Shown: one piece after another, positions 1 to 64,000 of the stretch
How positions within the stretch are numbered: position 1 is the first letter of the stretch
Layout: each line of letters begins with the position of its first letter
Origin: Pseudomonas allokribbensis
GTDB taxonomy: Bacteria; Pseudomonadota; Gammaproteobacteria; Pseudomonadales; Pseudomonadaceae
NCBI RefSeq assembly: GCF_014863605.1
Contig: NZ_CP062252.1
Coordinates: 5,279,001 to 5,343,000 of the forward strand
Length of the DNA: 64,000 nucleotides
Direction of reading: 5' to 3'
The notes under the pieces: generated by a model
Database searches by the model: none
What the model was told of the DNA's origin: nothing
Seen by the model: the letters and a program-made list of their open reading frames with translations, nothing else
Position numbers and translations under genes: made by a program

Positions 1-1443
1 CAACTGCGCGTTCATCACGTCAATCACCAGGTCAGCCCGCTGCTGGACCGGATTGACCCGCTGATCGAGCGTCTGATCGACCTGCCAGCAGAGCTGCTCG
101 ATGAACACATCTCCATTCACCGGGAGATTCGCAGATTGCGCCTGGAAACGATGCAAAAAACCGAGGAGATCGAAAGCCTGATGCGCGATCTCAACCAATG
201 GTACGAACGCATCAGCCTGCCCCGGGACAAAGCGCATCTCCGTGCCGAAGTCGAGGGTTTGAACAAGCGATTGAGCGAGAGCAACCTGCTCTATCTCAAG
301 ACCGGCAGCTTGCTGGAGATCGTCCAGCGCTACGACAACCTGAGCGAGCTGTCCTGGCACTTTCTGCAGAGTCAGGCACGAGAGTTGCGCGCCGGGATGG
401 ATCGTGCCCTCTACATCCAGTTCAGCCTGCCCGAGGCCGGCGCGACCCGAGGCCAACGCAATCAGATCCTGCAGGACTGCCTCGATACGTATGCACAGTT
501 TCGGCGAGCCATGACCGCGTGGACGGCCAGTTACTCCCAACATTTTCACATGGAAGACGTCCCTGCCCTGCTGGCCGGCATCGAGAAAATGGCCGACCGG
601 GCCCGCAGAACCCTTGAACTGCCGACAGTGTCCGCACCCACCGGGCGCAGCAACAAAAAGATCTTCATCACCGAAGACGATCAATTACTGATCGGTGTCG
701 AACACTGGGAGTCGACCACCCAGACACGCCGCTATCACTTGACCGGCAAGGGCGGTGTCGATGAGGTGTGGGAACAGGGCAGCAACGGCAAATACCGTCT
801 CTTGAACACCCCTGCCCGATCGACTTCCCCCATCGAGCGAAATCTGGACGCGTTAGTCACCGAGGCGCGCACGCGACTGGATCGCTTGCCGACTTACGAG
901 ACCAAGGTGAACAACCATGCCCGGCAAGACATGCTCCCGGTCGACCTGGAACACATGATGGTCAGTGAAGCGGACGAACTGATTCGCCGCGCACAACGTA
1001 TCGAGCAGATCGATGCGCAGCACCCGATCATCGCTACCCTGCGCGGCAAAGCGACCGAAGTCCGGATTCGCGGAAGACAAATGCGCACCCGGCAGTCACT
1101 GAACAGCAAGAACCCGACCGATGGCATGCTCGACGACCTGATCGGACAGCACGCCGTGGATATTCAAAAGGTTCAGCCACTGAAAAATCTCGGCAAACGC
1201 AAGGACGGTCGTATCGATTACCTGCAGGAATACGAAGTCCGCGACAGGACACAGGCACCACCACGACTGCTGTGGTATGCCCACTTCCATTATTCCAAGG
1301 CAACCCCCGGCTTTCGCGAATTCGAAAAGGCCCATTTGAAGCTGCCCGAACACCGGTCATTGACCCACGCCGACGATCCTTCCCTGCCTTATGCCGACAT
1401 CGGCAAGCGCTCGTCGGTACTGATCCATTTCGAGAACCTGTGA
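1..1443 (+). CDS. C-terminal part of a large toxin-like protein (5' end outside window)
   Basis: The frame is open from base 1 without a start, so this is the last ~480 residues of a longer protein; an internal ATG at 151 is probably not the real start. The visible part is soluble, rich in charged helices (residues ~20-110 look coiled-coil-like) and has no signal peptide or membrane segment. The style of the sequence resembles the C-terminal portions of very large Pseudomonas proteins carrying DUF6543 (dermonecrotic-toxin-like) domains, but no catalytic motif is visible here and that assignment is from memory of the family. It has no NEL ligase cysteine motif, unlike the related-looking giant at 28320. 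A hairpin terminator follows directly. Confidence 0.55.
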   Translation, partial: QLRVHHVNHQVSPLLDRIDPLIERLIDLPAELLDEHISIHREIRRLRLETMQKTEEIESLMRDLNQWYERISLPRDKAHLRAEVEGLNKRLSESNLLYLKTGSLLEIVQRYDNLSELSWHFLQSQARELRAGMDRALYIQFSLPEAGATRGQRNQILQDCLDTYAQFRRAMTAWTASYSQHFHMEDVPALLAGIEKMADRARRTLELPTVSAPTGRSNKKIFITEDDQLLIGVEHWESTTQTRRYHLTGKGGVDEVWEQGSNGKYRLLNTPARSTSPIERNLDALVTEARTRLDRLPTYETKVNNHARQDMLPVDLEHMMVSEADELIRRAQRIEQIDAQHPIIATLRGKATEVRIRGRQMRTRQSLNSKNPTDGMLDDLIGQHAVDIQKVQPLKNLGKRKDGRIDYLQEYEVRDRTQAPPRLLWYAHFHYSKATPGFREFEKAHLKLPEHRSLTHADDPSLPYADIGKRSSVLIHFENL

Positions 1444-1450
1444 AAACGAA

Positions 1451-1482
1451 CGGGGGAGCGGTCAATGCGCTCCCCCGCTTTG
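1451..1482. terminator. Bidirectional terminator between toxin-like gene and metE
   Basis: A perfect 10-bp stem (CGGGGGAGCG at 1451-1460, CGCTCCCCCG at 1468-1477) with a 7-nt loop lies between two convergent stop codons. It is followed by CTTTGT on the plus strand and TTCGTTTTC on the minus strand, so it can serve both genes. Confidence 0.8.
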
Positions 1483-3795
1483 TCAGGCCAACTGACTGCG
1501 CAACTGCCGTGCCGCCGCAACCATGTTCACCAATGCCGCTTCAGTCTCCGGCCAGGCACGAGTCTTCAACCCGCAATCGGGGTTGACCCACAAGCGCTGC
1601 GCCGGAATACGCTTCACGGCCTTGCTCATCAACTTGACCATTTCCGCCGTGTCCGGCACCCGTGGCGAGTGGATGTCGTAGACGCCCGGGCCGATGTCGT
1701 TCGGGTAGTCGAACGCTTCGAAGGCTTCGAGCAGTTCCATGTCCGAACGCGAGGTTTCGATGGTGATCACGTCGGCGTCCATGTCGGCGATCGCCTTGAT
1801 CACGTCGTTGAATTCGCTGTAGCACATGTGGGTGTGAATCTGGGTTTCATCCTTCACGCCCGAGGCCGTCAGGCGGAACGCGTCCACGGCCCAGTCGAGG
1901 TATTCCTGCCATTGCTCACGGCGCAGCGGCAGGCCTTCACGGAACGCGGCTTCGTCGATCTGGACGATCTTGATCCCGGCGTTTTCCAGATCCACCACTT
2001 CGTCACGCAGGGCCAGCGCCAGTTGCTGTGCCTGGACTTTGCGCGACACGTCTTCGCGGGGGAACGACCACATCAGCATCGTCACCGGGCCGGTCAGCAT
2101 GCCTTTCATGACCTTGTCGGTCAGGCTCTGGGCGTAGGTGATCCAGTCCACGGTCATGGCGTTCGGACGGGACAGATCACCATAAATCACCGCCGGTTTG
2201 ACGCAACGGGAACCGTAGCTCTGGACCCAGCCGAAACGGGTGAACAGGTAACCATCGAGCTGCTCGGCGAAGTACTCGACCATGTCGTTGCGCTCGGCTT
2301 CACCGTGCACCAGCACATCCAGGCCCAGACGTTCCTGGACTTGCACCGCATGGCGGATTTCGCTGCGCATGGCATCGTGGTAATCGTTGGCCGACAGCTT
2401 GCCCTGCTTGAACGCTTGACGGGCCAGACGGATCGAGCCGGTCTGCGGGAACGAACCGATGGTGGTGGTCGGGAACGTCGGCAATTTCAGACGCGCCTGT
2501 TGTGCGGCGATGCGTTTGGCGAACGGCGAATGGCGTTGGCTGTCGCTGGCGCTGATCGCGTTGATCCGCGCCTGCACGTCGGCCTTGTGAATGCGTGGCG
2601 AGCGGGCGCGGCTTTCTTGGATGGCGCGGCTTTCGGCCAGTGCGCTTTGCACTTTCGGCGCTTGCGGATCGTTCAGGGCATCACGCAAAACCGAGATTTC
2701 GCTGCACTTCTGCACGGCGAATGCCAGCCAGCTTTTCAGTTCCGGATCGAGCTTGTCTTCACGCTCGACATCCACCGGGCTGTGCAGCAGCGAGCAGGAA
2801 CTGCTGACCCACAGGTTGTCGCCAAAACGCTCCTGGGCCGGTTGCAGTTGTGCCAGCGCCTGCTCCAGTTCGCAGCGCCAGACGTTGCGACCGTTGACCA
2901 GGCCCACCGAAAGAATCTTGTAAGTCGGCAGTCGATCCAGCACCTGACCGAGCTGATCCGGCGCACGCACCGCATCGATGTGCAGGCCTTGTACCGGCAG
3001 GCCGACGGCGAGGCCGAGGTTGTCTTGCAGACCGCTGAAATAGGTCGCCACCAGTTTCTTCAACGGCGAGTACTGAAGGATGTGATAGGCGCGTTCGAAC
3101 GCACTTTTCCACGCCTGCGGCAGGTCGAGGGTCAGGATCGGTTCGTCGATCTGCACCCACTCCACGCCCTGCGCGGCGAGGCGACCGAGGATTTCGTTGT
3201 AGACCGGCAGCAGGCGCTCGAGCAGGTCGAGCTTGTCGAAATCGTTGCCTTTCGCCTTGCCCAGCCACAGGTAAGTCAGCGGGCCGATGATCACCGGTTT
3301 GACGTTGTGACCGAGGGCCTTGGCTTCTTCGACTTCATCGAACAGCTGCTCCCAGCTCAGCTTGAACGACTGGTCTGCGGTGAATTCCGGGACCAGGTAG
3401 TGGTAGTTGGTGTCGAACCACTTGGTCAGTTCTTGCGCATATTGGGTCTTGCCATGTTCGCCGCCACAGCAGGAAGCCGTGGCGCCACGGGCCATGGCGA
3501 AGAGTGTGTCGAGGGTCGGCAGGCCGCGTTCATCGCGCACGCCATCGAAGCGCTCGGGGATCACACCGAAGGTCAGCGAATGGGTCAGCACCTGGTCGTA
3601 CCAGGCAAAGTCGCCGACCGGCAGCAGATCGATGCCGGCATCTTTCTGCAGTTGCCAGTGTTTGGCGCGCAGCTCACGGCCGACCTGATTCAAAGCGGCC
3701 TGATCAAGATCGCCTTTCCAGTAGGCTTCGAGGGCTTTTTTCAGTTCGCGGTCGGCGCCGATGCGCGGGAAACCAAGGGTGTGGGCCACGGCCAT
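1483..3795 (-). CDS. metE: Cobalamin-independent methionine synthase MetE
   Basis: 5-methyltetrahydropteroyltri-L-glutamate-homocysteine S-methyltransferase, the last step of methionine synthesis without vitamin B12, cytoplasmic. The 770-residue product has the usual two-barrel length. The zinc site is visible: HMC (His656, Cys658) and the PDCG segment (Cys741). The start chosen gives [13 protein letters not shown], the conserved N-terminus that carries the RIG substrate motif; 19 further in-frame codons upstream have no support. It is divergent from metR, the usual arrangement, and ends at a shared hairpin terminator. Confidence 0.97.
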
Positions 3796-3906
3796 GTCGA
3801 GTGTTCTCCATTGCGTAAAAGATGGCGCCATTGTCGACAGCCAGGACAACATGAGACAAACTCAACCTTTTCGTGTTGATCACAAATTTTCCTCATGGAG
3901 CCTGCG
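3796..3906. promoter_or_regulatory. metE-metR divergent control region with MetR-like operator
   Basis: The 111 bp between the two start codons must carry both promoters. TGAGACAAACTCA at 3852-3864 is an inverted repeat close to the MetR consensus TGAA-N5-TTCA known from enterobacteria. No cobalamin or SAM riboswitch fits in this space. The operator call is by pattern only. Confidence 0.45.
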
Positions 3907-4824
3907 GTGCTTGAGATCCGTCACCTGAAAACCCTGCACGCCCTGCGCGAAGCCGACAGCCTGGTCGATGCGGCCGACCGCCTGCACCTGACCCAGTCGG
4001 CGCTGTCCCACCAGTTCAAGGAACTGGAAGAACGCATGGGCATGCCGTTGTTCGTGCGCAAGACCAAACCCGTGCGTTTCACCAGCGCCGGCCTGCGCCT
4101 GCTGCAACTGGCGGACGCGACCCTGCCGCTGCTGCGCGGTGCCGAACGTGATATCGCGCGCCTGGCCGGTGGCACCGCCGGGCGTCTGCACATGGCGATC
4201 GAATGCCACAGCTGCTTCCAGTGGCTGATGCCGACCATCGACCAGTTCCGCGATGCGTGGCCGGAAGTCGAACTCGACCTGGCCTCGGGTTTCTCCTTCG
4301 CACCGCTGCCGGCGTTGGCCCGGGGTGACCTGGATCTGGTAGTGACGTCCGATCCGTTGGAAATTGCCGGCATCACCTACGTGCCGCTGTTCACCTACGA
4401 AGCGATGCTCGCGGTCGCCAACCAGCACGCATTGGCGAGCAAACCGTACATCGTCCCCGAAGACCTGCTGACCGAAACCCTGATCACTTATCCGGTTGAA
4501 CGCGACCGGCTGGACATCTTCACCCGCTTCCTCGAACCGGCCGACATCGAACCGGCGCAGGTGCGCACGTCAGAGCTGACGGTGATGATGATGCAACTGG
4601 TGGCCAGCGGTCGTGGCGTATGCGGCATGCCGCACTGGGCGCTGCATGAATACAGCTCACGGGGTTACGTGAAGGCCAAGCGGCTGGGCGAGAAAGGTCT
4701 TTTTGCGACGCTGTATGCGGCGATCCGTGCCGACATGCTGGACGCGCCGTACATGCGCGATTTCCTGCTGACGGCCAAGGACACGTCGTTCTCGACGCTG
4801 GATGGGGTCAGCGCGGTTCGTTAA
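3907..4824 (+). CDS. metR: LysR-type regulator MetR
   Basis: Transcriptional activator of methionine genes that uses homocysteine as co-inducer. Residues 1-60 form the LysR helix-turn-helix (LTQSALSHQFKELEERMG is visible) and the rest is the periplasmic-binding-like effector domain; total 305 residues, normal for the family. A GTG start at 3907 is preferred over the ATG at 3895. The sequence GGAG (3898-3901) lies six bases before the GTG and no Shine-Dalgarno precedes the ATG. The GTG also gives the N-terminus MLEIRHLKTL that Pseudomonas MetR proteins share. It is divergent from metE and overlaps the end of the convergent acetyltransferase by 17 bp. Confidence 0.93.
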   Translation: MLEIRHLKTLHALREADSLVDAADRLHLTQSALSHQFKELEERMGMPLFVRKTKPVRFTSAGLRLLQLADATLPLLRGAERDIARLAGGTAGRLHMAIECHSCFQWLMPTIDQFRDAWPEVELDLASGFSFAPLPALARGDLDLVVTSDPLEIAGITYVPLFTYEAMLAVANQHALASKPYIVPEDLLTETLITYPVERDRLDIFTRFLEPADIEPAQVRTSELTVMMMQLVASGRGVCGMPHWALHEYSSRGYVKAKRLGEKGLFATLYAAIRADMLDAPYMRDFLLTAKDTSFSTLDGVSAVR

Positions 4825-5338
4825 GGCTGGCGGATGGCACGAAAGGCGCGCACCACATGTGGATCTTGTCGAAGTAGTCCTCGCCGACCCGCACCGCCAT
4901 CGGCTCCAGGCCGAACTGGACGAAACCGCAGCGCTGGTACAGATGGAACGCCGCCTCGTTGCCGGCAGTGACGGTCAGTTGAATGATTTTCAGTGCCGGA
5001 TGCTGCTGCGCTTCCCCCAGCACGGCCTCCATCAGTTTCAGGCCCAGCCCGCGCTGACGAAACTCAGCCGACACATACATGCCGAAGACCGTTGCCTTGT
5101 GCCGGGCCTTTTCCCGAGGCTCGAACGCCAGGCCGACGATACCCGCCAGCCGGCCGTCTTCGAACGCGCCGAACACCGCATCAAGCTTGCTGGTCAGGCG
5201 TGATTCCCACCAACTCAAGGGCATCGCCGCGCGCTCGCGCACGCTGGAGGTGAAGGCCTGCGGATGCCGGTCATACGCTTCCAGCATCAATTCGCGATAG
5301 GCCAGCGCATGACTGGCGTCCAGCCGTTCGATCCACAT
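4808..5338 (-). CDS. GNAT family N-acetyltransferase
   Basis: A 176-residue single-domain acetyltransferase of unknown substrate. The GNAT core is visible: the beta-strand ATVFGMYV, the acetyl-CoA pyrophosphate loop RQRGLGLKLM (motif A, Q/RxxGxG/A), and the motif B end NEAAFHLYQRCGF near residue 140. ATG at 5338 is taken as start; a TTG at 5344 would overlap the stop of the upstream lysE-like gene (TTGA) and cannot be excluded. Overlap or near-contact with that gene suggests co-transcription. The 3' end runs antisense into the last 17 bp of metR. Confidence 0.85.
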   Translation of the reverse strand: MWIERLDASHALAYRELMLEAYDRHPQAFTSSVRERAAMPLSWWESRLTSKLDAVFGAFEDGRLAGIVGLAFEPREKARHKATVFGMYVSAEFRQRGLGLKLMEAVLGEAQQHPALKIIQLTVTAGNEAAFHLYQRCGFVQFGLEPMAVRVGEDYFDKIHMWCAPFVPSASLNEPR

Positions 5339-5340
5339 GT

Positions 5341-5979
5341 TCAAGCCGCCCGGCGTTGTTCAAGCATCAGCCGTACGGCCAGACCGCCGAGCACAAACCC
5401 CATGAAATAACGCTGCGCCGCCAGCCAGGTCGGATTGCTGACGAACCACGAAGCGATGCCCGCCGCGAACAGCGCGATCAACAGGTTGACGCTGAAACTG
5501 ACGCTGATCTGAGTCAGACCGAGAATGATGCTTTGAGTGAACACCGAGCCGTGTTCCAGCGAAATGAACTGCGGAAATACCGAAAGGTAGAACACTGCGA
5601 TTTTCGGGTTCAGGGCGCTGGTGAGAAAGCCCATGGTGATCAGTTTGCGCGACGAATCCGCCGGCAGTTGCTGCGCCTCGAACGGCGAACGCGCGCCGGG
5701 CTTCACCGCCTGCCAGGCCAGCCACAGCAGGTACAGCGCACCGGCCCATTTCAACACTTCATAGGCCATCGGCACCGCGAGAAACACCGCGGTCAAACCG
5801 GCGGCCGCCGCGAACAGATGCACGAAGAACCCCGCCACCACGCCGAGCAGCGAGGTCACCCCGGCCTTGCGTCCCTGGCAGATCGAACGGGAGATCAGGT
5901 AGATCATGTTCGGCCCCGGCGTCAGTACCATCAGCAGTGCAGCGGCAGCAAAAATCAGCAGGTCTTGAAGCGGGATCAT
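5341..5979 (-). CDS. LysE/RhtB family amino acid exporter
   Basis: A 212-residue inner membrane protein with about six hydrophobic segments and the family signature LTPGPNMIYLISRS near residue 20, followed by a long hydrophobic stretch with LGVVAGFFVH and the NPKIAVFYLSVFPQF segment in the middle. The family exports amino acids and derivatives (lysine, homoserine, threonine, others); the substrate cannot be told from sequence. It directly precedes the GNAT gene on the same strand, so the pair may export and modify a common small molecule, which is inference. Confidence 0.9.
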   Translation of the reverse strand: MIPLQDLLIFAAAALLMVLTPGPNMIYLISRSICQGRKAGVTSLLGVVAGFFVHLFAAAAGLTAVFLAVPMAYEVLKWAGALYLLWLAWQAVKPGARSPFEAQQLPADSSRKLITMGFLTSALNPKIAVFYLSVFPQFISLEHGSVFTQSIILGLTQISVSFSVNLLIALFAAGIASWFVSNPTWLAAQRYFMGFVLGGLAVRLMLEQRRAA

Positions 5980-6002
5980 GACGAAGTCCTTTGTACGAAT
6001 GA

Positions 6003-6437
6003 TCAGGCGATCGCAGTCAGCGAGGCTCGATAAAACGGCAGGATCAGGTCACGTGTCAATGGGGCGAGAACGACATCGCCGTCGGTGGCCGGATCGATCC
6101 AGATCACCTCTTCGATCTCGGCGGCCGGGGAGACGTCGGCGTCGATGGTCAGTTGAAAGATCTCGGCCTGCACGACAAACCCCGGCTCGTTGGCAGCCGG
6201 TGCCGAGAACTGGCCGAGAAAAGTCGCCTGCGCCGTATCGATCACCAGCCCCAGTTCTTCCTCCAGCTCACGGGCCAGCGCATGCACCGGCAGCTCATGG
6301 GCCTCGATCTTGCCGCCGGGCTGCATGAACGCCGTGGTGTCGCGCTTGCGCACCAGCAGGGTCTGGCCGTCGGGGTTGAGCAGCAGCGCGGCGGCAATAC
6401 GAATGATGCGGGGGGAAACAGCGGATACAGAGGTCAT
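6003..6437 (-). CDS. Nudix hydrolase
   Basis: A 144-residue Nudix domain protein. The Nudix box GX5EX7REUXEEXGU is complete: GGKIEAHE, seven residues, then RELEEELGL, starting near residue 41. Such enzymes hydrolyse nucleoside diphosphates linked to another group; the size and sequence resemble small house-cleaning phosphohydrolases, but the substrate is unknown. It lies 23 bp upstream of the lysE-like gene on the same strand, so the three genes may form one transcript. Confidence 0.9.
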   Translation of the reverse strand: MTSVSAVSPRIIRIAAALLLNPDGQTLLVRKRDTTAFMQPGGKIEAHELPVHALARELEEELGLVIDTAQATFLGQFSAPAANEPGFVVQAEIFQLTIDADVSPAAEIEEVIWIDPATDGDVVLAPLTRDLILPFYRASLTAIA

Positions 6438-6509
6438 GGGACAGCCACCGGCCTTGAGAAAAACCGCAAGGATCCCATGCCGGCGGCGCCAGCGTCACCT
6501 CATACGGTC

Positions 6510-7865
6510 TCAAGACTGGGCCAGAAGCGCCGCCTCGCCCTCCTCCGGCACTTTTACGAATACCTTGTATTTGCCACCTTCCATGGCTTCGAAACTGATC
6601 AGTTTGTCCACCAGCAGTGCACTCAGCACCTTGCCGGCATTGAGCAGCAACATACCGTTGTCGGCATTGAGGTTGCGCGCCAGCATCATCCCCGCCGCCA
6701 GTTCCCGGGTGCCCAGCACCTTGACGCTCGGATCGGTCAGGGTGATATCGCTGACCATCGCGCACACCTTGATGAAATCCTCGATCAGCTCGGGATCATA
6801 GAGTTTGCCCGCGTACTGACGCAGGTACAGCAACGCTTCATCGCTGTTCATCTGCCGTTCGAGAATCAACCCGCGCTGCAATTCGACAAAATCCACCGCC
6901 AGTTTCAACAGCCGCGAGCCCAGGGGAATTGCCTCACCCTTGAGCCGGTCGGGAAACCCGCTGCCGTCCCAGTGCTCCTGATGGTGCAGGATCAGCCGCG
7001 CGGCATCCTTCATCGGGTCCAGGGTCATCAGCAGCGATTCACTCTGCTTCGGATAACCCCGATAGCGGTCGCGTTCGGTGCTGTGCAGCAGGTCCGAGGG
7101 GGTGGTCATCATGCTGTCGGTCCAGCTCAGCTTGCCGATGTTGTACAGCGCGGCGGCCATGGTCAGGTCACGGCTGGCGGCTTCGTCCAGCCGGTGCACC
7201 TTGCAGTAGCCGCGCACCAGTTCAATGATCTGCCGGTTGGTCTGCTTGGCCGGCGGCAGGCGCAGGTTGGCGAGCAACGAGAACACTTCGGTGCCGGTCA
7301 CATAGCTGTGCTTGAGCTCCTCGTAGGCCAGGTCGAGCATGTCGGCGGTCTGTTGCAGCTCGGCGGTACGGGCGCTGACATGTTTTTCCAGGGTGCTGTT
7401 GAGCAACTTCAACTGGTCGTTCTGCACCCGGGTCAATTGCTCCAGACGCTCGCGCTCCCGGGCCAGATGTTGATGTTCCAGCGCCTGGCGCAGGATCAGG
7501 AGCATTTCTTCGTCGTTCCAGGGTTTGCTGATATAGCGGTCGATCTGCCCTTCGTTGATGGCCTTGATGATCGCCGAAGGGTCGGCATACCCCGTCAACA
7601 TGATCCGCGTGGTCGCCGGATACAGCTGGTGAACGTTGGCCAGCAAGGTGGCGCCGTCCATGTTGGGCATCCGCGCGTCACTCATCACCAGATCGACCGG
7701 GCGTTGCGCCATCATTTCCAGTGCCTGGGTACCGCTGGTGGCGAGCAACACGTCATAGGGCTGGCCACGCAGCAGGCGGCGCAGGCTGTTGAGGATCGAC
7801 TCCTCGTCATCGACCAGCAACACGGTGGGCCGGTGGGTCAAAGTCGGGGCGGATTGCTCTTCCAT
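6510..7865 (-). CDS. Response regulator with degenerate (YN) HD-GYP domain
   Basis: A 451-residue cytoplasmic response regulator. Residues ~13-130 are a receiver with the phospho-acceptor Asp63 in SDARMP and KPW as the switch lysine; a coiled coil follows (~130-190), then an HD-GYP-like domain. The catalytic HD pair is replaced by Tyr241-Asn242 (YNIGK instead of HDIGK), while the second motif HHQEHWDGSGFP (294-305) is kept with GFP for GYP. The same YN variant is known in P. aeruginosa PA2572, so this is probably its relative and is unlikely to hydrolyse c-di-GMP; it may act by binding partners. It is divergent from the c-di-GMP operon at 8114, 248 bp away, and probably works with it. Confidence 0.88.
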   Translation of the reverse strand: MEEQSAPTLTHRPTVLLVDDEESILNSLRRLLRGQPYDVLLATSGTQALEMMAQRPVDLVMSDARMPNMDGATLLANVHQLYPATTRIMLTGYADPSAIIKAINEGQIDRYISKPWNDEEMLLILRQALEHQHLARERERLEQLTRVQNDQLKLLNSTLEKHVSARTAELQQTADMLDLAYEELKHSYVTGTEVFSLLANLRLPPAKQTNRQIIELVRGYCKVHRLDEAASRDLTMAAALYNIGKLSWTDSMMTTPSDLLHSTERDRYRGYPKQSESLLMTLDPMKDAARLILHHQEHWDGSGFPDRLKGEAIPLGSRLLKLAVDFVELQRGLILERQMNSDEALLYLRQYAGKLYDPELIEDFIKVCAMVSDITLTDPSVKVLGTRELAAGMMLARNLNADNGMLLLNAGKVLSALLVDKLISFEAMEGGKYKVFVKVPEEGEAALLAQS

Positions 7866-8113
7866 GGCGAGGCCTCACGGGAAACGGTGGACATGACAGG
7901 CGTCTCGGCAGACCTCCTCGCTTGCCCGCGCCTCAGTGACAGGCTAGATGATTTTTTCGCGCAGACCGCACAAATCATCGGGTAAGGCGAAGTGCCGAAG
8001 GGGCAACTATGCTCAAGTCGCTGGACGACACCATCGGCCTGCGCGCAGGCGTGTGATGAGGGGAAAAGGATGCTCCCGATGACGAACGTGCGTGAACTTG
8101 CGGGTATTGCGCC
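7866..8113. promoter_or_regulatory. Divergent promoter region of the signalling block
   Basis: This 248-bp space separates the YN-GYP regulator gene (minus strand) from the five-gene operon (plus strand) and must hold both promoters. No strong Shine-Dalgarno is seen before the ATG at 8114. No operator could be recognised with confidence. Confidence 0.5.
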
Positions 8114-10387
8114 ATGAGTGTGCAACCCGGGCAAATCAATCGTCGCGTACTGATCGTCGACGATACGGCGTCGATCCACGGCGATTTCGAGAAAATCCTC
8201 AAACCCGCCACGATTGAAGACGACAGCCTGGACGAAACCGAAAGCCTGCTGTTCGGCACCCCGTCCACCGCGTCTACCACGCAAAAAGAACATTTCGAGC
8301 TGGATTCGGCCTTTCAGGGGCGCGAAGCCCTGGACAAGGTCGAGGCCGCCCTGGCCGCTGGTCGTCCTTACGCCATGGCCTTCATCGACATGCGCATGCC
8401 ACCGGGCTGGGACGGCCTGGAAACCATCGAACGGCTCTGGCAGGTCGATCCCAAGCTGCAAGTGGCCCTGTGCACCGCCTACTCCGACTACTCCTGGGAA
8501 GACATCGACGAGCGGTTGCCGCTGAACGATCGCCTGCTGATCCTGAAAAAACCCTTCGATGCGATCGAAATCCGCCAGATGGCCAGCGCTCTGACCGTCA
8601 AATGGCAAATGACCGAAGACGCCGCGCTGAAGATGAACCTGCTGGAACAAGCCGTGCAGGACCGCACGCGGGAGCTGTCCGACGCCAACATCATCGTGCA
8701 GAACAGCCCGACCATCCTTTACCGGTTGCGCGGCGAGCCATCGTTTCCGCTGATGTACATCTCCCACAACATCACCCGCTACGGGCATGTCGCGGCCGAT
8801 CTGGTGGGGGCGGCCAACTGGGCGCAGGTGCTGATCCATCCGGACGATCAGGCCAATGTCGATGCCGCCATGGCGCGGGTGCTGGACCGGCATGCCCTGG
8901 GCGCTTCGATCGAGTTTCGCCTGCGCACCGGTCAGGGCACCTGGCGCTGGGTGGAGAACCGCTACATCCCGGTGCGCGACCACGACGGCCGGCTGCTGGA
9001 AGTGGAAGGCATCATCCTCGACATCACCGAACGCCGGGTAGCCGAGGAGAAAATGGCCCAGCTGGCCCGTACGGACGGCCTCACCGGGCTGGCCAATCGC
9101 GCCACACTGATCGAACGCCTGCATCAAGCCTTTGCCGCCGCACGTCGGGGGGCGGCGCCATTCGCGGTGTTTTACCTGGACCTGGATCACTTCAAGCGAA
9201 TCAACGACACCCTCGGTCATCCGGTCGGCGACCTGCTGTTGCAGCAAGTGGCACAACGGATCAAATCCGGCGTTCGGGAAAACGATGTAGTGGCGCGTCT
9301 GGGTGGCGATGAATTCGCGATCCTGCAACTGGACGTCAGCGAACCGACCCAATCCGCCGCCATGGCCACCAAGATCCTTGAGGCTCTGCAGGCGCCCTAT
9401 CAACTGGCCGGCAACGCCGTGCGCATTTCGGTCAGCATCGGCATCAGCAGCTATAGCCCCGCCAGCTTCGATGCCGACAGCCTGTTGGGACAGGCCGACA
9501 TGGCGCTGTACCGCGCCAAGGAATCCGGACGCAATCAGTATCACTTCCACTCCGAGGAAATCACCCGGGAGGTGGCCGAACGCATGGTCCTTGCCGAAGA
9601 GTTGACGACGGCCCTCACCCAGGGAGGGCTGAAGCTCGATTACATGCCGGAAGTGGACCTGCACAGCGGCAAGATTCTCGGCATGGCCGCGCAGGTCAGT
9701 TGGCAACATCCCAGGCTTGGCCTGCTGCCGGCGTCGGCCTTCGTACCGGCGGCGGAAAAGACCGGCGCAATCATTCCACTCGGACGCTGGATCCTCGATC
9801 ACGCCTGCTGGCAGATGCGTCAGTGGCAAAACGAGGGAGTGGCGCCACCGGTGATGGCGATCAAGATTTCCCTGGCACAGCTCAAGTCCGGTCCCGAACT
9901 GATCTACGACGTGTTGCGCACCACGGCCCGCTGGGAGCTGGCGCCATGGGATCTGCGATTCGATGTCACCGAAGCCACACTGGCCCAGACCCAATGGACA
10001 CACAACGATGCGTTGCCGCGCCTGCGCGAGTTGGGTGTGACCATCGCCATCGATGATTTCGGCACCGAATACTCATCGTTCGATTACCTGAAAACCTACC
10101 GGGTCAATCACCTCAAACTCGCCCAGTCCCTGATCGACAATGCGGCTCAGGATGAAGACGGCGCCAATCGGCTGCGGGCGATCGTCAATTTCGCCCGGGA
10201 CCTGGCAATCGACATCAGCGCCGAAGGCGTCACGCCTGAGGATCAGGGCAGTGCCCTGGTGTCCTGCGCACCGTTGAAAAACGTGCAGGGCTTCAGCTTG
10301 AGCGAAGCGGTCAGCCCTGAACAGGCAGCCCGACTGCTGAAGGACTGGAGTGCGGCCGCCACGCTGCCCAAGGAGGATGAAGGATGA
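8114..10387 (+). CDS. Receiver-PAS-GGDEF-EAL protein: diguanylate cyclase with decayed EAL
   Basis: A 757-residue cytoplasmic signalling protein. Residues ~1-190 are an atypical receiver (VDD near residue 16, Asp92 in IDMRMP, LKKPFD switch lysine) shared with two other operon members. A PAS domain follows (~195-310), then GGDEF with intact GGDEF at 397-401 and RxxD-like features, then an EAL domain. The EAL motif itself is lost (MAAQVSW near residue 520 where GAEALVRW is expected), and other metal or catalytic positions differ (IKIS for VNxS, LKLAQ for LKID). The likely output is c-di-GMP synthesis, with the EAL as a binding or regulatory module. It overlaps the next gene by ATGA. Confidence 0.9.
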   Translation: MSVQPGQINRRVLIVDDTASIHGDFEKILKPATIEDDSLDETESLLFGTPSTASTTQKEHFELDSAFQGREALDKVEAALAAGRPYAMAFIDMRMPPGWDGLETIERLWQVDPKLQVALCTAYSDYSWEDIDERLPLNDRLLILKKPFDAIEIRQMASALTVKWQMTEDAALKMNLLEQAVQDRTRELSDANIIVQNSPTILYRLRGEPSFPLMYISHNITRYGHVAADLVGAANWAQVLIHPDDQANVDAAMARVLDRHALGASIEFRLRTGQGTWRWVENRYIPVRDHDGRLLEVEGIILDITERRVAEEKMAQLARTDGLTGLANRATLIERLHQAFAAARRGAAPFAVFYLDLDHFKRINDTLGHPVGDLLLQQVAQRIKSGVRENDVVARLGGDEFAILQLDVSEPTQSAAMATKILEALQAPYQLAGNAVRISVSIGISSYSPASFDADSLLGQADMALYRAKESGRNQYHFHSEEITREVAERMVLAEELTTALTQGGLKLDYMPEVDLHSGKILGMAAQVSWQHPRLGLLPASAFVPAAEKTGAIIPLGRWILDHACWQMRQWQNEGVAPPVMAIKISLAQLKSGPELIYDVLRTTARWELAPWDLRFDVTEATLAQTQWTHNDALPRLRELGVTIAIDDFGTEYSSFDYLKTYRVNHLKLAQSLIDNAAQDEDGANRLRAIVNFARDLAIDISAEGVTPEDQGSALVSCAPLKNVQGFSLSEAVSPEQAARLLKDWSAAATLPKEDEG

Positions 10388-12258
10388 AAACGCCTTTTCC
10401 CCAGACCAACCGGCGGATTCTGATCGTCGACGATACGCCGGCGATCCATGCCGATTTCCGCAAGATCCTCGCCCCCGAGAGCGGTGGCGAAGCGGATCTG
10501 AGTGGTCTTGAACAAACGCTGTTCGGTACCCGCCAGTCGCCGCACCTGACCTTCCAGCTCGACTCTGCCTACCAGGGCCAGGAAGCCTTGAAACTGGTGC
10601 AACACGCGCTGGACGAAGGCCGTCCCTATGCCCTCGCCTTCACCGACATGCGGATGCCGCCCGGCTGGGATGGTCTGGAAACCATTGAAAAACTGTGGGA
10701 GGTCGATCCCAACCTGCAAATCGCGCTGTGCACCGCCTACTCCGACTACAGCTGGGAAGCCATGGCCGAGCGCCTGGAGTTCGGCGATCAGTTACTGATC
10801 CTGAAAAAACCGTTCGACACCCTGGAAATCCGGCAGATGGCCAATGCCCTGACCTGGAAATGGCAACTGGCCCAGGACGCGGCGCTGAAGATGCTCAGCC
10901 TCGAACAAACCATCGAGGCGCGCGTGCACGAGTTGCTCAAGGTCTCGCACCTGTTGCAATACGACAGCCTCACGGGCCTGCCCAACAGCACCTTGCTCGG
11001 CGACCGTCTGACCCAGTCACTGGCCGCTTGCCGGCGCCATGACAAACAACTGGTGGTGATGTTTCTCGGCCTGGATCGCTTCAAGCGCATCAACAATGCC
11101 CTGGGCCATCCGGCGGGCGACGAGATGCTCAAACGGGTCGGCCAGCAACTGCTGGCCTGCGTGCGCGAATCGGACTCGGTCTTTCGCTATGGCTCCGACG
11201 AGTTCGTGGTGATGCTCAGCGACATCAACCACCCGCAGCAGACGCGCAGCATCGCCGAAAAACTGCTGGCGGCCATCCGTGAGCCACAGACGATTGTCGG
11301 TCACGACGTCAGTGTCACCGCCAGCGTGGGCATCAGTATTTATCCGGACGACGGACTGGAAGCCATCGACCTGATCAAAAAAGCCGAAACGGCCATGCGC
11401 AATGCCAAGGAAAGCGGCCCGAACGAGATCGGTTTCTTCATCGAGGCCATGAACCAGCGCGCCCGGGAACAGCAAGGCATCGAATCGGGCATCCGCCAGG
11501 CCCTGCAGCGGCACGAATTCGTCCTGCACTACCAGCCGAAAATCGATCTGGGCAGCGGCCGGGTGGTGGGCGCCGAAGCGCTGGTGCGCTGGCAAAAACC
11601 GGGACATGGCTGGGTGTATCCATCGGAGTTCATCCCGGTGGCCGAAGACAGCGGCCTGATCGTGCCTCTGAGCAAATGGGTGCTGGGCGAAGCTTGTCGT
11701 CAGACGCGAGACTGGCAAAAAGCCAGGCTGCCGCCGATCCGCATGTCGGTCAACACCTCGGCCATCGACTTTCGCCAGCGCCTCTTTGTCGAGGGCATCG
11801 AACAGGTGCTGGAAGAGACCGGGCTGGATCCCGTGCTGCTGGAACTGGAGATCACCGAGGGCGTGCTGATGCAGAACGTCGACGCGACCATGAGCGCGTT
11901 GAACCGCTTGAAAGCGTTGGGGGTCAAGCTGGCCATCGATGATTTCGGGACCGGGTATTCCAGCCTGAGTTACCTGCGGCGGTTCCCCATCGATGTGCTG
12001 AAAATCGATCAGTCGTTCATTCGCGGCCTGAGCCATGACAGCAGCGATGCCGCGCTGGTCGGCGCGATCATCAGCCTGGGCAAGAGCCTGAACCTGAACG
12101 TCATCGCCGAAGGGGTGGAGACCGCGCAACAGTTGGCTTTTCTCAGGTCCCACCACTGCGAGGAAGGCCAGGGCTACTACTTCAGCAAGGCCCTGCCGGC
12201 GGACGCCTTCGCCCGCCTGCTGATGACCGGGTTGCCGGGGCCATGGAGCGCATCATGA
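10384..12258 (+). CDS. Receiver-GGDEF-EAL protein: c-di-GMP phosphodiesterase with decayed GGDEF
   Basis: A 624-residue cytoplasmic protein with the operon's special receiver at the N-terminus (Asp88 in TDMRMP), then GGDEF and EAL domains. The GGDEF site reads GSDEF at 270-274, a change that usually abolishes synthesis. The EAL domain looks complete: EAL at 398-400, VNTS, ELEITE, IDDFGTGYSS, LKIDQSF and EGVE are all present. It is therefore predicted to hydrolyse c-di-GMP and is the mirror image of the upstream gene product. Its start overlaps the previous stop (ATGA at 10384), and its stop overlaps the peroxidase start. Confidence 0.92.
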   Translation: MKTPFPQTNRRILIVDDTPAIHADFRKILAPESGGEADLSGLEQTLFGTRQSPHLTFQLDSAYQGQEALKLVQHALDEGRPYALAFTDMRMPPGWDGLETIEKLWEVDPNLQIALCTAYSDYSWEAMAERLEFGDQLLILKKPFDTLEIRQMANALTWKWQLAQDAALKMLSLEQTIEARVHELLKVSHLLQYDSLTGLPNSTLLGDRLTQSLAACRRHDKQLVVMFLGLDRFKRINNALGHPAGDEMLKRVGQQLLACVRESDSVFRYGSDEFVVMLSDINHPQQTRSIAEKLLAAIREPQTIVGHDVSVTASVGISIYPDDGLEAIDLIKKAETAMRNAKESGPNEIGFFIEAMNQRAREQQGIESGIRQALQRHEFVLHYQPKIDLGSGRVVGAEALVRWQKPGHGWVYPSEFIPVAEDSGLIVPLSKWVLGEACRQTRDWQKARLPPIRMSVNTSAIDFRQRLFVEGIEQVLEETGLDPVLLELEITEGVLMQNVDATMSALNRLKALGVKLAIDDFGTGYSSLSYLRRFPIDVLKIDQSFIRGLSHDSSDAALVGAIISLGKSLNLNVIAEGVETAQQLAFLRSHHCEEGQGYYFSKALPADAFARLLMTGLPGPWSAS

Positions 12259-13223
12259 ACACGCCGCCGACGTGCCCGTCCCGCAGCGTTCTGTTCCTGC
12301 TGCTGTTCGTTCCCTGCGCCAATACCGTTGCCGCGCCGCTGGACGAGCCGCTGAAACCCTTGCCCGAGATTCCGAAACAGGACCCGAAGCGCGTCGAACT
12401 GGGTCGCCAGCTTTTCCACGATCCACGGCTATCGGTCAACAACACCCTGTCCTGCGCCAGTTGCCATCAACTGGACAAGAACGGGGCCGACAGCCGAGCC
12501 TTTTCCCCGGGCTTCGATGGACAACCGGTAGCGGTGAACACGCCGACCGTGCTCAACGCCAGCCTCAATTTCCGCCAGTTCTGGGACGGTCGCGTCGAAA
12601 CGCTGGAAGAGCAGACCAATGTCGTCATCACCAGCCCCCACGAAATGGGCAGCGACTGGAACACCGTTGTGCAACGGATCGCCGACGAACCCGACTATCG
12701 CCAGTCTTTCAGCGCTGCCTACCCGGATGCCGTGACGAAAGCCAATATCCAGAACGCCCTGGCGGCCTACGAACGCACGCTGCTGACACCCGACTCACGC
12801 TTCGATCAGTACCTTTTGGGCAACACGGACATCCTGACCCTGGATGAAAAATACGGCTATCAGCGTTTCAAGGACTACGGCTGTATCGCCTGCCATCAGG
12901 GGGTGAACATCGGCGGCAACATGTTCCAGAAGTTCGGGGTGTTCGGCGACTACATCGCCGATCGCGGCAACCCGACGCTGGCCGACCAGGGCCGGTTCAA
13001 CGTGACCGGCGACGAAGACGATCGCGCCGTGTTCAAGGTGCCGAGCCTGCGCAACGTCGCGCTGACCGCGCCGTACTTCCATGACGGCTCGGCGCCCACC
13101 CTCGAACGGGCCGTGGACGTGATGTTCCAGTATCAGTTGGGCCGCATGCCGAGCGAGGAAGACAAGGCGCTGATCATCGAGTTTCTCAAGACCCTGACCG
13201 GGCACTGGGAGGGCAAGCCATGA
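12255..13223 (+). CDS. Periplasmic di-haem cytochrome c peroxidase
   Basis: A 322-residue exported protein with a signal peptide ending around residue 27 (ANTVAA-P). Two CxxCH haem c sites are visible: CASCH at 67-71 and CIACH at 210-214, the two-domain layout of bacterial cytochrome c peroxidases of the MauG/CcpA superfamily. The family reduces H2O2 in the periplasm with electrons from small c-type cytochromes. Start ATG 12255 is chosen over 12243. It overlaps the upstream stop as ATGA, and GGAG in the preceding codons is well placed. A secreted peroxidase inside a purely regulatory operon is unusual and suggests a redox input for the adjacent kinase, which is inference. Confidence 0.93.
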   Translation: MNTPPTCPSRSVLFLLLFVPCANTVAAPLDEPLKPLPEIPKQDPKRVELGRQLFHDPRLSVNNTLSCASCHQLDKNGADSRAFSPGFDGQPVAVNTPTVLNASLNFRQFWDGRVETLEEQTNVVITSPHEMGSDWNTVVQRIADEPDYRQSFSAAYPDAVTKANIQNALAAYERTLLTPDSRFDQYLLGNTDILTLDEKYGYQRFKDYGCIACHQGVNIGGNMFQKFGVFGDYIADRGNPTLADQGRFNVTGDEDDRAVFKVPSLRNVALTAPYFHDGSAPTLERAVDVMFQYQLGRMPSEEDKALIIEFLKTLTGHWEGKP

Positions 13224-15034
13224 TGAAGATGTCACGCCGGGTCAGCCTGATATTGCTCGGGCTCGTCGCCGTGCTGCTGGCCTCGACCCTGGTTTTTCTG
13301 TACCTCAAGTCCAGCTCCGAGCAGACCACGACCTACACCGAATCCCGGGACCTGATCCGCCAGATCAAGCAACAGGACGCCCTGTGGGAAAGCGAAATCC
13401 TCAAGGCCCGGGTGGCGATCTCGCACAATTACGACCCGCTGGTTTCACCGATGAACGAGATGAACCGCCTGTGGGCACGCTTCGACACCATGGAGTCCGG
13501 GCACGGGCGCAACGACTCCACGCAATGGGATGAGGCCCACGAAGGGTTCCTGAAAGCCATGCAGGAAAAGACCCGTCTGGTCGAACAGTTCAAGTCACAC
13601 AACGCGTTGTTGCGCAACTCCCTGGCGTTTCTGCCGACCGCCGAGGATGACATTCAGGCGCAGCTGACCAATCTGTCCGACCTCGACAAGATTCAATTGC
13701 AGAACATCGTCACCGACACCTATGACCTGCTGCTCAGCGCACTGGAATTCGCCCAGGTCGCCTCCGACGACAAGGCGGCCGATATCGAGCTGGGTTTGAA
13801 CAAACTCACGGTGAACGCGCAACGCTTGCCCCGGGACTTCCAGACGCCGATCAGGATCCTGAGCAATCACATCACCCTGATCCTGCGCGAGCAGCCGATC
13901 GTCAACCGCCTGCTCGACCAGATCGAAGCCATTCCCGTGGCCGAGCGCCTGGACACCATCACCAACATGCTCGATCAGGATCAGCAGCGGGTCGAAAAGA
14001 TCGACCAGAAATACCATTTCTACCTGCTACTGTTTTCCGTCCTGCTGATGTTGTCACTGCTGTGGCTGGCCATCCGGCTGATCCGCAGCTTCGCCGAGAT
14101 CAACCGGGTCAACGCGGCCCTGCAGACCGCCAACGATGTGCTGGAACAAAGGGTCGATGAACGGACCCGCGAGCTCAAGAACGTCCAGAGCGAATTGCTC
14201 GACGCCGCGCGCCAGGCCGGCATGGCCGAAATCGCGACCAACGTGTTGCACAACGTCGGCAACGTGCTCAACAGCGTGAACATTTCCTCCGACCTGATCT
14301 CGCGAAAACTGCGCAGCAGCAAGGCCCTGGGATTGGGCAAGGCAATGCAACTGATCAACGAACACCCGGACGACCTCGGGCCATTCCTGACCGAGGACGC
14401 CAAGGGCAAGTTGCTGCCCGGCTACCTCAACCAACTGGTAGGCGCCATCGCCCAGGAACAGCAGGAAATGGCCGACGAACTGGCCCAGATGAACAAGAGC
14501 GTCGATCACATCAAGGACATCGTCGCCACCCAGCAATCCTATGCCGGGGCCAACAGCATGACCGAGCCGCTGTACATCAACGAACTGCTCGAAGACGCCC
14601 TGCGCATGAATGCCGGCGCACTCACCCGGCACCATGTCACGGTGGTCAAGGAATACGGCGACGTGCCTCAGGTGATGGGCGACAAACACCGTTTGCTGCT
14701 GATCCTGATCAACCTCATCAGCAACGCCAAGTACGCAATGTCCGACCTCAGCAACCGCCCACGGACCATGACCCTGGGCGTGAAGATCGTCGACGAGAGT
14801 TTTCTGGAAATCAGCGTCAGGGACGATGGCGAAGGCATCGCCCCGGAAAACATGACACGGATCTTTGCCCACGGCTTCACGACCCGCAAGGAGGGTCATG
14901 GCTTCGGCCTGCACAGCTGCGCCCTGGCGGCCATCGAGATGAACGGCCATCTCACCGCCCACAGTGACGGGCCGGGGCTGGGCGCCATGTTCACCCTGCA
15001 GATTCCGCTGATCACCGTAACGGAGAACGCATGA
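13220..15034 (+). CDS. Membrane sensor histidine kinase
   Basis: A 604-residue inner membrane kinase. TM1 spans ~9-28, a large periplasmic helical region of ~235 residues follows, TM2 spans ~266-288, then a coiled coil leads to the dimerisation/phosphotransfer helix with VLHNVGN (candidate His344) and an ATPase domain (N-box NLISNAKYAM, DDGEGIAP, GHGFGLHS). The phospho-accepting helix is not of the common HE-N/T-P type. It has no receiver of its own and probably phosphorylates the receivers encoded in the operon or the divergent YN-GYP regulator. It overlaps both neighbours by ATGA, so it is strictly co-translated with the peroxidase gene. Confidence 0.9.
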   Translation: MMKMSRRVSLILLGLVAVLLASTLVFLYLKSSSEQTTTYTESRDLIRQIKQQDALWESEILKARVAISHNYDPLVSPMNEMNRLWARFDTMESGHGRNDSTQWDEAHEGFLKAMQEKTRLVEQFKSHNALLRNSLAFLPTAEDDIQAQLTNLSDLDKIQLQNIVTDTYDLLLSALEFAQVASDDKAADIELGLNKLTVNAQRLPRDFQTPIRILSNHITLILREQPIVNRLLDQIEAIPVAERLDTITNMLDQDQQRVEKIDQKYHFYLLLFSVLLMLSLLWLAIRLIRSFAEINRVNAALQTANDVLEQRVDERTRELKNVQSELLDAARQAGMAEIATNVLHNVGNVLNSVNISSDLISRKLRSSKALGLGKAMQLINEHPDDLGPFLTEDAKGKLLPGYLNQLVGAIAQEQQEMADELAQMNKSVDHIKDIVATQQSYAGANSMTEPLYINELLEDALRMNAGALTRHHVTVVKEYGDVPQVMGDKHRLLLILINLISNAKYAMSDLSNRPRTMTLGVKIVDESFLEISVRDDGEGIAPENMTRIFAHGFTTRKEGHGFGLHSCALAAIEMNGHLTAHSDGPGLGAMFTLQIPLITVTENA

Positions 15035-16434
15035 GCGAACTGTCGAACCGCCGCATTCTGTTGATCGACGACATGCCGTCGATCCACGAAGACTTTCGCA
15101 AGATCCTCGCCCCGACCCAGGCGCAGTCAGCGGAACTGGACGAGATGGAAGCGGCCCTGTTCGGCGCACCTGCCAAGCCCCGGCGAGCAACGTTCGAACT
15201 GGACTCGGCCTATGGCGGTGAGGAAGGCCTGGCCAAACTCAACCTGGCGTTGCAGGAGCAGTGCCCGTACGCCCTGGCCTTTGTCGACATGCGCATGCCC
15301 GACGGTTGGGACGGGGCGAAAACCATCGAGCATCTCTGGCAACAGGATCCGCAATTACAGGTGGTGGTGTGCACCGCTTATTCCGACTATTCCTGGGACG
15401 AACTGCTGGATCGCCTGCACGCCCATGACCGGTTGCTGATCCTGAAAAAGCCGTTCGATAACATCGAGGTCCAGCAGATGGCCAACACCCTGCTGACCAA
15501 ATGGCAGATGACCGAACGCGCGTCGCTGCAAATGCATCACCTGGAACATTTGGTTGACCAGCGCACCGCCCAGTTCAAGCAGGCCAGCGAAGCCTTGCAG
15601 CGAGAGATCGACGAACGCAAGCAACTGGAAGGCCAGTTGGTGCAGTCGGAAAAACTCGCCTCGCTGGGGCAACTGGCGGCCGGGGTTGCCCATGAAATCA
15701 ACAACCCGATCGGGTTCATCTCCTCCAACCTCGGCACGCTCGACGGTTACTTCCAGCAGTTGCTGGCCATGCTCGGCGCCTATCACGCCGCCGGGCAGAC
15801 CCTGGCCGCCGAGCCCGCTGCGCAGTTGCAGCAACTGCGCGAACACCTCGAAGTGGATTTTCTGCTCGAAGACATTCCGGTGCTGATCCGCGAATCCAAG
15901 GAAGGCATCGGCCGGGTCGGGCAGATCGTCAAGGACCTCAAGGACTTCTCCCGGGTCGATACCCAGCAGCAATGGCAGTGGGCGAACCTGCAACAGGGCA
16001 TCGACTCGACCCTGAACATCGTCGCCAGCGAACTCAAGTACAAGGCCGATGTGGTCAAGGAGTATCAGGACCTTCCGGACATCGAATGCCTGCCCTCGCA
16101 GATCAATCAGGTCATCATGAACCTGGTGGTCAACGCGGCGCAGGCCATGGGGGCGGAACGCGGCACCATTACCCTGCGCACCGCTGTGCAGGGGGAGTCG
16201 GCGATCATCGAAGTGGCCGACAACGGCTCGGGCATTGCGCCCGAGACCCTGCAGAAAATCTTCGACCCGTTTTTCACGACCAAACCGGTCGGCCAGGGGA
16301 CAGGGCTGGGGTTGTCCCTGTCCTATGGCATCGTGAAGAAACACGGCGGGGACATTTCCGTCAGCAGCACGCCGGGGACCGGCACAACGTTTCGCGTGCA
16401 ACTGCCATTGCGCCAGACCCGGCCTGCGGCCTGA
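15031..16434 (+). CDS. Receiver-histidine kinase (reverse hybrid, soluble)
   Basis: A 467-residue cytoplasmic protein with the receiver first (Asp86 in VDMRMP, LKKPFD) and a complete kinase after it: phospho-accepting His221 in VAHEINNP, N-box [31 protein letters not shown]. There is no membrane segment. The receiver is the same unusual type as in the two GGDEF-EAL proteins of the operon, with a ~35-residue insertion before the ELDSA segment. It is the last gene of the ATGA-coupled operon. The design suggests a relay in which the membrane kinase feeds this protein or the two c-di-GMP enzymes. Confidence 0.92.
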
Positions 16435-16446
16435 TGTCAGGTCAGA

Positions 16447-17772
16447 TCAGGTCGCTTCCTGGAAATCCATTTCCGGTGGCTGGCGACGGAAGCCGCCGGT
16501 CAGCACCGCCAGATACACCACGCCAATCGCCAGCCAGCTCAGGCCCAGGTACACCGCCAGGTGATCGAGGCTGACCATCAGCCACAAGTCCGCCACCAGG
16601 CCGATGAACGGGAAGACCAGAAACAGCACCAGCTCGCGCAAGCCTTTCTTCTCGCCGCCAATCCAGTAATGGAAGATCACCGACAGGTTGACCAGACTGA
16701 AGGCCAGGAACGCGCCGAAGTTGATGAACGAAGTCGACGTGGTCACATCGAGTTTCAGCGCCAGCAAGGCCACCACCGCGCAGAGCAGGATGCTGTTGAC
16801 CGGCGTGCCGAAGCGCTCGTGCAAGGTGCCGAAGAACGACTTGGGCAACACACCGTCACGGCCCATCGCGAACAACAACCGCGAACCACTGGCCTGGGCG
16901 GACAGACCCGAAGCGAACTGACCGACGATCAGGCCGATGAGGAAGATCGAGACGAACAGGTCACCACCGATGTTGCGTGCAATTTCGTAGGCCGCCGAGT
17001 CGACGTTGTCGAACTGGAACGACGGATGCGCGATCTGCACGAAGTACGACACACCGACGAAGATCAGCCCGCCGATCAGGGTGATCAGCATGATTGCCCG
17101 AGGGATGGTGCGGCGCGGGTCGCGGGTTTCTTCGGTGAGGGTGCTGACCGCATCGAAACCGAGGAACGAGTAGCAGGCGATAGCCGCGCCACTCATGATC
17201 AGCGGCATCTGCATGTCGCCGTTGAAGAACGGTTTGATCGACCACAGCGGTGTGCTGGCATCGCCGCCGATGTAATGCACGCACAGGGCGACGAAGGCAA
17301 TCAGCACCAGGAACTGCACCAGCATCAGCAAGGCGTTGATGCCGTTGGCCAGCTTCAGGCCGATGATGTTGATCGCGCTGGTAATGCCGATGAACGCCAG
17401 CACCCAGATCCACTGCGGGATCGACGGGAAGGCCGAAGCGAGGTACGCGGCGCCGATCAGCCAGATCGCCATCGGCAGAAACAGGTAATCGAGCAGCACC
17501 GCCCAACCGGCGATGAAACCGAGTTTCGGGCTGATGGCCTTGCGCACATAGCTGTAGGCCGAACCGGCCACCGGAAACGCGGCGGCCATGTGGCCGTAAC
17601 TCATGGCGGTGAAGAACATCGCCACCAGTGCCGCCAGATACGCGGCCGGCACCATGCCGGCGGTGGATTGGGCGAGGATGCCGAACGTGCCGAGGACAAT
17701 GATCGGCGTCATGTAGGCGATGCCGAACAGCACCACCGACCCCAGCGAAAGGGTGCGTTGCAAACGAGCCAT
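16447..17772 (-). CDS. APC family amino acid/polyamine permease
   Basis: A 441-residue inner membrane protein with about twelve hydrophobic segments, of the APC superfamily and close in style to putrescine/amino acid importers (PuuP-like). Landmarks are LGSVVLFGIAYMTP at the N-terminus and FLGFDAVSTLTEETRDPRRTIPRAI in the middle, the conserved TM6-loop region. Start ATG 17772 (MARLQRTLSLG) is used because GGAG lies ~10 bases upstream; the 37 extra in-frame codons upstream run into the repeat-bearing spacer. The nitrilase-family gene lies upstream on the same strand, so import and amide hydrolysis of one substrate are plausible. Confidence 0.9.
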   Translation of the reverse strand: MARLQRTLSLGSVVLFGIAYMTPIIVLGTFGILAQSTAGMVPAAYLAALVAMFFTAMSYGHMAAAFPVAGSAYSYVRKAISPKLGFIAGWAVLLDYLFLPMAIWLIGAAYLASAFPSIPQWIWVLAFIGITSAINIIGLKLANGINALLMLVQFLVLIAFVALCVHYIGGDASTPLWSIKPFFNGDMQMPLIMSGAAIACYSFLGFDAVSTLTEETRDPRRTIPRAIMLITLIGGLIFVGVSYFVQIAHPSFQFDNVDSAAYEIARNIGGDLFVSIFLIGLIVGQFASGLSAQASGSRLLFAMGRDGVLPKSFFGTLHERFGTPVNSILLCAVVALLALKLDVTTSTSFINFGAFLAFSLVNLSVIFHYWIGGEKKGLRELVLFLVFPFIGLVADLWLMVSLDHLAVYLGLSWLAIGVVYLAVLTGGFRRQPPEMDFQEAT

Positions 17773-17871
17773 GGGCGACTTACTCCGGATTTTATTGGAT
17801 TTATGGCAGAGGCCGAGTTCGGCGAATGTTTCGGGTGTTGCTTTGTTGTTTTGGGTACAACTCAAAGGTTT

Positions 17872-17978
17872 GATCGTTCCCACGCTACGCGTGGGAATGC
17901 CTCCATGGACGCTCCGCGTCCGCTCTTTGGACGCAGAGCGTCCCGGGCTGCATGCCCACGCAGAGCGTGGGCACGATC
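17872..17978. repeat. Extragenic palindromic repeat, long copy
   Basis: GATCGTTCCCACGCTACGCG at 17872 begins a complex inverted repeat that ends with the reverse complement around 17978 and contains nested GGACGC/GCGTCC palindromes. Related but shorter copies occur at 48671-48723 and 51653-51683 in this window. It is the REP/REPIN-like element common in fluorescent pseudomonads and sits between the amidase and permease genes. Confidence 0.8.
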
Positions 17979-17994
17979 GGATATCTTCTGTTCT

Positions 17995-18816
17995 TTAGCG
18001 CGAAGGGATCAGCAGCTCTCGTACTCCCGAGGCGTGTTCAACCACCTCCCCCGGCAACCTCAACCGCTGATCATCCAGATAGCGATAATCCTTGCGCGCC
18101 AGTTCCAACTGGCCGAAATCCAGTTCAACGCTGAACCGTCCTTCCTCACGCCCGGCCTCGAACAGCACCGTGCCCAGCGGATCCACCAGCGCACTGCCGC
18201 CGGCAAACATCAACCCGTCATCCCCGGCTTCCACACGGTTGACCATCAGCGCAAACGCCTGGTTTTCCTGGGCCCGGGCCATGATCGCGGTGCGGTGAGT
18301 CGGCCCGTACGGATCCATGTTGCCGTTGGTGACGATCAGCAAGTCGGCGCCCAGTTGCGCCAGGGCGCGGGCCGATTCCGGGAACTCGATGTCGTAGCAG
18401 ATCAACAGGCCGACCCGCACGCCGTACCACAGGCAGGTGGCGTAACGGTCGCCGGCCTCGAACACACCGCGATCCGACGCCCAGAGGTGGGTCTTGCGGT
18501 ATTTCAGGGCGATGCCTTCGGGGGTGATCAGCAGCGTGGTGTTGTAGAAACGGCCGTTGTCGTTTTCGGCCATGCCGATCACCACGGCGATGTTGCGTTC
18601 GCGAGCCGCGGCCTGCACCGCGCTGACGGTCGGGCCGTCTACCGCTTCGGCGATCTGCGCCACGGTGTCAGCGGTCGGAAAGCCCATCAGATGGGTCTCG
18701 GGGAACACGACCAGTTGCGTGTCAGCCGGGCACGCGGCTATCGCCGCCAGGGCGCGCTCGAGGTTGTACGCCGTGTCTTTGTCACGGCCCGCCAGTTGGG
18801 CGAGTTCGACTTTCAT
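17995..18816 (-). CDS. Carbon-nitrogen hydrolase (nitrilase superfamily)
   Basis: A 273-residue cytoplasmic amidase-type enzyme. The catalytic triad is visible as Glu40 (VVFPE), Lys108 (YRKTHLW) and Cys140 (LLICYDIEFPE). The superfamily hydrolyses amides, N-carbamoyl compounds or nitriles; the cysteine context CYDxxFPE fits aliphatic amidase/carbamoylputrescine-amidase-like branches rather than true nitrilases. It is divergent from the LuxR gene at 18942 and upstream of an APC permease, so it may belong to a catabolic unit for an imported amide or polyamine. The exact substrate is not known. Confidence 0.9.
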   Translation of the reverse strand: MKVELAQLAGRDKDTAYNLERALAAIAACPADTQLVVFPETHLMGFPTADTVAQIAEAVDGPTVSAVQAAARERNIAVVIGMAENDNGRFYNTTLLITPEGIALKYRKTHLWASDRGVFEAGDRYATCLWYGVRVGLLICYDIEFPESARALAQLGADLLIVTNGNMDPYGPTHRTAIMARAQENQAFALMVNRVEAGDDGLMFAGGSALVDPLGTVLFEAGREEGRFSVELDFGQLELARKDYRYLDDQRLRLPGEVVEHASGVRELLIPSR

Positions 18817-18941
18817 GGGGAGTCCTTGTTATGAGCGCCGGGCGCCGAAAGATTGCCCGGCGGCTGTCTGTGGGCCAGTATGCTTCGCATTCGACTGGCC
18901 AGGGAATTACGCGGCCGGGGTAACCCGATAGGGGTAGAGGC

Positions 18942-19742
18942 ATGACTCTTTCGTTTGACGACATCACCTGGCACCGCGCCGTCGGGCAGTTGATCGACGC
19001 CCTCGACAAGCCGAATTTCTGGGCACAACTGGTGCGCCTGCTCGACCAGTACGTGCCGTTCGATAGCTGGGTGGCGCTGCTGTTCAGCGCCGACCGTCAC
19101 CCTCAGGTGTTCGCCGAATGCCCGGGCGAAGACGGCAGTCCCGACCAGTTGTTCCAGGATTATCTGCGCGGGTTGTACCTGCTCGACCCGTTCTACATCG
19201 CCTGTCGCGAGCAATCGCGCACCGGGTTGTATCGCCTGTCGGAGGTCGCGCCGGAGCATTTCGAGCTGACCGAGTATTACCAGCGATACTTTCGTCTGAA
19301 TGTGGTGGCCGACGAAATCCAGTTCAATTGCCAGCTCGAAGGCGACCGCACGCTGTGCCTGTCACTGGGCAGCAAGCAGCGTTTCAGTGGCGAGCAGATT
19401 GCCCTGCTGTCGCTGATCCAGCCGTGGGTGCTTGGCCTGCTGCGCCAGCGCCTGCCCTACGAAATCAATGAAATCGTCGCCCTCGCCCCGTCGCCGGCGC
19501 AACCGGACTGGCGGGTGCAACTCGAAGCGTCGGTGCAGCAACTCAAGGGCGCGCAACTGACCGCCCGGGAACTGGATGTCGGGCGTTTGATGCTCAGCGG
19601 TTGCTCCAGTAAAGAAATCGCCCGTAAGCTGGAAATCTCTGTTGAAACCGTGAAAGTCCATAAGAAACACATGTACAGCAAGCTGGGGATCAAGTCCCAG
19701 TCGGAGCTGTTTTCGATCTTTCTGCAGGCGCAGAACGCCTGA
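18942..19742 (+). CDS. LuxR-type transcriptional regulator
   Basis: A 266-residue regulator with a C-terminal LuxR helix-turn-helix (ELDVGRLMLSGCSSKEIARKL followed by VETVKVHKKHMYSKLGIKSQSELF, residues ~200-262). The N-terminal ~190 residues do not show a clear autoinducer-binding or receiver signature. It is divergent from the amidase gene (125 bp apart) and 36 bp upstream of the FMN glutamate-synthase-like gene, so it may control either or both. Confidence 0.88.
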   Translation: MTLSFDDITWHRAVGQLIDALDKPNFWAQLVRLLDQYVPFDSWVALLFSADRHPQVFAECPGEDGSPDQLFQDYLRGLYLLDPFYIACREQSRTGLYRLSEVAPEHFELTEYYQRYFRLNVVADEIQFNCQLEGDRTLCLSLGSKQRFSGEQIALLSLIQPWVLGLLRQRLPYEINEIVALAPSPAQPDWRVQLEASVQQLKGAQLTARELDVGRLMLSGCSSKEIARKLEISVETVKVHKKHMYSKLGIKSQSELFSIFLQAQNA

Positions 19743-19778
19743 CTGCCGCAAAAAAACCGTCCGAACCAAGGAAACCGT

Positions 19779-21398
19779 ATGAGCCTGTCACTCCTGAGCC
19801 GCTACGCCTTCTTTGCCGTCTGCGTGATTTTCACCCTCGCCAGCCTGCCCTTTCTCGACCATGACTGGTTGTGGCCGATCACCGCCGTCACCGGGGTGCT
19901 GAGCCTGATCGGTCTGTTCGACCTGATGCAGAGCCCCCACGCGGTACGCCGCAACTACCCGATCCTGGGCAACATCCGTTATCTGGTCGAGGGTATTCGC
20001 CCGGAAATCCGTCAGTACCTGCTGGAATCCGACAGCGACGCCCTGCCCTTTTCCCGCGCCCAGCGTTCGCTGGTGTACTCGCGGGCCAAGAACGAAAGCG
20101 CCGACAAACCGTTCGGCACCCTGATCGATGTGTATCAGTCGGGTTTCGAGTTCATCGGTCACTCGATGCGCCCGGCGCCGTTGAGCGACCCGAACAGCTT
20201 TCGCGTGACCGTTGGCGGCCCGCAATGCACCCAGCCGTACTCGGCGTCGGTGTTCAACATTTCGGCCATGAGTTTTGGCTCCCTCAGCGCCAACGCGATC
20301 CGCGCGTTGAACCAGGGTGCGAAACTCGGCAACTTCGCCCACGACACCGGTGAAGGCAGCATCAGCCCCTATCACCGCGAACACGGCGGCGACCTGACCT
20401 GGGAACTGGGCAGCGGCTACTTCGGCTGCCGCACCAGCGACGGTCGTTTCGACCCGGAACGTTTCGCCGCCCAGGCGCAGACCCCGCAAGTGCGAATGAT
20501 CGAAATCAAGATGAGCCAGGGCGCCAAACCCGGCCACGGCGGGATTCTGCCCAAGCACAAAGTGACCCAGGAAATCGCCGACACCCGCGGCATTTCCATG
20601 GGCGAAGACTGCATCTCGCCGTCCCGCCACAGTGCGTTCTCCACGCCGATCGAGATGATGCATTTCATCCAGCAATTGCGTGAACTGTCCGGCGGCAAAC
20701 CGGTGGGCTTCAAGTTCTGCCTCGGCCATCCGTGGGAGTTCATGGGCATCGCCAAGGCCATGCTGGAAACCGGCATCCTGCCGGACTTCATCGTGGTCGA
20801 CGGCAAGGAAGGCGGCACTGGCGCCGCGCCGGTGGAGTTCACCGACCACATTGGCGTGCCGATGCGCGAAGGTCTGCTGTTCGTGCACAACACACTGGTC
20901 GGCCTGAATCTGCGGGACAAGATCAAACTCGGTGCCAGCGGCAAGATCGTCAGTGCGTTCGACATCGCCAGCGTGCTGGCCATCGGCGCCGACTGGGCCA
21001 ACTCGGCGCGCGGCTTCATGTTCGCCATCGGCTGCATCCAGTCGCAAAGCTGCCACACCAACAAATGCCCGACCGGCGTCGCCACCCAGGACAATCTGCG
21101 CCAGCGCGCACTGGTGGTGCCGGACAAGGCGCAGCGGGTCTACAACTTCCACCGCAATACGTTGAAGGCGCTGGCAGAAATGCTCGCCGCCGCCGGCCTC
21201 GAACATCCATCGCAACTGTCGGCCAAGCATCTGGTTCGGCGCATGTCGGCGACCGAGATCAAACTGTTCTCGCAGCTGCACGTGTTCCTGAAACCGGGGG
21301 AGTTGCTCACCGGGGAAGTGAACGGCGAGTTCTATTCGCGGATGTGGCAGATGGCGCGGGCGGACAGTTTCGAGCCGCAGGAGATCGCGGCCGCCTAG
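19779..21398 (+). CDS. FMN-binding glutamate synthase family protein, membrane-anchored
   Basis: A 539-residue protein with two hydrophobic segments at the N-terminus (~8-25 and ~28-46) followed by a glutamate synthase central/FMN domain (Glu_synthase family). The FMN region is seen in GAKPGHGGILPKHKVT, DGKEGGTGAAP and KLGASGKI. The cysteine pattern CIQSQSCHTNKC near residue 420 matches the 3Fe-4S ligands of GltB. There is no glutaminase domain, so ammonia or another amino donor must be used, or the reaction is different. AAGGA precedes the ATG. It probably forms a transcript with the upstream LuxR gene. Confidence 0.88.
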   Translation: MSLSLLSRYAFFAVCVIFTLASLPFLDHDWLWPITAVTGVLSLIGLFDLMQSPHAVRRNYPILGNIRYLVEGIRPEIRQYLLESDSDALPFSRAQRSLVYSRAKNESADKPFGTLIDVYQSGFEFIGHSMRPAPLSDPNSFRVTVGGPQCTQPYSASVFNISAMSFGSLSANAIRALNQGAKLGNFAHDTGEGSISPYHREHGGDLTWELGSGYFGCRTSDGRFDPERFAAQAQTPQVRMIEIKMSQGAKPGHGGILPKHKVTQEIADTRGISMGEDCISPSRHSAFSTPIEMMHFIQQLRELSGGKPVGFKFCLGHPWEFMGIAKAMLETGILPDFIVVDGKEGGTGAAPVEFTDHIGVPMREGLLFVHNTLVGLNLRDKIKLGASGKIVSAFDIASVLAIGADWANSARGFMFAIGCIQSQSCHTNKCPTGVATQDNLRQRALVVPDKAQRVYNFHRNTLKALAEMLAAAGLEHPSQLSAKHLVRRMSATEIKLFSQLHVFLKPGELLTGEVNGEFYSRMWQMARADSFEPQEIAAA

Positions 21399-21430
21399 CG
21401 GTAACGCTCAGGGCATAGCACTTCGGATAC

Positions 21431-22936
21431 TCACCAACTCAAGAGCCGACCATGGGGCGGCTCTTTCATGACGATGAAACCGTAATCGCCGATCAGATAG
21501 ATGCGGTAATAGAGGCGATCCACCAGGGCTGGAAAACCCTGATAGCCGACGCGGGTGGCGTTGCGCCGTTCGCGTTCCGCGACCACGTTGGTGATACCGG
21601 CCGACGGCAGGTTTTCCGCGAGCATGAAGTAGTCGATGTTCAGCAAGTAGCGCAGCACCGGCAGTTGTTTGAACGTGCCTTCCGCACCCGCCAGCCAGCG
21701 ATCGGAGTAAGTCACTGACAGATAAATCCGTTTGGCTTCGCGCAGTTCGCGATGGGAGGAAATGTCCTGGCTGAGGCTGTACAGGGCGCTATTGGCGAAG
21801 GTTTTTTCCATCATCAGCACCCGCCCGTAAGCGAAGGACAGCGACAACGTTGCCAGAAACGGAATTGCCAACAACAGGGGCAGCCGCGAGTGCAGCGACG
21901 TCAACCCGACATAGGCCAGATAGAACAGCAAGATCAGCAGCACGCCGAACCCCATCAGGGTGCGTGCGCCTTCGTTGAAGTCGCGAAACAGCAGCGTCAT
22001 GCCCGGCACCAGCAGCACAATCAACGGCAGCGTCAGCAGGCAGATAAATCCCAGGAGCAAACCTTGTGCGGTGGGCTCATTGCGCAGGCGAATCTGCCGT
22101 CCCAACCGCACACCACCGATCAGTGCACACAGCACCAACACAATAAACACCGTTGTGTAGCCGCCGTGAAACAGCAGCGCAACTTTCTCCATCACCCGAC
22201 CGATATTGATGCCGATCTGCAACAGCGGATCAGCGCTACCGTTGAGCAACTCCGTGCGCCCGGATTCCGTGAACGGATAGGCCGTGACCGCATAGATCAG
22301 CACCGCCAGCACCAGTTGCGCCAGCCTCCATCCCGACAGGTGCCAGAACTCCGCCCACGGCACTCGCCGATGAACATTCCTCAGCAACTCCACACAACAC
22401 AGCCCGAGAAACACATTGAGACTGACCTGATACAACCCGATCGCCAGCGCCAGTAACACCGACGGCACCAGCCATCGCGGTATCCGGGAAGTGCCGCAAA
22501 AAGTGATCGCATAAATCACCGCCACCAGACTCAGGGCCATGCCGGCCCCGTCGTATTGATAGGACAGGTTCTGCAACAGGAACGGGTTGTACCAGAGCGG
22601 CAACGGCACCAGGCAACAGGCCAGGGTCGGTTCGGGGAAATAGTGAAAGGTCAGTCGGGTCAGGGCCAATGACATGGCCAGCGTGGCGAGCAACAACGGC
22701 AAAGGAAAGATGTTCGGCGCAGCGCCGGTGAACGTCAGCGCCTGATACAGCCAGTCCATGAACAACCGCCCCTGCCCGGCCCAGACATTGCCGGCAGCCA
22801 GGGTGCGCCAGTTGTCGTCGATGTAGGGGAAGTCGGCGAGGATCAGCGGCAGGATGTACAGCGTCGTGGCGAGCAGGAAAAACAGCACGACCTGACGGCG
22901 GCCGAGTTCTCGTACGAGAAAATCGCTCATCCTCAT
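21431..22936 (-). CDS. GtrII-like membrane glucosyltransferase
   Basis: A 501-residue polytopic membrane protein (about ten hydrophobic segments) of the kind described as Glucos_trans_II/GtrII. The first periplasmic loop contains DFPYIDDNWR, and QYDGAGMALSLV is the second typical acidic motif; a soluble tail of ~120 residues ends the protein. Family members glucosylate O-antigen from undecaprenyl-phosphate glucose in the periplasm. Start ATG 22936 is taken because AGAGG lies seven bases before it. The usual partners gtrA (flippase) and gtrB (bactoprenol glucosyltransferase) are not adjacent, so it would depend on genes elsewhere. Confidence 0.75.
   Translation of the reverse strand: MRMSDFLVRELGRRQVVLFFLLATTLYILPLILADFPYIDDNWRTLAAGNVWAGQGRLFMDWLYQALTFTGAAPNIFPLPLLLATLAMSLALTRLTFHYFPEPTLACCLVPLPLWYNPFLLQNLSYQYDGAGMALSLVAVIYAITFCGTSRIPRWLVPSVLLALAIGLYQVSLNVFLGLCCVELLRNVHRRVPWAEFWHLSGWRLAQLVLAVLIYAVTAYPFTESGRTELLNGSADPLLQIGINIGRVMEKVALLFHGGYTTVFIVLVLCALIGGVRLGRQIRLRNEPTAQGLLLGFICLLTLPLIVLLVPGMTLLFRDFNEGARTLMGFGVLLILLFYLAYVGLTSLHSRLPLLLAIPFLATLSLSFAYGRVLMMEKTFANSALYSLSQDISSHRELREAKRIYLSVTYSDRWLAGAEGTFKQLPVLRYLLNIDYFMLAENLPSAGITNVVAERERRNATRVGYQGFPALVDRLYYRIYLIGDYGFIVMKEPPHGRLLSW
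21441..21467 (+). terminator. Probable terminator after the glutamate-synthase-like gene
   Basis: An 8-bp stem AAGAGCCG / CGGCTCTT with a 9-nt loop followed by T lies 43 bp past the stop. It is inside the last codons of the convergent glucosyltransferase gene. Confidence 0.5.
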
Positions 22937-23056
22937 TTCAGTGCCTCTGTTCACCGCTGTGCTGATTTCGACAGTGATAAAGCTTGGAACATGACAAGGG
23001 ATCAGAAGTCGTTTTCACCGGTCTTTCAGACCAGCGGTTTTAAACCTGCACCAACG

Positions 23057-23090
23057 AAAAAGCCCCGGCCAATCGACCGGGGCTTTCGCG
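23057..23090 (-). terminator. Terminator of the ProY-like permease gene
   Basis: AGCCCCGG / CCGGGGCT stem (23061-23068 with 23077-23084) followed on the minus strand by a run of five T, 20 bp after the permease stop. Confidence 0.85.
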
Positions 23091-23106
23091 TTTCAGCACT
23101 GGCGTT

Positions 23107-24528
23107 TTACGACGCCGAACGCACCGCGCCCCGGGACGCATCGCTCGGTTGCAGCTTGAACACGTAGAACAACACGGTCAGCAGCACCAGGAACGCCGGG
23201 CCGACATACAGCGCCACGCGAGTGTCCGGGAAGTACGCCATCAGGCCTACCACCAGCACCAGGAACGCCAGCGCCAGATAGGAGCTGACCGGGAACAGCC
23301 ACATCTTGTACTTCAGGCCGGCACGTTCGCTGGCGCTCAGGCCTTTGCGGAATTTCAGCTGAGCCAGCAGGATCATCACCCAGGTCCAGATCGCACCGAA
23401 GGTGGCGATCGAGGTGACCCAGACGAAGACTTTTTCCGGCACCAGATAATTCAGCAGCACACCCAGCAGCAGGGCGAAAATCGACAGCAGCAATGCCCGA
23501 CGCGGTACGCCGTTGCTCGACGTGCGGGCGAAACCGGCCGGCGCCTGGCCGTTCTGCGCCAGGCTGTAGAGCATGCGCCCGGTGCTGAAGATGCCGCCGT
23601 TGCACGACGACAGTGCGGCGGTGATCACCACGAAGTTGATGATGCCGGCAGCGGTCTTGATGCCCAGACGCTCGAAGGTCATCACGAACGGACTGCCCTG
23701 AGTGCCGATTTCATTCCACGGGTAGATCGACAGGATCACGAACAGCGCGCCGACGTAGAACAACAGAATCCGCCAGAACACCGAGCCGATCGCATTGGGA
23801 ATGGTCTTCTGCGGGTTCTTCGCTTCACCGGCGGTCAGGCCGATCATCTCCACACCCAGATAGGCGAACATCACCATCTGCAGGGACATCAGCACGCCCG
23901 TCACGCCGTTGGGCATGAAGCCGCCGTGGGCCCACAGGTTGGAAATCCCCAGCGCCACACCGTCGTTGCCGAAACCGAAGGCAATGATGCCGATGCCGCC
24001 GAGCACCATGGCGATAATGGTGACGATCTTGATCAGGGCGAACCAGAACTCGAACTCACCGAAGGCCTTCACCGCGATCAGGTTGATCGAGCCCATGCTG
24101 ATCAACGCCGCCAGCGCCCAGATCCAGCGCGGCACATCGGGGAACCAGATGCCCATGTACACCGCCACCGCGGTGATTTCCGCGACGCAGGTCACCAGCC
24201 ACAGGAACCAGTAGTTCCAGCCAGTCAGAAAGCCCGCCAGTGGGCCGAGATAATCCTGTGCGTAACGGCTGAAGGAGCCGGCGACCGGGTTGTGCACGGC
24301 CATCTCGCCGAGGGCGCGCATGATCACCAGGATCGCCAGACCACCGATGATGTAAGACAGCATGATCGCCGGGCCGGCCATTTCGATGGCCTTGGCCGAA
24401 CCGAGAAACAGACCGACACCGATACAGGCGCCGAGCGCCATCAGGCGAATGTGCCGTTCGCCGAGTTCGCGTTTGAGCGGGCCGCCTTGAGCGGTCTCGC
24501 CATGAGGCAGGTGATTGCCTGTTGGCAT
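23107..24528 (-). CDS. AAT-family amino acid permease, ProY-like
   Basis: A 473-residue inner membrane importer with about twelve hydrophobic segments. The family start ELGERHIRLMALGACIGVGLFLGS and the FAYLGVEMIGLTAGEAKNPQKTIPNAI region are textbook features of the AroP/ProY/CycA amino acid transporters; overall wording is closest to E. coli ProY. Start ATG 24528 is used, with GAGG about ten bases before it; twelve more in-frame codons upstream are not supported. A strong terminator follows. Substrate (proline or another neutral amino acid) is inference. Confidence 0.88.
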   Translation of the reverse strand: MPTGNHLPHGETAQGGPLKRELGERHIRLMALGACIGVGLFLGSAKAIEMAGPAIMLSYIIGGLAILVIMRALGEMAVHNPVAGSFSRYAQDYLGPLAGFLTGWNYWFLWLVTCVAEITAVAVYMGIWFPDVPRWIWALAALISMGSINLIAVKAFGEFEFWFALIKIVTIIAMVLGGIGIIAFGFGNDGVALGISNLWAHGGFMPNGVTGVLMSLQMVMFAYLGVEMIGLTAGEAKNPQKTIPNAIGSVFWRILLFYVGALFVILSIYPWNEIGTQGSPFVMTFERLGIKTAAGIINFVVITAALSSCNGGIFSTGRMLYSLAQNGQAPAGFARTSSNGVPRRALLLSIFALLLGVLLNYLVPEKVFVWVTSIATFGAIWTWVMILLAQLKFRKGLSASERAGLKYKMWLFPVSSYLALAFLVLVVGLMAYFPDTRVALYVGPAFLVLLTVLFYVFKLQPSDASRGAVRSAS

Positions 24529-25010
24529 TTGGGGACATCCTCGTCTTGTTATTGGATAGACCACCGTGTGTCGAAGCGTCGGCCGGTAGGCCTTGGCTTC
24601 CCGACACCGCGCCTGCCTCGTGGGCAGATGCGTCCTGCAGGGCCAGACCTGGAGGATCAGCGGGCTGGCAGTATAAAAAGCTTCCAGCAGGAAATTTCAC
24701 TCTAAAAGACGCGATATTCAGCGACATAATTCGCCAATCATCGGACTTTCGAGATAAACACTCCTGAAAAAACCGGATTATTCACTGCCGAAATGGGCGC
24801 CGAGTATTGCACAGCAATGGTGCAGCGTCATGCCCCTACCCAAGTCGTATTTACCCGCGCACTGCTCTAATCCGGCCCTGTCAGGCTTGCAGTCCAGCAT
24901 TGCGAAGTGACTGCCCGGTTTGCAGATTTGTTCAGGCTCGCCCCTTCACAATTTTTTCACCCGCGCCAACCACCGACTAAGCTTCAGACAAGTCCGATCA
25001 ATCTGCGTGA
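24529..25010. other. 482-bp intergenic region, divergent promoters
   Basis: This separates the minus-strand permease from the plus-strand penicillin-binding protein. It has an AT-rich middle part (around 24680-24790). I see no RNA gene, repeat or credible small ORF with a ribosome site. Confidence 0.5.
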
Positions 25011-28000
25011 ATGGATCAATCGACTATGGGCGCTTTGTGGCAAACCGATTCGAGTGAAAAAGTGGTTCCGACTGAACGTGTGGATGAAGCGCCTGCACCT
25101 GAGAAACCCCGTCGTAACCGGCATGGGTGGAAGGCTTTCTGGCTATTGCTGTTGATCATTGCAATTGTGGTGGGCCTGGCCGCGACCAAGGAAATGCGCA
25201 CCTCGCGTTTTCAATCCCGCGAGGTCAGCCAGTACGCCGCCAGACTGACCTATGAACTGCAACCGGGCCCCAGCGAAGCCATTCGTTATCCGGGCAACGG
25301 GCCGTTCGACCTGCGTCTGGGCTACAGCTCGCTGGACGAATTTCTGCCTCGGTTGCTCAAGCGCAATTATGTGATCACCGAACAGACGCGCTTCTCGCCA
25401 GCACTGCTCGGCTATACCGACAAGGGCCTGTTCGTGCCCTACTCCGAGAAAATCCAGGCCGGGCTGTCGATCACCGATTGCCGCGCCGCGCCGCTGTATC
25501 AGTACAACTATCCGCAACAGCTGTATTCGAGTTTCGAGTCGATTCCGCCGGTGGTGGTCAACAGCCTGCTGTTCATCGAAAACCGTTTCCTGCTGGATCC
25601 CAAACAGCCGATGGCCAACCCGGCGGTGGACTGGCCGCGCTTCGGCATGGCCGCGTGGTCGCAAGTCGCCAAGCTTCTGCACCTGCCCGGGCAGTCGGCC
25701 GGCGGCAGCACCCTGGCCACGCAACTGGAAAAGTATCGTCACTCGCCTGACGGACTGACGGTGAACGGTGCCGAGAAAATCCGCCAGATGATTTCCGCCA
25801 GCGTGCGCGCCTATCAGGCCGGTCCGGATACCTTGCCGGCGCGGCGCAACATCATTCGTGACTACCTCAACAGCGTGCCGTTGTCGGCGGTGCCGGGGCA
25901 TGGCGAAGTCCACGGCATGGCCGAGGGTTTGCGGGTCTGGTACGGCGCGGACTTCAATGAAGCCAACGCAAAACTGGCAAGCACTGCGACTGATCCGAAG
26001 ACCCTGGCGGACAAAGGCCTGGCCCTGCGCGAAATGCTCTCGCTGATGATCGCCCAACGCCGCCCTTCGCATTACCTGACCAAGGGCCGTGAAGAACTGG
26101 CCGATCTCACTGACAGCCACTTGCGTCTGCTCAAACAGAATGGCGTGATCGACACCGCGCTGGCCGATGCGTCCCTGGCCAGCAAGGTCACCTACCGCGA
26201 CTGGCAGACCCAGCCGACCATCCAGCCGATCGAGACCAACAAAGGCATCAGCGTCGCGCGCAGCCGTCTGGCCTCGATGCTCAATCGTCCGCTGTACGAC
26301 CTCGACCGCCTCGACCTCTCGGCCACCAGCACCCTGCAAGGCGAGCTGCAAACCCAGGCCACCGCCTACCTGAAAAAACTCGCCGACCCGGCCTATGCAA
26401 CCGAAGTCGGGCTGATGGGCGAACGCCTGCTGACGCCCACCAGCACCACTCAGGTGCGCTACAGCTTCACCCTGTTCGAGCTGACTCCGGACGGTTCGCG
26501 AGTGCGGGTGCAGACCGACAGTACCGACCAGCCGTTCGACATCAACGAGGGCAGCAAACTGGAACTGGGCTCCACGGCGAAGATGCGGGTGCTGACCACC
26601 TACCTGCAAATCATCTCGGAGCTGCATGACAAGTACGGCGCCATGACCGTGCCGGAACTGAAGAAAGTCGACGTGCCGGATCAGGACCGCCTGACCCAGT
26701 GGGTGATCGATTACCTGATCCAGAACAAGGATCACGATCTGTCGAAAATGCTCGGCGCCGCCCTCGACCGCAAATATTCCGCCAGCCCCGGCGAAGCGTT
26801 TTTCACCGGTGGCGGCCTGCACGTGTTCCACAACTTCCGCAAGGAAGACAACGGCCGCATGCCGACCTTGCGCGATGCCCTGCGCGAGTCGATCAACCTG
26901 CCGTTCATTCGCCTGATGCGCGATCTGGTGCGTTACACCACCTATTCCGGCCCCAACAACAGCGCCGAATTGCTCAAGGACGACCGCGACCCGCGTCGTC
27001 AGGAATACCTCGCTTCGTTCGCCGACCGCGAAGGCACCTCGTTCCTGCTCAAGTTCTGGAAGAAGTACAAGAACAAGGACACCCAGGCCCGGCTCGATAC
27101 GTTCCTCGACAGCATGCGCCCGACGCCGATCCGCATGGCCGCCGTGCACCGCTATCTGCTGCCCAACGCCAGCCAAGAAGACTTCAACACCTTCGTGCGC
27201 TCGCACCTCAAGGGCGTGAAAATCACCGAAAAGCTCACCGACGAGCGCCTGGAACGCCTCTACCTCGCCTACGGCCCCGGCACCTATGATTTGCCGGACC
27301 AGGGCTTCATCGCCAAGGTCCACCCGCTGGACCTGTGGCTGATCGGCTACCTGCTCAATCACCCGGACGCGACCTGGGGCCAGATCGTCAAGGCCAGTCA
27401 GTTCGAGCGTCAGGAAGTCTACAGCTGGCTGTTCAAGAGCAAGCACAAGGGCGCCCGTGACAGCCGCATCCGCACCATGCTGGAGATCGAAGCGTTCCTC
27501 GACATCCATCAGCGCTGGCAGAAAGTCGGCTATCCGTTCGATCACCTGGTGCCGTCGCTGGCCACGGCCATCGGCAGCTCCGGCGACCGCCCCGCCGCGC
27601 TGGCCGAGTTGATCGGCACCATCCTCAACGACGGTGTGCGCATGCCGACCCTGCGCATCGACAGCCTGCATTTTGCTGCCGGCACGCCTTACGAAACCAA
27701 ACTAGTCAACGACCCTCATGTCGGCAAACGGGTGATGCCGTCGGAAGTGGCCACTGCAATGCGCGAGGCACTGTCGCAAGTAGTGGACTCGGGGACGGCC
27801 AAACGTGTTTCCGGCAGTTTCAAACTGAACGATGGAACACCGCTGACCATGGGCGGTAAAACCGGCACCGGCGACAACCGTATCGAAGCCATCGGTTCTG
27901 GCGGACGCATTTTGAGTTCCAAGTCGATCAACCGTACGGCGACCTTCGTGTTCTACATCGGCGACCACCATTTCGGCACACTCACTGCGTTCGTTCCGGG

Positions 28001-28169
28001 ACGCTCGGCGGAGAACTTCAAGTTCACCTCGGCCCTGCCAGTGCAGGTGCTCAAGGGCATGGCGCCGATTTTGATGCCGTATCTGCAGCCGGGCAGTGAT
28101 TCGCAATGCCGCCCCCCGCAGGTTCCCCAGGTGGCCCTGATGAACCTGCCATCGCTTAACCCCGATTGA
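25011..28169 (+). CDS. Large bifunctional penicillin-binding protein (GT51 plus transpeptidase), unusual
   Basis: A 1052-residue class A PBP-like enzyme anchored by one N-terminal TM (~43-60). The glycosyltransferase part shows IENRFL (Glu190) and GGSTLATQLEKY (~230-241). The transpeptidase part has the full set: STAK with Ser521, SIN with Ser627, KTGT with Lys950. At the place of the third GT51 motif (RKxxE), I read EKIRQ with Gln259, so the second glutamate seems missing. A ~320-residue insertion separates the SxN and KTG motifs. It is much longer than PBP1a/1b. It stands alone, with a two-tier hairpin terminator downstream. The start has no strong Shine-Dalgarno; ATG 25026 is an alternative. 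Confidence 0.8.
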   Translation: MDQSTMGALWQTDSSEKVVPTERVDEAPAPEKPRRNRHGWKAFWLLLLIIAIVVGLAATKEMRTSRFQSREVSQYAARLTYELQPGPSEAIRYPGNGPFDLRLGYSSLDEFLPRLLKRNYVITEQTRFSPALLGYTDKGLFVPYSEKIQAGLSITDCRAAPLYQYNYPQQLYSSFESIPPVVVNSLLFIENRFLLDPKQPMANPAVDWPRFGMAAWSQVAKLLHLPGQSAGGSTLATQLEKYRHSPDGLTVNGAEKIRQMISASVRAYQAGPDTLPARRNIIRDYLNSVPLSAVPGHGEVHGMAEGLRVWYGADFNEANAKLASTATDPKTLADKGLALREMLSLMIAQRRPSHYLTKGREELADLTDSHLRLLKQNGVIDTALADASLASKVTYRDWQTQPTIQPIETNKGISVARSRLASMLNRPLYDLDRLDLSATSTLQGELQTQATAYLKKLADPAYATEVGLMGERLLTPTSTTQVRYSFTLFELTPDGSRVRVQTDSTDQPFDINEGSKLELGSTAKMRVLTTYLQIISELHDKYGAMTVPELKKVDVPDQDRLTQWVIDYLIQNKDHDLSKMLGAALDRKYSASPGEAFFTGGGLHVFHNFRKEDNGRMPTLRDALRESINLPFIRLMRDLVRYTTYSGPNNSAELLKDDRDPRRQEYLASFADREGTSFLLKFWKKYKNKDTQARLDTFLDSMRPTPIRMAAVHRYLLPNASQEDFNTFVRSHLKGVKITEKLTDERLERLYLAYGPGTYDLPDQGFIAKVHPLDLWLIGYLLNHPDATWGQIVKASQFERQEVYSWLFKSKHKGARDSRIRTMLEIEAFLDIHQRWQKVGYPFDHLVPSLATAIGSSGDRPAALAELIGTILNDGVRMPTLRIDSLHFAAGTPYETKLVNDPHVGKRVMPSEVATAMREALSQVVDSGTAKRVSGSFKLNDGTPLTMGGKTGTGDNRIEAIGSGGRILSSKSINRTATFVFYIGDHHFGTLTAFVPGRSAENFKFTSALPVQVLKGMAPILMPYLQPGSDSQCRPPQVPQVALMNLPSLNPD

Positions 28170-28221
28170 AGTTGTGGAGGCAATAACTAATTATTTTATG
28201 CATTCCAATATTCAATGTTTT

Positions 28222-28256
28222 GCCTGCCAGGTTCGCACTCGAACAGCAGGCTTTTG
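28222..28256 (+). terminator. Two-tier hairpin terminator
   Basis: Outer stem GCCTGC / GCAGGC (28222-28227, 28246-28251) and inner stem GTTCG / CGAAC (28231-28235, 28240-28244), followed by TTTT. It ends the penicillin-binding protein transcript and separates it from the effector gene. Confidence 0.7.
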
Positions 28257-28319
28257 AACTAATTCTCTGCACTCTTGAACGTTAGGCTGAACCTTCCTGA
28301 CTTATTCAAGGCTGTACCC

Positions 28320-31300
28320 ATGACCGCAACAACTGAATACAAAGGGCAACATTACGAATTAATCAAATCGCGGATCGATCCGGTATTTATCGATATGCAG
28401 CCGCAACACGGCGAAGCGTTGAGAAAGATCAAACCTCGTCGTGAATCGTGGATGACGCCGCAACTGGCCAGGGTCAATAAAAACGCCTGGGCAACCCGTA
28501 ACAGCGCCGACAAGGCACTGACCCGACTGAAAGACATTCACTCGTTTGCCGAACCGCTGCTCAAGGCCCGTTTACGGGAAAAAACCGGCATTGATGTCGA
28601 CACCGGAAATACGTTTCTGATGCTGTATCGCAAAGCCACATCGCCTTGGTACGTGATAGGGACATTAGGGGGTTCAACTACAAGAAAAGTGTCATTGCTC
28701 GAAGCCGCGTTGAACAACTTTTCCTATAACGAAACTTACGCATCGAATTCCGCGTTTCTCGTCAAAAGAGAACATGCGGATGATCAGTACGATATTTCGC
28801 CACTTGATCGACTGATGACCGTTGCCCAGTTCCAGACGCTGTGTCGGGAACTGGATATCGGCAGGCTCTATCAAGCGCACCTGCAGGAAATGCTGTTGAA
28901 CGACGAGCCGGTGGCGCGCAGTTATGTGCAGTCACGGGTTGTGCAGAGTCACAAGGCCACGCTGCAGGCCGCCGCGCACATGGCGTTGGCGAAAAAAGAG
29001 ATCAGCCGCGAAGGTTTTCAACTGATTCGCGCCCTGCTCGATGGTCGCGTGGCACTCAAGCTTGGCCAGCAGCCGATGCAGGCGTGCGAACTGAACATCA
29101 TGGATCTGAAGATGACCGGCATCCTGATCCTGCGTCCCGATCCCGCTCAGCCGCTGCACTCCTCGCGAGTCATCGTCTACGTCCCACACGACCCCGAACA
29201 TCCGCTGAAAGAGTATGACTCCCACCTCGACGCTCTCAAGGAGCTGACCCGTCAGTTGCAGAAGAACGAAACCCTGGCCTCCACCGGTGGCAATTACTGG
29301 CAGTTCTTCAGCCAGTTCGTCGATCACCATGAGCGCGGGCACTTCTTTGCCGATCTCAAACAGCGTCTGACGCATGTGAAATGGTATCCACACGAACGCG
29401 GAGACTCGCGTCCGTCCTGGCGCGAAACACCGATCAGCAACCCGAACCTGCAATACGGCACAACAGCCATCACCGGACCATTGTGGGAATCTATCTATCA
29501 GCGGCAGCTCGACAAGATCCTCAACGATGCACGCAACATTGCCGTGCCTACCGCCGATGCGGACAAGAGCGCGCGCGCAGACTGGTGGGCGAACGTCTTC
29601 AAGATTGTCCAGGACATCCTGAACGTGGCGGTGATGGTGGCTGCGCCCTTCGTGCCTGTCGTCGGCCTCGCAATGCTCGGCTACACCGCCTGGCAATTGA
29701 CCAATGAAGTCATCGAAGGTGTGGTGGATCTGACGCTGGCCCATTGGGAAGAAGCCGCGGAGCATGTGGTGGGGGTGGTCAACGATGTTCTGCAACTGGC
29801 GGCTTTTGCCATTGGCGGCGTCATCGCCGAGCCGTTGCTGCTGAAGCTGTCTCCGTTGATTGAAAACATGAAAGCGGTGCGTTCGTTCGATGGCAGCACG
29901 CGTTTGTGGCACCCGGATCTCACACCGTACGAGCAGTCGCGATTGACGCCGCCGGGTGGTTCCAGACCGGACGCCCAGGGTCTGCACCAACACGCCGGCA
30001 AGTCTGTACTGCCGCTGGAGGGCAGGCACTATGCGGTCAGGCTTGATCGCAACAGCGGCCACTATCGTGTCGAGCACCCTTCCCGACCGCAGGCTTATTC
30101 ACCACGACTGCAGCACAACGGCCGGGGGGCCTGGACTCACGAGGCCGAGTCCCCCCATGAGTGGGAAGGCGCGCGCCTGATGCGCCGCATGGGTCACTCG
30201 GTCGACGGTTTGAGTGACGCCGAGCTGGAACGCATACGCCGCATCAGTGGCACGCCGTTCGACTCGCTGCGCCGGATGCACGTGGAAAACACCCCGCCAC
30301 CGCCGTTGCTGGACGATACGCTCACCCGCTTCAAGACCTGGCAGGAAGCCAAAAATGTCGGCGAACTCATTCGTACCGGACAGCCGCTCTATCCAGAGTC
30401 GCACTGGTTTGACCGGATGGTTCCCGACATGCCGGGCTGGCCTGCCGACAAGGCCCTGAAGGTCTGGCAAAACAACGATCTGACCGGTGCTTACAGGCAA
30501 TACGGCAACCCTCGGGCATCTTCCCGTCAGACATTGTCCATCGGCATTGCCGATGTAATGGACAACAAACTCCCTGAGCGGCTGGTGGACTTTCTCGACG
30601 ACGTCGACATGCAATCCCTGCTCGGCGGGAACTACCCGAAAGCCCAACGGGTGCAAGTGTTGCGCAACCAGTTGGCCGAGCTCGCGGTTACCCGGCGAAT
30701 GGAGATTTTCGACTATCAGTACCGCTTCAAGAATCGCACGCCCGATACCAGTGCTCAGTTGATCCAACGCCAGTTCCCGCAGTTACCCGCAAGACTCGCC
30801 GAATCGGTGGCAGGCGAGGCGACAGCTGCCGAACACAGCATCATGACCGAGCAGCAACGCATCCCGCTGCGCCTGAAGAGTCAGGCTCGCGAAATCGAAT
30901 TCGAGGTTCTGGCGACCCGGGCCAATGAGGGCATGCATGATCCGGCACTGCTGATACCCGACACCGAACGCCTCGCCCTGAATGCCTTGAAGGTCCACAC
31001 CGACACTTACCAGGACTGGCGCATCGAGGTGCGCGAAGGCACGGACGACGGCCAACTGCGCTGCAGCGCGGGCCCTAATGCTGCCACCATGGTGCGCAGG
31101 CTGATCAGGGACGAACACGGCCGCTATGAGGTCCATGACGCAGCTCACAACAAACTGCACGAGGCTGCAAATTTCTACGACGCCGTACTGTCAGCCATCC
31201 CCGCAACCAAGCTCAGGGCGCTGGGCTATCGCATCGGTGAAGGGCGAATGTTCAGGCAATGGGTGATGCTCATGAGCGAGACGCCGGCCGAACGCAGGAC

Positions 31301-33341
31301 ATTGCTGGCCCGCCCCTCCGTCCACCCATTCATCCCGCTGGAAACGGAACTGCTGTTGCGCGGCCCGAGGCTGTCCAAGGCGCCGCTGACCGTGGAAGAG
31401 AAAGTCAGAAATCTCTACCCGCATTTCAGCGAAACAGAAGTGACGGCGTTCACCCGGTCATTGCACTCCACGGGAGATGCACACTGGAAAATCGCGCGGT
31501 TTGAAAGTGAACTCAAGACGTTGAAGGAAAAACTGGAAGCCTGGAGACAGAGCTACCTGAGCAGTTGGGACGCCGACAACCCTGATGCCAACCTGCCCCG
31601 TGCCTATCATGACTATCAGCACAAAGGCGGGCGATTCATCGCCGACCGCCTGCTGAAGTGTTTCGAACGCCGATCCGAGGTGTTCCAGGAGCGCAGCACC
31701 AGCCTTGAGAGCGGGTACGCGCTGGACCTGTCGAAAGAGATGCTGCCCCATGACCTTCAGCATTGGTGGAGGCAGTTGCCCGAAGGCCTCAAACCCTGGC
31801 TCGATCAGATCACGACACTGAACCTGGACGGTCAGGGGTTCTCTTCGGCCTCCAACGGGTTGTTGAAGGATTTCCCTCAGCTGCGTCAACTGAGCGCCAG
31901 ACACTGCGGTCTCAAGACCCTGCCGGCCAGCGTCGGTCAGATGCAACGTCTGGAAACCCTGCGTCTGAACGACAACCAGCTGCAACTGACACCCACCAAT
32001 GCGCAGCAATTGAACACGCTGACACGCCTGGAAATCCTGAGACTGGACAACAATCCCGTCAGCATGCCCCTGTCGGTCGGGCGCATGCCGAGGTTGCGAA
32101 TCCTGAGCCTGATCAATACGCAGATCGACGCATGGCCGCTGGGCCTGTTCGATGTTCCCCGCCCCCCAGGATTCTTCCTCGATCTGGGCAACAATCCGCT
32201 CAGGTACATCCCCGAAGTCGCGCCCGGTTCCAATGAAGCACGACTGATCGCCCGCACTCGCGTCCATCTGGATCAACTCACCAGACGAGCCCGCTCCACC
32301 TACGAGCAATATCGAAGGTCAGTGGGTATGCGCCCTTCGCAAAGCTACGCGACCATTGCCGAAGACTTGCTGGAGCAATGGCCGGTTTCCGTGGACACCG
32401 AACTGGCTGATGAAACACCCGGCATCGGGGCTCTTCGCCCCGAGGCGTGGCACGAACTGGCAAGCGAGCCTGGTTCCGATGGTTTTTTCAAAGTTCTGCA
32501 CAAGCTGACCCGTTCTGCCGACTACCAACAGGGTGGCGAGGCGCTGGATCAGTTGACCGACCGTGTCTGGCGAATGGTCGACGCCATGGACATCGACACC
32601 CGGTTGCGCGAAGAGCTGTTCCTGATGTCGACCGATCCCGAAGGTTGCGAAGATGCCGGGGCCCAGTTGTTCAACAGCATGGGAATACGTGTACTGGAGT
32701 CGGAGGCACGCATCTTTTCCAGCTCTCCCGAGGAGCTTGAGCGCCGATTGGTGACACTGGCCAAAGGCGCTGCACGACTCAAGCAAGTGAACGAGATCGC
32801 CCGAGCCGATATCGCGGCCCGAGAAGGCGAACCTGACGAGGTTGAAGTCCATCTGGCCTATGAAACCGGCCTGGCCAGACGCCTTGAACTGCCCTGGCAG
32901 TCCGAAGCCATGAAATTCCGTCAGGTTGCCGGGGTCAGCGATGAAACCATTGATGCCGCCTACGACAAGATTATCGATGATGAAGCCGGTGACGGTCTGA
33001 TCGACCAGATGCTCGACCAATCCTTCTGGGATCAGTATCTGCGTGAGACCTGGCCGGGAGAAATCGTAGCCAACACCCGTGCGCATCAGGAAAAGGCCGA
33101 TCTGCTGATCGATTTGCGGGCAGCCCAGGCGAGTTGGGTAGAATCCGCTGATCGTTCACCGCCACTCAGGCGGGCACTCGCCGAACTGGCGCGCAAACTC
33201 TCCATACCGGACGCAGTGGTCTTCACGCCGGAAAAAATGAGCCAGAAAACTTACGACGAATTGCTTATAGGTATTGGCCAGCAGGAGAAAACGCTGAAAC
33301 GAAGACTGACTCGCGAGGCCATGGCCCGCGCAAGGATCTGA
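28320..33341 (+). CDS. Giant effector-like protein: DUF6543-type toxin, LRRs, NEL E3 ubiquitin ligase
   Basis: A 1673-residue protein without signal peptide. Residues ~1-420 and ~600-1000 resemble the DUF6543/dermonecrotic-toxin-like regions of large Pseudomonas proteins. Two hydrophobic stretches at ~433-510 could be a translocation segment. Leucine-rich repeats occupy ~1165-1300 (LRQLSARHCGLKTLP, LETLRLNDNQL, LEILRLDNN). The C-terminal ~350 residues match NEL (novel E3 ligase) domains of IpaH/SspH effectors, with the CxD motif CED at Cys1443. Such ligases attach host ubiquitin after injection into eukaryotic cells. ATG 28320 has AAGG eight bases before it and is preferred over TTG 28275. 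It stands alone, with no chaperone gene visible. Confidence 0.82.
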   Translation: MTATTEYKGQHYELIKSRIDPVFIDMQPQHGEALRKIKPRRESWMTPQLARVNKNAWATRNSADKALTRLKDIHSFAEPLLKARLREKTGIDVDTGNTFLMLYRKATSPWYVIGTLGGSTTRKVSLLEAALNNFSYNETYASNSAFLVKREHADDQYDISPLDRLMTVAQFQTLCRELDIGRLYQAHLQEMLLNDEPVARSYVQSRVVQSHKATLQAAAHMALAKKEISREGFQLIRALLDGRVALKLGQQPMQACELNIMDLKMTGILILRPDPAQPLHSSRVIVYVPHDPEHPLKEYDSHLDALKELTRQLQKNETLASTGGNYWQFFSQFVDHHERGHFFADLKQRLTHVKWYPHERGDSRPSWRETPISNPNLQYGTTAITGPLWESIYQRQLDKILNDARNIAVPTADADKSARADWWANVFKIVQDILNVAVMVAAPFVPVVGLAMLGYTAWQLTNEVIEGVVDLTLAHWEEAAEHVVGVVNDVLQLAAFAIGGVIAEPLLLKLSPLIENMKAVRSFDGSTRLWHPDLTPYEQSRLTPPGGSRPDAQGLHQHAGKSVLPLEGRHYAVRLDRNSGHYRVEHPSRPQAYSPRLQHNGRGAWTHEAESPHEWEGARLMRRMGHSVDGLSDAELERIRRISGTPFDSLRRMHVENTPPPPLLDDTLTRFKTWQEAKNVGELIRTGQPLYPESHWFDRMVPDMPGWPADKALKVWQNNDLTGAYRQYGNPRASSRQTLSIGIADVMDNKLPERLVDFLDDVDMQSLLGGNYPKAQRVQVLRNQLAELAVTRRMEIFDYQYRFKNRTPDTSAQLIQRQFPQLPARLAESVAGEATAAEHSIMTEQQRIPLRLKSQAREIEFEVLATRANEGMHDPALLIPDTERLALNALKVHTDTYQDWRIEVREGTDDGQLRCSAGPNAATMVRRLIRDEHGRYEVHDAAHNKLHEAANFYDAVLSAIPATKLRALGYRIGEGRMFRQWVMLMSETPAERRTLLARPSVHPFIPLETELLLRGPRLSKAPLTVEEKVRNLYPHFSETEVTAFTRSLHSTGDAHWKIARFESELKTLKEKLEAWRQSYLSSWDADNPDANLPRAYHDYQHKGGRFIADRLLKCFERRSEVFQERSTSLESGYALDLSKEMLPHDLQHWWRQLPEGLKPWLDQITTLNLDGQGFSSASNGLLKDFPQLRQLSARHCGLKTLPASVGQMQRLETLRLNDNQLQLTPTNAQQLNTLTRLEILRLDNNPVSMPLSVGRMPRLRILSLINTQIDAWPLGLFDVPRPPGFFLDLGNNPLRYIPEVAPGSNEARLIARTRVHLDQLTRRARSTYEQYRRSVGMRPSQSYATIAEDLLEQWPVSVDTELADETPGIGALRPEAWHELASEPGSDGFFKVLHKLTRSADYQQGGEALDQLTDRVWRMVDAMDIDTRLREELFLMSTDPEGCEDAGAQLFNSMGIRVLESEARIFSSSPEELERRLVTLAKGAARLKQVNEIARADIAAREGEPDEVEVHLAYETGLARRLELPWQSEAMKFRQVAGVSDETIDAAYDKIIDDEAGDGLIDQMLDQSFWDQYLRETWPGEIVANTRAHQEKADLLIDLRAAQASWVESADRSPPLRRALAELARKLSIPDAVVFTPEKMSQKTYDELLIGIGQQEKTLKRRLTREAMARARI

Positions 33342-33357
33342 CCCGACCGGAGTCACC

Positions 33358-33384
33358 TGAAGGCAACCGGCCCGGTTGCCTTCA
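33358..33384. terminator. Convergent hairpin between effector and fimbrial operon
   Basis: TGAAGGCAAC / GTTGCCTTCA, a perfect 10-bp stem with a 7-nt loop, lies between two convergent stops. Neither side has a T-run, so termination efficiency is uncertain. Confidence 0.55.
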
Positions 33385-33393
33385 AGGCGGGCG

Positions 33394-34644
33394 TCAGACT
33401 TCCGAATCCCAGATCACCGTGACATTGCCGGCGTATCGTCTGGCCTGGCCGGGCTGCAGCATCTGTTCGACGTAGTCCCTGGGTATTTCGAAATGCAACG
33501 TGCCCGCGGTCCGGTCCAGAAACCGGTCCGGTTGAAAGCCCGGAGCATTCGGGCTGGAGGTCAGCGGTCGATGGCGCACCGGCTGGCCTGCATCGTCGGT
33601 GATACTGTCGGGCAGGCTGACGCTCACGAAAACCTGGGCATCGGCTCCGCCACCCTCCGTATCCCGCAACCCGCAGGACTGCGCGCCGCCGTGCTGGCAT
33701 TCGACAAACATCTTGAACCGCGACGACGACGAAATGTTGAAGGTCTGGTCGCGAAACAATCGCACCGGTTTACGCCCCTGTTGCAGCCAGGCCTGCCAGC
33801 CGCCTTGCGGCACCAGCGCGATTCTGTTGCCGCCGGGTGGAATGTCGACCTTGAGCACATGTTGAACGTCGAGAAGAACCCTGAAGGTCAGGCTGGAAGT
33901 GTCGGGCAACAGGTTGTTGCCGGCATCAATGTCCTGACCCGGCCCCAGGCCATAGGTGAGTTCACCGGCATAAATCCCTGCCGACATGCCGAGCGGGTTG
34001 GGTGTGCGTAGCTCATAACCCACATCCAGGTAATCGTAGGACATCCACGGGATCACAAACGCCGACTGTTTGCTGCACACAGCCTCAGCCGGCGTAAACC
34101 AAAAGAACCGGTAGAAGTCCGCGCCATAAGAGGCCATGGCACCGGGCTCGCAAGGCCTGGGTGGCGAGTTCCACCCCGCTCTGACCCAGAGGGCATGATG
34201 TGCTTCGTAATCGCCCGAGACACCCGTGAGATTGCTCGCCGTATCGCTGAGCACATAACGCGTACCAAATCCGCCAATACGCATCTCCACTGTTTCTGCT
34301 TCACCGGTGACGATATTGCGCACCGTCAGGCTGCGCCATTGCGCCGGCATCTTGAACATTGCGCCGTCGCGTTCAGCGCTCTCAGGCCGGATTGCCTGTA
34401 CCGAAGTGAAGCGCAACGGTAACGAGACCCCCATCAGGTTGTGGCGTCGGCAATCGTTGGGATAGGTGCCGCAATACCCGCTCTGCGGTGTCTGGTTGAT
34501 GAATTTGTTGCTCTGCGGGTTAGCCGGGTCGGGAACGTAAGTAGCACGAATTTCCTGAGTGATGGCAAACGCAGACGCGGAAAAAATACTCCCGCAAAAG
34601 CAGAACACGCTGATTCTTGAGCACTTGCGTACAGCTGAAACCAT
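33394..34644 (-). CDS. Second CS1-type fimbrial tip adhesin (CblD/CooD-like)
   Basis: A 416-residue exported protein with a signal peptide (FCFCGSIFSASAFA). It is a clear paralogue of the product at 36576. Both share an opening INQ/TQEIRA, PNSGYC/PQSGYC, LRTPNPLGMS, LTYGLGPG and a terminal VTVIWDSE. These are hallmarks of the minor tip subunit of alternate chaperone-usher (CS1/alpha) fimbriae. It is the last gene of the operon and lies behind an internal terminator, so it may be expressed at a low level or alternately with the first adhesin. Confidence 0.82.
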   Translation of the reverse strand: MVSAVRKCSRISVFCFCGSIFSASAFAITQEIRATYVPDPANPQSNKFINQTPQSGYCGTYPNDCRRHNLMGVSLPLRFTSVQAIRPESAERDGAMFKMPAQWRSLTVRNIVTGEAETVEMRIGGFGTRYVLSDTASNLTGVSGDYEAHHALWVRAGWNSPPRPCEPGAMASYGADFYRFFWFTPAEAVCSKQSAFVIPWMSYDYLDVGYELRTPNPLGMSAGIYAGELTYGLGPGQDIDAGNNLLPDTSSLTFRVLLDVQHVLKVDIPPGGNRIALVPQGGWQAWLQQGRKPVRLFRDQTFNISSSSRFKMFVECQHGGAQSCGLRDTEGGGADAQVFVSVSLPDSITDDAGQPVRHRPLTSSPNAPGFQPDRFLDRTAGTLHFEIPRDYVEQMLQPGQARRYAGNVTVIWDSEV

Positions 34645-34695
34645 TGGCTATTTCCTTGCCCCTTGGGTCGGTTGTCCTTGTCCTGTATGTGCTGT

Positions 34696-35199
34696 TCAAC
34701 CTGCCGGCGCTGCCACGTTGAACACGATATTGACGGTGCCGTTGTACTCGCCCGGCTTGTAGCCGCCGGCCTGCTCACGCGGCACGATCTCCAGTTGCAC
34801 ACGACGGCCTGCCGTCGCTTCCTCGACGGACACCACTTGCCGGGGCGTCGGATCCTGGGCGAGCTCCTTGCCGTTGAAACTGACGCGTAACACGATGTTG
34901 TCGCGCGAATCGCCGCCAGCCGTCAGATAGGGGAAGTTCTCGAGCCGCGCTTCAATGGCACTGCCGTCTGTTTTCACATCGAAACTCTTGCGCAGCCCGA
35001 GCAAGGTCGAGGTGTGGATATCCCACGGCAAGGTCTGTTCGCGATGAATCCAGTCGGCTTCGCTGGGGATCACGTAAAAGCCCAGTGTCGGAATGTCCAC
35101 CGAAACTTCAAAGATGTGTTTCTCCTGCGCCGCGAAAACGCCTCCGGACATCGGCGTCGAAACGCCCACGGATACGGCAATGACCGCTTGCTTGATCAT
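34696..35199 (-). CDS. CS1-type fimbrial subunit, third pilin
   Basis: A 167-residue exported protein with signal peptide (cut near GVFA-A). It shares with the other two pilins of this cluster the patterns GFYVIPSEADWI, SAIEARLE and PGEYNGTVNIVFN. GGAAG-like Shine-Dalgarno (GGAAG, four bases spacing) precedes the ATG. It lies between an internal terminator and the second tip adhesin, and these two genes form a distal pilin-adhesin unit. Subunits of this family polymerise by donor-strand exchange. Confidence 0.85.
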   Translation of the reverse strand: MIKQAVIAVSVGVSTPMSGGVFAAQEKHIFEVSVDIPTLGFYVIPSEADWIHREQTLPWDIHTSTLLGLRKSFDVKTDGSAIEARLENFPYLTAGGDSRDNIVLRVSFNGKELAQDPTPRQVVSVEEATAGRRVQLEIVPREQAGGYKPGEYNGTVNIVFNVAAPAG

Positions 35200-35221
35200 G
35201 TCACTTCCTTTTGCATCGATA

Positions 35222-35248
35222 AAAAAGCCGCCTCCCTGGCGGCTTCGT
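35222..35248 (-). terminator. Intra-operon terminator between pilins 2 and 3
   Basis: AAGCCGCC / GGCGGCTT stem with a 5-nt loop, followed on the minus strand by TTTTTT. It is a canonical Rho-independent terminator inside an otherwise continuous fimbrial operon and would limit expression of the last two genes. Confidence 0.8.
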
Positions 35249-35289
35249 TTCCGGGCGGTGACCCCGTCAAGCAGGATCGCCGATACCTT

Positions 35290-35790
35290 TCATTCCCCTG
35301 GAGATTTGGCGTTGAACACCAGATTGACCGTGCCAGAGTAGTCGCCGGGTTTGTATACCCCTCCTATCTTGACGGGTTTGATTTCCAGCAACACCCGGGC
35401 TCCCCCGGCGGCCATTTCCCGGGATACAACTTCACGGGAAGGAATACTCGCCGGCACTTGCACACCGTTGAAAAAGACAAGCAACTGAATCAGTTCATCC
35501 TCCTTGCCGGTTGACAGGTAAGGTGACCCCTCTAGGCGTGCTTCGATGGCGCTGGTGTCATTACGTACATCGAAATGCTTGCGCAAACTGCCCAGCGTCG
35601 AGCTCACAGGATCCCAGTCAAGTCTCTGAGGACGGTGAATCCAGTCCGACTCCGACGGAATAACGTAAAAAGGTCGGCTTGGGACCGACAATGCCACCTG
35701 GAAAGTATGCTCTTCACGGGCAGCCCGGCTCTCCTCGCTGCCCCAGAGCGCCATCAATGCAATCCCCATCCACAGCTTGTTCATGGCCAT
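35290..35790 (-). CDS. CS1-type fimbrial subunit, second pilin
   Basis: A 166-residue exported protein with a signal peptide (GIALMALWGSEESRA). It carries the same family landmarks as its paralogues: FYVIPSESDWIHR, DTSAIEARLEG and PGDYSGTVNLVFN. The ATG at 35790 overlaps the chaperone stop as TAATG; ATG 35784 is an alternative start. Translational coupling to the chaperone is likely. A strong terminator follows the stop. Confidence 0.85.
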   Translation of the reverse strand: MAMNKLWMGIALMALWGSEESRAAREEHTFQVALSVPSRPFYVIPSESDWIHRPQRLDWDPVSSTLGSLRKHFDVRNDTSAIEARLEGSPYLSTGKEDELIQLLVFFNGVQVPASIPSREVVSREMAAGGARVLLEIKPVKIGGVYKPGDYSGTVNLVFNAKSPGE

Positions 35791-36533
35791 TACCCGCCCG
35801 CCACTTTCAGGTTCTTGCGTTGCTCACCCTCAATCAATTTGAAGCGGTACTCACGGCCTGCCTCTTTGTCGAAAGCAAACGTTCTGCCGGACAGGACATG
35901 GTGCTTGGTGGTCGCGCCACATTCGCTTTCCCGAGCCTGCGAGCAGTTCTTGAACTCATCGACGACCAAAACCGTATTGCCGTTGTTACGCAACTCATAA
36001 CGTTTCGGGGTTTCGTTGATCACCGTGTCGTAACGACTGTCCTTTGGGCGCACAAAAAACACAATGCCAAAACCAGTCATCACATTGACACCCGCCGACA
36101 AGGCTTTCTTGTAGTCCTCGCGCTCCTCGCTGGACACCACGAAGTTGTCTTCCTTCTCCGGTACCACCGGCACGAAGCGCACCCGGAAATAGCGCTCGCG
36201 GTCGCGGTCGCCCATATACAGCAGACGCGTGCCCTGCATCCCCTTCGCTGGAATGATCAACCGCGCCGGGCTGGCCATCAGACCATTGCGGGAGGCGCCG
36301 TCGGCGGAGGCCTCAACCGGAATTTCCCGGGGCTTGCCATCAGGGTCGTAGACAATTTCCAGTACGTTGACCTTGACGAAGGCCGTGCTGTCACCGCTGT
36401 TGAACACGCGTTTCAGATAGGTACTCTTACTGCCATCCAGATAGTCGTATACGGTGCCGACATTGATCTGCGGTCCGGCATTCACGGCTCCGCAGAGCAG
36501 TCCCAGCGCACTCGACAAAAACAGACGTTTCAT
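35790..36533 (-). CDS. CS1-type fimbrial chaperone
   Basis: A 247-residue periplasmic chaperone with a signal peptide (LFLSSALGLLCGAVNA). The immunoglobulin-like first domain contains PARLIIPAKGMQGTRLLYMG, where positively charged residues would anchor subunit C-termini, and VRFVPVVPEKE. It belongs to the alternate (CooB/CblB-like) class rather than PapD. Start ATG 36533 is favoured over 36548 since it directly opens a signal peptide and has GGAG/GAAG upstream. It sits between the first tip adhesin and the second pilin. Confidence 0.85.
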   Translation of the reverse strand: MKRLFLSSALGLLCGAVNAGPQINVGTVYDYLDGSKSTYLKRVFNSGDSTAFVKVNVLEIVYDPDGKPREIPVEASADGASRNGLMASPARLIIPAKGMQGTRLLYMGDRDRERYFRVRFVPVVPEKEDNFVVSSEEREDYKKALSAGVNVMTGFGIVFFVRPKDSRYDTVINETPKRYELRNNGNTVLVVDEFKNCSQARESECGATTKHHVLSGRTFAFDKEAGREYRFKLIEGEQRKNLKVAGG

Positions 36534-36575
36534 CGTCTTCCACTCCATGAAAAAAATGACGGCCAGCTCGGGCGC

Positions 36576-37799
36576 TCAAGCTTCCGAGTCCCAGATGACG
36601 GTGATGTAGCCGATGAAAGTGTCGTTCAAGCCGGGTTTGAGCAGCAGATAAATGCTGCTCGCCGGCATCTCGAAGCGTAGCGAGCCCGCTTTTCGATCGA
36701 CGTAATGTCCAGGCTGAAACGGACCCGCCCATTCCCCGTGTTGCAAAGGAAGAAAGGAAACGGTCCCCCCTCCGCCAGGACCTGCGATACCAGGAGGCAA
36801 ACTGAGTTGTACACTCGTGTCCGTGCGCTGCCCCGTCGTTGGGCTGCGCAAGTTGCATAGACTGGGGACATACGATTCACCGCACTGCATCATCACTTTG
36901 AAGCGCGACGAAGCGGAGAGGAAAAACGGTTGATCGCGATAAATCCTGGTTGGCCTGTGCCCACCCTCGATCCAGCGCTGCCAGCCACCTTCCGGCTCCA
37001 GAGAGACTTTGTCACCGTGCGGTGGCAGGTCGACCTTGAGGGTGTGCTGCACGTCCAGTACGAAGTCCAGGGTCAGATTGTTGTCATCCGGATACATCTG
37101 CGTACCAAGGTCGAAGTCGCCACCAGGTCCAAGGGTGTAAGTCAACGAGCCGGTATACAGCCCGGTCGACATACCCAGCGGGTTGGGTGTGCGCAACTCG
37201 TAGGCAAAATCCATTGTTCTGAAAGCCATTCCTGGAATGATGTACGCCACTACCTTGGTGCAGGCAGCCTCGACCGGCGTTTTCCAGAAAAACCGATAGG
37301 TCGAAGGTGTGTAGGAACCCACGCCGCTGTACTGACAGGGTGACGGCGCGTAAACCCAACTACTGCTGGTCCAGAGTTTTTGATGACCTTCGAGAATGTC
37401 CGATACCCCGACCAGATTGGCCGCCGTGTCGCTCAGCTCGAAATTGGAGCCGATGCCGGTGATCCGCACTTCGACGGTTTCGGTTTCCTGGGTGTCCGGG
37501 TTGGTGACCGTCAGTTGTCTCCAGTTGGCCGGCACTTTCAATGAAAGCGGGAAGCCAGCCGACATGAAACGGCTGGAAGAGAATCGAACCGGCAACTCGA
37601 TACTGAACATTTGGTTGTCAGCGCATTGATCGGGCCATAGGGCGCAATAGCCACTGTTCGGGGTTTTGTTGACGAAGACGTTCTTGTTCGGTTTGGAGGG
37701 ATCCGGCTGGAACAATGCCCTGATTTCCTGATTGATGGCCTCGGCCGATGGCAGGCTCAGCGCTGCCAGCAGGCCCAGCCAGTACGGAGATCTTTTCAT
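36576..37799 (-). CDS. CS1-type fimbrial tip adhesin (CblD/CooD-like), first copy
   Basis: A 407-residue exported protein with a signal peptide ending near residue 20 (ALSLPSAEA). It is expected at the fimbrial tip, where it starts assembly and mediates attachment. Shared features with the paralogue at 33394 are NQEIRALFQPDPSKPN, LRTPNPLGMSTGLY, LTYTLGPGG and the end ITVIWDSEA. Four bases separate it from the usher stop, so it is translated together with the usher. Confidence 0.84.
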   Translation of the reverse strand: MKRSPYWLGLLAALSLPSAEAINQEIRALFQPDPSKPNKNVFVNKTPNSGYCALWPDQCADNQMFSIELPVRFSSSRFMSAGFPLSLKVPANWRQLTVTNPDTQETETVEVRITGIGSNFELSDTAANLVGVSDILEGHQKLWTSSSWVYAPSPCQYSGVGSYTPSTYRFFWKTPVEAACTKVVAYIIPGMAFRTMDFAYELRTPNPLGMSTGLYTGSLTYTLGPGGDFDLGTQMYPDDNNLTLDFVLDVQHTLKVDLPPHGDKVSLEPEGGWQRWIEGGHRPTRIYRDQPFFLSASSRFKVMMQCGESYVPSLCNLRSPTTGQRTDTSVQLSLPPGIAGPGGGGTVSFLPLQHGEWAGPFQPGHYVDRKAGSLRFEMPASSIYLLLKPGLNDTFIGYITVIWDSEA

Positions 37800-37803
37800 G
37801 GTC

Positions 37804-40326
37804 TCAACCCGCCTTCTGTTCGGTGGACGTGAGATCGGCCAGGGTGTCCGGCGTGCAACGCAGGTCGCCGATCATCAGCACGTTGTTTTCACTTCGGTGG
37901 TCTTTTTCGTTAAGGCGGAACTGGCACAGCAGGTTGTTATCGCGGCGCACTTCCAGGGTCGGGGAGCCGGCGTTCATTTCCATCGAGAAGAACCCGTCGA
38001 CTTCCGTGACCCCGCGACTGGCGTGATTGATCACGTGATGGCCCTTGAGCGGCCGGCCCTGTTCATCGATCAGGCGGCCGAGCACGGTCAGGGTTTTCAT
38101 CACCCGAATCTGCCGGTAATCCACGCCGCCCTTGTTCAGGTGATAACGGGTACGCGGCGGGTCGATGGTCGCGGCGGGCACATGGTTGCCCTCGAAGTCG
38201 AAACTCACGGAGCTGTTCTGGTACGCGGTCAACGGGATGAAGTTGCGCCCCGGCTTCAAGGCCGCACCGCCACCACTGAGGTCATCGGCCCGCAGGACAA
38301 TGCCGTCGATGTCCGACTCCACGTCGACGATCATGCCGGCGCCGCGCATCTCGTATTCGCTGGTCATCAGCATCTTTTGTCCGCCGACCACCAGGGTGCT
38401 GTCGAGGTTGAGGCCACCGGTAAAATTGTTGTTGTAGGACGAACGCTGAACGAAACCGTCGCCATTGACCGTGTCGGTGCGGAAATTGGCCTGGCTCGAC
38501 AGGCCCATGCCGTAGGTGTCGCTCAACGCGGTGACCGAGACGTTTTGCAGCACGTGATCCTTGAAGTCCTTGCGCCAGCCGATCGAGGCATTGTTGTCAC
38601 GTCCGCCGTCGCGATCGGTACGGGAGCCGATGCTGCCGGTCAACTGCTGGCCCGGTGCGCCGATGGCCAGGTTCAGGCTCAGATCGACACCACGGTTGCG
38701 ATCATTACCGCTGCTGAAACTGCCGGGCCGGTCGAACAGCGACAGGCGCCAGTTGGCATCGTTGCCGAACAGCACCGCGCGCCGGTTCCAGCCCAGATCC
38801 ACGCCGACTCCTTCGACGTTACCTTCGCTGTGAGAAACCCGGGCGTTGAGGGAGTTGCGCTGATCGAGCCGATGGTTGATCGCCAGTGACGAGTTGCTGG
38901 TCTGGCCGACAAATACGTTGCGTTGTCGCACACGGGTGCCGTCAGGCAGGGTGTCGTACAGGTTGGTAGTGTCCAGCCAGCTTCGGTTGTGGCTGAGGAT
39001 CAGGCTGCCGGCGCCATAGTTATAGAGGCTTTGCAGATCCAGTCCCGTGCCGTAATCCCGGGTCTGGTAGACGTTGGCATACAGACTGAGGTGATTGGCC
39101 AGGGTCCAGTCGATGGACGTGCCGTATTGCAGTTTTTCCCGGATCTGTCTTGCCGACAATCCGAGAATCACCCGGGGATGCGCCAGATAGTTGATCGACG
39201 CTCCGGCCGTAGGACTGCCGCTGGCCTGTTGGTCCCAGTTGCTGAGCAGTTTGCTTTCTTCGCCGGCGAACAGGTTGTAGCGCCAGCGCTCGTCGAGGTT
39301 GCGCCAGTTGTTCGGCTTGTAGACCAGTTCCTGGGTAGTGGAGGTGATCTGGCCGTCTTCGATCAGCCGCACTTCCACTTCATAGATGCCGCCGGGCAGT
39401 GGCCGGGTATCCAGGGTCTGCAACCCGGCGGGCACCGACTGGGTGTTGATCAGCAGGCCGTCGCGATAGAACTCCACCGAACCCTGACGGTTGGCGGTGA
39501 CATAAATCGGGTAAACGCTGGGCATTGCATTGTTGATGGCCAGACTGTCGGAACTGCCGTACATCACACCGACAGCCGTGTCAGGGCTGGTGCCGAATGT
39601 ACGCGGCTGACGGGTCAGACCTTCGGAGTTGGGGGTGAAATAGCCCAGGCGAAAGAAGCTGCCTTGCAGCTCGCGCTGGGTGTATAGCTCATGCACGGCG
39701 TGGTAAAGCTTGTCGTCGGGGCCGCCCATGCGTGCCAGTTGCATGTTGAACGTCTGGCTCCAGTTGCCCAGGCTGCCACTGGCCTCCAGGCCATAGCGCC
39801 CGCCCAGATCCTGATCCTGGCCGCCATTCAGGTTGAGCTGGTTGCGCACCATCAGGCCGCTGCTGCCTTCCACAGGCTGATCGTGATAACGCTTGGCCTC
39901 GAGGTCGCGCTCGGCATTGCCGGTGAGGATCGAGACCAGGGAGTTTTCCAGGTTGTAGTGCACCGCCAGCACATCATCCGGACAAGATCCGGAGCAATCG
40001 CCCAGCGGCACACCTGGCTTGAGGAAAGCAGCCCATTTTTCCCGCTCGGCGGGGCCGTAGCGGTTCTCGCTGGTATCGGTGAATTCAAGCAGGGTGATGC
40101 GATCATCGCGCGACAGCACCACCAGGGCCTCGCCCAGCGGTTGCTGGTCAAGTTCGACCCGCACCGCCAGGGGTACGTCGAAGAAGTGCTCCTCGAAATC
40201 CGCCGGCAAACCTTTGGCTTGCGCCAGCAGACTGCGAGGTGTCGTACCCGCAGGAGCAGGGGCCGCCATCGCACCCGCACAAAACAGCAGTGCAAGCGCG
40301 ACCGCGATGGGTGTCATCGGGAACAT
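37804..40326 (-). CDS. Outer membrane usher of CS1/alpha fimbriae
   Basis: An 840-residue exported beta-barrel usher with a signal peptide (FPMTPIAVALALLFCAGAMAA). Its length and wording fit TcfC/CooC/CblC-type ushers of the alternate chaperone-usher class. Features are FFDVPLAVRVEL near the N-terminus, the barrel with GVMYGSSDSLAINNAMPSVYPIYVTANRQG and YEVEVRLIEDGQ, and a C-terminal carboxypeptidase-like segment (GRPLKGHHVIN). It secretes and polymerises the pilins. It follows the first pilin gene after a 102-bp gap containing a strong hairpin. Confidence 0.9.
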   Translation of the reverse strand: MFPMTPIAVALALLFCAGAMAAPAPAGTTPRSLLAQAKGLPADFEEHFFDVPLAVRVELDQQPLGEALVVLSRDDRITLLEFTDTSENRYGPAEREKWAAFLKPGVPLGDCSGSCPDDVLAVHYNLENSLVSILTGNAERDLEAKRYHDQPVEGSSGLMVRNQLNLNGGQDQDLGGRYGLEASGSLGNWSQTFNMQLARMGGPDDKLYHAVHELYTQRELQGSFFRLGYFTPNSEGLTRQPRTFGTSPDTAVGVMYGSSDSLAINNAMPSVYPIYVTANRQGSVEFYRDGLLINTQSVPAGLQTLDTRPLPGGIYEVEVRLIEDGQITSTTQELVYKPNNWRNLDERWRYNLFAGEESKLLSNWDQQASGSPTAGASINYLAHPRVILGLSARQIREKLQYGTSIDWTLANHLSLYANVYQTRDYGTGLDLQSLYNYGAGSLILSHNRSWLDTTNLYDTLPDGTRVRQRNVFVGQTSNSSLAINHRLDQRNSLNARVSHSEGNVEGVGVDLGWNRRAVLFGNDANWRLSLFDRPGSFSSGNDRNRGVDLSLNLAIGAPGQQLTGSIGSRTDRDGGRDNNASIGWRKDFKDHVLQNVSVTALSDTYGMGLSSQANFRTDTVNGDGFVQRSSYNNNFTGGLNLDSTLVVGGQKMLMTSEYEMRGAGMIVDVESDIDGIVLRADDLSGGGAALKPGRNFIPLTAYQNSSVSFDFEGNHVPAATIDPPRTRYHLNKGGVDYRQIRVMKTLTVLGRLIDEQGRPLKGHHVINHASRGVTEVDGFFSMEMNAGSPTLEVRRDNNLLCQFRLNEKDHRSENNVLMIGDLRCTPDTLADLTSTEQKAG

Positions 40327-40359
40327 GAACTCTTACTCTGATATCGAACAAGTTGAAGT

Positions 40360-40394
40360 CCGGCGGGACAATCGGGGAGTGGTTGTCCCGCCGG
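40360..40394 (-). promoter_or_regulatory. Strong hairpin between major pilin and usher genes
   Basis: A perfect 12-bp stem, CCGGCGGGACAA (40360-40371) and its complement (40383-40394), with an 11-nt loop. The minus-strand tail has no T-run. It may stabilise the pilin mRNA and attenuate the downstream genes so that pilin is made in excess, as known in other pilus operons. Confidence 0.65.
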
Positions 40395-40428
40395 GAAACG
40401 CTACCGGGCAGTCAGCGCAGAGACTTGA

Positions 40429-40920
40429 TCAACGCCCAGCCACCGGCGGCACGGCGTCGAAGGTCATCGCGACAGTACCGGTGTAATCACCCGGATTGAA
40501 CGTGGTGCCCTTGGCGCTGATTTTCAGCGGAGCACGATAGTTCACATCGGACTCGGATTCGCCCACGACCATTTGCGGAGTCTGGGTCAGTACCTTGTTG
40601 TTGAATGCCACTTCCAGAGGAATGACTTCATTTCCGTAGATCAACTGCGGAACACTTTCCAGGCTGGCATGAACCGAACCGTTATTGTTGCGTACATCGA
40701 AGAAACCATTGATTTCGCGCATCTTGCCGGTGCTTGGCTGGAAGCTCATGTCCTGGTCCTTGTTGACCAGATCTGCATCGGTCGGCACCACGTAGAAACC
40801 GTTGGTAGGTACGTGGGCGATTAGGCTGATGGAGTGGCGCGCTTCACCGGCGGCGAAGGTCACGGACGAGCTCAGGGCCAGGGCGGCGAGAGAAGCGGTG
40901 ATTGCGATTTTCTTGAACAT
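40429..40920 (-). CDS. CS1-type fimbrial major subunit, first pilin
   Basis: A 163-residue exported pilin with a clear signal peptide (SLAALALSSSVTFA-A). Landmarks are ISLIAHVPTNGFYVVPTDADL and PGDYTGTVAMTFD. It is the first gene of the operon, directly behind a long AT-rich upstream region, and is followed by a hairpin, which fits the role of major shaft subunit. It differs more from pilins 2 and 3 than those differ from each other. Confidence 0.9.
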   Translation of the reverse strand: MFKKIAITASLAALALSSSVTFAAGEARHSISLIAHVPTNGFYVVPTDADLVNKDQDMSFQPSTGKMREINGFFDVRNNNGSVHASLESVPQLIYGNEVIPLEVAFNNKVLTQTPQMVVGESESDVNYRAPLKISAKGTTFNPGDYTGTVAMTFDAVPPVAGR

Positions 40921-41378
40921 CGGTCAGTACCTGTTTTCTTTTAAGGAATCGAAACATTGAAGTTCATGTCATACCGGCCGATAAGAACCGAAACATGGAA
41001 GTTCAACGCCGGGGCATGATCGACTCTTGGCTCAAGAATGTAAGCAGGCAACTTCCCACGAGTTCGTAGCTCAACAACCTCGCGACACGAAAGAAAAAAC
41101 ATCAAAATATCAAAATATATAAAAGCGACTGTAAGCAATACCCTACCTACAGTTAAAAAGAAAAAACATTACAACATTTAGAGCACGGCGAGACGGCACT
41201 TTCTATTGTTTTTAGAATATAAGCTCAAGCATTAATAGAGTGTGAGCTTTAACCTTCTGGTTATTCTTTTCTGGATGAACAAGTAACCCATATTCGTCCG
41301 GCTGCGCTCCTTTTGCACCTGCTGACCACTCGTCAGCTGCCATTTCCTCTCAGGCAAAAAGGCCTTGCCCAGTCGTAA
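40921..41378. promoter_or_regulatory. AT-rich regulatory region of the fimbrial operon
   Basis: Most of this stretch (especially 41090-41290) is far richer in A and T than the surrounding genes. It must contain the fimbrial promoter on the minus strand and the yqjI promoter on the plus strand. Such composition invites silencing by MvaT/MvaU-type proteins, which is inference. ACTGTA (41128-41133) and TACAGT (41148-41153) form a small inverted repeat. No gene is seen. Confidence 0.5.
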
Positions 41379-41400
41379 AGATATATCTTAAGTTGTATCT
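41379..41400. promoter_or_regulatory. Candidate operator of the PadR/YqjI-like regulator
   Basis: AGATATATCT (a perfect 10-bp palindrome) is followed two bases later by the related AGTTGTATCT, 24-45 bp before the regulator start. A position this close to the start fits autorepression. Not tested against a known site. Confidence 0.45.
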
Positions 41401-41423
41401 AAACACGACGAGAGAAGACTGAA

Positions 41424-41999
41424 ATGAGAGACCATCATTCCCCCCACCGCGACCACGGTGACAGCCGTGACGGCTTCGAAAAACGCCACGGCCGTGAACG
41501 CGGTGGGCGCGGCCCCCGGGTATTCGCACCAGGCGACCTGAAATTGCTGTTGCTGGCATTGATCGCCGAACAGCCCTGCCACGGCTACGACCTGATCCGC
41601 CAGATCGAAACCATGTTCGACGGCGCCTACAGCCCGAGCCCCGGTGTGATCTACCCGACCCTGACGTTTCTCGAAGAAAGCGAAATGATCACCGGCGATG
41701 CCGAGGGCGGCAAAAAGCGTTACGCGGTCACCGATGCCGGTCGCCAATCCCTCAGCGAACAAGCAGTGGCACTGGACGGCGTGCGCATGCGCATCGATGT
41801 CAGCAAACGTTCGTTGCGCGGCCACGACCGGCCGCCGGAAATCCATGAAGCGGTGCACAACCTGCGCCACGCCTTGCAGATGCACCACGGGCGCTGGAGC
41901 CCGGAAGAAATCCTGCGGGTGCGCGACCTGCTCAACGACACCGCCAAAGCCATCGTCGACGGCCCCGCCGTTCAACCTGCTCCGGAGAAAGCCGAATGA
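41424..41999 (+). CDS. yqjI: PadR-family metal-responsive regulator, YqjI-like
   Basis: A 191-residue repressor with a PadR winged helix (residues ~40-115: LLLLALIAEQPCHGYDLI, SPGVIYPTLTFLEE, KKRYAVTDAGRQSL). The N-terminus is rich in His and acidic residues (HH, HRDHGD, KRHGRE within the first 25), as in E. coli YqjI, where the extension binds nickel or iron. It overlaps the yqjH-like gene by ATGA, the same partner as in E. coli, and therefore probably controls iron reduction in response to metal. A likely operator lies just upstream. Confidence 0.82.
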   Translation: MRDHHSPHRDHGDSRDGFEKRHGRERGGRGPRVFAPGDLKLLLLALIAEQPCHGYDLIRQIETMFDGAYSPSPGVIYPTLTFLEESEMITGDAEGGKKRYAVTDAGRQSLSEQAVALDGVRMRIDVSKRSLRGHDRPPEIHEAVHNLRHALQMHHGRWSPEEILRVRDLLNDTAKAIVDGPAVQPAPEKAE

Positions 42000-42781
42000 C
42001 TGAAGTCCAGACCCAAGGCATCCACCGCGTAATGCATGAAATCAAACGCCGCCGACTCGAGGTTTTGCGAGTGGTCGATCTGACCCCGCGCATGCGCCGC
42101 ATCACCCTCGGCGGGCCGGAACTGGCCGGGTTCATCAGCCTGGGCACCGACGATCACGTCAAACTGCTGTTCCCGCAGAACGCCGAACAGGCCGCTGCGC
42201 TGGAAACCCTGGTGCTCGGCGCCGGCAAGAGCGACGTACCGATGCCGGAAATGCGCGACTACACCCCGCGTCGCTATGACCTCGACAAGCTTGAGCTAGA
42301 GATCGACTTTGTCCTCCACGGAGACGGCCCTGCCTCGACCTGGGCCGAACAGGCCAAGCCGGGGCAGTTCCTGCACATCGGCGGCCCGCGTGGCTCGATG
42401 ATCGTGCCGGACATCTTCGACAGCTACCTGCTGATCGGCGACGAAACCGCCCTGCCCGCCATCGCTCGCCGCCTCGAAGGGCTGGCGGCCAATCGCAAGG
42501 CGCTGGTGGTGATCGAGGTGGAAAACGGCAAGGAGCAGCAAACGCTGGAAAGCGCGGCGCAGGTCAACGTGATCTGGGTGTTGCGCGGAGATAACAAGGA
42601 CAGCCTGCTGACCACCGTCAAGCAGTTGCAGGTGCCCAAAGGCAATCTGTATGCGTGGGTGGCAACGGAAACCAAAGTCTCGCGGCAGATTCGCCGGGTG
42701 CTGCTCGATGAGCATGGGCTGGACGAGCAGTTCATCAAAGCCGTCGGTTACTGGCGCGTCGAAGGCTCCGAAGAGGAGTGA
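41996..42781 (+). CDS. yqjH: Siderophore-interacting protein, YqjH-like ferric reductase
   Basis: A 261-residue cytoplasmic flavoprotein of the SIP family that releases iron from ferric siderophores with NADPH. The FAD motif RDYTPRRYD (R-x-Y-T-x-R) is near residue 83. The C-terminal NAD(P)H domain has LLIGDETALPAIARRLE and ends with KAVGYWRVEG, a SIP signature. It is translationally coupled to the PadR regulator by ATGA. Confidence 0.92.
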   Translation: MTEVQTQGIHRVMHEIKRRRLEVLRVVDLTPRMRRITLGGPELAGFISLGTDDHVKLLFPQNAEQAAALETLVLGAGKSDVPMPEMRDYTPRRYDLDKLELEIDFVLHGDGPASTWAEQAKPGQFLHIGGPRGSMIVPDIFDSYLLIGDETALPAIARRLEGLAANRKALVVIEVENGKEQQTLESAAQVNVIWVLRGDNKDSLLTTVKQLQVPKGNLYAWVATETKVSRQIRRVLLDEHGLDEQFIKAVGYWRVEGSEEE

Positions 42782-42799
42782 ATACGAGCGGCGGCGCTG

Positions 42800-43438
42800 T
42801 TAAAGGCGCCGCCCTTGCCAGCGATCAATGCCGATCACCAACAGCGCAATCAGCACAAACCCCAACAGAATCCCTCCAGCATTGACGAACACCTGTGGAT
42901 AACCCAGCAGCGCCACGTCAATGAACGGATAGGCGTAAGCCCCCAGCAGATGCCCGCGCAACAGCGCATAGGCGAAGTACACCAGCGGATAGATCAGCCA
43001 CAGCGGCAGGTGCTTCAGACGCAAGCTGCCCTTCGGCATGCAAAACCACCAGTAAGCCAGGAACAGCAGCGGCATCACGTCGTGGAGCAATTCGTCGGCG
43101 ATAAACTGCCAGCCCTGCGGATGCCACAGATGCCGCAGCAAAAGGCTGTAGGCCAGGCCCACCACGGCAATGCTCACGGCAATCCCGCTGCTGACCCAGG
43201 GTTGCAGAAACCAGCGGCGCGCAGCGGATTCGCGATCCGTCACCGCGCAGGTCAGCACCACCGCCACCAGGGTGTTGGTGATCACGGTGAAGTAACTGAA
43301 GAAACTCACCAGCCCGCCCAGCAGACTGGCGCCGACGCTCAGACGGGCGAAGAAAATCAGGTACAGCTGAATTCCCAACCCGGCCCAGCCCAGCACCGCG
43401 GCCGAAGTGATGAGGCGTCGCCGCCGCACGGCGTTCAT
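42800..43438 (-). CDS. Pr6Pr family membrane protein
   Basis: A 212-residue inner membrane protein with six hydrophobic segments of the Pr6Pr/FAR-17a-AIG1-like type. Family marks are FFSYFTVITNTLVA and ELLHDVMPLLFLAYWWF; the Thr and His in these are the positions that in eukaryotic AIG1/ADTRP hydrolyse fatty acid esters of hydroxy fatty acids. Whether the bacterial protein has this activity is not known. The gene starts next to the stop of the DUF2132 gene. Confidence 0.8.
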   Translation of the reverse strand: MNAVRRRRLITSAAVLGWAGLGIQLYLIFFARLSVGASLLGGLVSFFSYFTVITNTLVAVVLTCAVTDRESAARRWFLQPWVSSGIAVSIAVVGLAYSLLLRHLWHPQGWQFIADELLHDVMPLLFLAYWWFCMPKGSLRLKHLPLWLIYPLVYFAYALLRGHLLGAYAYPFIDVALLGYPQVFVNAGGILLGFVLIALLVIGIDRWQGRRL

Positions 43439-43439
43439 C

Positions 43440-43670
43440 TCAGAGCGGGCGCTTGGTGCGCATCAGCTTCACGTACAGGCGTTCGACTTTTTCCCGTGCC
43501 CATGGCGTCTTGCGCAAAAAGGTCAGGCTCGACTTGATGGTCGGATCGCTCTTGAAGCAACGGATGTCGATGCGCTCGGCCAGGCCCGACCATTCGTAGT
43601 GGGTCACCAGTGCATTGAGGATCTGTTCGAGGGTTACGCCGTGCAGCGGATCGGGGTTGTGGTCGTTCAT
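43440..43670 (-). CDS. VF530-like DNA-binding protein (DUF2132)
   Basis: A 76-residue small protein that matches the VF530/DUF2132 family nearly word for word: [37 protein letters not shown]. The founder from Vibrio fischeri has a helical fold and is described as DNA-binding, but its role is unknown. It is immediately upstream of the Pr6Pr gene and probably co-transcribed with it. Confidence 0.9.
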
Positions 43671-43971
43671 GCCGGGCCTTTGGGCGAAGTGAAAATGCAG
43701 AAGCCGCGCACCTTAGCCGAGGGGCTGTGCCGGTGGAAGGCCTTCCTTCAAATGTAGGTGAACCGTGCAAGATCGCAGGCTCGATCAACCCCGGCAATGT
43801 GATCGATTGCCGCACTGTTACCGAATCCGAAAGGGTTCATGTCTGCAAAAGCACTTTGTGTTTTTGTAACGGGACATTATCCTGCCGCCCTTCTGCTGAA
43901 TCGCTTCACTGCCTGCGTCAAATCGTAGCGGTCAGCCCATCCCCCCAAAAAGATCAAGAAAGACCCATTTC
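43671..43971. promoter_or_regulatory. Upstream region of oprB
   Basis: 301 bp between the divergent DUF2132 and oprB genes. It should carry the glucose-responsive oprB promoter; I could not assign -35/-10 boxes or a regulator site with confidence. Confidence 0.4.
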
Positions 43972-45333
43972 ATGCCTGATTTTCCGTTCTCCCGAGACAG
44001 CGCTATCTCAACCCTGCGCCTGATCGGCGGCTGCACCGCCCTTGGCCTCGTCACCTGCACCCAGGCCGCTCCGGCCTTCGACAGTGAATCACCGTATATG
44101 CTCGGTGACTGGAACGGCACCCGCAGCGAACTCTCGGCCAAAGGCATCGACTTCAAGCTCGACTACACCGGCGAAATGGGCAGCAACCTGCACGGCGGCT
44201 ATGACCACGACCGCACCGCACGCTACAGCGATCAATGGGGTCTGGGTACGCATCTGGACCTGCAAAAACTGCTCGGCTGGAGTGACGCCGAATTCCAGTT
44301 GACCGTGACCAAGCGCAGCGGCAACAACATCAGCAACGACCGCATCAACGACCCGCGCGTCGGTGGGTTCACTTCCGCCCAGGAAGTCTGGGGCCGTGGC
44401 CAGACCACCCGCCTGACGCAGATGTGGTACCAGCAGAAATTCTTCGACCAGAAGCTCGACATCAAGGTCGGCCGCTTCGGTGAAGGCGAAGACTTCAACA
44501 GCTTCCCGTGCGACTTCCAGAACCTGGCGTTCTGCGGCTCGCAGGTCGGCAACTGGGTCGGTGGCATCTGGTACAACTGGCCGGTCAGCCAATGGGCACT
44601 GCGCGTCAAATATCACCTGACGCCAGAGCTGTACGCACAGGTCGGCGCCTACGAGCAGAACCCGTCGAACCTCGATCGCGGCAACGGCTTCAAACTCAGC
44701 GGCAGCGGCACCCAGGGCGCGATCCTGCCGGTCGAACTGGTGTGGACGCCGAAACTGAACGGCCTGCCGGGCGAATACCGCGCCGGTTACTACTACAGCA
44801 ACGCCAAGGCCACTGACGCCTATAAAGACAGCAACGGCCAGCCGGCGGCCCTGAGCGGCGAGGCCTATCGCAGCGCCTCGAGCAAACACGGCGTGTGGCT
44901 CGGCGTGCAGCAGCAGATCACCAGCGTCGCCAGCGACAACTCCCGCGGCTTGAGCGTGTTTGCCAACGGCACGATGCACGACAAGAAGACCAACGCCGTC
45001 GACAACTACGTTCAGGCGGGCGTGGTCTACAAAGGCCTGTTCGACGCCCGCGCCAAGGACGACATCGGCTTTGCCCTGGCCCGCGTCCACGTCAACCCGG
45101 CCTACCGCAAGAACGCCGAAGCGACCAACCAGGCCCGCGCCGTCTACGACTACGACGATCCGTCCTACCTGCCGCCGCAGGACACCGAATACAGCGCCGA
45201 ACTCTATTACGGCGTGCACGTCACCCACTGGCTGACCGTGCGCCCGAACCTGCAATACATCCGCCATCCGGGTGGTGTGGACAAGGTCGATGACGCGCTG
45301 ATCGGCGGGATCAAGATCCAGTCGTCGTTCTGA
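43972..45333 (+). CDS. oprB: Carbohydrate-selective porin OprB
   Basis: A 453-residue outer membrane porin with an N-terminal signal region (TLRLIGGCTALGLVTCTQA-A). The mature start SPYMLGDWNGTRSELSAKGIDFKLDYTGE is typical for OprB, as are PVSQWALRVKYHLTPELYAQVGAYEQNP and the terminal aromatic residue (KIQSSF) for barrel assembly. It admits glucose and other sugars to the periplasm. It is followed 120 bp later by gcd, the enzyme that oxidises the imported glucose. Confidence 0.93.
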   Translation: MPDFPFSRDSAISTLRLIGGCTALGLVTCTQAAPAFDSESPYMLGDWNGTRSELSAKGIDFKLDYTGEMGSNLHGGYDHDRTARYSDQWGLGTHLDLQKLLGWSDAEFQLTVTKRSGNNISNDRINDPRVGGFTSAQEVWGRGQTTRLTQMWYQQKFFDQKLDIKVGRFGEGEDFNSFPCDFQNLAFCGSQVGNWVGGIWYNWPVSQWALRVKYHLTPELYAQVGAYEQNPSNLDRGNGFKLSGSGTQGAILPVELVWTPKLNGLPGEYRAGYYYSNAKATDAYKDSNGQPAALSGEAYRSASSKHGVWLGVQQQITSVASDNSRGLSVFANGTMHDKKTNAVDNYVQAGVVYKGLFDARAKDDIGFALARVHVNPAYRKNAEATNQARAVYDYDDPSYLPPQDTEYSAELYYGVHVTHWLTVRPNLQYIRHPGGVDKVDDALIGGIKIQSSF

Positions 45334-45453
45334 CCGGTACCCGCAGAAGATTCACTTAGCTGAACAAGTTTTATATGAACCATGCCCGCGCCCAATCGTC
45401 ATCTACAGTGACTACAGCGCGGGACTACTTGAAACGTCACGGAGAACCACACT

Positions 45454-47865
45454 ATGAGCACCGAAAGTGCTTCGAGTCGAGGCCGTCTGCTTCCGAGCCT
45501 GCTCGGCATTCTGCTTCTACTGATGGGCCTGGCCATGCTGGCCGGGGGAATCAAGCTGAGCACGCTCGGCGGCTCGCTGTACTACCTGCTGGCCGGTATC
45601 GGCATCACGCTGACCGGCATTCTGATGCTGATGCGTCGCCGCGCAGCACTGGGCCTGTACGCCATCGTGCTGTTCGCCAGCACCGTATGGGCGCTGTGGG
45701 AAGTCGGTCTGGACTGGTGGCAACTGGTGCCGCGTCTGGCACTGTGGTTTGTCCTCGGCTTCGTGATGCTGCTGCCGTGGTTCCGTCGTCCGCTGCTGCT
45801 CAACGGTCCTGCACCGATGGGCACCGGCGGCCTGACCGTGGCCGTGATTCTGGCCGGCGTCACCGCTCTGGCCAGCCTGTTCACCCACCCGGGCGAAACC
45901 TTTGGCGAACTGGGTCGCGACACCGCCGACACCACCAGCACCGCGCCAGCCATGCCCGATGGCGACTGGCAGGCCTATGGCCGCAGCGAATTCGGTGACC
46001 GTTACTCGCCACTGAAGCAGATCACCCCGGCCAACGTCGGCAAGCTGCAGGAAGCCTGGCGCATCCAGACCGGCGACCTGCCGACTGCTGATGACCCGGT
46101 CGAGCTCACCAACGAAAACACCCCGCTGAAAGCCAACGGCATGCTCTATGCCTGCACCGCTCACAGCAAAGTGCTGGCGCTGGACCCGGACACCGGCAAG
46201 GAACTGTGGCGCTTCGACCCGCAGATCAAAAGCCCGGTCGGCTTCAAGGGCTTCGCCCACATGACCTGCCGTGGCGTGTCGTACTACGACGAAGCCGCGT
46301 ACGCCAAGTCTGCAACCGCCGCCTCCGCCGTCATCTCCGAGGCCGGCAAAGCCGTCGCTCAGGCGTGCCCGCGTCGCCTGTACCTGCCGACTGCCGATGC
46401 CCGCCTGATCGCACTGAACGCCGACACCGGCAAGATCTGCGAAGGCTTCGGCAACAAAGGCGTGGTTGACCTGACCCAGGGCATCGGCCCGTTCACCCCG
46501 GGTGGCTACTACTCCACCTCGCCAGCCGCGATCACTCGTGATCTGGTGATCATGGGTGGCCACGTGACCGACAACGAATCGACCAACGAGCCGTCCGGCG
46601 TGATCCGCGCCTACGACGTGCGCGACGGTCATCTGGTATGGAACTGGGACAGCAACAACCCGGACGCCACCGAACCGTTGGCCCCGGGCCAGATCTACAG
46701 CCGCAACTCGGCGAACATGTGGTCGCTGGCCAGTGTTGATGAAAAACTCAACATGGTTTACCTGCCACTGGGCAACCAGACTCCAGACCAGTGGGGCGCC
46801 GACCGCACCCCGGGCGCCGAGAAATTCAGCGCCGGCGTCGTCGCCCTGGACCTGAGCACCGGTAAAGTGCGCTGGAACTACCAGTTCACCCACCACGACC
46901 TGTGGGACATGGACGTTGGCAGCCAGCCAACCCTGCTGGACATGAAAACCGCCGACGGCATCAAGCCTGCGCTGATCGCCCCGACCAAACAGGGCAGCCT
47001 GTACGTCCTCGACCGTCGTGACGGCACGCCGATCATCCCGATCAAGGAAATCCCGGTTCCGCAAGGCGCCGTGAAAGGCGACCACACCGCACCGACCCAG
47101 GCCCGTTCGGACCTGAACCTGCTGGCCCCGGAATTGACCGAAAAAGCCATGTGGGGCGCCAGCCCGTTCGACCAGATGCTGTGCCGCATCCAGTTCAAGG
47201 AACTGCGCTACGAAGGCCAATACACGCCTCCGTCGGAACAGGGCAGCCTGATCTATCCGGGTAACGTCGGCGTGTTCAACTGGGGCGGTGTTTCTGTCGA
47301 CCCGGTTCGCCAGATGCTGTTCACCAGCCCGAACTACATGGCCTTCGTCTCGAAAATGGTGCCACGCGAAAAAGTCGCGGCCGGCAGCAAACGCGAGAGC
47401 GAAACCGCTGGCGTGCAACCAAACACCGGCGCGCCTTATGCGGTGATCATGCACCCGTTCATGTCGCCACTCGGCGTACCGTGCCAGGCCCCGGCCTGGG
47501 GCTACGTCGCCGGTATCGACCTGACCACCGGCAAAGTCGTCTGGAAACGCAAGAACGGCACCAGCCGCGACAGCTCGCCAATCCCGATCGGCTTCACCCT
47601 GGGTGTGCCAAGCATGGGCGGCTCGATCGTCACCGCTGGCGGCGTCGGCTTCCTCAGCGGCACCCTCGACCAGTACCTGCGTGCTTACGACGTGAACTCT
47701 GGTAAAGAACTGTGGAAATCGCGTCTGCCTGCGGGCGGCCAAGCGACCCCGATGACCTACACCGGCAAGGACGGCAAGCAATACGTCCTGCTCGTGGTGG
47801 GTGGTCACGGCTCGCTGGGCACCAAGATGGGTGACTATGTGATTGCGTACAAACTGCCGGAATAA
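45454..47865 (+). CDS. gcd: Membrane-bound PQQ-dependent glucose dehydrogenase
   Basis: An 803-residue quinoprotein that oxidises glucose to glucono-lactone at the periplasmic face and passes electrons to ubiquinone. Five hydrophobic segments fill residues ~12-150. The eight-bladed PQQ propeller follows, with EAWRIQTGDLP, YACTAHSKVLALDPDTGKELW, WNYQFTHHDLWDMDVGSQP and KQGSLYVLDRRDG. Length is normal for Gcd. GGAG stands nine bases before the ATG. The oprB-gcd pair drives the periplasmic gluconate route and mineral phosphate solubilisation in pseudomonads. A strong terminator follows. Confidence 0.96.
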   Translation: MSTESASSRGRLLPSLLGILLLLMGLAMLAGGIKLSTLGGSLYYLLAGIGITLTGILMLMRRRAALGLYAIVLFASTVWALWEVGLDWWQLVPRLALWFVLGFVMLLPWFRRPLLLNGPAPMGTGGLTVAVILAGVTALASLFTHPGETFGELGRDTADTTSTAPAMPDGDWQAYGRSEFGDRYSPLKQITPANVGKLQEAWRIQTGDLPTADDPVELTNENTPLKANGMLYACTAHSKVLALDPDTGKELWRFDPQIKSPVGFKGFAHMTCRGVSYYDEAAYAKSATAASAVISEAGKAVAQACPRRLYLPTADARLIALNADTGKICEGFGNKGVVDLTQGIGPFTPGGYYSTSPAAITRDLVIMGGHVTDNESTNEPSGVIRAYDVRDGHLVWNWDSNNPDATEPLAPGQIYSRNSANMWSLASVDEKLNMVYLPLGNQTPDQWGADRTPGAEKFSAGVVALDLSTGKVRWNYQFTHHDLWDMDVGSQPTLLDMKTADGIKPALIAPTKQGSLYVLDRRDGTPIIPIKEIPVPQGAVKGDHTAPTQARSDLNLLAPELTEKAMWGASPFDQMLCRIQFKELRYEGQYTPPSEQGSLIYPGNVGVFNWGGVSVDPVRQMLFTSPNYMAFVSKMVPREKVAAGSKRESETAGVQPNTGAPYAVIMHPFMSPLGVPCQAPAWGYVAGIDLTTGKVVWKRKNGTSRDSSPIPIGFTLGVPSMGGSIVTAGGVGFLSGTLDQYLRAYDVNSGKELWKSRLPAGGQATPMTYTGKDGKQYVLLVVGGHGSLGTKMGDYVIAYKLPE

Positions 47866-47883
47866 GTTGTAACGGCAGTAAAG

Positions 47884-47922
47884 AAAAAGGCGATGCCCTG
47901 TGAGGGGTGTCGCCTTTTTTTG
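47884..47922 (+). terminator. Rho-independent terminator of gcd
   Basis: AAAAAGGCGA paired with TCGCCTTTTTTT around an inner CCC/GGG stem, 20 bp after the gcd stop, with a long T-run. Confidence 0.9.
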
Positions 47923-48029
47923 TGGGCTGCGTTTTTACACGGGGTGTGTATGTCCTACAGACAGGGTGTTTGGTGGGGATGTTTCTGACATGTTGCGTCG
48001 GTTGTCGCTCGGAAATGGGGTGGATAGGC

Positions 48030-48240
48030 TTTCGAGGTCGCTGCAAATTCAGCGAACGGGCTTGGTCGTCCGGGTTTAGAATGGCGCACGTTTCAGCATG
48101 CTTAATGGCGAACTGTGCGTGGGAGGGCTAACGGCCCTGCCGGGTATCCATTCCCTGGTCGACCAACCTGCGTACGGTTCGCCACCCTATTGCTTGGTCG
48201 CAATGCGCGGCGAACTCCACATTTTGAATGGAGTTCCACC
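48030..48240 (+). ncRNA. Structured 5' leader of the DUF6124 gene with SD-covering hairpin
   Basis: The ~210 bp before the DUF6124 start contain several short stems: TCGCTG/CAGCGA (48038-48043 with 48050-48055), AGGGC/GCCCT (48124-48128 with 48134-48138), and a final perfect 8-bp hairpin GAACTCCA/TGGAGTTC (48212-48219 with 48229-48236). This last stem contains the GGAG ribosome site seven bases before the ATG, so it can block translation. I recall similar leaders before small genes in other pseudomonads. No known riboswitch class is recognised. Confidence 0.55.
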
Positions 48241-48615
48241 ATGAAAAAGCCAACACCCAATCCCCCCGAATCAAACGACGCATCGCCCTACGAATCGCCA
48301 GACTCAAAAAAACTCCACGACGCTGCCGAGCGCGCGCTCGACCACTACCTGAAACCCAACACCACCACCCTGCGCTTCCATAAACCCAGCACCATGTTCC
48401 AGGTCGCACCCGATCAGGACAGTGAAAGCCTGCTGGTCCACGCCTGCGAATCACTGGCACAGGCCAGCCTCATGACCAGTGACATCGCCTCACACATCGA
48501 CCTCCCGCAGCGGCGGACAATCCTGGCCATTCAGCAAATCATCATGCTGGCTGAGCTGGCGGTGAATCGGGTGCTGGATAACGTCGAAGTACATCGTTAC
48601 CCAACACACAGCTAA
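48241..48615 (+). CDS. DUF6124 family protein
   Basis: A 124-residue soluble protein of unknown function, common in Pseudomonas. The N-terminus is proline/serine-rich and disordered; residues ~25-115 are helical (AAERALDHYL, SLLVHACESLAQASLMTSDIA, ILAIQQIIMLAELAVNRVLD). The repeated small residues suggest a helix bundle. GGAG is seven bases before the ATG but lies within a hairpin, so expression is probably controlled at translation. It has no operon partner. Confidence 0.8.
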   Translation: MKKPTPNPPESNDASPYESPDSKKLHDAAERALDHYLKPNTTTLRFHKPSTMFQVAPDQDSESLLVHACESLAQASLMTSDIASHIDLPQRRTILAIQQIIMLAELAVNRVLDNVEVHRYPTHS

Positions 48616-48670
48616 GCTGCCCTGACGAAACCGACCTGCCAGCGACAGACTGCATTCGCTGGCAGATCGA

Positions 48671-48723
48671 TTGGGACGCAGAGCGTCCCGGGCTGCATTC
48701 CCACGCAGAGCGTGGGAACGATC
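48671..48723. repeat. Extragenic palindromic repeat, second copy
   Basis: TGGGACGCAGAGCGTCCCGG followed by the CCCACGCAGAGCGTGGG palindrome and CGATC. It is one half of the longer copy at 17872-17978. Confidence 0.8.
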
Positions 48724-48779
48724 AAAGCAAAAGCAATCCGCTTTTCGCCACTCACCACGATGAGCGTTAGCTCAAGTAC

Positions 48780-49060
48780 CGCTTTTGACTTGCCGGCCCC
48801 TTCGGCAGGCTGAGTGGAGGGATTTATCCGGGGGAGGGAGCGCAGCGACCGTTCGACGAAGTCGAACACATCGAGAGGAGGTGCAGCGAAGCAAACCGGA
48901 GGCGATGCCCCCGGATGAATGCCGGAACGAAGGAACCCCGAGCCTCAGCGAGGGGCCGAACGCCGGGGCCCAGACCTTTGGTTCCTTTGGGGCGTTTGCC
49001 AAAGGGACTCGCCGTAAGGGCGAAACCGCCAGCCGCAGCACCCGAAGCAACGGATATTCA
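48780..49060. repeat. Pseudomonas dispersed intergenic repeat (from memory)
   Basis: The stretch is GC-rich and non-coding. It includes the imperfect inverted segments CCCTTCGGCAGG and CTTTGGTTCCTTTGGGGCG...GCCAAAGGGACTCG. I recognise near-identical text as a dispersed intergenic element in the P. fluorescens group; only one copy is in this window, so its repeat nature cannot be shown here. Confidence 0.45.
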
Positions 49061-49216
49061 CCCAAAACACCCAGAGCATGGTCGGCCCAAAGGCCGCCAA
49101 GCCCAAAGCCCAATCCCTGTCAAAACCCTGAACACACAACCAGAAACACCCACCCCCATTGAAACCACCAAAACCCTGCCCCATCTAACACCCATACCCC
49201 ATTGCGCAGGTGCCCC

Positions 49217-51640
49217 ATGAGCGACCAGCAAGAATTCCCCGAGAACCCCGACGACATCACCGAAACCGACGCCGAACACATCGAACACCACGTCCCCGGC
49301 AAAGGCCTCGCCCTGCCCGGCCAGAACCTGCCGGACAAGGTCTACATCATCCCGATCCACAACCGCCCGTTCTTCCCGGCCCAGGTCCTGCCGGTCATCG
49401 TCAACGAAGAACCCTGGGCCGAAACCCTCGAACTGGTCAGCAAATCCGACCACCACTCCCTGGCCCTGTTCTTCATGGACACGCCCCAGGAAGATCCGCG
49501 CCACTTCGACACCAAGGCGTTGCCGCAATACGGCACCCTGGTCAAGGTGCACCACGCCAGCCGTGAAAACGGCAAACTGCAATTCGTCGCCCAGGGCCTG
49601 AGCCGCGTCCGCATCAAGACCTGGCTCAAACACCATCGCCCGCCGTATCTGGTGGAAGTCGAATACCCGCACCAGCCCACCGAGCCGACCGACGAGGTCA
49701 AGGCCTATGGCATGGCGCTGATCAACGCGATCAAGGAACTGCTGCCGCTCAACCCGCTGTACAGCGAAGAGCTGAAGAACTACCTCAACCGCTTCAGCCC
49801 CAACGACCCGTCGCCGCTGACCGACTTCGCCGCCGCCCTCACTTCGGCCACCGGCCCTGAATTGCAGGAAGTGCTCGACTGCGTGCCGATGCTCAAACGC
49901 ATGGAAAAAGTCCTGCCGATGCTGCGCAAGGAAGTCGAAGTCGCGCGCCTGCAAAAAGAAATCTCCGCCGAAGTGAACCGCAAGATCGGCGAGCACCAGC
50001 GCGAGTTCTTCCTTAAAGAACAGCTCAAGGTCATCCAGCAGGAGCTCGGCCTGACCAAGGACGACCGCAGCGCCGACCTCGAACAGTTCGAGCAGCGCCT
50101 GGAGGGCAAGGTCCTGCCAACGCAGGTGCAGAAGCGCCTCGAAGAAGAGATGAACAAACTGTCGATCCTCGAAACCGGATCGCCGGAGTACGCGGTCACC
50201 CGCAACTACCTCGACTGGGCGACCTCGGTGCCGTGGGGCGTGTACGGCGAGGACAAACTCGACCTCAAGCACGCGCGCAAGGTGCTGGACAAACACCACG
50301 CCGGCCTCGACGACATCAAGGACCGCATCCTCGAATTCCTCGCGGTCGGAGCCTATAAAGGCGAGATCAGCGGTTCCATCGTGCTGCTGGTCGGCCCGCC
50401 AGGCGTGGGTAAAACCAGCGTCGGCAAGTCCATTGCCGAATCCCTCGGCCGGCCGTTCTACCGCTTCAGCCTCGGCGGCATGCGCGACGAAGCCGAGATC
50501 AAGGGCCATCGCCGCACCTACATCGGCGCGCAGCCGGGCAAACTCGTCCAGGCGTTGAAAGACGTCGAAGTGATGAACCCGGTGATCATGCTCGACGAGA
50601 TCGACAAGATGGGCCAGAGCTACCAGGGCGACCCGGCCTCGGCGCTGCTGGAAACCCTCGACCCGGAACAGAACGTCGAATTCCTCGACCACTACCTCGA
50701 TCTGCGGATGGACCTGTCGAAAGTCCTGTTCGTCTGCACCGCCAACACCCTGGATTCGATTCCCGGCCCGTTGCTGGACCGGATGGAAGTGATTCGCCTG
50801 TCGGGCTACATCACCGAAGAAAAAGTCGCCATCGCCAAGCGCCACCTGTGGCCGAAACTGCTGGAAAAGGCCGGCGTGTCCAAGGGCAGCCTGAGCATCA
50901 GCGACACGGCGCTCAAGGCCTTGATCGACGGCTACGCCCGTGAAGCCGGCGTGCGCCAGCTGGAAAAACAGATGGGCAAACTGGTGCGCAAAGCGGTGAT
51001 GAAGCTGATTGATGACCCGAAAGCGGTGATCAAGATCGGGCCGAAAGACCTCGAAGCGTCCCTCGGCCATCCGGTGTTCCGCAACGAGCAGGTGCTGTCC
51101 GGCACCGGCGTGATCACCGGCCTCGCCTGGACCAGCATGGGCGGCGCGACCTTGCCTATCGAGGCCACGCGGATTCATACCCTGAACCGAGGTTTCAAGC
51201 TCACCGGACAACTGGGCGATGTGATGAAGGAGTCGGCGGAGATCGCCTACAGCTACGTCAGTTCGCACCTCAAATCCTTCGGTGGCGATCCGAAATTCTT
51301 CGACGAGGCTTTCGTCCACCTGCACGTGCCGGAAGGCGCAACACCGAAGGACGGCCCGAGCGCCGGCGTGACCATGGCCAGTGCCCTGCTCTCGCTCGCC
51401 CGTAATCAGCCGCCGAAAAAAGGCGTGGCCATGACCGGTGAACTGACGCTGACCGGGCATGTACTGCCGATTGGCGGGGTACGTGAGAAGGTGATTGCGG
51501 CGCGGCGGCAGAAGATTTTCGAGCTGATTCTGCCGGAGCCGAATAGGGGTAACTTTGAGGAACTGCCGGATTACCTGAAGGAAGGGATCACCGTGCATTT
51601 CGCCAAGAAGTTTGCGGATGTGGCGAAGGTGCTTTTCTAA
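49217..51640 (+). CDS. asrA: Lon-type ATP-dependent protease AsrA (second Lon)
   Basis: An 807-residue Lon protease: N-terminal substrate domain (~35-230), coiled coil, AAA+ module with Walker A GPPGVGKTS (~393-401) and Walker B VIMLDEID, and a C-terminal protease with Ser715 in PKDGPSAGV and Lys758 in VREKV. The acidic start MSDQQEFPENPDD and the text VYIIPIHNRPFFPAQVLPVIV identify it as the AsrA/PA0779 type rather than housekeeping Lon. In P. aeruginosa AsrA affects the heat-shock response and aminoglycoside tolerance. The next gene is a chagasin-like inhibitor, the same order as in P. aeruginosa. ATG 49217 is chosen as it gives the family start. Confidence 0.93.
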   Translation: MSDQQEFPENPDDITETDAEHIEHHVPGKGLALPGQNLPDKVYIIPIHNRPFFPAQVLPVIVNEEPWAETLELVSKSDHHSLALFFMDTPQEDPRHFDTKALPQYGTLVKVHHASRENGKLQFVAQGLSRVRIKTWLKHHRPPYLVEVEYPHQPTEPTDEVKAYGMALINAIKELLPLNPLYSEELKNYLNRFSPNDPSPLTDFAAALTSATGPELQEVLDCVPMLKRMEKVLPMLRKEVEVARLQKEISAEVNRKIGEHQREFFLKEQLKVIQQELGLTKDDRSADLEQFEQRLEGKVLPTQVQKRLEEEMNKLSILETGSPEYAVTRNYLDWATSVPWGVYGEDKLDLKHARKVLDKHHAGLDDIKDRILEFLAVGAYKGEISGSIVLLVGPPGVGKTSVGKSIAESLGRPFYRFSLGGMRDEAEIKGHRRTYIGAQPGKLVQALKDVEVMNPVIMLDEIDKMGQSYQGDPASALLETLDPEQNVEFLDHYLDLRMDLSKVLFVCTANTLDSIPGPLLDRMEVIRLSGYITEEKVAIAKRHLWPKLLEKAGVSKGSLSISDTALKALIDGYAREAGVRQLEKQMGKLVRKAVMKLIDDPKAVIKIGPKDLEASLGHPVFRNEQVLSGTGVITGLAWTSMGGATLPIEATRIHTLNRGFKLTGQLGDVMKESAEIAYSYVSSHLKSFGGDPKFFDEAFVHLHVPEGATPKDGPSAGVTMASALLSLARNQPPKKGVAMTGELTLTGHVLPIGGVREKVIAARRQKIFELILPEPNRGNFEELPDYLKEGITVHFAKKFADVAKVLF

Positions 51641-51652
51641 CTTTCCCCTGCT

Positions 51653-51683
51653 GATCGTTCCCACGCTCTGCGTGGGAACGATC
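51653..51683. repeat. Extragenic palindromic repeat, third copy
   Basis: A 31-bp near-perfect palindrome with arms GATCGTTCCCACGC and GCGTGGGAACGATC, 12 bp after asrA. It may also act as a transcription end. Confidence 0.85.
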
Positions 51684-51773
51684 ACAGAATGACGCCAAGC
51701 TTGGCGTTGTCACACTTTGTCTCATCTTCAGTTATGCTCGCCGTTCGTCGCCAACGCCGGAGCCGCTGAGCCT

Positions 51774-52166
51774 ATGTCCCCCACTCGCCTGTTTGTCCCT
51801 CTGTCCCTCGCCCTGCTGGCCGCCTGCGCCACGCAACCGAAAACCAACGTGACCGTGGAAAAACAGAGCGAATGCCCGGTGCGGCTGACCAACGGCCAGA
51901 ACCTGACCGTCATGCTCCCGAGCAACCCCACTACCGGTTACCGCTGGGCCATTCAAGACTCGGCCGGCGGCGTGCTGCATGCGCTAAGCCCTGAGGTTTA
52001 CAGCAGTCCAAAAGATTCCGGCATGGTCGGCGCGGGCGGTTTCTCCACCTGGCGATTCCAGGCCTTTGCTCCCGGCACCGGGCGCTTGCGCCTGACGTCG
52101 CAGCAACCCTGGGAGCCTGAAGTCGAGCCGGTGGAAACCTTTGACTGCGCGATCTCGGTGAACTGA
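51774..52166 (+). CDS. icp: Chagasin-type cysteine protease inhibitor lipoprotein (I42)
   Basis: A 130-residue lipoprotein with lipobox LLAAC (Cys18). The three inhibitory loops of the I42 chagasin family are visible: NPTTGYRW, GAGGFSTWRF and QQPWEP. Such proteins block papain-like cysteine proteases from the periplasm or surface. ATG 51774 is chosen because it opens the signal sequence. It follows asrA as in P. aeruginosa (PA0779-PA0778) and precedes a membrane gene by only two bases. Confidence 0.88.
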   Translation: MSPTRLFVPLSLALLAACATQPKTNVTVEKQSECPVRLTNGQNLTVMLPSNPTTGYRWAIQDSAGGVLHALSPEVYSSPKDSGMVGAGGFSTWRFQAFAPGTGRLRLTSQQPWEPEVEPVETFDCAISVN

Positions 52167-52168
52167 TC

Positions 52169-52816
52169 GTGGGCTGGCTGATCCTCGCGCTGATGGGCGC
52201 AGCGACCTTTCTCTATGGCGTCAGCACCCACGCGGCGCTGCTTTGCCTGCTGGTCAAACCGTTGCCGGTACTGGCCCTGCTCGGCTGGCTGCACGATGCG
52301 CCGCCCAGCGACTATCGCCGCTGGATCAGCCTCGGCCTGATTTTCTCTTTGCTCGGTGATGTGCTGCTGGCGTGGCCAGGAGATCTGTTCGTGTTTGGCT
52401 TGGGGGCGTTTCTGGTCGCGCATCTGGCGTATCTCAAGGCTTACCTCAGCGATTGCCGGCGTCTGGCCCTGCTCCCGTTGATTCTGGCACTCAGCGTCGG
52501 CGCCGTACTGTTGGGCATCCTGATTTCCAGCGGACTCGGTCCGTTGACCGTGCCGGTGATCGTTTACGGCACAGCCATCAGCGCCATGCTCTGGCGCGCA
52601 CTGGCCCGACTCGGCAGCGGCGTACCGCAACGTTCGGCATTACTGGCGGCCGGCGGTGCGGTGGCGTTCGTCTTCTCCGACAGCGTGATCGGCATCAATC
52701 GGTTTGTCTCACCGTTCAATGCGGCGCCCTACATCATCATCCTCAGTTACTGGCTGGGGCAGTGGGGGATAGCGGCGTCGGCGTTTCACGTGGGAAAAAC
52801 CGAAAAAACGCTATAA
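52169..52816 (+). CDS. YhhN family membrane protein (lysoplasmalogenase-like)
   Basis: A 215-residue inner membrane protein with seven to eight hydrophobic segments. YhhN/TMEM86 marks are LLVKPLPVLALL near the start, IFSLLGDVLLAWP, FLVAHLAYLKAY and the end VFSDSVIGINRF with YWLGQWGIAAS. The human relative TMEM86B hydrolyses lysoplasmalogen; bacterial members are named after it. It starts with GTG two bases after icp and so belongs to that transcript. Confidence 0.85.
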   Translation: MGWLILALMGAATFLYGVSTHAALLCLLVKPLPVLALLGWLHDAPPSDYRRWISLGLIFSLLGDVLLAWPGDLFVFGLGAFLVAHLAYLKAYLSDCRRLALLPLILALSVGAVLLGILISSGLGPLTVPVIVYGTAISAMLWRALARLGSGVPQRSALLAAGGAVAFVFSDSVIGINRFVSPFNAAPYIIILSYWLGQWGIAASAFHVGKTEKTL

Positions 52817-52850
52817 CCGTTTCGAGATTGATTGCCAAATCGAATCAATG

Positions 52851-52868
52851 ACTGTCATTTCTGACAGT
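52851..52868. promoter_or_regulatory. Perfect 18-bp palindrome upstream of unknown gene
   Basis: ACTGTCA-TTTC-TGACAGT lies 80 bp before the start at 52948. There is no T-run after it, so it looks more like an operator than a terminator. Confidence 0.5.
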
Positions 52869-52947
52869 TAGATTGCCCGTCCGAAGAACATACAGTTGCT
52901 CGAAGCGGCATGCCATGGTGGCTTGTCGCATTATCGAGATACTCAAC

Positions 52948-53355
52948 ATGAATAACGCAAATCCTAAGTCCGCCGGCACCTTCAGCCTGGCCGTTGATGA
53001 CAACAGTCCTGTCGACTTCCAACTCGTCTCTGCGTTCGAAGAATCGGACCACATCAGAATCACGGGAGAACGGGAAGAATGGGAAGAACAAGTCAAACGC
53101 ATGGAATTCCATCTCGCGAAGACCATCACCGGCGGCCGCTATGAGTTGAATTCGCCGGAAGTGAAGCTCGTGGAAGCCGTATCGGACTGGGTAAATACCA
53201 GATACCTGGTGAAATCACTGACTCTCGTCATCAATGCGGATCACGCGAGCCGCCACATTGTTGGTGAGTACCAATTCACGGCAGATGAAATTGATTCCAA
53301 CGGCTCCGGTATCGGCATCACGGGCAAGGGAAATTTCAATATCAACTACTCCTGA
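52948..53355 (+). CDS. Hypothetical protein, 135 residues
   Basis: I do not recognise a family. The product is acidic, soluble, without signal peptide or membrane segment, and its pattern of alternating residues (FSLAVDD, FQLVSAFE, HIRITGEREE, LTLVINADH, HIVGEYQFTADE, GIGITGKGNFNINYS) suggests a beta-rich fold. ATG 52948 is chosen over the longer frame starting at 52873 because the extra codons are not protein-like and cross no ribosome site. A palindromic operator-like site lies 80 bp upstream. It separates the asrA-icp block from cmoA. Confidence 0.65.
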   Translation: MNNANPKSAGTFSLAVDDNSPVDFQLVSAFEESDHIRITGEREEWEEQVKRMEFHLAKTITGGRYELNSPEVKLVEAVSDWVNTRYLVKSLTLVINADHASRHIVGEYQFTADEIDSNGSGIGITGKGNFNINYS

Positions 53356-53448
53356 GTCCACCCGCCCACGGTTTATCAGACAACCCGCGCATCTGCGCGC
53401 CAGTTTGGCTAAAATGCCGGCCTTTTCATCGACACCGCCGGAACCGCC

Positions 53449-54192
53449 GTGAGCAAAGAACCCGATCGCATTTTCGCCCAGCCGATGGCCCAGGTGCCTG
53501 ACTTCGCCTTCAACGAAGACGTGGTGCGGGTGTTCCCGGACATGATCAAGCGCTCGGTGCCGGGTTACCCGACCATCGTCGAGAACCTCGGCGTGCTGGC
53601 GGCGCAGTTCGCTCAGCCGAACAGCGTGCTCTACGACCTCGGCGCTTCGCTGGGTGCCGTGACTCAGGCCTTGCGCCGACATGTGCGCACCGACGGTTGC
53701 CGGGTGATCGCGGTGGATAACTCGGCGGCGATGGTCGAGCGCTGCCGCGAGTACCTCAACGGTCAGGATTCGATGTTCCAGGAGTTGCTGCCGGTCGAGG
53801 TGATTGAAGGCGATATCCTCGCCCTCGACTTCAAACCGGCTTCGGTGGTGGCGCTGAACTTCACCCTGCAATTCATCGCCCCGGAGCAGCGTACGGCGTT
53901 GCTGTCGCGCATTCGCCAATCGTTGCTGCCGGGCGGCGCGCTGATCCTGTCGGAGAAGCTGCGCTTCAACGATGCCGAAGAACACGCGCTGCTGACCGAC
54001 CTGCACGTCGCGTTCAAACGCGCCAACGGCTACAGCGAACTGGAAATCGCCCAGAAGCGCAGCGCCATCGAAAACGTCATGAAACCCGACAGCCTCGAAG
54101 AACACCGCGAGCGCCTGCTGGCCGCCGGGTTCTCGAAAGTCGTGCCGTGGTTCCAGTGTCTTAACTTTGCCTCGTTGATTGCCTTGCCATGA
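53449..54192 (+). CDS. cmoA: Carboxy-SAM synthase CmoA
   Basis: A 247-residue enzyme that makes carboxy-S-adenosyl-methionine from SAM and prephenate. The SAM-fold motif is [15 protein letters not shown], with [14 protein letters not shown] and [11 protein letters not shown] after it, all close to E. coli CmoA. The start is GTG at 53449. It overlaps cmoB by ATGA and supplies its cofactor for wobble uridine modification of tRNA. Confidence 0.96.
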
Positions 54193-55145
54193 TTGATCTG
54201 TCCCCCCTCGCCCGCCGTCTGGCCGGCACGCCGCTGGCCGAATGGGCCAACACCCTGCAAGCGCAGCTCGACAAGAAAATGGAGAAAGGTCACGGCGATC
54301 TGGAGCGCTGGCAAAGTGCGCTGGACGCCTTGCCGAAGATCCAGCCGACCGAAGTCGACCTGCTCGATGGCCTGAAGCTGGACACCGATTGCGACGACGA
54401 AACCCGCGCGCAGATGCGCACCGCGCTGATGGGCCTGTCGCCGTGGCGCAAGGGGCCGTTCGATCTGTTCGGCGTGCACGTCGACACCGAATGGCGTTCG
54501 GACTGGAAGTGGTCGCGGGTCTCTCCGCATCTGGATCTGAAGGGCAAACGCATCCTCGATGTCGGTTGCGGTAACGGCTATTACATGTGGCGCATGCTCG
54601 GTGCCGGCGCCGACAGCGTGATCGGCGTCGATCCGAATTGGCTGTTCTTCTGCCAGTTCCAGGCGGTGCAGCGTTATCTGTCAGAGCCGAATGCCTGGCA
54701 CTTGCCGTTCCCGTTTGAAGACCTGCCACCGAACCTTGAAGGCTTCGACACGGTGTTTTCCATGGGCGTGTTCTATCACCGTCGTTCGCCGATCGAGCAT
54801 TTGCTGGCGCTGAAGGATTGCCTGGTCAAGGGTGGCGAGCTGGTGCTGGAAACGCTGGTGGTCGAAGGCGACAAGCATCAGGTGCTGGTGCCGGAAGACC
54901 GTTATGCGCAGATGCGCAACGTGTGGTTCCTGCCGTCGGTGCCGGCGCTGGAATTGTGGCTGCGTCGTGCCGGGTTTACGGATGTGAAATGCGTGGACGT
55001 GAGCACCACCACTGTTGAAGAGCAGCGCGGGACCGAATGGATGAAGTATCAGTCGCTGAGCGATTTCCTTGATCCGGAAGATCACAGCAAGACGATCGAA
55101 GGGTTGCCGGCGCCGATGCGGGCGGTGATTGTCGCGAAGAAGTAA
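54189..55145 (+). CDS. cmoB: tRNA U34 carboxymethyltransferase CmoB
   Basis: A 318-residue enzyme that transfers the carboxymethyl group of carboxy-SAM to 5-hydroxyuridine-34, giving cmo5U in tRNAs. Signature pieces are [36 protein letters not shown] and [15 protein letters not shown]. Length and the coupled cmoA-cmoB order are standard. Confidence 0.97.
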
Positions 55146-55165
55146 ATCTTCCGAACACTAAAAAA

Positions 55166-55200
55166 CTGTGGGAGTGGGCATGCTCGCTCCCACAGGTGTT
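55166..55200. repeat. Short palindromic REP serving as terminator
   Basis: CTGTGGGAG...CTCCCACAG (55166-55174 with 55187-55195) followed by GTGTTTTTTC. This TGTGGGAGCG-type palindrome is very common between pseudomonad genes. Here it separates the convergent cmoB and tadA. Confidence 0.8.
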
Positions 55201-55203
55201 TTT

Positions 55204-55701
55204 TCAGTCTGCCGGTTTCGCGCGTCGCGCCCTGAAGAACTCGGTCAGCACGGCGCCACACTCTTCCGCCAACACCCCGCCTTCATACAGCACTCGATGG
55301 TTGAGAAAGCCCTGAGTGAAGAACTGCCCCTGGCTCTGCACAATCCCGGCCTTGGGCTCCAGCGCGCCGTACACCACCCGCGCAATCCGCGAATGCACGA
55401 TCAACCCGGCGCACATGCTGCACGGCTCCAGGGTCACATAAAGAGTGCTGCCCGGCAGGCGATAGTTGCTGACTGCCTGAGCGGCGGCACGGATAGCAAC
55501 CATCTCCGCATGCGCGCTCGGATCGCTCCCCGTGATCGGGCAGTTGAAGCCGCGACCGATGATCTCGCCGTCCTGCACCAGCACCGCGCCCACCGGCACT
55601 TCGCCGAGGGCCGCGCCTTGTGCCGCCAACGCCAATGCTTCACGCATGAAGTCGCGGTCACGGCTGCGGTCGATGATCGCCGCGGGGCGAATCTGGCGCA
55701 T
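55204..55701 (-). CDS. tadA: tRNA-specific adenosine deaminase TadA
   Basis: A 165-residue zinc deaminase that converts A34 to inosine in tRNA-Arg(ACG). The zinc and catalytic residues are in AHAEM (H, E) and PCSMCAG (two Cys). ATG 55701 overlaps the stop of the multicopper oxidase as ATGA; the longer in-frame extension would lie inside that gene and is not adopted. The two genes are therefore translationally linked, although their functions seem unrelated. Confidence 0.95.
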   Translation of the reverse strand: MRQIRPAAIIDRSRDRDFMREALALAAQGAALGEVPVGAVLVQDGEIIGRGFNCPITGSDPSAHAEMVAIRAAAQAVSNYRLPGSTLYVTLEPCSMCAGLIVHSRIARVVYGALEPKAGIVQSQGQFFTQGFLNHRVLYEGGVLAEECGAVLTEFFRARRAKPAD

Positions 55702-57077
55702 CACTTCACCTCGATGGCGGCCATCAGGCCGGTTTCCATGTGGTCGATCACGTGGCAGTGGAACATCCATACCCCCGGGTTATCCGCCACCAGCGCCACT
55801 TGCGCGCGCTCGTTCTTGCCCAGCAGATAAGTGTCGGTGAAGTACGGCACGATCTTGTGTCGGTTCGACGCAATCACCTTGAAGCTCATGCCGTGCAGGT
55901 GGATCGGGTGCTGGTACTGGGTCATGTTCTTCAATTCGAAAATATAGCTCTGGCCCAGTTTCAGGCTGGCAATCGGCCGGTCGGCGCAAGTCTTGTCGGT
56001 GATGTCCCAGGCCTTGCCGTTGATCTGCCACAGGCTCGGCGGCTTACCGTTGTCGACATTCACCGACACCGAACCGACCCATTCGAAATTGAAGTTGAGT
56101 TTCTCGGCATTGGCCAGGTCCGGCTCGGCGACCGGGTTGGCGGGTAATGCCTTCGGCCATTCGGTCGGCGCGTCATTGTTGACTACCGAACGCAGAGTGC
56201 CCAGACGCACCGGGCCGTTGCGCAGCGACAATTCCTCGCCGGCCGGCGGCGCCTTGATCGCCAGGCAAATGCGCATGCCCGGGCCGAGCCAGTATTCCTT
56301 GCCCAACGGCCGCGGCTCGACCGGGTTGCCGTCCAGCGCATAGATCTGCGCTTCGACACCGGGAATATTGATGCGATAAGTCAGGGTGTTGTCGAGATTG
56401 AGCAGGCGCACGCGGGTGATCTGCCCGGCCGGCAGCTCGATGACCGGCGCAGGCACACCGTTGATGGTCGACAGTCGCCCCGCCGTACCGCCACGGGCCG
56501 CTTCGCGAGGAATGCTGAACTCGACAAAGTTGCCCTCGTCGTCGATGTGCCAGTTTTTCAGGCTCAGGGTTTTTTCGTATTTGAATCCGGTCGGCTCGCG
56601 CTCCTCGACGATCAACGGCCCGACCAGCCCGCGACCGAGTTCTTCGCTGCTGCTGACGTGCGGGTGATACCAGTAGCTGCCAGCATCCGGCACACGGAAT
56701 TTGTAATCGAAGTATTCACCCGGCAGCACCGGCAATTGCGAAACGTACGGCACGCCGTCCATCTCCAGCGGCAGGCGGATGCCGTGCCAGTGAATGGTGG
56801 TCGCCACCGGCAGATGGTTGATGAAGCGCACCCGCAACCACTCGCCCTGACGCACGCGCAACTCGGTGCCCGGCGCCGACGGGCCGAACGCCCAGGCTTC
56901 GGTCTTGTGCCCTGGCACCAGCTCGACGTCCAGTGGCGCAGCGATCAGCTCATAGTCATGCCCCGCGTCGGCATCGGCCATCTTGCCCAGCCAGTAACGC
57001 GACGCTCCCCCCGCTCCAACGCCAACGACAACAAGACCGGCCAGGCCACCGAGGATTTGGCGACGGGTAAAGGACAT
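55701..57077 (-). CDS. Multicopper oxidase, Tat-exported
   Basis: A 458-residue periplasmic oxidase with a Tat signal (FTRRQILGGLAGLVVVG). The copper ligands are complete: HWHG, YWYHPHV, HPIHLHGM and HCHVIDHMETGLM with the type 1 Met as last residue. The layout is a three-cupredoxin laccase-like enzyme without the Met-rich insert of CueO. Possible roles are oxidation of Cu(I), Mn(II) or phenolics; the substrate cannot be told from sequence. It overlaps tadA. Confidence 0.92.
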   Translation of the reverse strand: MSFTRRQILGGLAGLVVVGVGAGGASRYWLGKMADADAGHDYELIAAPLDVELVPGHKTEAWAFGPSAPGTELRVRQGEWLRVRFINHLPVATTIHWHGIRLPLEMDGVPYVSQLPVLPGEYFDYKFRVPDAGSYWYHPHVSSSEELGRGLVGPLIVEEREPTGFKYEKTLSLKNWHIDDEGNFVEFSIPREAARGGTAGRLSTINGVPAPVIELPAGQITRVRLLNLDNTLTYRINIPGVEAQIYALDGNPVEPRPLGKEYWLGPGMRICLAIKAPPAGEELSLRNGPVRLGTLRSVVNNDAPTEWPKALPANPVAEPDLANAEKLNFNFEWVGSVSVNVDNGKPPSLWQINGKAWDITDKTCADRPIASLKLGQSYIFELKNMTQYQHPIHLHGMSFKVIASNRHKIVPYFTDTYLLGKNERAQVALVADNPGVWMFHCHVIDHMETGLMAAIEVK

Positions 57078-57306
57078 GAACTCAACTACCTCACGTATCT
57101 GCGGCGGGCCCGCAGGCCAGTAAAGGGCGAATACGATACACCTGCAATTGCGAAACAGTAAGGGTGACCCGGGGCCGCACCGGGCGAAAAATCACTTGCG
57201 GAGCGAACTGGCAATGCTCCGATAGGGGGGGTTGAAGTACGTACAAAATAGTGGCACTTTGACCACAACCCTTCATTGGATCCAAATAAAAACACAAGGA
57301 CTGTGC

Positions 57307-58110
57307 ATGCCTGCATACCCGGGATGGCTCGACAGGGTAATCGACCAAGTGGTCAACGACCCAATTAACGACGACTGTCGAACCACAGCCAATACGTATT
57401 TGGGATGGCCGCGAGACACGGTTTTTTTTGAAGTCATTAAGGGTGGGCAAGCTGACTTCGATGCTCCTCAAAAAGAACTCGCAGGCCCGGACAAAGCTCT
57501 TTTGTATGCAAAGTACAACCAAAGTCGACATCTGGATGAACTCAGATCCGCTTTCGACCAGCTCTTCAAAACCTCGGTTTTAAGCAACCGCCCGACGGTA
57601 GTCGATCTCGGCTGCGGCCCATTTACTGCGGGCCTATCTCTGGCTTCAGTGCTGGGACCAGAAAAGATGTTCCGTTATTACGGCGTGGATCGGTATGAAT
57701 CCATGCTCTCGCTGGGAAACCAGATGGCAGAGGCCACAAAGGCCCAAGGCGCCCTGCACCCTCAAACGTACCTTCAGTTCACCGACAATCTGTCGAATAT
57801 CGACTTCGGAGCCGTGCGAGGTGAACTCACTATCTTCGTTGCGTCGTACCTGCTTGCCAGCCCAACTCTGGATCCGGAGGAATTGGTTGCTGACATCCTT
57901 GCCGCTCACAAGCGCGTAGGTCCTGGTCCATGCGCGGTGCTCTATACCAACAGCTCAAGCCCAAAAGCCCGAGAAAAATTCCCTGCCTTCAATGACTCCC
58001 TGATCGCTGGAGGTTTTCAGTCCTTTAGCGAGAAAGTCGAGCGGTTTGAGCTCACGCGTAACCCTAAAGATCTTCATTACGCCCTCTTTTTCAAGAGTGC
58101 GACACACTAA
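57307..58110 (+). CDS. Class I SAM-dependent methyltransferase, unknown substrate
   Basis: A 267-residue soluble protein. Motif I is VVDLGCGPFTAGLSLA (Asp100), followed by YYGVDRYESML as the acidic second strand and FVASYLLAS as a motif IV-like segment. The first ~95 residues are helical and unfamiliar. AAGGA six bases before ATG 57307 decides the start; a frame extension to 57232 lacks support. It is the first gene of an operon with a helicase-like ATPase (20 bp gap) and an AlkB-fusion dioxygenase. Context suggests nucleic acid as substrate, which is inference. Base composition is lower in GC than the flanking core genes. Confidence 0.8.
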   Translation: MPAYPGWLDRVIDQVVNDPINDDCRTTANTYLGWPRDTVFFEVIKGGQADFDAPQKELAGPDKALLYAKYNQSRHLDELRSAFDQLFKTSVLSNRPTVVDLGCGPFTAGLSLASVLGPEKMFRYYGVDRYESMLSLGNQMAEATKAQGALHPQTYLQFTDNLSNIDFGAVRGELTIFVASYLLASPTLDPEELVADILAAHKRVGPGPCAVLYTNSSSPKAREKFPAFNDSLIAGGFQSFSEKVERFELTRNPKDLHYALFFKSATH

Positions 58111-58130
58111 ACATGCAGAGATAAACGTTC

Positions 58131-59225
58131 ATGAAACTCCCGCTGTTAGATGATTTGATCGACGAACAGATGCAGATTTACGATGCGCCGCCGGATAAAA
58201 ACCTGTTCGTCCTGGGGCCTCCGGGTTCGGGAAAAACCACGATGGCCGTTCACCGCACTCAATATTTGAGAACTTTGAAACGCCGTGCGGTGTTGATTAC
58301 CAAAAACAGGATGCTCGCTGCGCTTGCTGCCCAGCTAGGTAGCGGATCGACTACCAGCACAATGAATACGTTTTTTACCAGAGACTTCTTCAATCGATTC
58401 AATTTCCGCGCCCCCCAACCGGTCAAACGATTTCACTACGACTGGCCGGCGGTGATGGAGCAATACGAAGCTGCGAAGGTCGAGCCGACACTTGACCACC
58501 TGATCATTGACGAAGGCCAAAATCTGCCTGCTGATTTCTATGCATGGGCCGTGCGCTATGGCGCAAAGAACGTCACTGTTTTTGCCGACGAAGATCAGAC
58601 TACGGACAATCAGCGAGCCTCTATTCAAGATATTCGCAATGCACCCATGCCTGAGCCGATCCGACTGAAGGAGAACCATCGCAACACCGAAGAAATCGCC
58701 TGGGTCGCTGAGCATTTCCATCATCGCGCCAATACATTGCCACCTGGCATTATCCGTCGCGGGCGAGGTGGTTCAGTGCCGCGCCTCGAACCCATTTCCA
58801 ATTGGGCAGATGCGGTAAATCTGATCGCCAATGGCTACCGCAACCGAGGTGGCACAATTGGTGTGATCGTACATAAAGTCAGGGACGCGCAAGAACTGCA
58901 ATCGCAACTACGTGCCTCCTTGCCCCCCGATACAAGGATCGATGTATATACCCACGAATCGCCCAAAGGCAGCGAGCATCAAATCAAGTTGATGGCGCCC
59001 GGAATCACTGTTCTGACGAGCCTCGCAGTGATTGGCCTTGAATTCGACACCGTCTACTTGCAAGATCTCTTTCGCTCAACTCCGGAAAGAACCACCGATG
59101 AGCAAAGACGCCTGTACATGCTCTGTGCACGAGCACGGGATCACCTCACCATTTTCAACGGTCTGCCTCCTTTGACTCAGCAGCAACTATCCCGATTACC
59201 CGCTCCGAACCTTCTGAACAGATGA
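58131..59225 (+). CDS. Compact superfamily-1 helicase-like ATPase
   Basis: A 364-residue P-loop protein of UvrD/Rep style. Walker A GPPGSGKTT (29-37, Lys35), motif II DEGQ (Asp127), motif III VFADEDQ, motif IV KENHRNT, motif V VIGLEFDTVY and motif VI LYMLCARARDHLTI are all visible in order. The insert subdomains 1B and 2B of true UvrD helicases are missing, so it may be a translocase or a nucleic acid sensor rather than a processive helicase. ATGA overlap with the next gene implies tight coupling to the AlkB-fusion protein. Confidence 0.85.
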   Translation: MKLPLLDDLIDEQMQIYDAPPDKNLFVLGPPGSGKTTMAVHRTQYLRTLKRRAVLITKNRMLAALAAQLGSGSTTSTMNTFFTRDFFNRFNFRAPQPVKRFHYDWPAVMEQYEAAKVEPTLDHLIIDEGQNLPADFYAWAVRYGAKNVTVFADEDQTTDNQRASIQDIRNAPMPEPIRLKENHRNTEEIAWVAEHFHHRANTLPPGIIRRGRGGSVPRLEPISNWADAVNLIANGYRNRGGTIGVIVHKVRDAQELQSQLRASLPPDTRIDVYTHESPKGSEHQIKLMAPGITVLTSLAVIGLEFDTVYLQDLFRSTPERTTDEQRRLYMLCARARDHLTIFNGLPPLTQQQLSRLPAPNLLNR

Positions 59226-61399
59226 TTGCGAAGCCGCAGGCGCCAATGACAACGATGCCATTGTTCCTTGAAAGCGAGCAGGACGACGCTTGCCCTGTTG
59301 AAAGTCAGCCTCCCAGAAAAGGATTCGCTCTCTCGCTCGACCACCGGGCCTGGCTGAGTTTTCTGGCCGACGAATGGTGCATGCCTGCAAACGAAAAAGC
59401 CCTGTATCTGGGTGTAAACCAACCATTGGAGCTCAAGCTTCCAGAGGACCGAATCGCCGTTACCGCCTGGTTCGATCCAGATCGGCTTCCCCAGATAAAG
59501 GTATTGAGATACCGCAATAGATCCTGGGCCAACGGTTCATTCGATCTGAAGATAGACAAGAAAATCTGTTGGCCCAGCGCTCTGCCTTTGTTCGCAGTCA
59601 GTCAATTTAGCGTGAAGTCTGAATCAGACAGAGAACGCTTGATTGCTATGGTGCATAGCTTCTCGAACCTTGCGTTGCCAAAACAGCCGATTTTCGTTGT
59701 GGACGAAGTCACCCAGGCTTTTAATCCTCCCAAGAAATCACCAAGCACGCCTGTATTCCCACCAGATCGATGGAATGCATTACGAGGCGCCGCAACAATG
59801 GCGGTTTGGGCTATTCCCACCATAGAGCCGTGGCTGGATATTCTCTGCAGCTCATTGTCAGAACAACAGCCCTCTGAACTTCTTGGTTTCCTTGATGCAC
59901 CATGGCTCGCTTATTTACCATGGCATCAGCCTTCTGAGCCAACAGTTACGACACCGGCAATCGCCTTGTGGCGCGCCATGGTTGAGACATTTTCCGAAGT
60001 CAATGTACGAGAGGCATGGCGCCCTTCGGAACTGCTCGAAACCATATGCGACAAAGCCCGATGCGCAGCCATTGAACCTGGCGCGCTGGACGAACTGCTT
60101 CTGCAAACGAGCGCGATTCTGGAAGACAAACAGATCGTGCAAAAAGAAAGAGGCGACTACGATCCGGTAGGCTTGGTGCTACAGCTGATTCTGTTGCGCC
60201 CAAAACCTGACCAGTTCATCACCTGGAAAAACGATATGCCCGCCTTACCCCCTGCTATCTGGTGGTCGGGTGCCATACTGAGCGGGCTGGTCACAGGTTA
60301 TCGAAATCTTGAGCTGCGTTTCAGAGGACTTACTGAATCAAGTCGACTTCTAGCCTTGATCACGTGGCAACTGAGATCTACCCAAAAGGCTCCTGCTCCT
60401 CAATGGCCTGGGAATCCGCTCGGTGCACTGAGTTGGAAAAATGCTCAGGGTCAAATCGAATTCTTGAACTGCGATATAACCTGGGCTGAACGTCCGTTAG
60501 GCAAGCGTGGAACCTGGTTTAACGCAAGCTTCGAAAACCCTGCGGTTCTGGAAAAAGCTATCGAGATTGCTCGAAGTCTCTTACCCAGCGCCATTCGCCC
60601 TACTTTGCGAATCCGAAATAGCACTATTCAACTATCGGGTCCTGGGACCATTGAAATTGATCAAAGCGCCCGTCAACTCAATGTAACGGGCGATCTCTAT
60701 TTCGATCTGGCCGAGGGTGCCGAACAAGTCGATCGATTTGACTCAGGCATTTTCAAAAAATGGTTGGCAACTGGAAGTATTGCGCAAAAGCTTCCTCCCC
60801 CACCACGCGAAATGGTTGCCCCAGAGATAGTGACCGAGCCACTCGCACCGAAAGGTCTTAAGGTTATGCGTGATTTCATAACCAAAGAAGAAGAAATTCG
60901 CTTGCTGGAGTGGGTTGAGCTGGGTGATTGGTTATCTGACTTGAAACGTAGAGTCCAGCACTATGGATGGAAATATAATTACAAGCTCCGCAAGGTTGAC
61001 TCTGCCTCATACCTAGGGCCTTTACCAACGTGGGCACAAACTTTGGGGCAGCGCTTATTCGACCTCGGCATGGTGAAAGAATTACCCGATCAAGTGATCG
61101 TTAATGAGTACGTAGGAAACCAGGGAATTAGTAAACACATTGATTGCCCCGACTGTTTTCGCGGTCCTATTGTGACCATCAGTCTATGCGAAACATGGCA
61201 AATGATTTTCAGATCAGGCAACGATAAATTTGAGACTCGTCTTGCTCAACGAAGTGCAGTTTCAATGGATGGACCAGCCCGATATGAATGGTCACATGAA
61301 ATACCACAGCGCAAAAACGAGCAGGACAGCGTACGAGGACGCCGAATTTCGTTAACGTTCAGAAAAGTTAATAGAGAACCACCAACCAACGTTAACTAA
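59222..61399 (+). CDS. AlkB-like 2OG-Fe(II) dioxygenase fused to a large unknown N-terminal region
   Basis: A 725-residue protein. The last ~180 residues are an AlkB domain: VMRDFI start, NEYVGNQGISKHID with the iron ligands His639 and Asp641, GPIVTISLCETWQMIF, distal His692 in WSHEI, and RRISLTFR for 2-oxoglutarate binding. AlkB enzymes remove methyl groups from DNA or RNA bases by oxidation. Residues ~1-540 match nothing I know; they are mixed in structure with several Trp-rich segments. E. coli AlkB is only ~216 residues, so the fusion is notable. The 3' third is clearly richer in A and T than core genes. It shares an ATGA overlap with the helicase gene and ends at a terminator. Confidence 0.85.
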   Translation: MIAKPQAPMTTMPLFLESEQDDACPVESQPPRKGFALSLDHRAWLSFLADEWCMPANEKALYLGVNQPLELKLPEDRIAVTAWFDPDRLPQIKVLRYRNRSWANGSFDLKIDKKICWPSALPLFAVSQFSVKSESDRERLIAMVHSFSNLALPKQPIFVVDEVTQAFNPPKKSPSTPVFPPDRWNALRGAATMAVWAIPTIEPWLDILCSSLSEQQPSELLGFLDAPWLAYLPWHQPSEPTVTTPAIALWRAMVETFSEVNVREAWRPSELLETICDKARCAAIEPGALDELLLQTSAILEDKQIVQKERGDYDPVGLVLQLILLRPKPDQFITWKNDMPALPPAIWWSGAILSGLVTGYRNLELRFRGLTESSRLLALITWQLRSTQKAPAPQWPGNPLGALSWKNAQGQIEFLNCDITWAERPLGKRGTWFNASFENPAVLEKAIEIARSLLPSAIRPTLRIRNSTIQLSGPGTIEIDQSARQLNVTGDLYFDLAEGAEQVDRFDSGIFKKWLATGSIAQKLPPPPREMVAPEIVTEPLAPKGLKVMRDFITKEEEIRLLEWVELGDWLSDLKRRVQHYGWKYNYKLRKVDSASYLGPLPTWAQTLGQRLFDLGMVKELPDQVIVNEYVGNQGISKHIDCPDCFRGPIVTISLCETWQMIFRSGNDKFETRLAQRSAVSMDGPARYEWSHEIPQRKNEQDSVRGRRISLTFRKVNREPPTNVN

Positions 61400-61812
61400 C
61401 TCGACAAACATTCACTTTAAAAACCTCCTGATCTTTTGATCTGGAGGTTTTTTATTAACGAAGGCTTTAGAAAATCAAGCCTCGATAGGGATCAGGCACT
61501 TCACCGCCTTTGTAGGCACACTTGGCCAATAACTCTGCCAATCGTCAGGGCCATGGACGAGCGTTTTGTCTCTCATCAGTCCCTATTTCTCTAGTGAAGC
61601 AGCTTGTTACCGTTGGAGTGCGAAGCAACCTGACAAAAAGCGAAAACCTTACGTAGAATGCCGGCGTGGCTATGGAACACCTTCCTTCTAAACCCTATGA
61701 ACTAGGGGTTCCGCTCTCCACACCGCGCCTGCTCCCAGCAGGCGTTTTCATATCAGCTGTAGGCACGATGCTGCAGCTCGCTCATGACGGCGACACAGGG
61801 AGAAAATCAAGC
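61400..61812. other. 413-bp intergenic region between AlkB-fusion and TerD-like genes
   Basis: It starts with a terminator at 61417-61454. The rest has no gene that I can support; a short open frame at 61666-61812 in phase with the next gene lacks a good ribosome site. CGCGCCTGCTCCCAGCAGGCGTTTTC near 61725 forms a GCCTGC/GCAGGC hairpin with TTTT, perhaps an attenuator in the leader of the next gene. Confidence 0.5.
61417..61454 (+). terminator. Terminator of the methyltransferase-helicase-AlkB operon
   Basis: AAAACCTCCTGATC and GATCTGGAGGTTTTTT form a stem with a TTTT loop and one mismatch, ending in a T-run 20 bp after the stop. Confidence 0.85.
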
Positions 61813-63885
61813 ATGAATCAGGAGCTGTTCCTGCGTCGCCGTAGCAAAGTTCACGTCCCGATGGGCACTGGCGGTGCCACGCGCGCTCAGGTCGCGTCGG
61901 CTGTCCGGGAAATCGCGGCGTTCCGGTGCGTACTGTCAGAGCCTCTGATTGAACAAATCGGCCTGTTGTCAGCGAAAGAACTCAAGCTCTGGTTGCGTGA
62001 CATTGTCGGAGTTCTTCGGCGCAGGAGTGGCGCTCACGTGCACCACCGGCCGTTTTATCCTGACTTTCCAGAACAGGTTCTGACGGCCTCGGAGGCCGAG
62101 TTGTACCTTAACGCCGTCATGCATTACCTCACGCTTCGACGCTTACCAGCGACTGAAGAATCCCGGCCTCCATTGCTTGAAGGCAAGTTAGTACCTTGGG
62201 TTATCGAACCGGGAAGCATCCCTGAGTTCGAGTCACTGTTCGAGCCGCTGGTTTCATCACGCACATCGCTTTCCGAAGAAGAAGCTGCCGATGTCATCTG
62301 GTTTATCCGCCAGTACAAAAGTGATGTGTTCCGCCTGCTGCCTGAGGTCGTCCCCTTCCGGGAGATCCGGGCACAGGTTGGCGGCGCACTGCTCTTGCAT
62401 GTCGCTGGCGATGTACGGGTGGATGCATTCCTGGAGCAAAACGTCGAAACGGCGACTGACGTATTGCGACTCGCGGTCGCGTTGAACGGAGGAGACGTGT
62501 CACTGGCGACTGCTACTACACGTTTCAAAGCGATGAAGCGCTCGATGCGTCGTCTGCTGTTGAGTCTGCTCGATCGAATACCCAACGCTACAGAAGACGT
62601 GATGCGGCAAGCCGAGCGGTGGAAACGCCTGGCTGAAGTACTACATCCGGGCGACTACGCCGATAAGTACCCAAGTGCGCTGGCCGCCATCACGGCGGCG
62701 CGTCGCAACGAAGCGCCTGACTCATTTGGTTCTCGTGTCGAAACACTGTTTGCCCTGCGTGATATTGCCGAGCTTGTGCCCGTGCTACAGAGCCGTCCCG
62801 GTGAGTTCGCACGACGGCTGGACGCAATGCTACGACGCGCTACGGAAACAGAGTCGGTCCTTGACGCATTCGAGGCTGTTGCGGCACAAGTGTCCTCACC
62901 TGTCCTGCTGCAGTTGCTGGCCCAGTCACGTGCACCGCGCCCCCTGCCCCTTAGGGCGTTCACACCGAAAGGTTCATTCGCGAAAGTCTATGGCATCAAG
63001 GATGACCGAGAGCCTATCGCACCCGAGGTGCTGGCTCGTGCAGCCCGAATCTGCGAGGACGCTCTAGTAACGCGTTTTGCGACACTACCGCCATTGGGTC
63101 GCTGTTACATCGATCCGGAATTGCGCGAATACAGGGTACCGTTGGCACAACGCGCTTCATCGAAGTCGCTACGTACACTGGTGCGGGGCAGTCGCCTGCC
63201 TATGCCTGACACCCGTTTCATTCGCCTTTTCCTGTGGTGGAAAAACGGTCGCTCACGCACGGACATCGATTTGTCCGCCGCATTTTTCGATGCCAACTTC
63301 GTGTTCAGAGAAACGGTTGCGTACTACAACCTGAGAGATTACGGCGGCTGCCACAGCGGCGACATCGTCGACGCGCCCGAAGGGGCTTCGGAGTTCATCG
63401 ACCTCGACCTTGACGTCCTCGTCGAGAAGGGGATCCGTTATGTCGTCACGTCCATCAACTCGTACACCCAGCAGCCGTACTGCGATCTTCCAGAATGCTT
63501 CGCTGGCTGGATGGCTCGCGCCGATACGGCATCGGGTGAAGTATTCGAGCCGCGAACCGTGTTCGATCGTATCGATATCGCATCCGACACACAGATCTGT
63601 CTGCCATTTGTGATGGATTTGCAGGAGCGACGGGTGATCTGGGCCGACCTGGGACTGACCGCAGCTCCTCGATGGAACAATGTCGGGAACAACCTCAGTG
63701 GGGTATCGTTGATGCTACGGGCTTTGGTGCATACACCGCGACCTGATCTGGAGACACTGTTCGATTTGCATGTACGAGCACGAGGCGAACGAGTGGCTTC
63801 GCCGCTGCAGGCACAGGCGGTGTTTGCGCCTGATCGAGGGATAACGCCGTTCGATACGGATTTGATTCGGTCACAGTTTCTCTAA
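61813..63885 (+). CDS. Large protein with TerD-like C-terminal domain
   Basis: A 690-residue soluble protein. The last ~250 residues resemble TerD stress proteins: RLFLWWKNGRSRTDIDLSAAF, AYYNLRDYGGCHSGDIVDAP and EFIDLDLDVL, where the acidic residues would bind calcium. The whole protein recalls the MXAN_6230/SCO0854 family, but the RING cysteine cluster of that family is not visible here. The middle ~400 residues are helical. ATG 61813 (MNQELFLRRRSKVHVP) is preferred; GGGAG lies ten bases before it. It follows the AlkB operon behind a terminator and is probably transcribed on its own. TerD proteins are linked to tellurite, phage and stress resistance. Confidence 0.6.
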   Translation: MNQELFLRRRSKVHVPMGTGGATRAQVASAVREIAAFRCVLSEPLIEQIGLLSAKELKLWLRDIVGVLRRRSGAHVHHRPFYPDFPEQVLTASEAELYLNAVMHYLTLRRLPATEESRPPLLEGKLVPWVIEPGSIPEFESLFEPLVSSRTSLSEEEAADVIWFIRQYKSDVFRLLPEVVPFREIRAQVGGALLLHVAGDVRVDAFLEQNVETATDVLRLAVALNGGDVSLATATTRFKAMKRSMRRLLLSLLDRIPNATEDVMRQAERWKRLAEVLHPGDYADKYPSALAAITAARRNEAPDSFGSRVETLFALRDIAELVPVLQSRPGEFARRLDAMLRRATETESVLDAFEAVAAQVSSPVLLQLLAQSRAPRPLPLRAFTPKGSFAKVYGIKDDREPIAPEVLARAARICEDALVTRFATLPPLGRCYIDPELREYRVPLAQRASSKSLRTLVRGSRLPMPDTRFIRLFLWWKNGRSRTDIDLSAAFFDANFVFRETVAYYNLRDYGGCHSGDIVDAPEGASEFIDLDLDVLVEKGIRYVVTSINSYTQQPYCDLPECFAGWMARADTASGEVFEPRTVFDRIDIASDTQICLPFVMDLQERRVIWADLGLTAAPRWNNVGNNLSGVSLMLRALVHTPRPDLETLFDLHVRARGERVASPLQAQAVFAPDRGITPFDTDLIRSQFL

Positions 63886-63947
63886 TACCTGCGCCTGCCT
63901 TTGCGTTCATTGAGAAACTCTGCCTCGGCACTTTCCGCCCAAAAACA

Positions 63948-63985
63948 AAAATGCCAGTCAGCTTAACTGACTGGCATTTTCTATA
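63948..63985 (+). terminator. Terminator after the TerD-like gene
   Basis: AAAATGCCAGTCAG (63948-63961) pairs perfectly with CTGACTGGCATTTT (63967-63980) over a 5-nt loop and is followed by CTAT. It is nearly symmetrical, so it may also end a gene coming from the right. Confidence 0.85.
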
Positions 63986-64000
63986 ACCCCTTTTGCGCCT

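Follow-up and report, generated by a model that had tools for sequence, protein, structure and literature searches.

Comparison with described systems

RNA hydroxylation of the ALKBH8 type is best known from animals. According to the titles of studies cited in PMC11431407, ALKBH8 is a tRNA methyltransferase joined to a wobble-uridine hydroxylase. ARMADA pairs helicases with a methyltransferase (ARMADA preprint), and AlkB has no occurrence in the main text of that preprint. In the window, the whole 64,000-nucleotide stretch of Pseudomonas allokribbensis DNA analyzed here, we characterized an operon encoding a class I SAM methyltransferase (MT, P0001), a short SF1 ATPase (P0002) and an AlkB fusion protein (P0003). 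A methyltransferase and an AlkB go together in the operon, as they do in ALKBH8, which is the nearest solved relative of the P0003 AlkB domain. Unlike ALKBH8, the operon uses separate bacterial genes, and it further encodes an SF1 ATPase as well as a region of 540 aa that is new. In addition, Pfam detected no RRM domain in 30 AlkB-fusion relatives. Whether or not of the Trm9 type, the MT gave four matches to solved proteins, all of them weak and none named ALKBH8 or Trm9.

The original prediction knew of no named system with these three genes. Consistent with this, no description of the set appeared among the papers listed by our literature search; the RNA-repair work of Burroughs and Aravind (2016) could contain related pairs. 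Using PADLOC, we observed a partial likeness of P0001 to the candidate defence gene C3a159 (‘methyl transferase’), limited to residues 57–192 (E = 9.1e-11); this entry, as displayed, names no AlkB or ATPase partner. P0002 partially matched helicase components from a number of systems, with E = 3e-11 at best, and P0003 had no PADLOC match. Membership of a known defence system was rejected by profile because the PADLOC matches were partial only. Pfam gave no sign of the YprA-like helicase or PglX-like MT of ARMADA, nor of DarT or a macrodomain, in the three proteins.

Organization and composition of the operon

The MT gene (57307–58110, + strand; 267 aa) is separated by 20 bp from the ATPase gene (58131–59225, + strand; 364 aa), which overlaps the AlkB-fusion gene (59222–61399, + strand; 725 aa) through an ATGA. 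An intrinsic terminator lies 3′ of all three genes (61419–61452, + strand), its stem folding with an energy of −18.9 kcal/mol (z = −6.7) that none of 200 shuffles equaled. The ORF coordinates and fold energy agree with the operon and common terminator proposed earlier. This terminator is absent from the output of a simple terminator scan. The GC content of the operon is 0.512, compared to 0.605 in bases 1–57000 of the window and to a minimum of 0.573 among 265 segments of 4093 bp to its left, as expected from the earlier claim of a composition below that of the left-hand genes. The downstream gene had been called TerD-like, a designation that our searches did not confirm: it yielded no Pfam match, and scored 461.6 bits against the NCBIfam MXAN_6230/SCO0854 RING family, below the cut-off of 600.

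The methyltransferase

P0001 contains motif I (DLGCGPFT, residue 100), in keeping with the SAM methyltransferase assignment made previously, and carries VASYLLAS at residue 178, which we take to be the motif IV region. Its top solved match is trans-aconitate 3-methyltransferase (E = 1.4e-4). This small-molecule enzyme, together with the weak likeness of P0001 to RNA enzymes, argues against an RNA target. The match would also suit a reading in which the substrate of the MT and the dioxygenase is a small molecule or protein, with the ATPase as a chaperone-like partner. We consider this very unlikely, since the AlkB is nearest to a nucleic-acid enzyme, and the SF1 ATPase and the BMT5-like partner in sister pairs (see below) indicate nucleic acid. 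Action on RNA, which we favor, is consistent with a weak Rsm22/METTL17 likeness in 13 of the 87 family members and with the DNA amino-MT motif [DNS]PP[YFWH] being absent from all 87.

An MT profile search at E ≤ 1e-3 returned many short, weak matches, in 25 of 369 genomes in one search and in 41 of 398 in another, with 11 table rows of the 398-genome search lacking an assigned locus. Matches above 50 bits were confined to G000, G614 and G713; the others read as generic methyltransferase stretches and were left uncounted, except that G439 was retained despite its weak match because an AlkB adjoins its MT. When the three proteins were compared with the collected loci by tblastn, P0003-like sequence lay close to weak MT matches at L025 and L048 only.

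The SF1 ATPase

P0002 displays the full set of SF1 core motifs (Walker A at residue 29, DEGQ at 127, FADEDQ at 151, NHRNT at 182, GLEFD at 302 and YMLCARAR at 329). Against solved proteins, the ATPase profile matched HelD best (E = 7.8e-24), followed by UvrD (E = 9.3e-11); the earlier description as a short UvrD-like ATPase was fair, with HelD the better match. P0002 has its core motifs in common with both enzymes, but at 364 aa it is about half their length (at least 700 aa) and it scores far below their curated cut-offs, reaching 47.8 bits against the NCBIfam HelD model, whose cut-off is 419.

SF1 relatives work on DNA, RNA or RNA polymerase, which is a point against a specifically RNA-directed function. 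The similarity of P0002 to UvrD and GajB could instead indicate DNA modification or epigenetic restriction, with the MT marking DNA, the AlkB resetting the mark and the SF1 motor working unmarked DNA. Distant P0002 relatives sit in DrmA–DrmB operons, as in DISARM, and the second-best solved match of the AlkB profile is labelled a DNA N6-methyl adenine demethylase, both in line with this possibility. PADLOC matched neither DrmA nor DrmB in P0001–P0003 or in the gene that follows them. Against DNA modification, the MTs lack a DPPY-type motif, as noted above, and Pfam found no nuclease or DNA-recognition domain in P0001–P0003 or 30 P0003 relatives, although the N-terminal region of P0003 may hide a novel nuclease. 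We regard this explanation as unlikely.

The AlkB fusion protein

P0003 comprises an undescribed N-terminal region containing 21 Trp (59222–60841, + strand; residues 1–540), for which no credible Pfam match was found across 30 relatives, and a C-terminal ALKBH8-like AlkB domain (60842–61399, + strand; residues 541–725). The latter matches Pfam 2OG-FeII_Oxy_2 over residues 583–714 (E = 1e-17), and its Fe and 2OG residues are intact: HxD at 639/641, H at 692 and R708-x5-R714. All 30 aligned relatives share the HxD...H and R-x5-R pattern, upholding the earlier proposal of an AlkB domain with complete iron and 2OG residues. Among the 31 solved sequences matched by the AlkB profile, ALKBH8 was the best (E = 1.4e-38; next, 3.1e-22), and its lead over the other solved AlkBs argues for RNA as the substrate. 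Of the methyl writer and oxidative remover proposed initially, the writer and the oxidase are supported, whereas removal is uncertain, as ALKBH8 is known to hydroxylate a methylated uridine, at the wobble position of tRNA. In the AlkB tree, the triplet AlkBs clustered more than in any of 500 shuffles; two long outgroups were unusable and 12 of 23 forks open, and this clustering is the only conclusion drawn from the tree.

Distribution and mobility

The three genes occurred in the same order and tightly packed in all eight opened loci with a full-length third protein, so that they cannot be described as rarely together. These loci belong to four Pseudomonas, two other Gammaproteobacteria, one myxobacterium and one IMG/VR contig. 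Within Pseudomonas, the triplet was present in 4 of 398 genomes; a search of 298 genomes with the ATPase profile (E ≤ 1e-20) hit these same four only, and at this threshold it hit 0 of 249 in family f191. Across 11 loci, the distances of the MT, ATPase, N-terminal region and AlkB correlate (r = 0.90–0.94), and the divergence of the operon far exceeds that of a host gene; therefore, the operon moves as a unit. The triplet is a conserved, co-inherited and horizontally mobile accessory module of low GC content.

Its rare and patchy presence in Pseudomonas argues against an alkylation-damage repair operon, in which the AlkB would repair DNA or RNA assisted by the ATPase, with the MT as an accessory. 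An AlkB fold and an SF1 ATPase would fit such a function, but it leaves the conserved methyltransferase unexplained, and we find it highly improbable.

Regarding carriers, P0003, P0002 and the Picosynechococcus AlkB were unmatched at E ≤ 1e-5 in 50,697 phage records. Among 72,556 plasmid records, none contained most of P0003 and two contained most of P0002, both within DrmA–DrmB operons; the MT matched three Picosynechococcus plasmids only, partially. Neighboring genes were surveyed by PADLOC on selected ORFs (six at L014, one at L013, two at L017 and one at L018) and by Pfam on ten selected ORFs, and one of the eight triplets (G073) was shown to be close to a known defence system, CBASS. The accessory part of the suggested accessory or defence island is borne out by low GC and patchiness; the defence part is weakly supported, by a defence neighbor shown at one of eight triplets in this selective survey.

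Proposed function

We tentatively favor, at somewhat less than an even chance, the modification of nucleic-acid bases, most probably in RNA, as the function of this horizontally mobile operon. Its likeliest form is the two-step modification of an RNA base, or else the writing and erasing of a mark. The MT would place a methyl-type mark on a base, for which a tRNA or rRNA uridine is our best guess; the ALKBH8-like domain would then oxidize this mark, either generating a hydroxylated hypermodified base or removing the methyl. The SF1 ATPase may open or deliver the substrate, which the N-terminal region may hold or recognize. In the cell, translation could thereby be protected or retuned under attack by phage or by toxins that cut or alter RNA. 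Such a role in conflict is plausible but weakly supported. The original reading as base modification, RNA repair or phage defence is partly supported: the conserved writer, oxidase and ATPase module holds, and phage defence is conjectural, with one of eight triplets shown to lie near a defence system. If true, what is known of the ways in which bacteria chemically modify RNA (or DNA) would be widened by an operon that couples such an oxidase to a methyltransferase of its own, an ATPase and a new region of ~540 aa, and that moves between distant bacteria; it may reveal a conflict system built on reversible or two-step base methylation.

Simpler MT–AlkB pairs

Compact MT–AlkB pairs, MT first, were found without the rest of the triplet at L017, L018, L088 and L089, two of the four residing on plasmids. 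In G816, a BMT5-like (rRNA uridine-N3) MT (E = 1.5e-35) lies 13 bp upstream of the same AlkB type, and BMT5-like ORFs were seen by eye at 4 further of the 8 AlkB places in its family. The BMT5-like pairs of family f222 place an RNA-type MT directly 5′ of an ALKBH8-like AlkB, but their MT family differs from that of P0001, and the ATPase and N-terminal region were not seen; no BMT5–AlkB pair was found on plasmids, where two MT matches were partial. The MT–AlkB pairs, including that of G816, favor the RNA reading; ALKBH8-like AlkBs with no adjoining MT by eye (L019, L020, L087, L125, L128 and L130) speak against it.

DarG reverses the ADP-ribose mark of DarT. The pairs could likewise combine a toxin that writes with an antitoxin that erases: the MT would arrest growth by methylating tRNA or rRNA, and the adjoining AlkB would remove the methyl. 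In the triplet, the ATPase and N-terminal region would serve as infection sensors that set the writer free. The compact MT-then-AlkB arrangement, its presence on plasmids in two of four cases and its recurrence with a second MT family, whose expected product, m3U, is taken as a substrate by the AlkB-type enzyme FTO (PMC11431407), are consistent with this scenario. Conversely, the AlkB is also found alone, and no such toxin–antitoxin pair is known or appeared among the papers listed by a literature search. We regard this scenario as distinctly unlikely. Equally doubtful is the resulting idea of a methylation-based immune or addiction system, with an RNA MT arresting translation, an ALKBH8-like oxidase reversing the mark and, in the triplet, the SF1 ATPase and new sensor region as guards. 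If true, it would match DarTG with a writer and an eraser, and at least two different MT families would be plugged into one AlkB type. For the RNA base-modification operon that we favor, the MT–AlkB pairs offer small, tractable starting points; the MTs of the pairs on two Picosynechococcus plasmids match C3a159 in full (E = 7e-125 and 4e-118).

Organization and conservation of the three-gene operon

The operon (57307–61399) consists of three plus-strand ORFs: a class I methyltransferase of 267 aa (P0001, 57307–58110), an SF1 ATPase of 364 aa (P0002, 58131–59225) that follows after a 20-bp gap, and a 725-aa AlkB fusion (P0003, 59222–61399) joined to the ATPase gene by an ATGA overlap, coordinates that agree with the layout first proposed. 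Downstream on the same strand, a terminator composed of a stem-loop followed by T's (61419–61452) folds at −18.9 kcal/mol (z −6.7), which was equalled by none of 200 shuffles. The operon was also described as poorer in GC than the genes on its left, and it is: 0.512 versus 0.605 for bases 1–57000 of the window, the flank used for comparison, with a minimum of 0.573 among 265 windows of 4.1 kb left of the operon. The window is a stretch of a 6,565,027-base contig.

We opened eight loci, each with a full-length P0003 relative and retrieved by searching with any of the three proteins: four in Pseudomonas (the window's genome G000, G111, G073 and G102), one in the gammaproteobacterial MAG UBA6724 (L001), one in a genome of the same class (G614, L090), one in Enhygromyxa salina (L002) and one on an IMG/VR contig (L082). 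The triplet is conserved: all three genes are present at all eight loci in the same order and strand, and neighbouring genes overlap by up to 4 bp or are separated by up to 20 bp. Operon GC lies clearly under that of the flanks at seven of the eight and is about equal in L082. Full-length P0003 occurs in 4 of 398 Pseudomonas genomes, six others having weak AlkB-domain matches only, and a search of 298 genomes for the ATPase (E ≤ 1e-20) gave 4, identical to those with full-length P0003. Pairwise distances of methyltransferase, ATPase, N-region (P0003 residues 1–540) and AlkB domain over 11 loci correlate at r 0.90–0.94 (permutation p 0.0005 each, the smallest attainable and uncorrected for common descent); this set excluded G073, a near-relative of G111, and four of its loci were pieced together from protein matches on contigs of equal length, inferred to belong together.

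Family assignment of the encoded proteins

The ATPase carries the SF1 motifs Walker A, DEGQ, FADEDQ, NHRNT, GLEFD and YMLCARAR, and its profile best matches HelD (E 7.8e-24) and UvrD (9.3e-11), both about twice its length; its description as a short UvrD-like ATPase is fair, with HelD scoring higher. Short SF1 ATPases 29–31% identical to it over 94–96% of its length were also observed in DrmA–DrmB–ATPase operons of overlapping or abutting genes on Streptomyces fungicidicus plasmid p1 (L021:4029–10086) and Deinococcus gobiensis plasmid P4 (L022:3874–10122). These are possibly a DISARM-like variant; no methyltransferase was found inside the p1 run itself.

The methyltransferase profile has four weak solved matches, the best being trans-aconitate 3-methyltransferase (E 1.4e-4) and METTL17 (5.4e-3), and none is named ALKBH8 or Trm9. 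Among 87 relatives, 13 match the Rsm22 family weakly and none contains the DNA amino-methyltransferase motif [DNS]PP[YFWH]. Residues 57–192 of P0001 partially match the PADLOC candidate defence gene C3a159, "methyl transferase" (E 9e-11).

The AlkB domain belongs to Pfam 2OG-FeII_Oxy_2 (E 1e-17), and its iron and 2OG residues, originally described as complete, are indeed intact, HxD...H and R-x5-R being conserved in 30 of 30 relatives. Its closest solved relative is ALKBH8 (E 1.4e-38), followed by a "DNA N6-methyl adenine demethylase" (3.1e-22); unlike in ALKBH8, no RRM was detected in 30 relatives of the AlkB fusion. Searches with P0003 and 30 relatives gave no credible Pfam match for the N-region, and two single-member matches (E 0.02–0.05) look like chance. 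Pfam and PADLOC 2.0 returned at most domain-level or partial matches for the three proteins and no description of the set was found in the literature searched, in keeping with the claim that it is unnamed. AlkB goes unmentioned in the main text of the preprint on ARMADA (PMC12458937). A review of jumbo phages (PMC7824862) notes that a few phages have an AlkB-like enzyme, which possibly resets methyl marks.

Methyltransferase–AlkB pairs and the proposed mechanism

A methyltransferase lies directly ahead of a similar, stand-alone AlkB on Picosynechococcus plasmids (pAQ5, L017; PCC 7003, L018) and in genomes G713 (L088) and G439 (L089); a third Picosynechococcus record (NC_010480) has search matches to both. 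C3a159 is matched in full by the methyltransferases of pAQ5 (E 7e-125) and PCC 7003 (4e-118), and its family by nine of ten tested, the exception being that of L089, which resembles the P0001 family only weakly. In genome G816, the methyltransferase 13 bp upstream of AlkB is of a different family, a BMT5-like rRNA uridine-N3 methyltransferase (E 1.5e-35). Its genome family, f222, has ALKBH8-like AlkBs at eight places in 6 of 14 genomes; a similar methyltransferase ORF (one short) directly precedes five (L124:6542–7904, L127, L129, L131 and L133), assigned by Pfam in G816 (L124) and by visual inspection in the remaining four, and three lack one, one of these near a contig end. By eye, no adjoining methyltransferase was seen in L019, L020, L087 or L125. 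AlkBs without a neighbouring methyltransferase contradict a strict pairing rule. The boldest reading, in which the methyltransferase is a writer toxin and the AlkB an eraser antitoxin, we consider improbable.

Few genomes have this ALKBH8-like type of AlkB: a scan of 239 from the phylum at E ≤ 1e-15 found 2, one of them the window's own. Three copies, some incomplete, are spaced 7–8 kb apart on one contig (G1386:C104; L132, L130, L133), and two lie on IMG/VR contigs (L087:10049–10645 and L125:1443–2057), the latter among neighbours that by eye resemble phage head genes.

By analogy with ALKBH8, we propose coupled methylation and oxidation, and tentatively read the operon as a two-step base-modification system acting on RNA, a reading we hold at somewhat under even confidence. 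The methyltransferase would put a mark on a base, the ALKBH8-like domain would then hydroxylate or remove it, and the ATPase and N-region would present the substrate. Our guess for the base is uridine, because ALKBH8 targets wobble uridine, according to work cited in PMC11431407, because the AlkB-type enzyme FTO demethylates m3U, as PMC11431407 states, and because BMT5-like methyltransferases, by their Pfam family name, act on uridine-N3.

Mobility and genomic neighbourhoods

In G000 the operon is flanked on one side by a multicopper-oxidase-like gene, next to tadA, and on the other by guaA, which is just beyond the window edge past a 739-aa gene; in G102 the operon is on the opposite side of tadA. 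Between G000 and G102, divergence is far greater in the operon proteins (40–57% identity) than in GuaA (90%), so the operon moves between genomes as a unit. No integrase adjoining the window's operon was seen by eye. Eleven relatives were opened (L111–L121), in six of which guaA fell outside the examined stretch; in the other five the oxidase–guaA interval, variable in content, ranges from 161 bp (G012) through 3.1 kb (G011), 3.4 kb (G002) and 8.8 kb (G008) to 11.7 kb (G005). In Pseudomonas this interval (window 57078–64000) is a site of variable cargo, whose contents by eye include IS-like and sugar-transport genes. The 739-aa protein (61666–63885) is a relative of the MXAN_6230/SCO0854 RING family, under the family cut-off, and was not found among the loci retrieved from other genomes.

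The defence setting originally suggested is plausible, though weakly supported. In G073 roughly 2 kb separates the operon from the gene for NucC, which belongs to a CBASS set together with TRIP13, HORMA and cyclase, with a CapP-like gene further on. This is the one triplet of eight with a defence neighbour on record among the selected neighbours examined. The surroundings of L001 and L090 resemble housekeeping genes by eye and include, in L090, a Peptidase_M17 gene (Pfam). Near the pAQ5 pair are a reverse transcriptase matching PADLOC RT families, an Abi-family gene and a restriction-endonuclease-family gene, and in PCC 7003 two genes separate the pair from a RAMP CRISPR-associated protein. 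The defence reading draws on few loci. The stretch ahead of the pAQ5 pair (L017:903–4977) encodes the reverse transcriptase, a P-loop/WYL protein and a further protein of 301 aa, and the PCC 7003 pair likewise has upstream of it a WYL protein resembling that of pAQ5.
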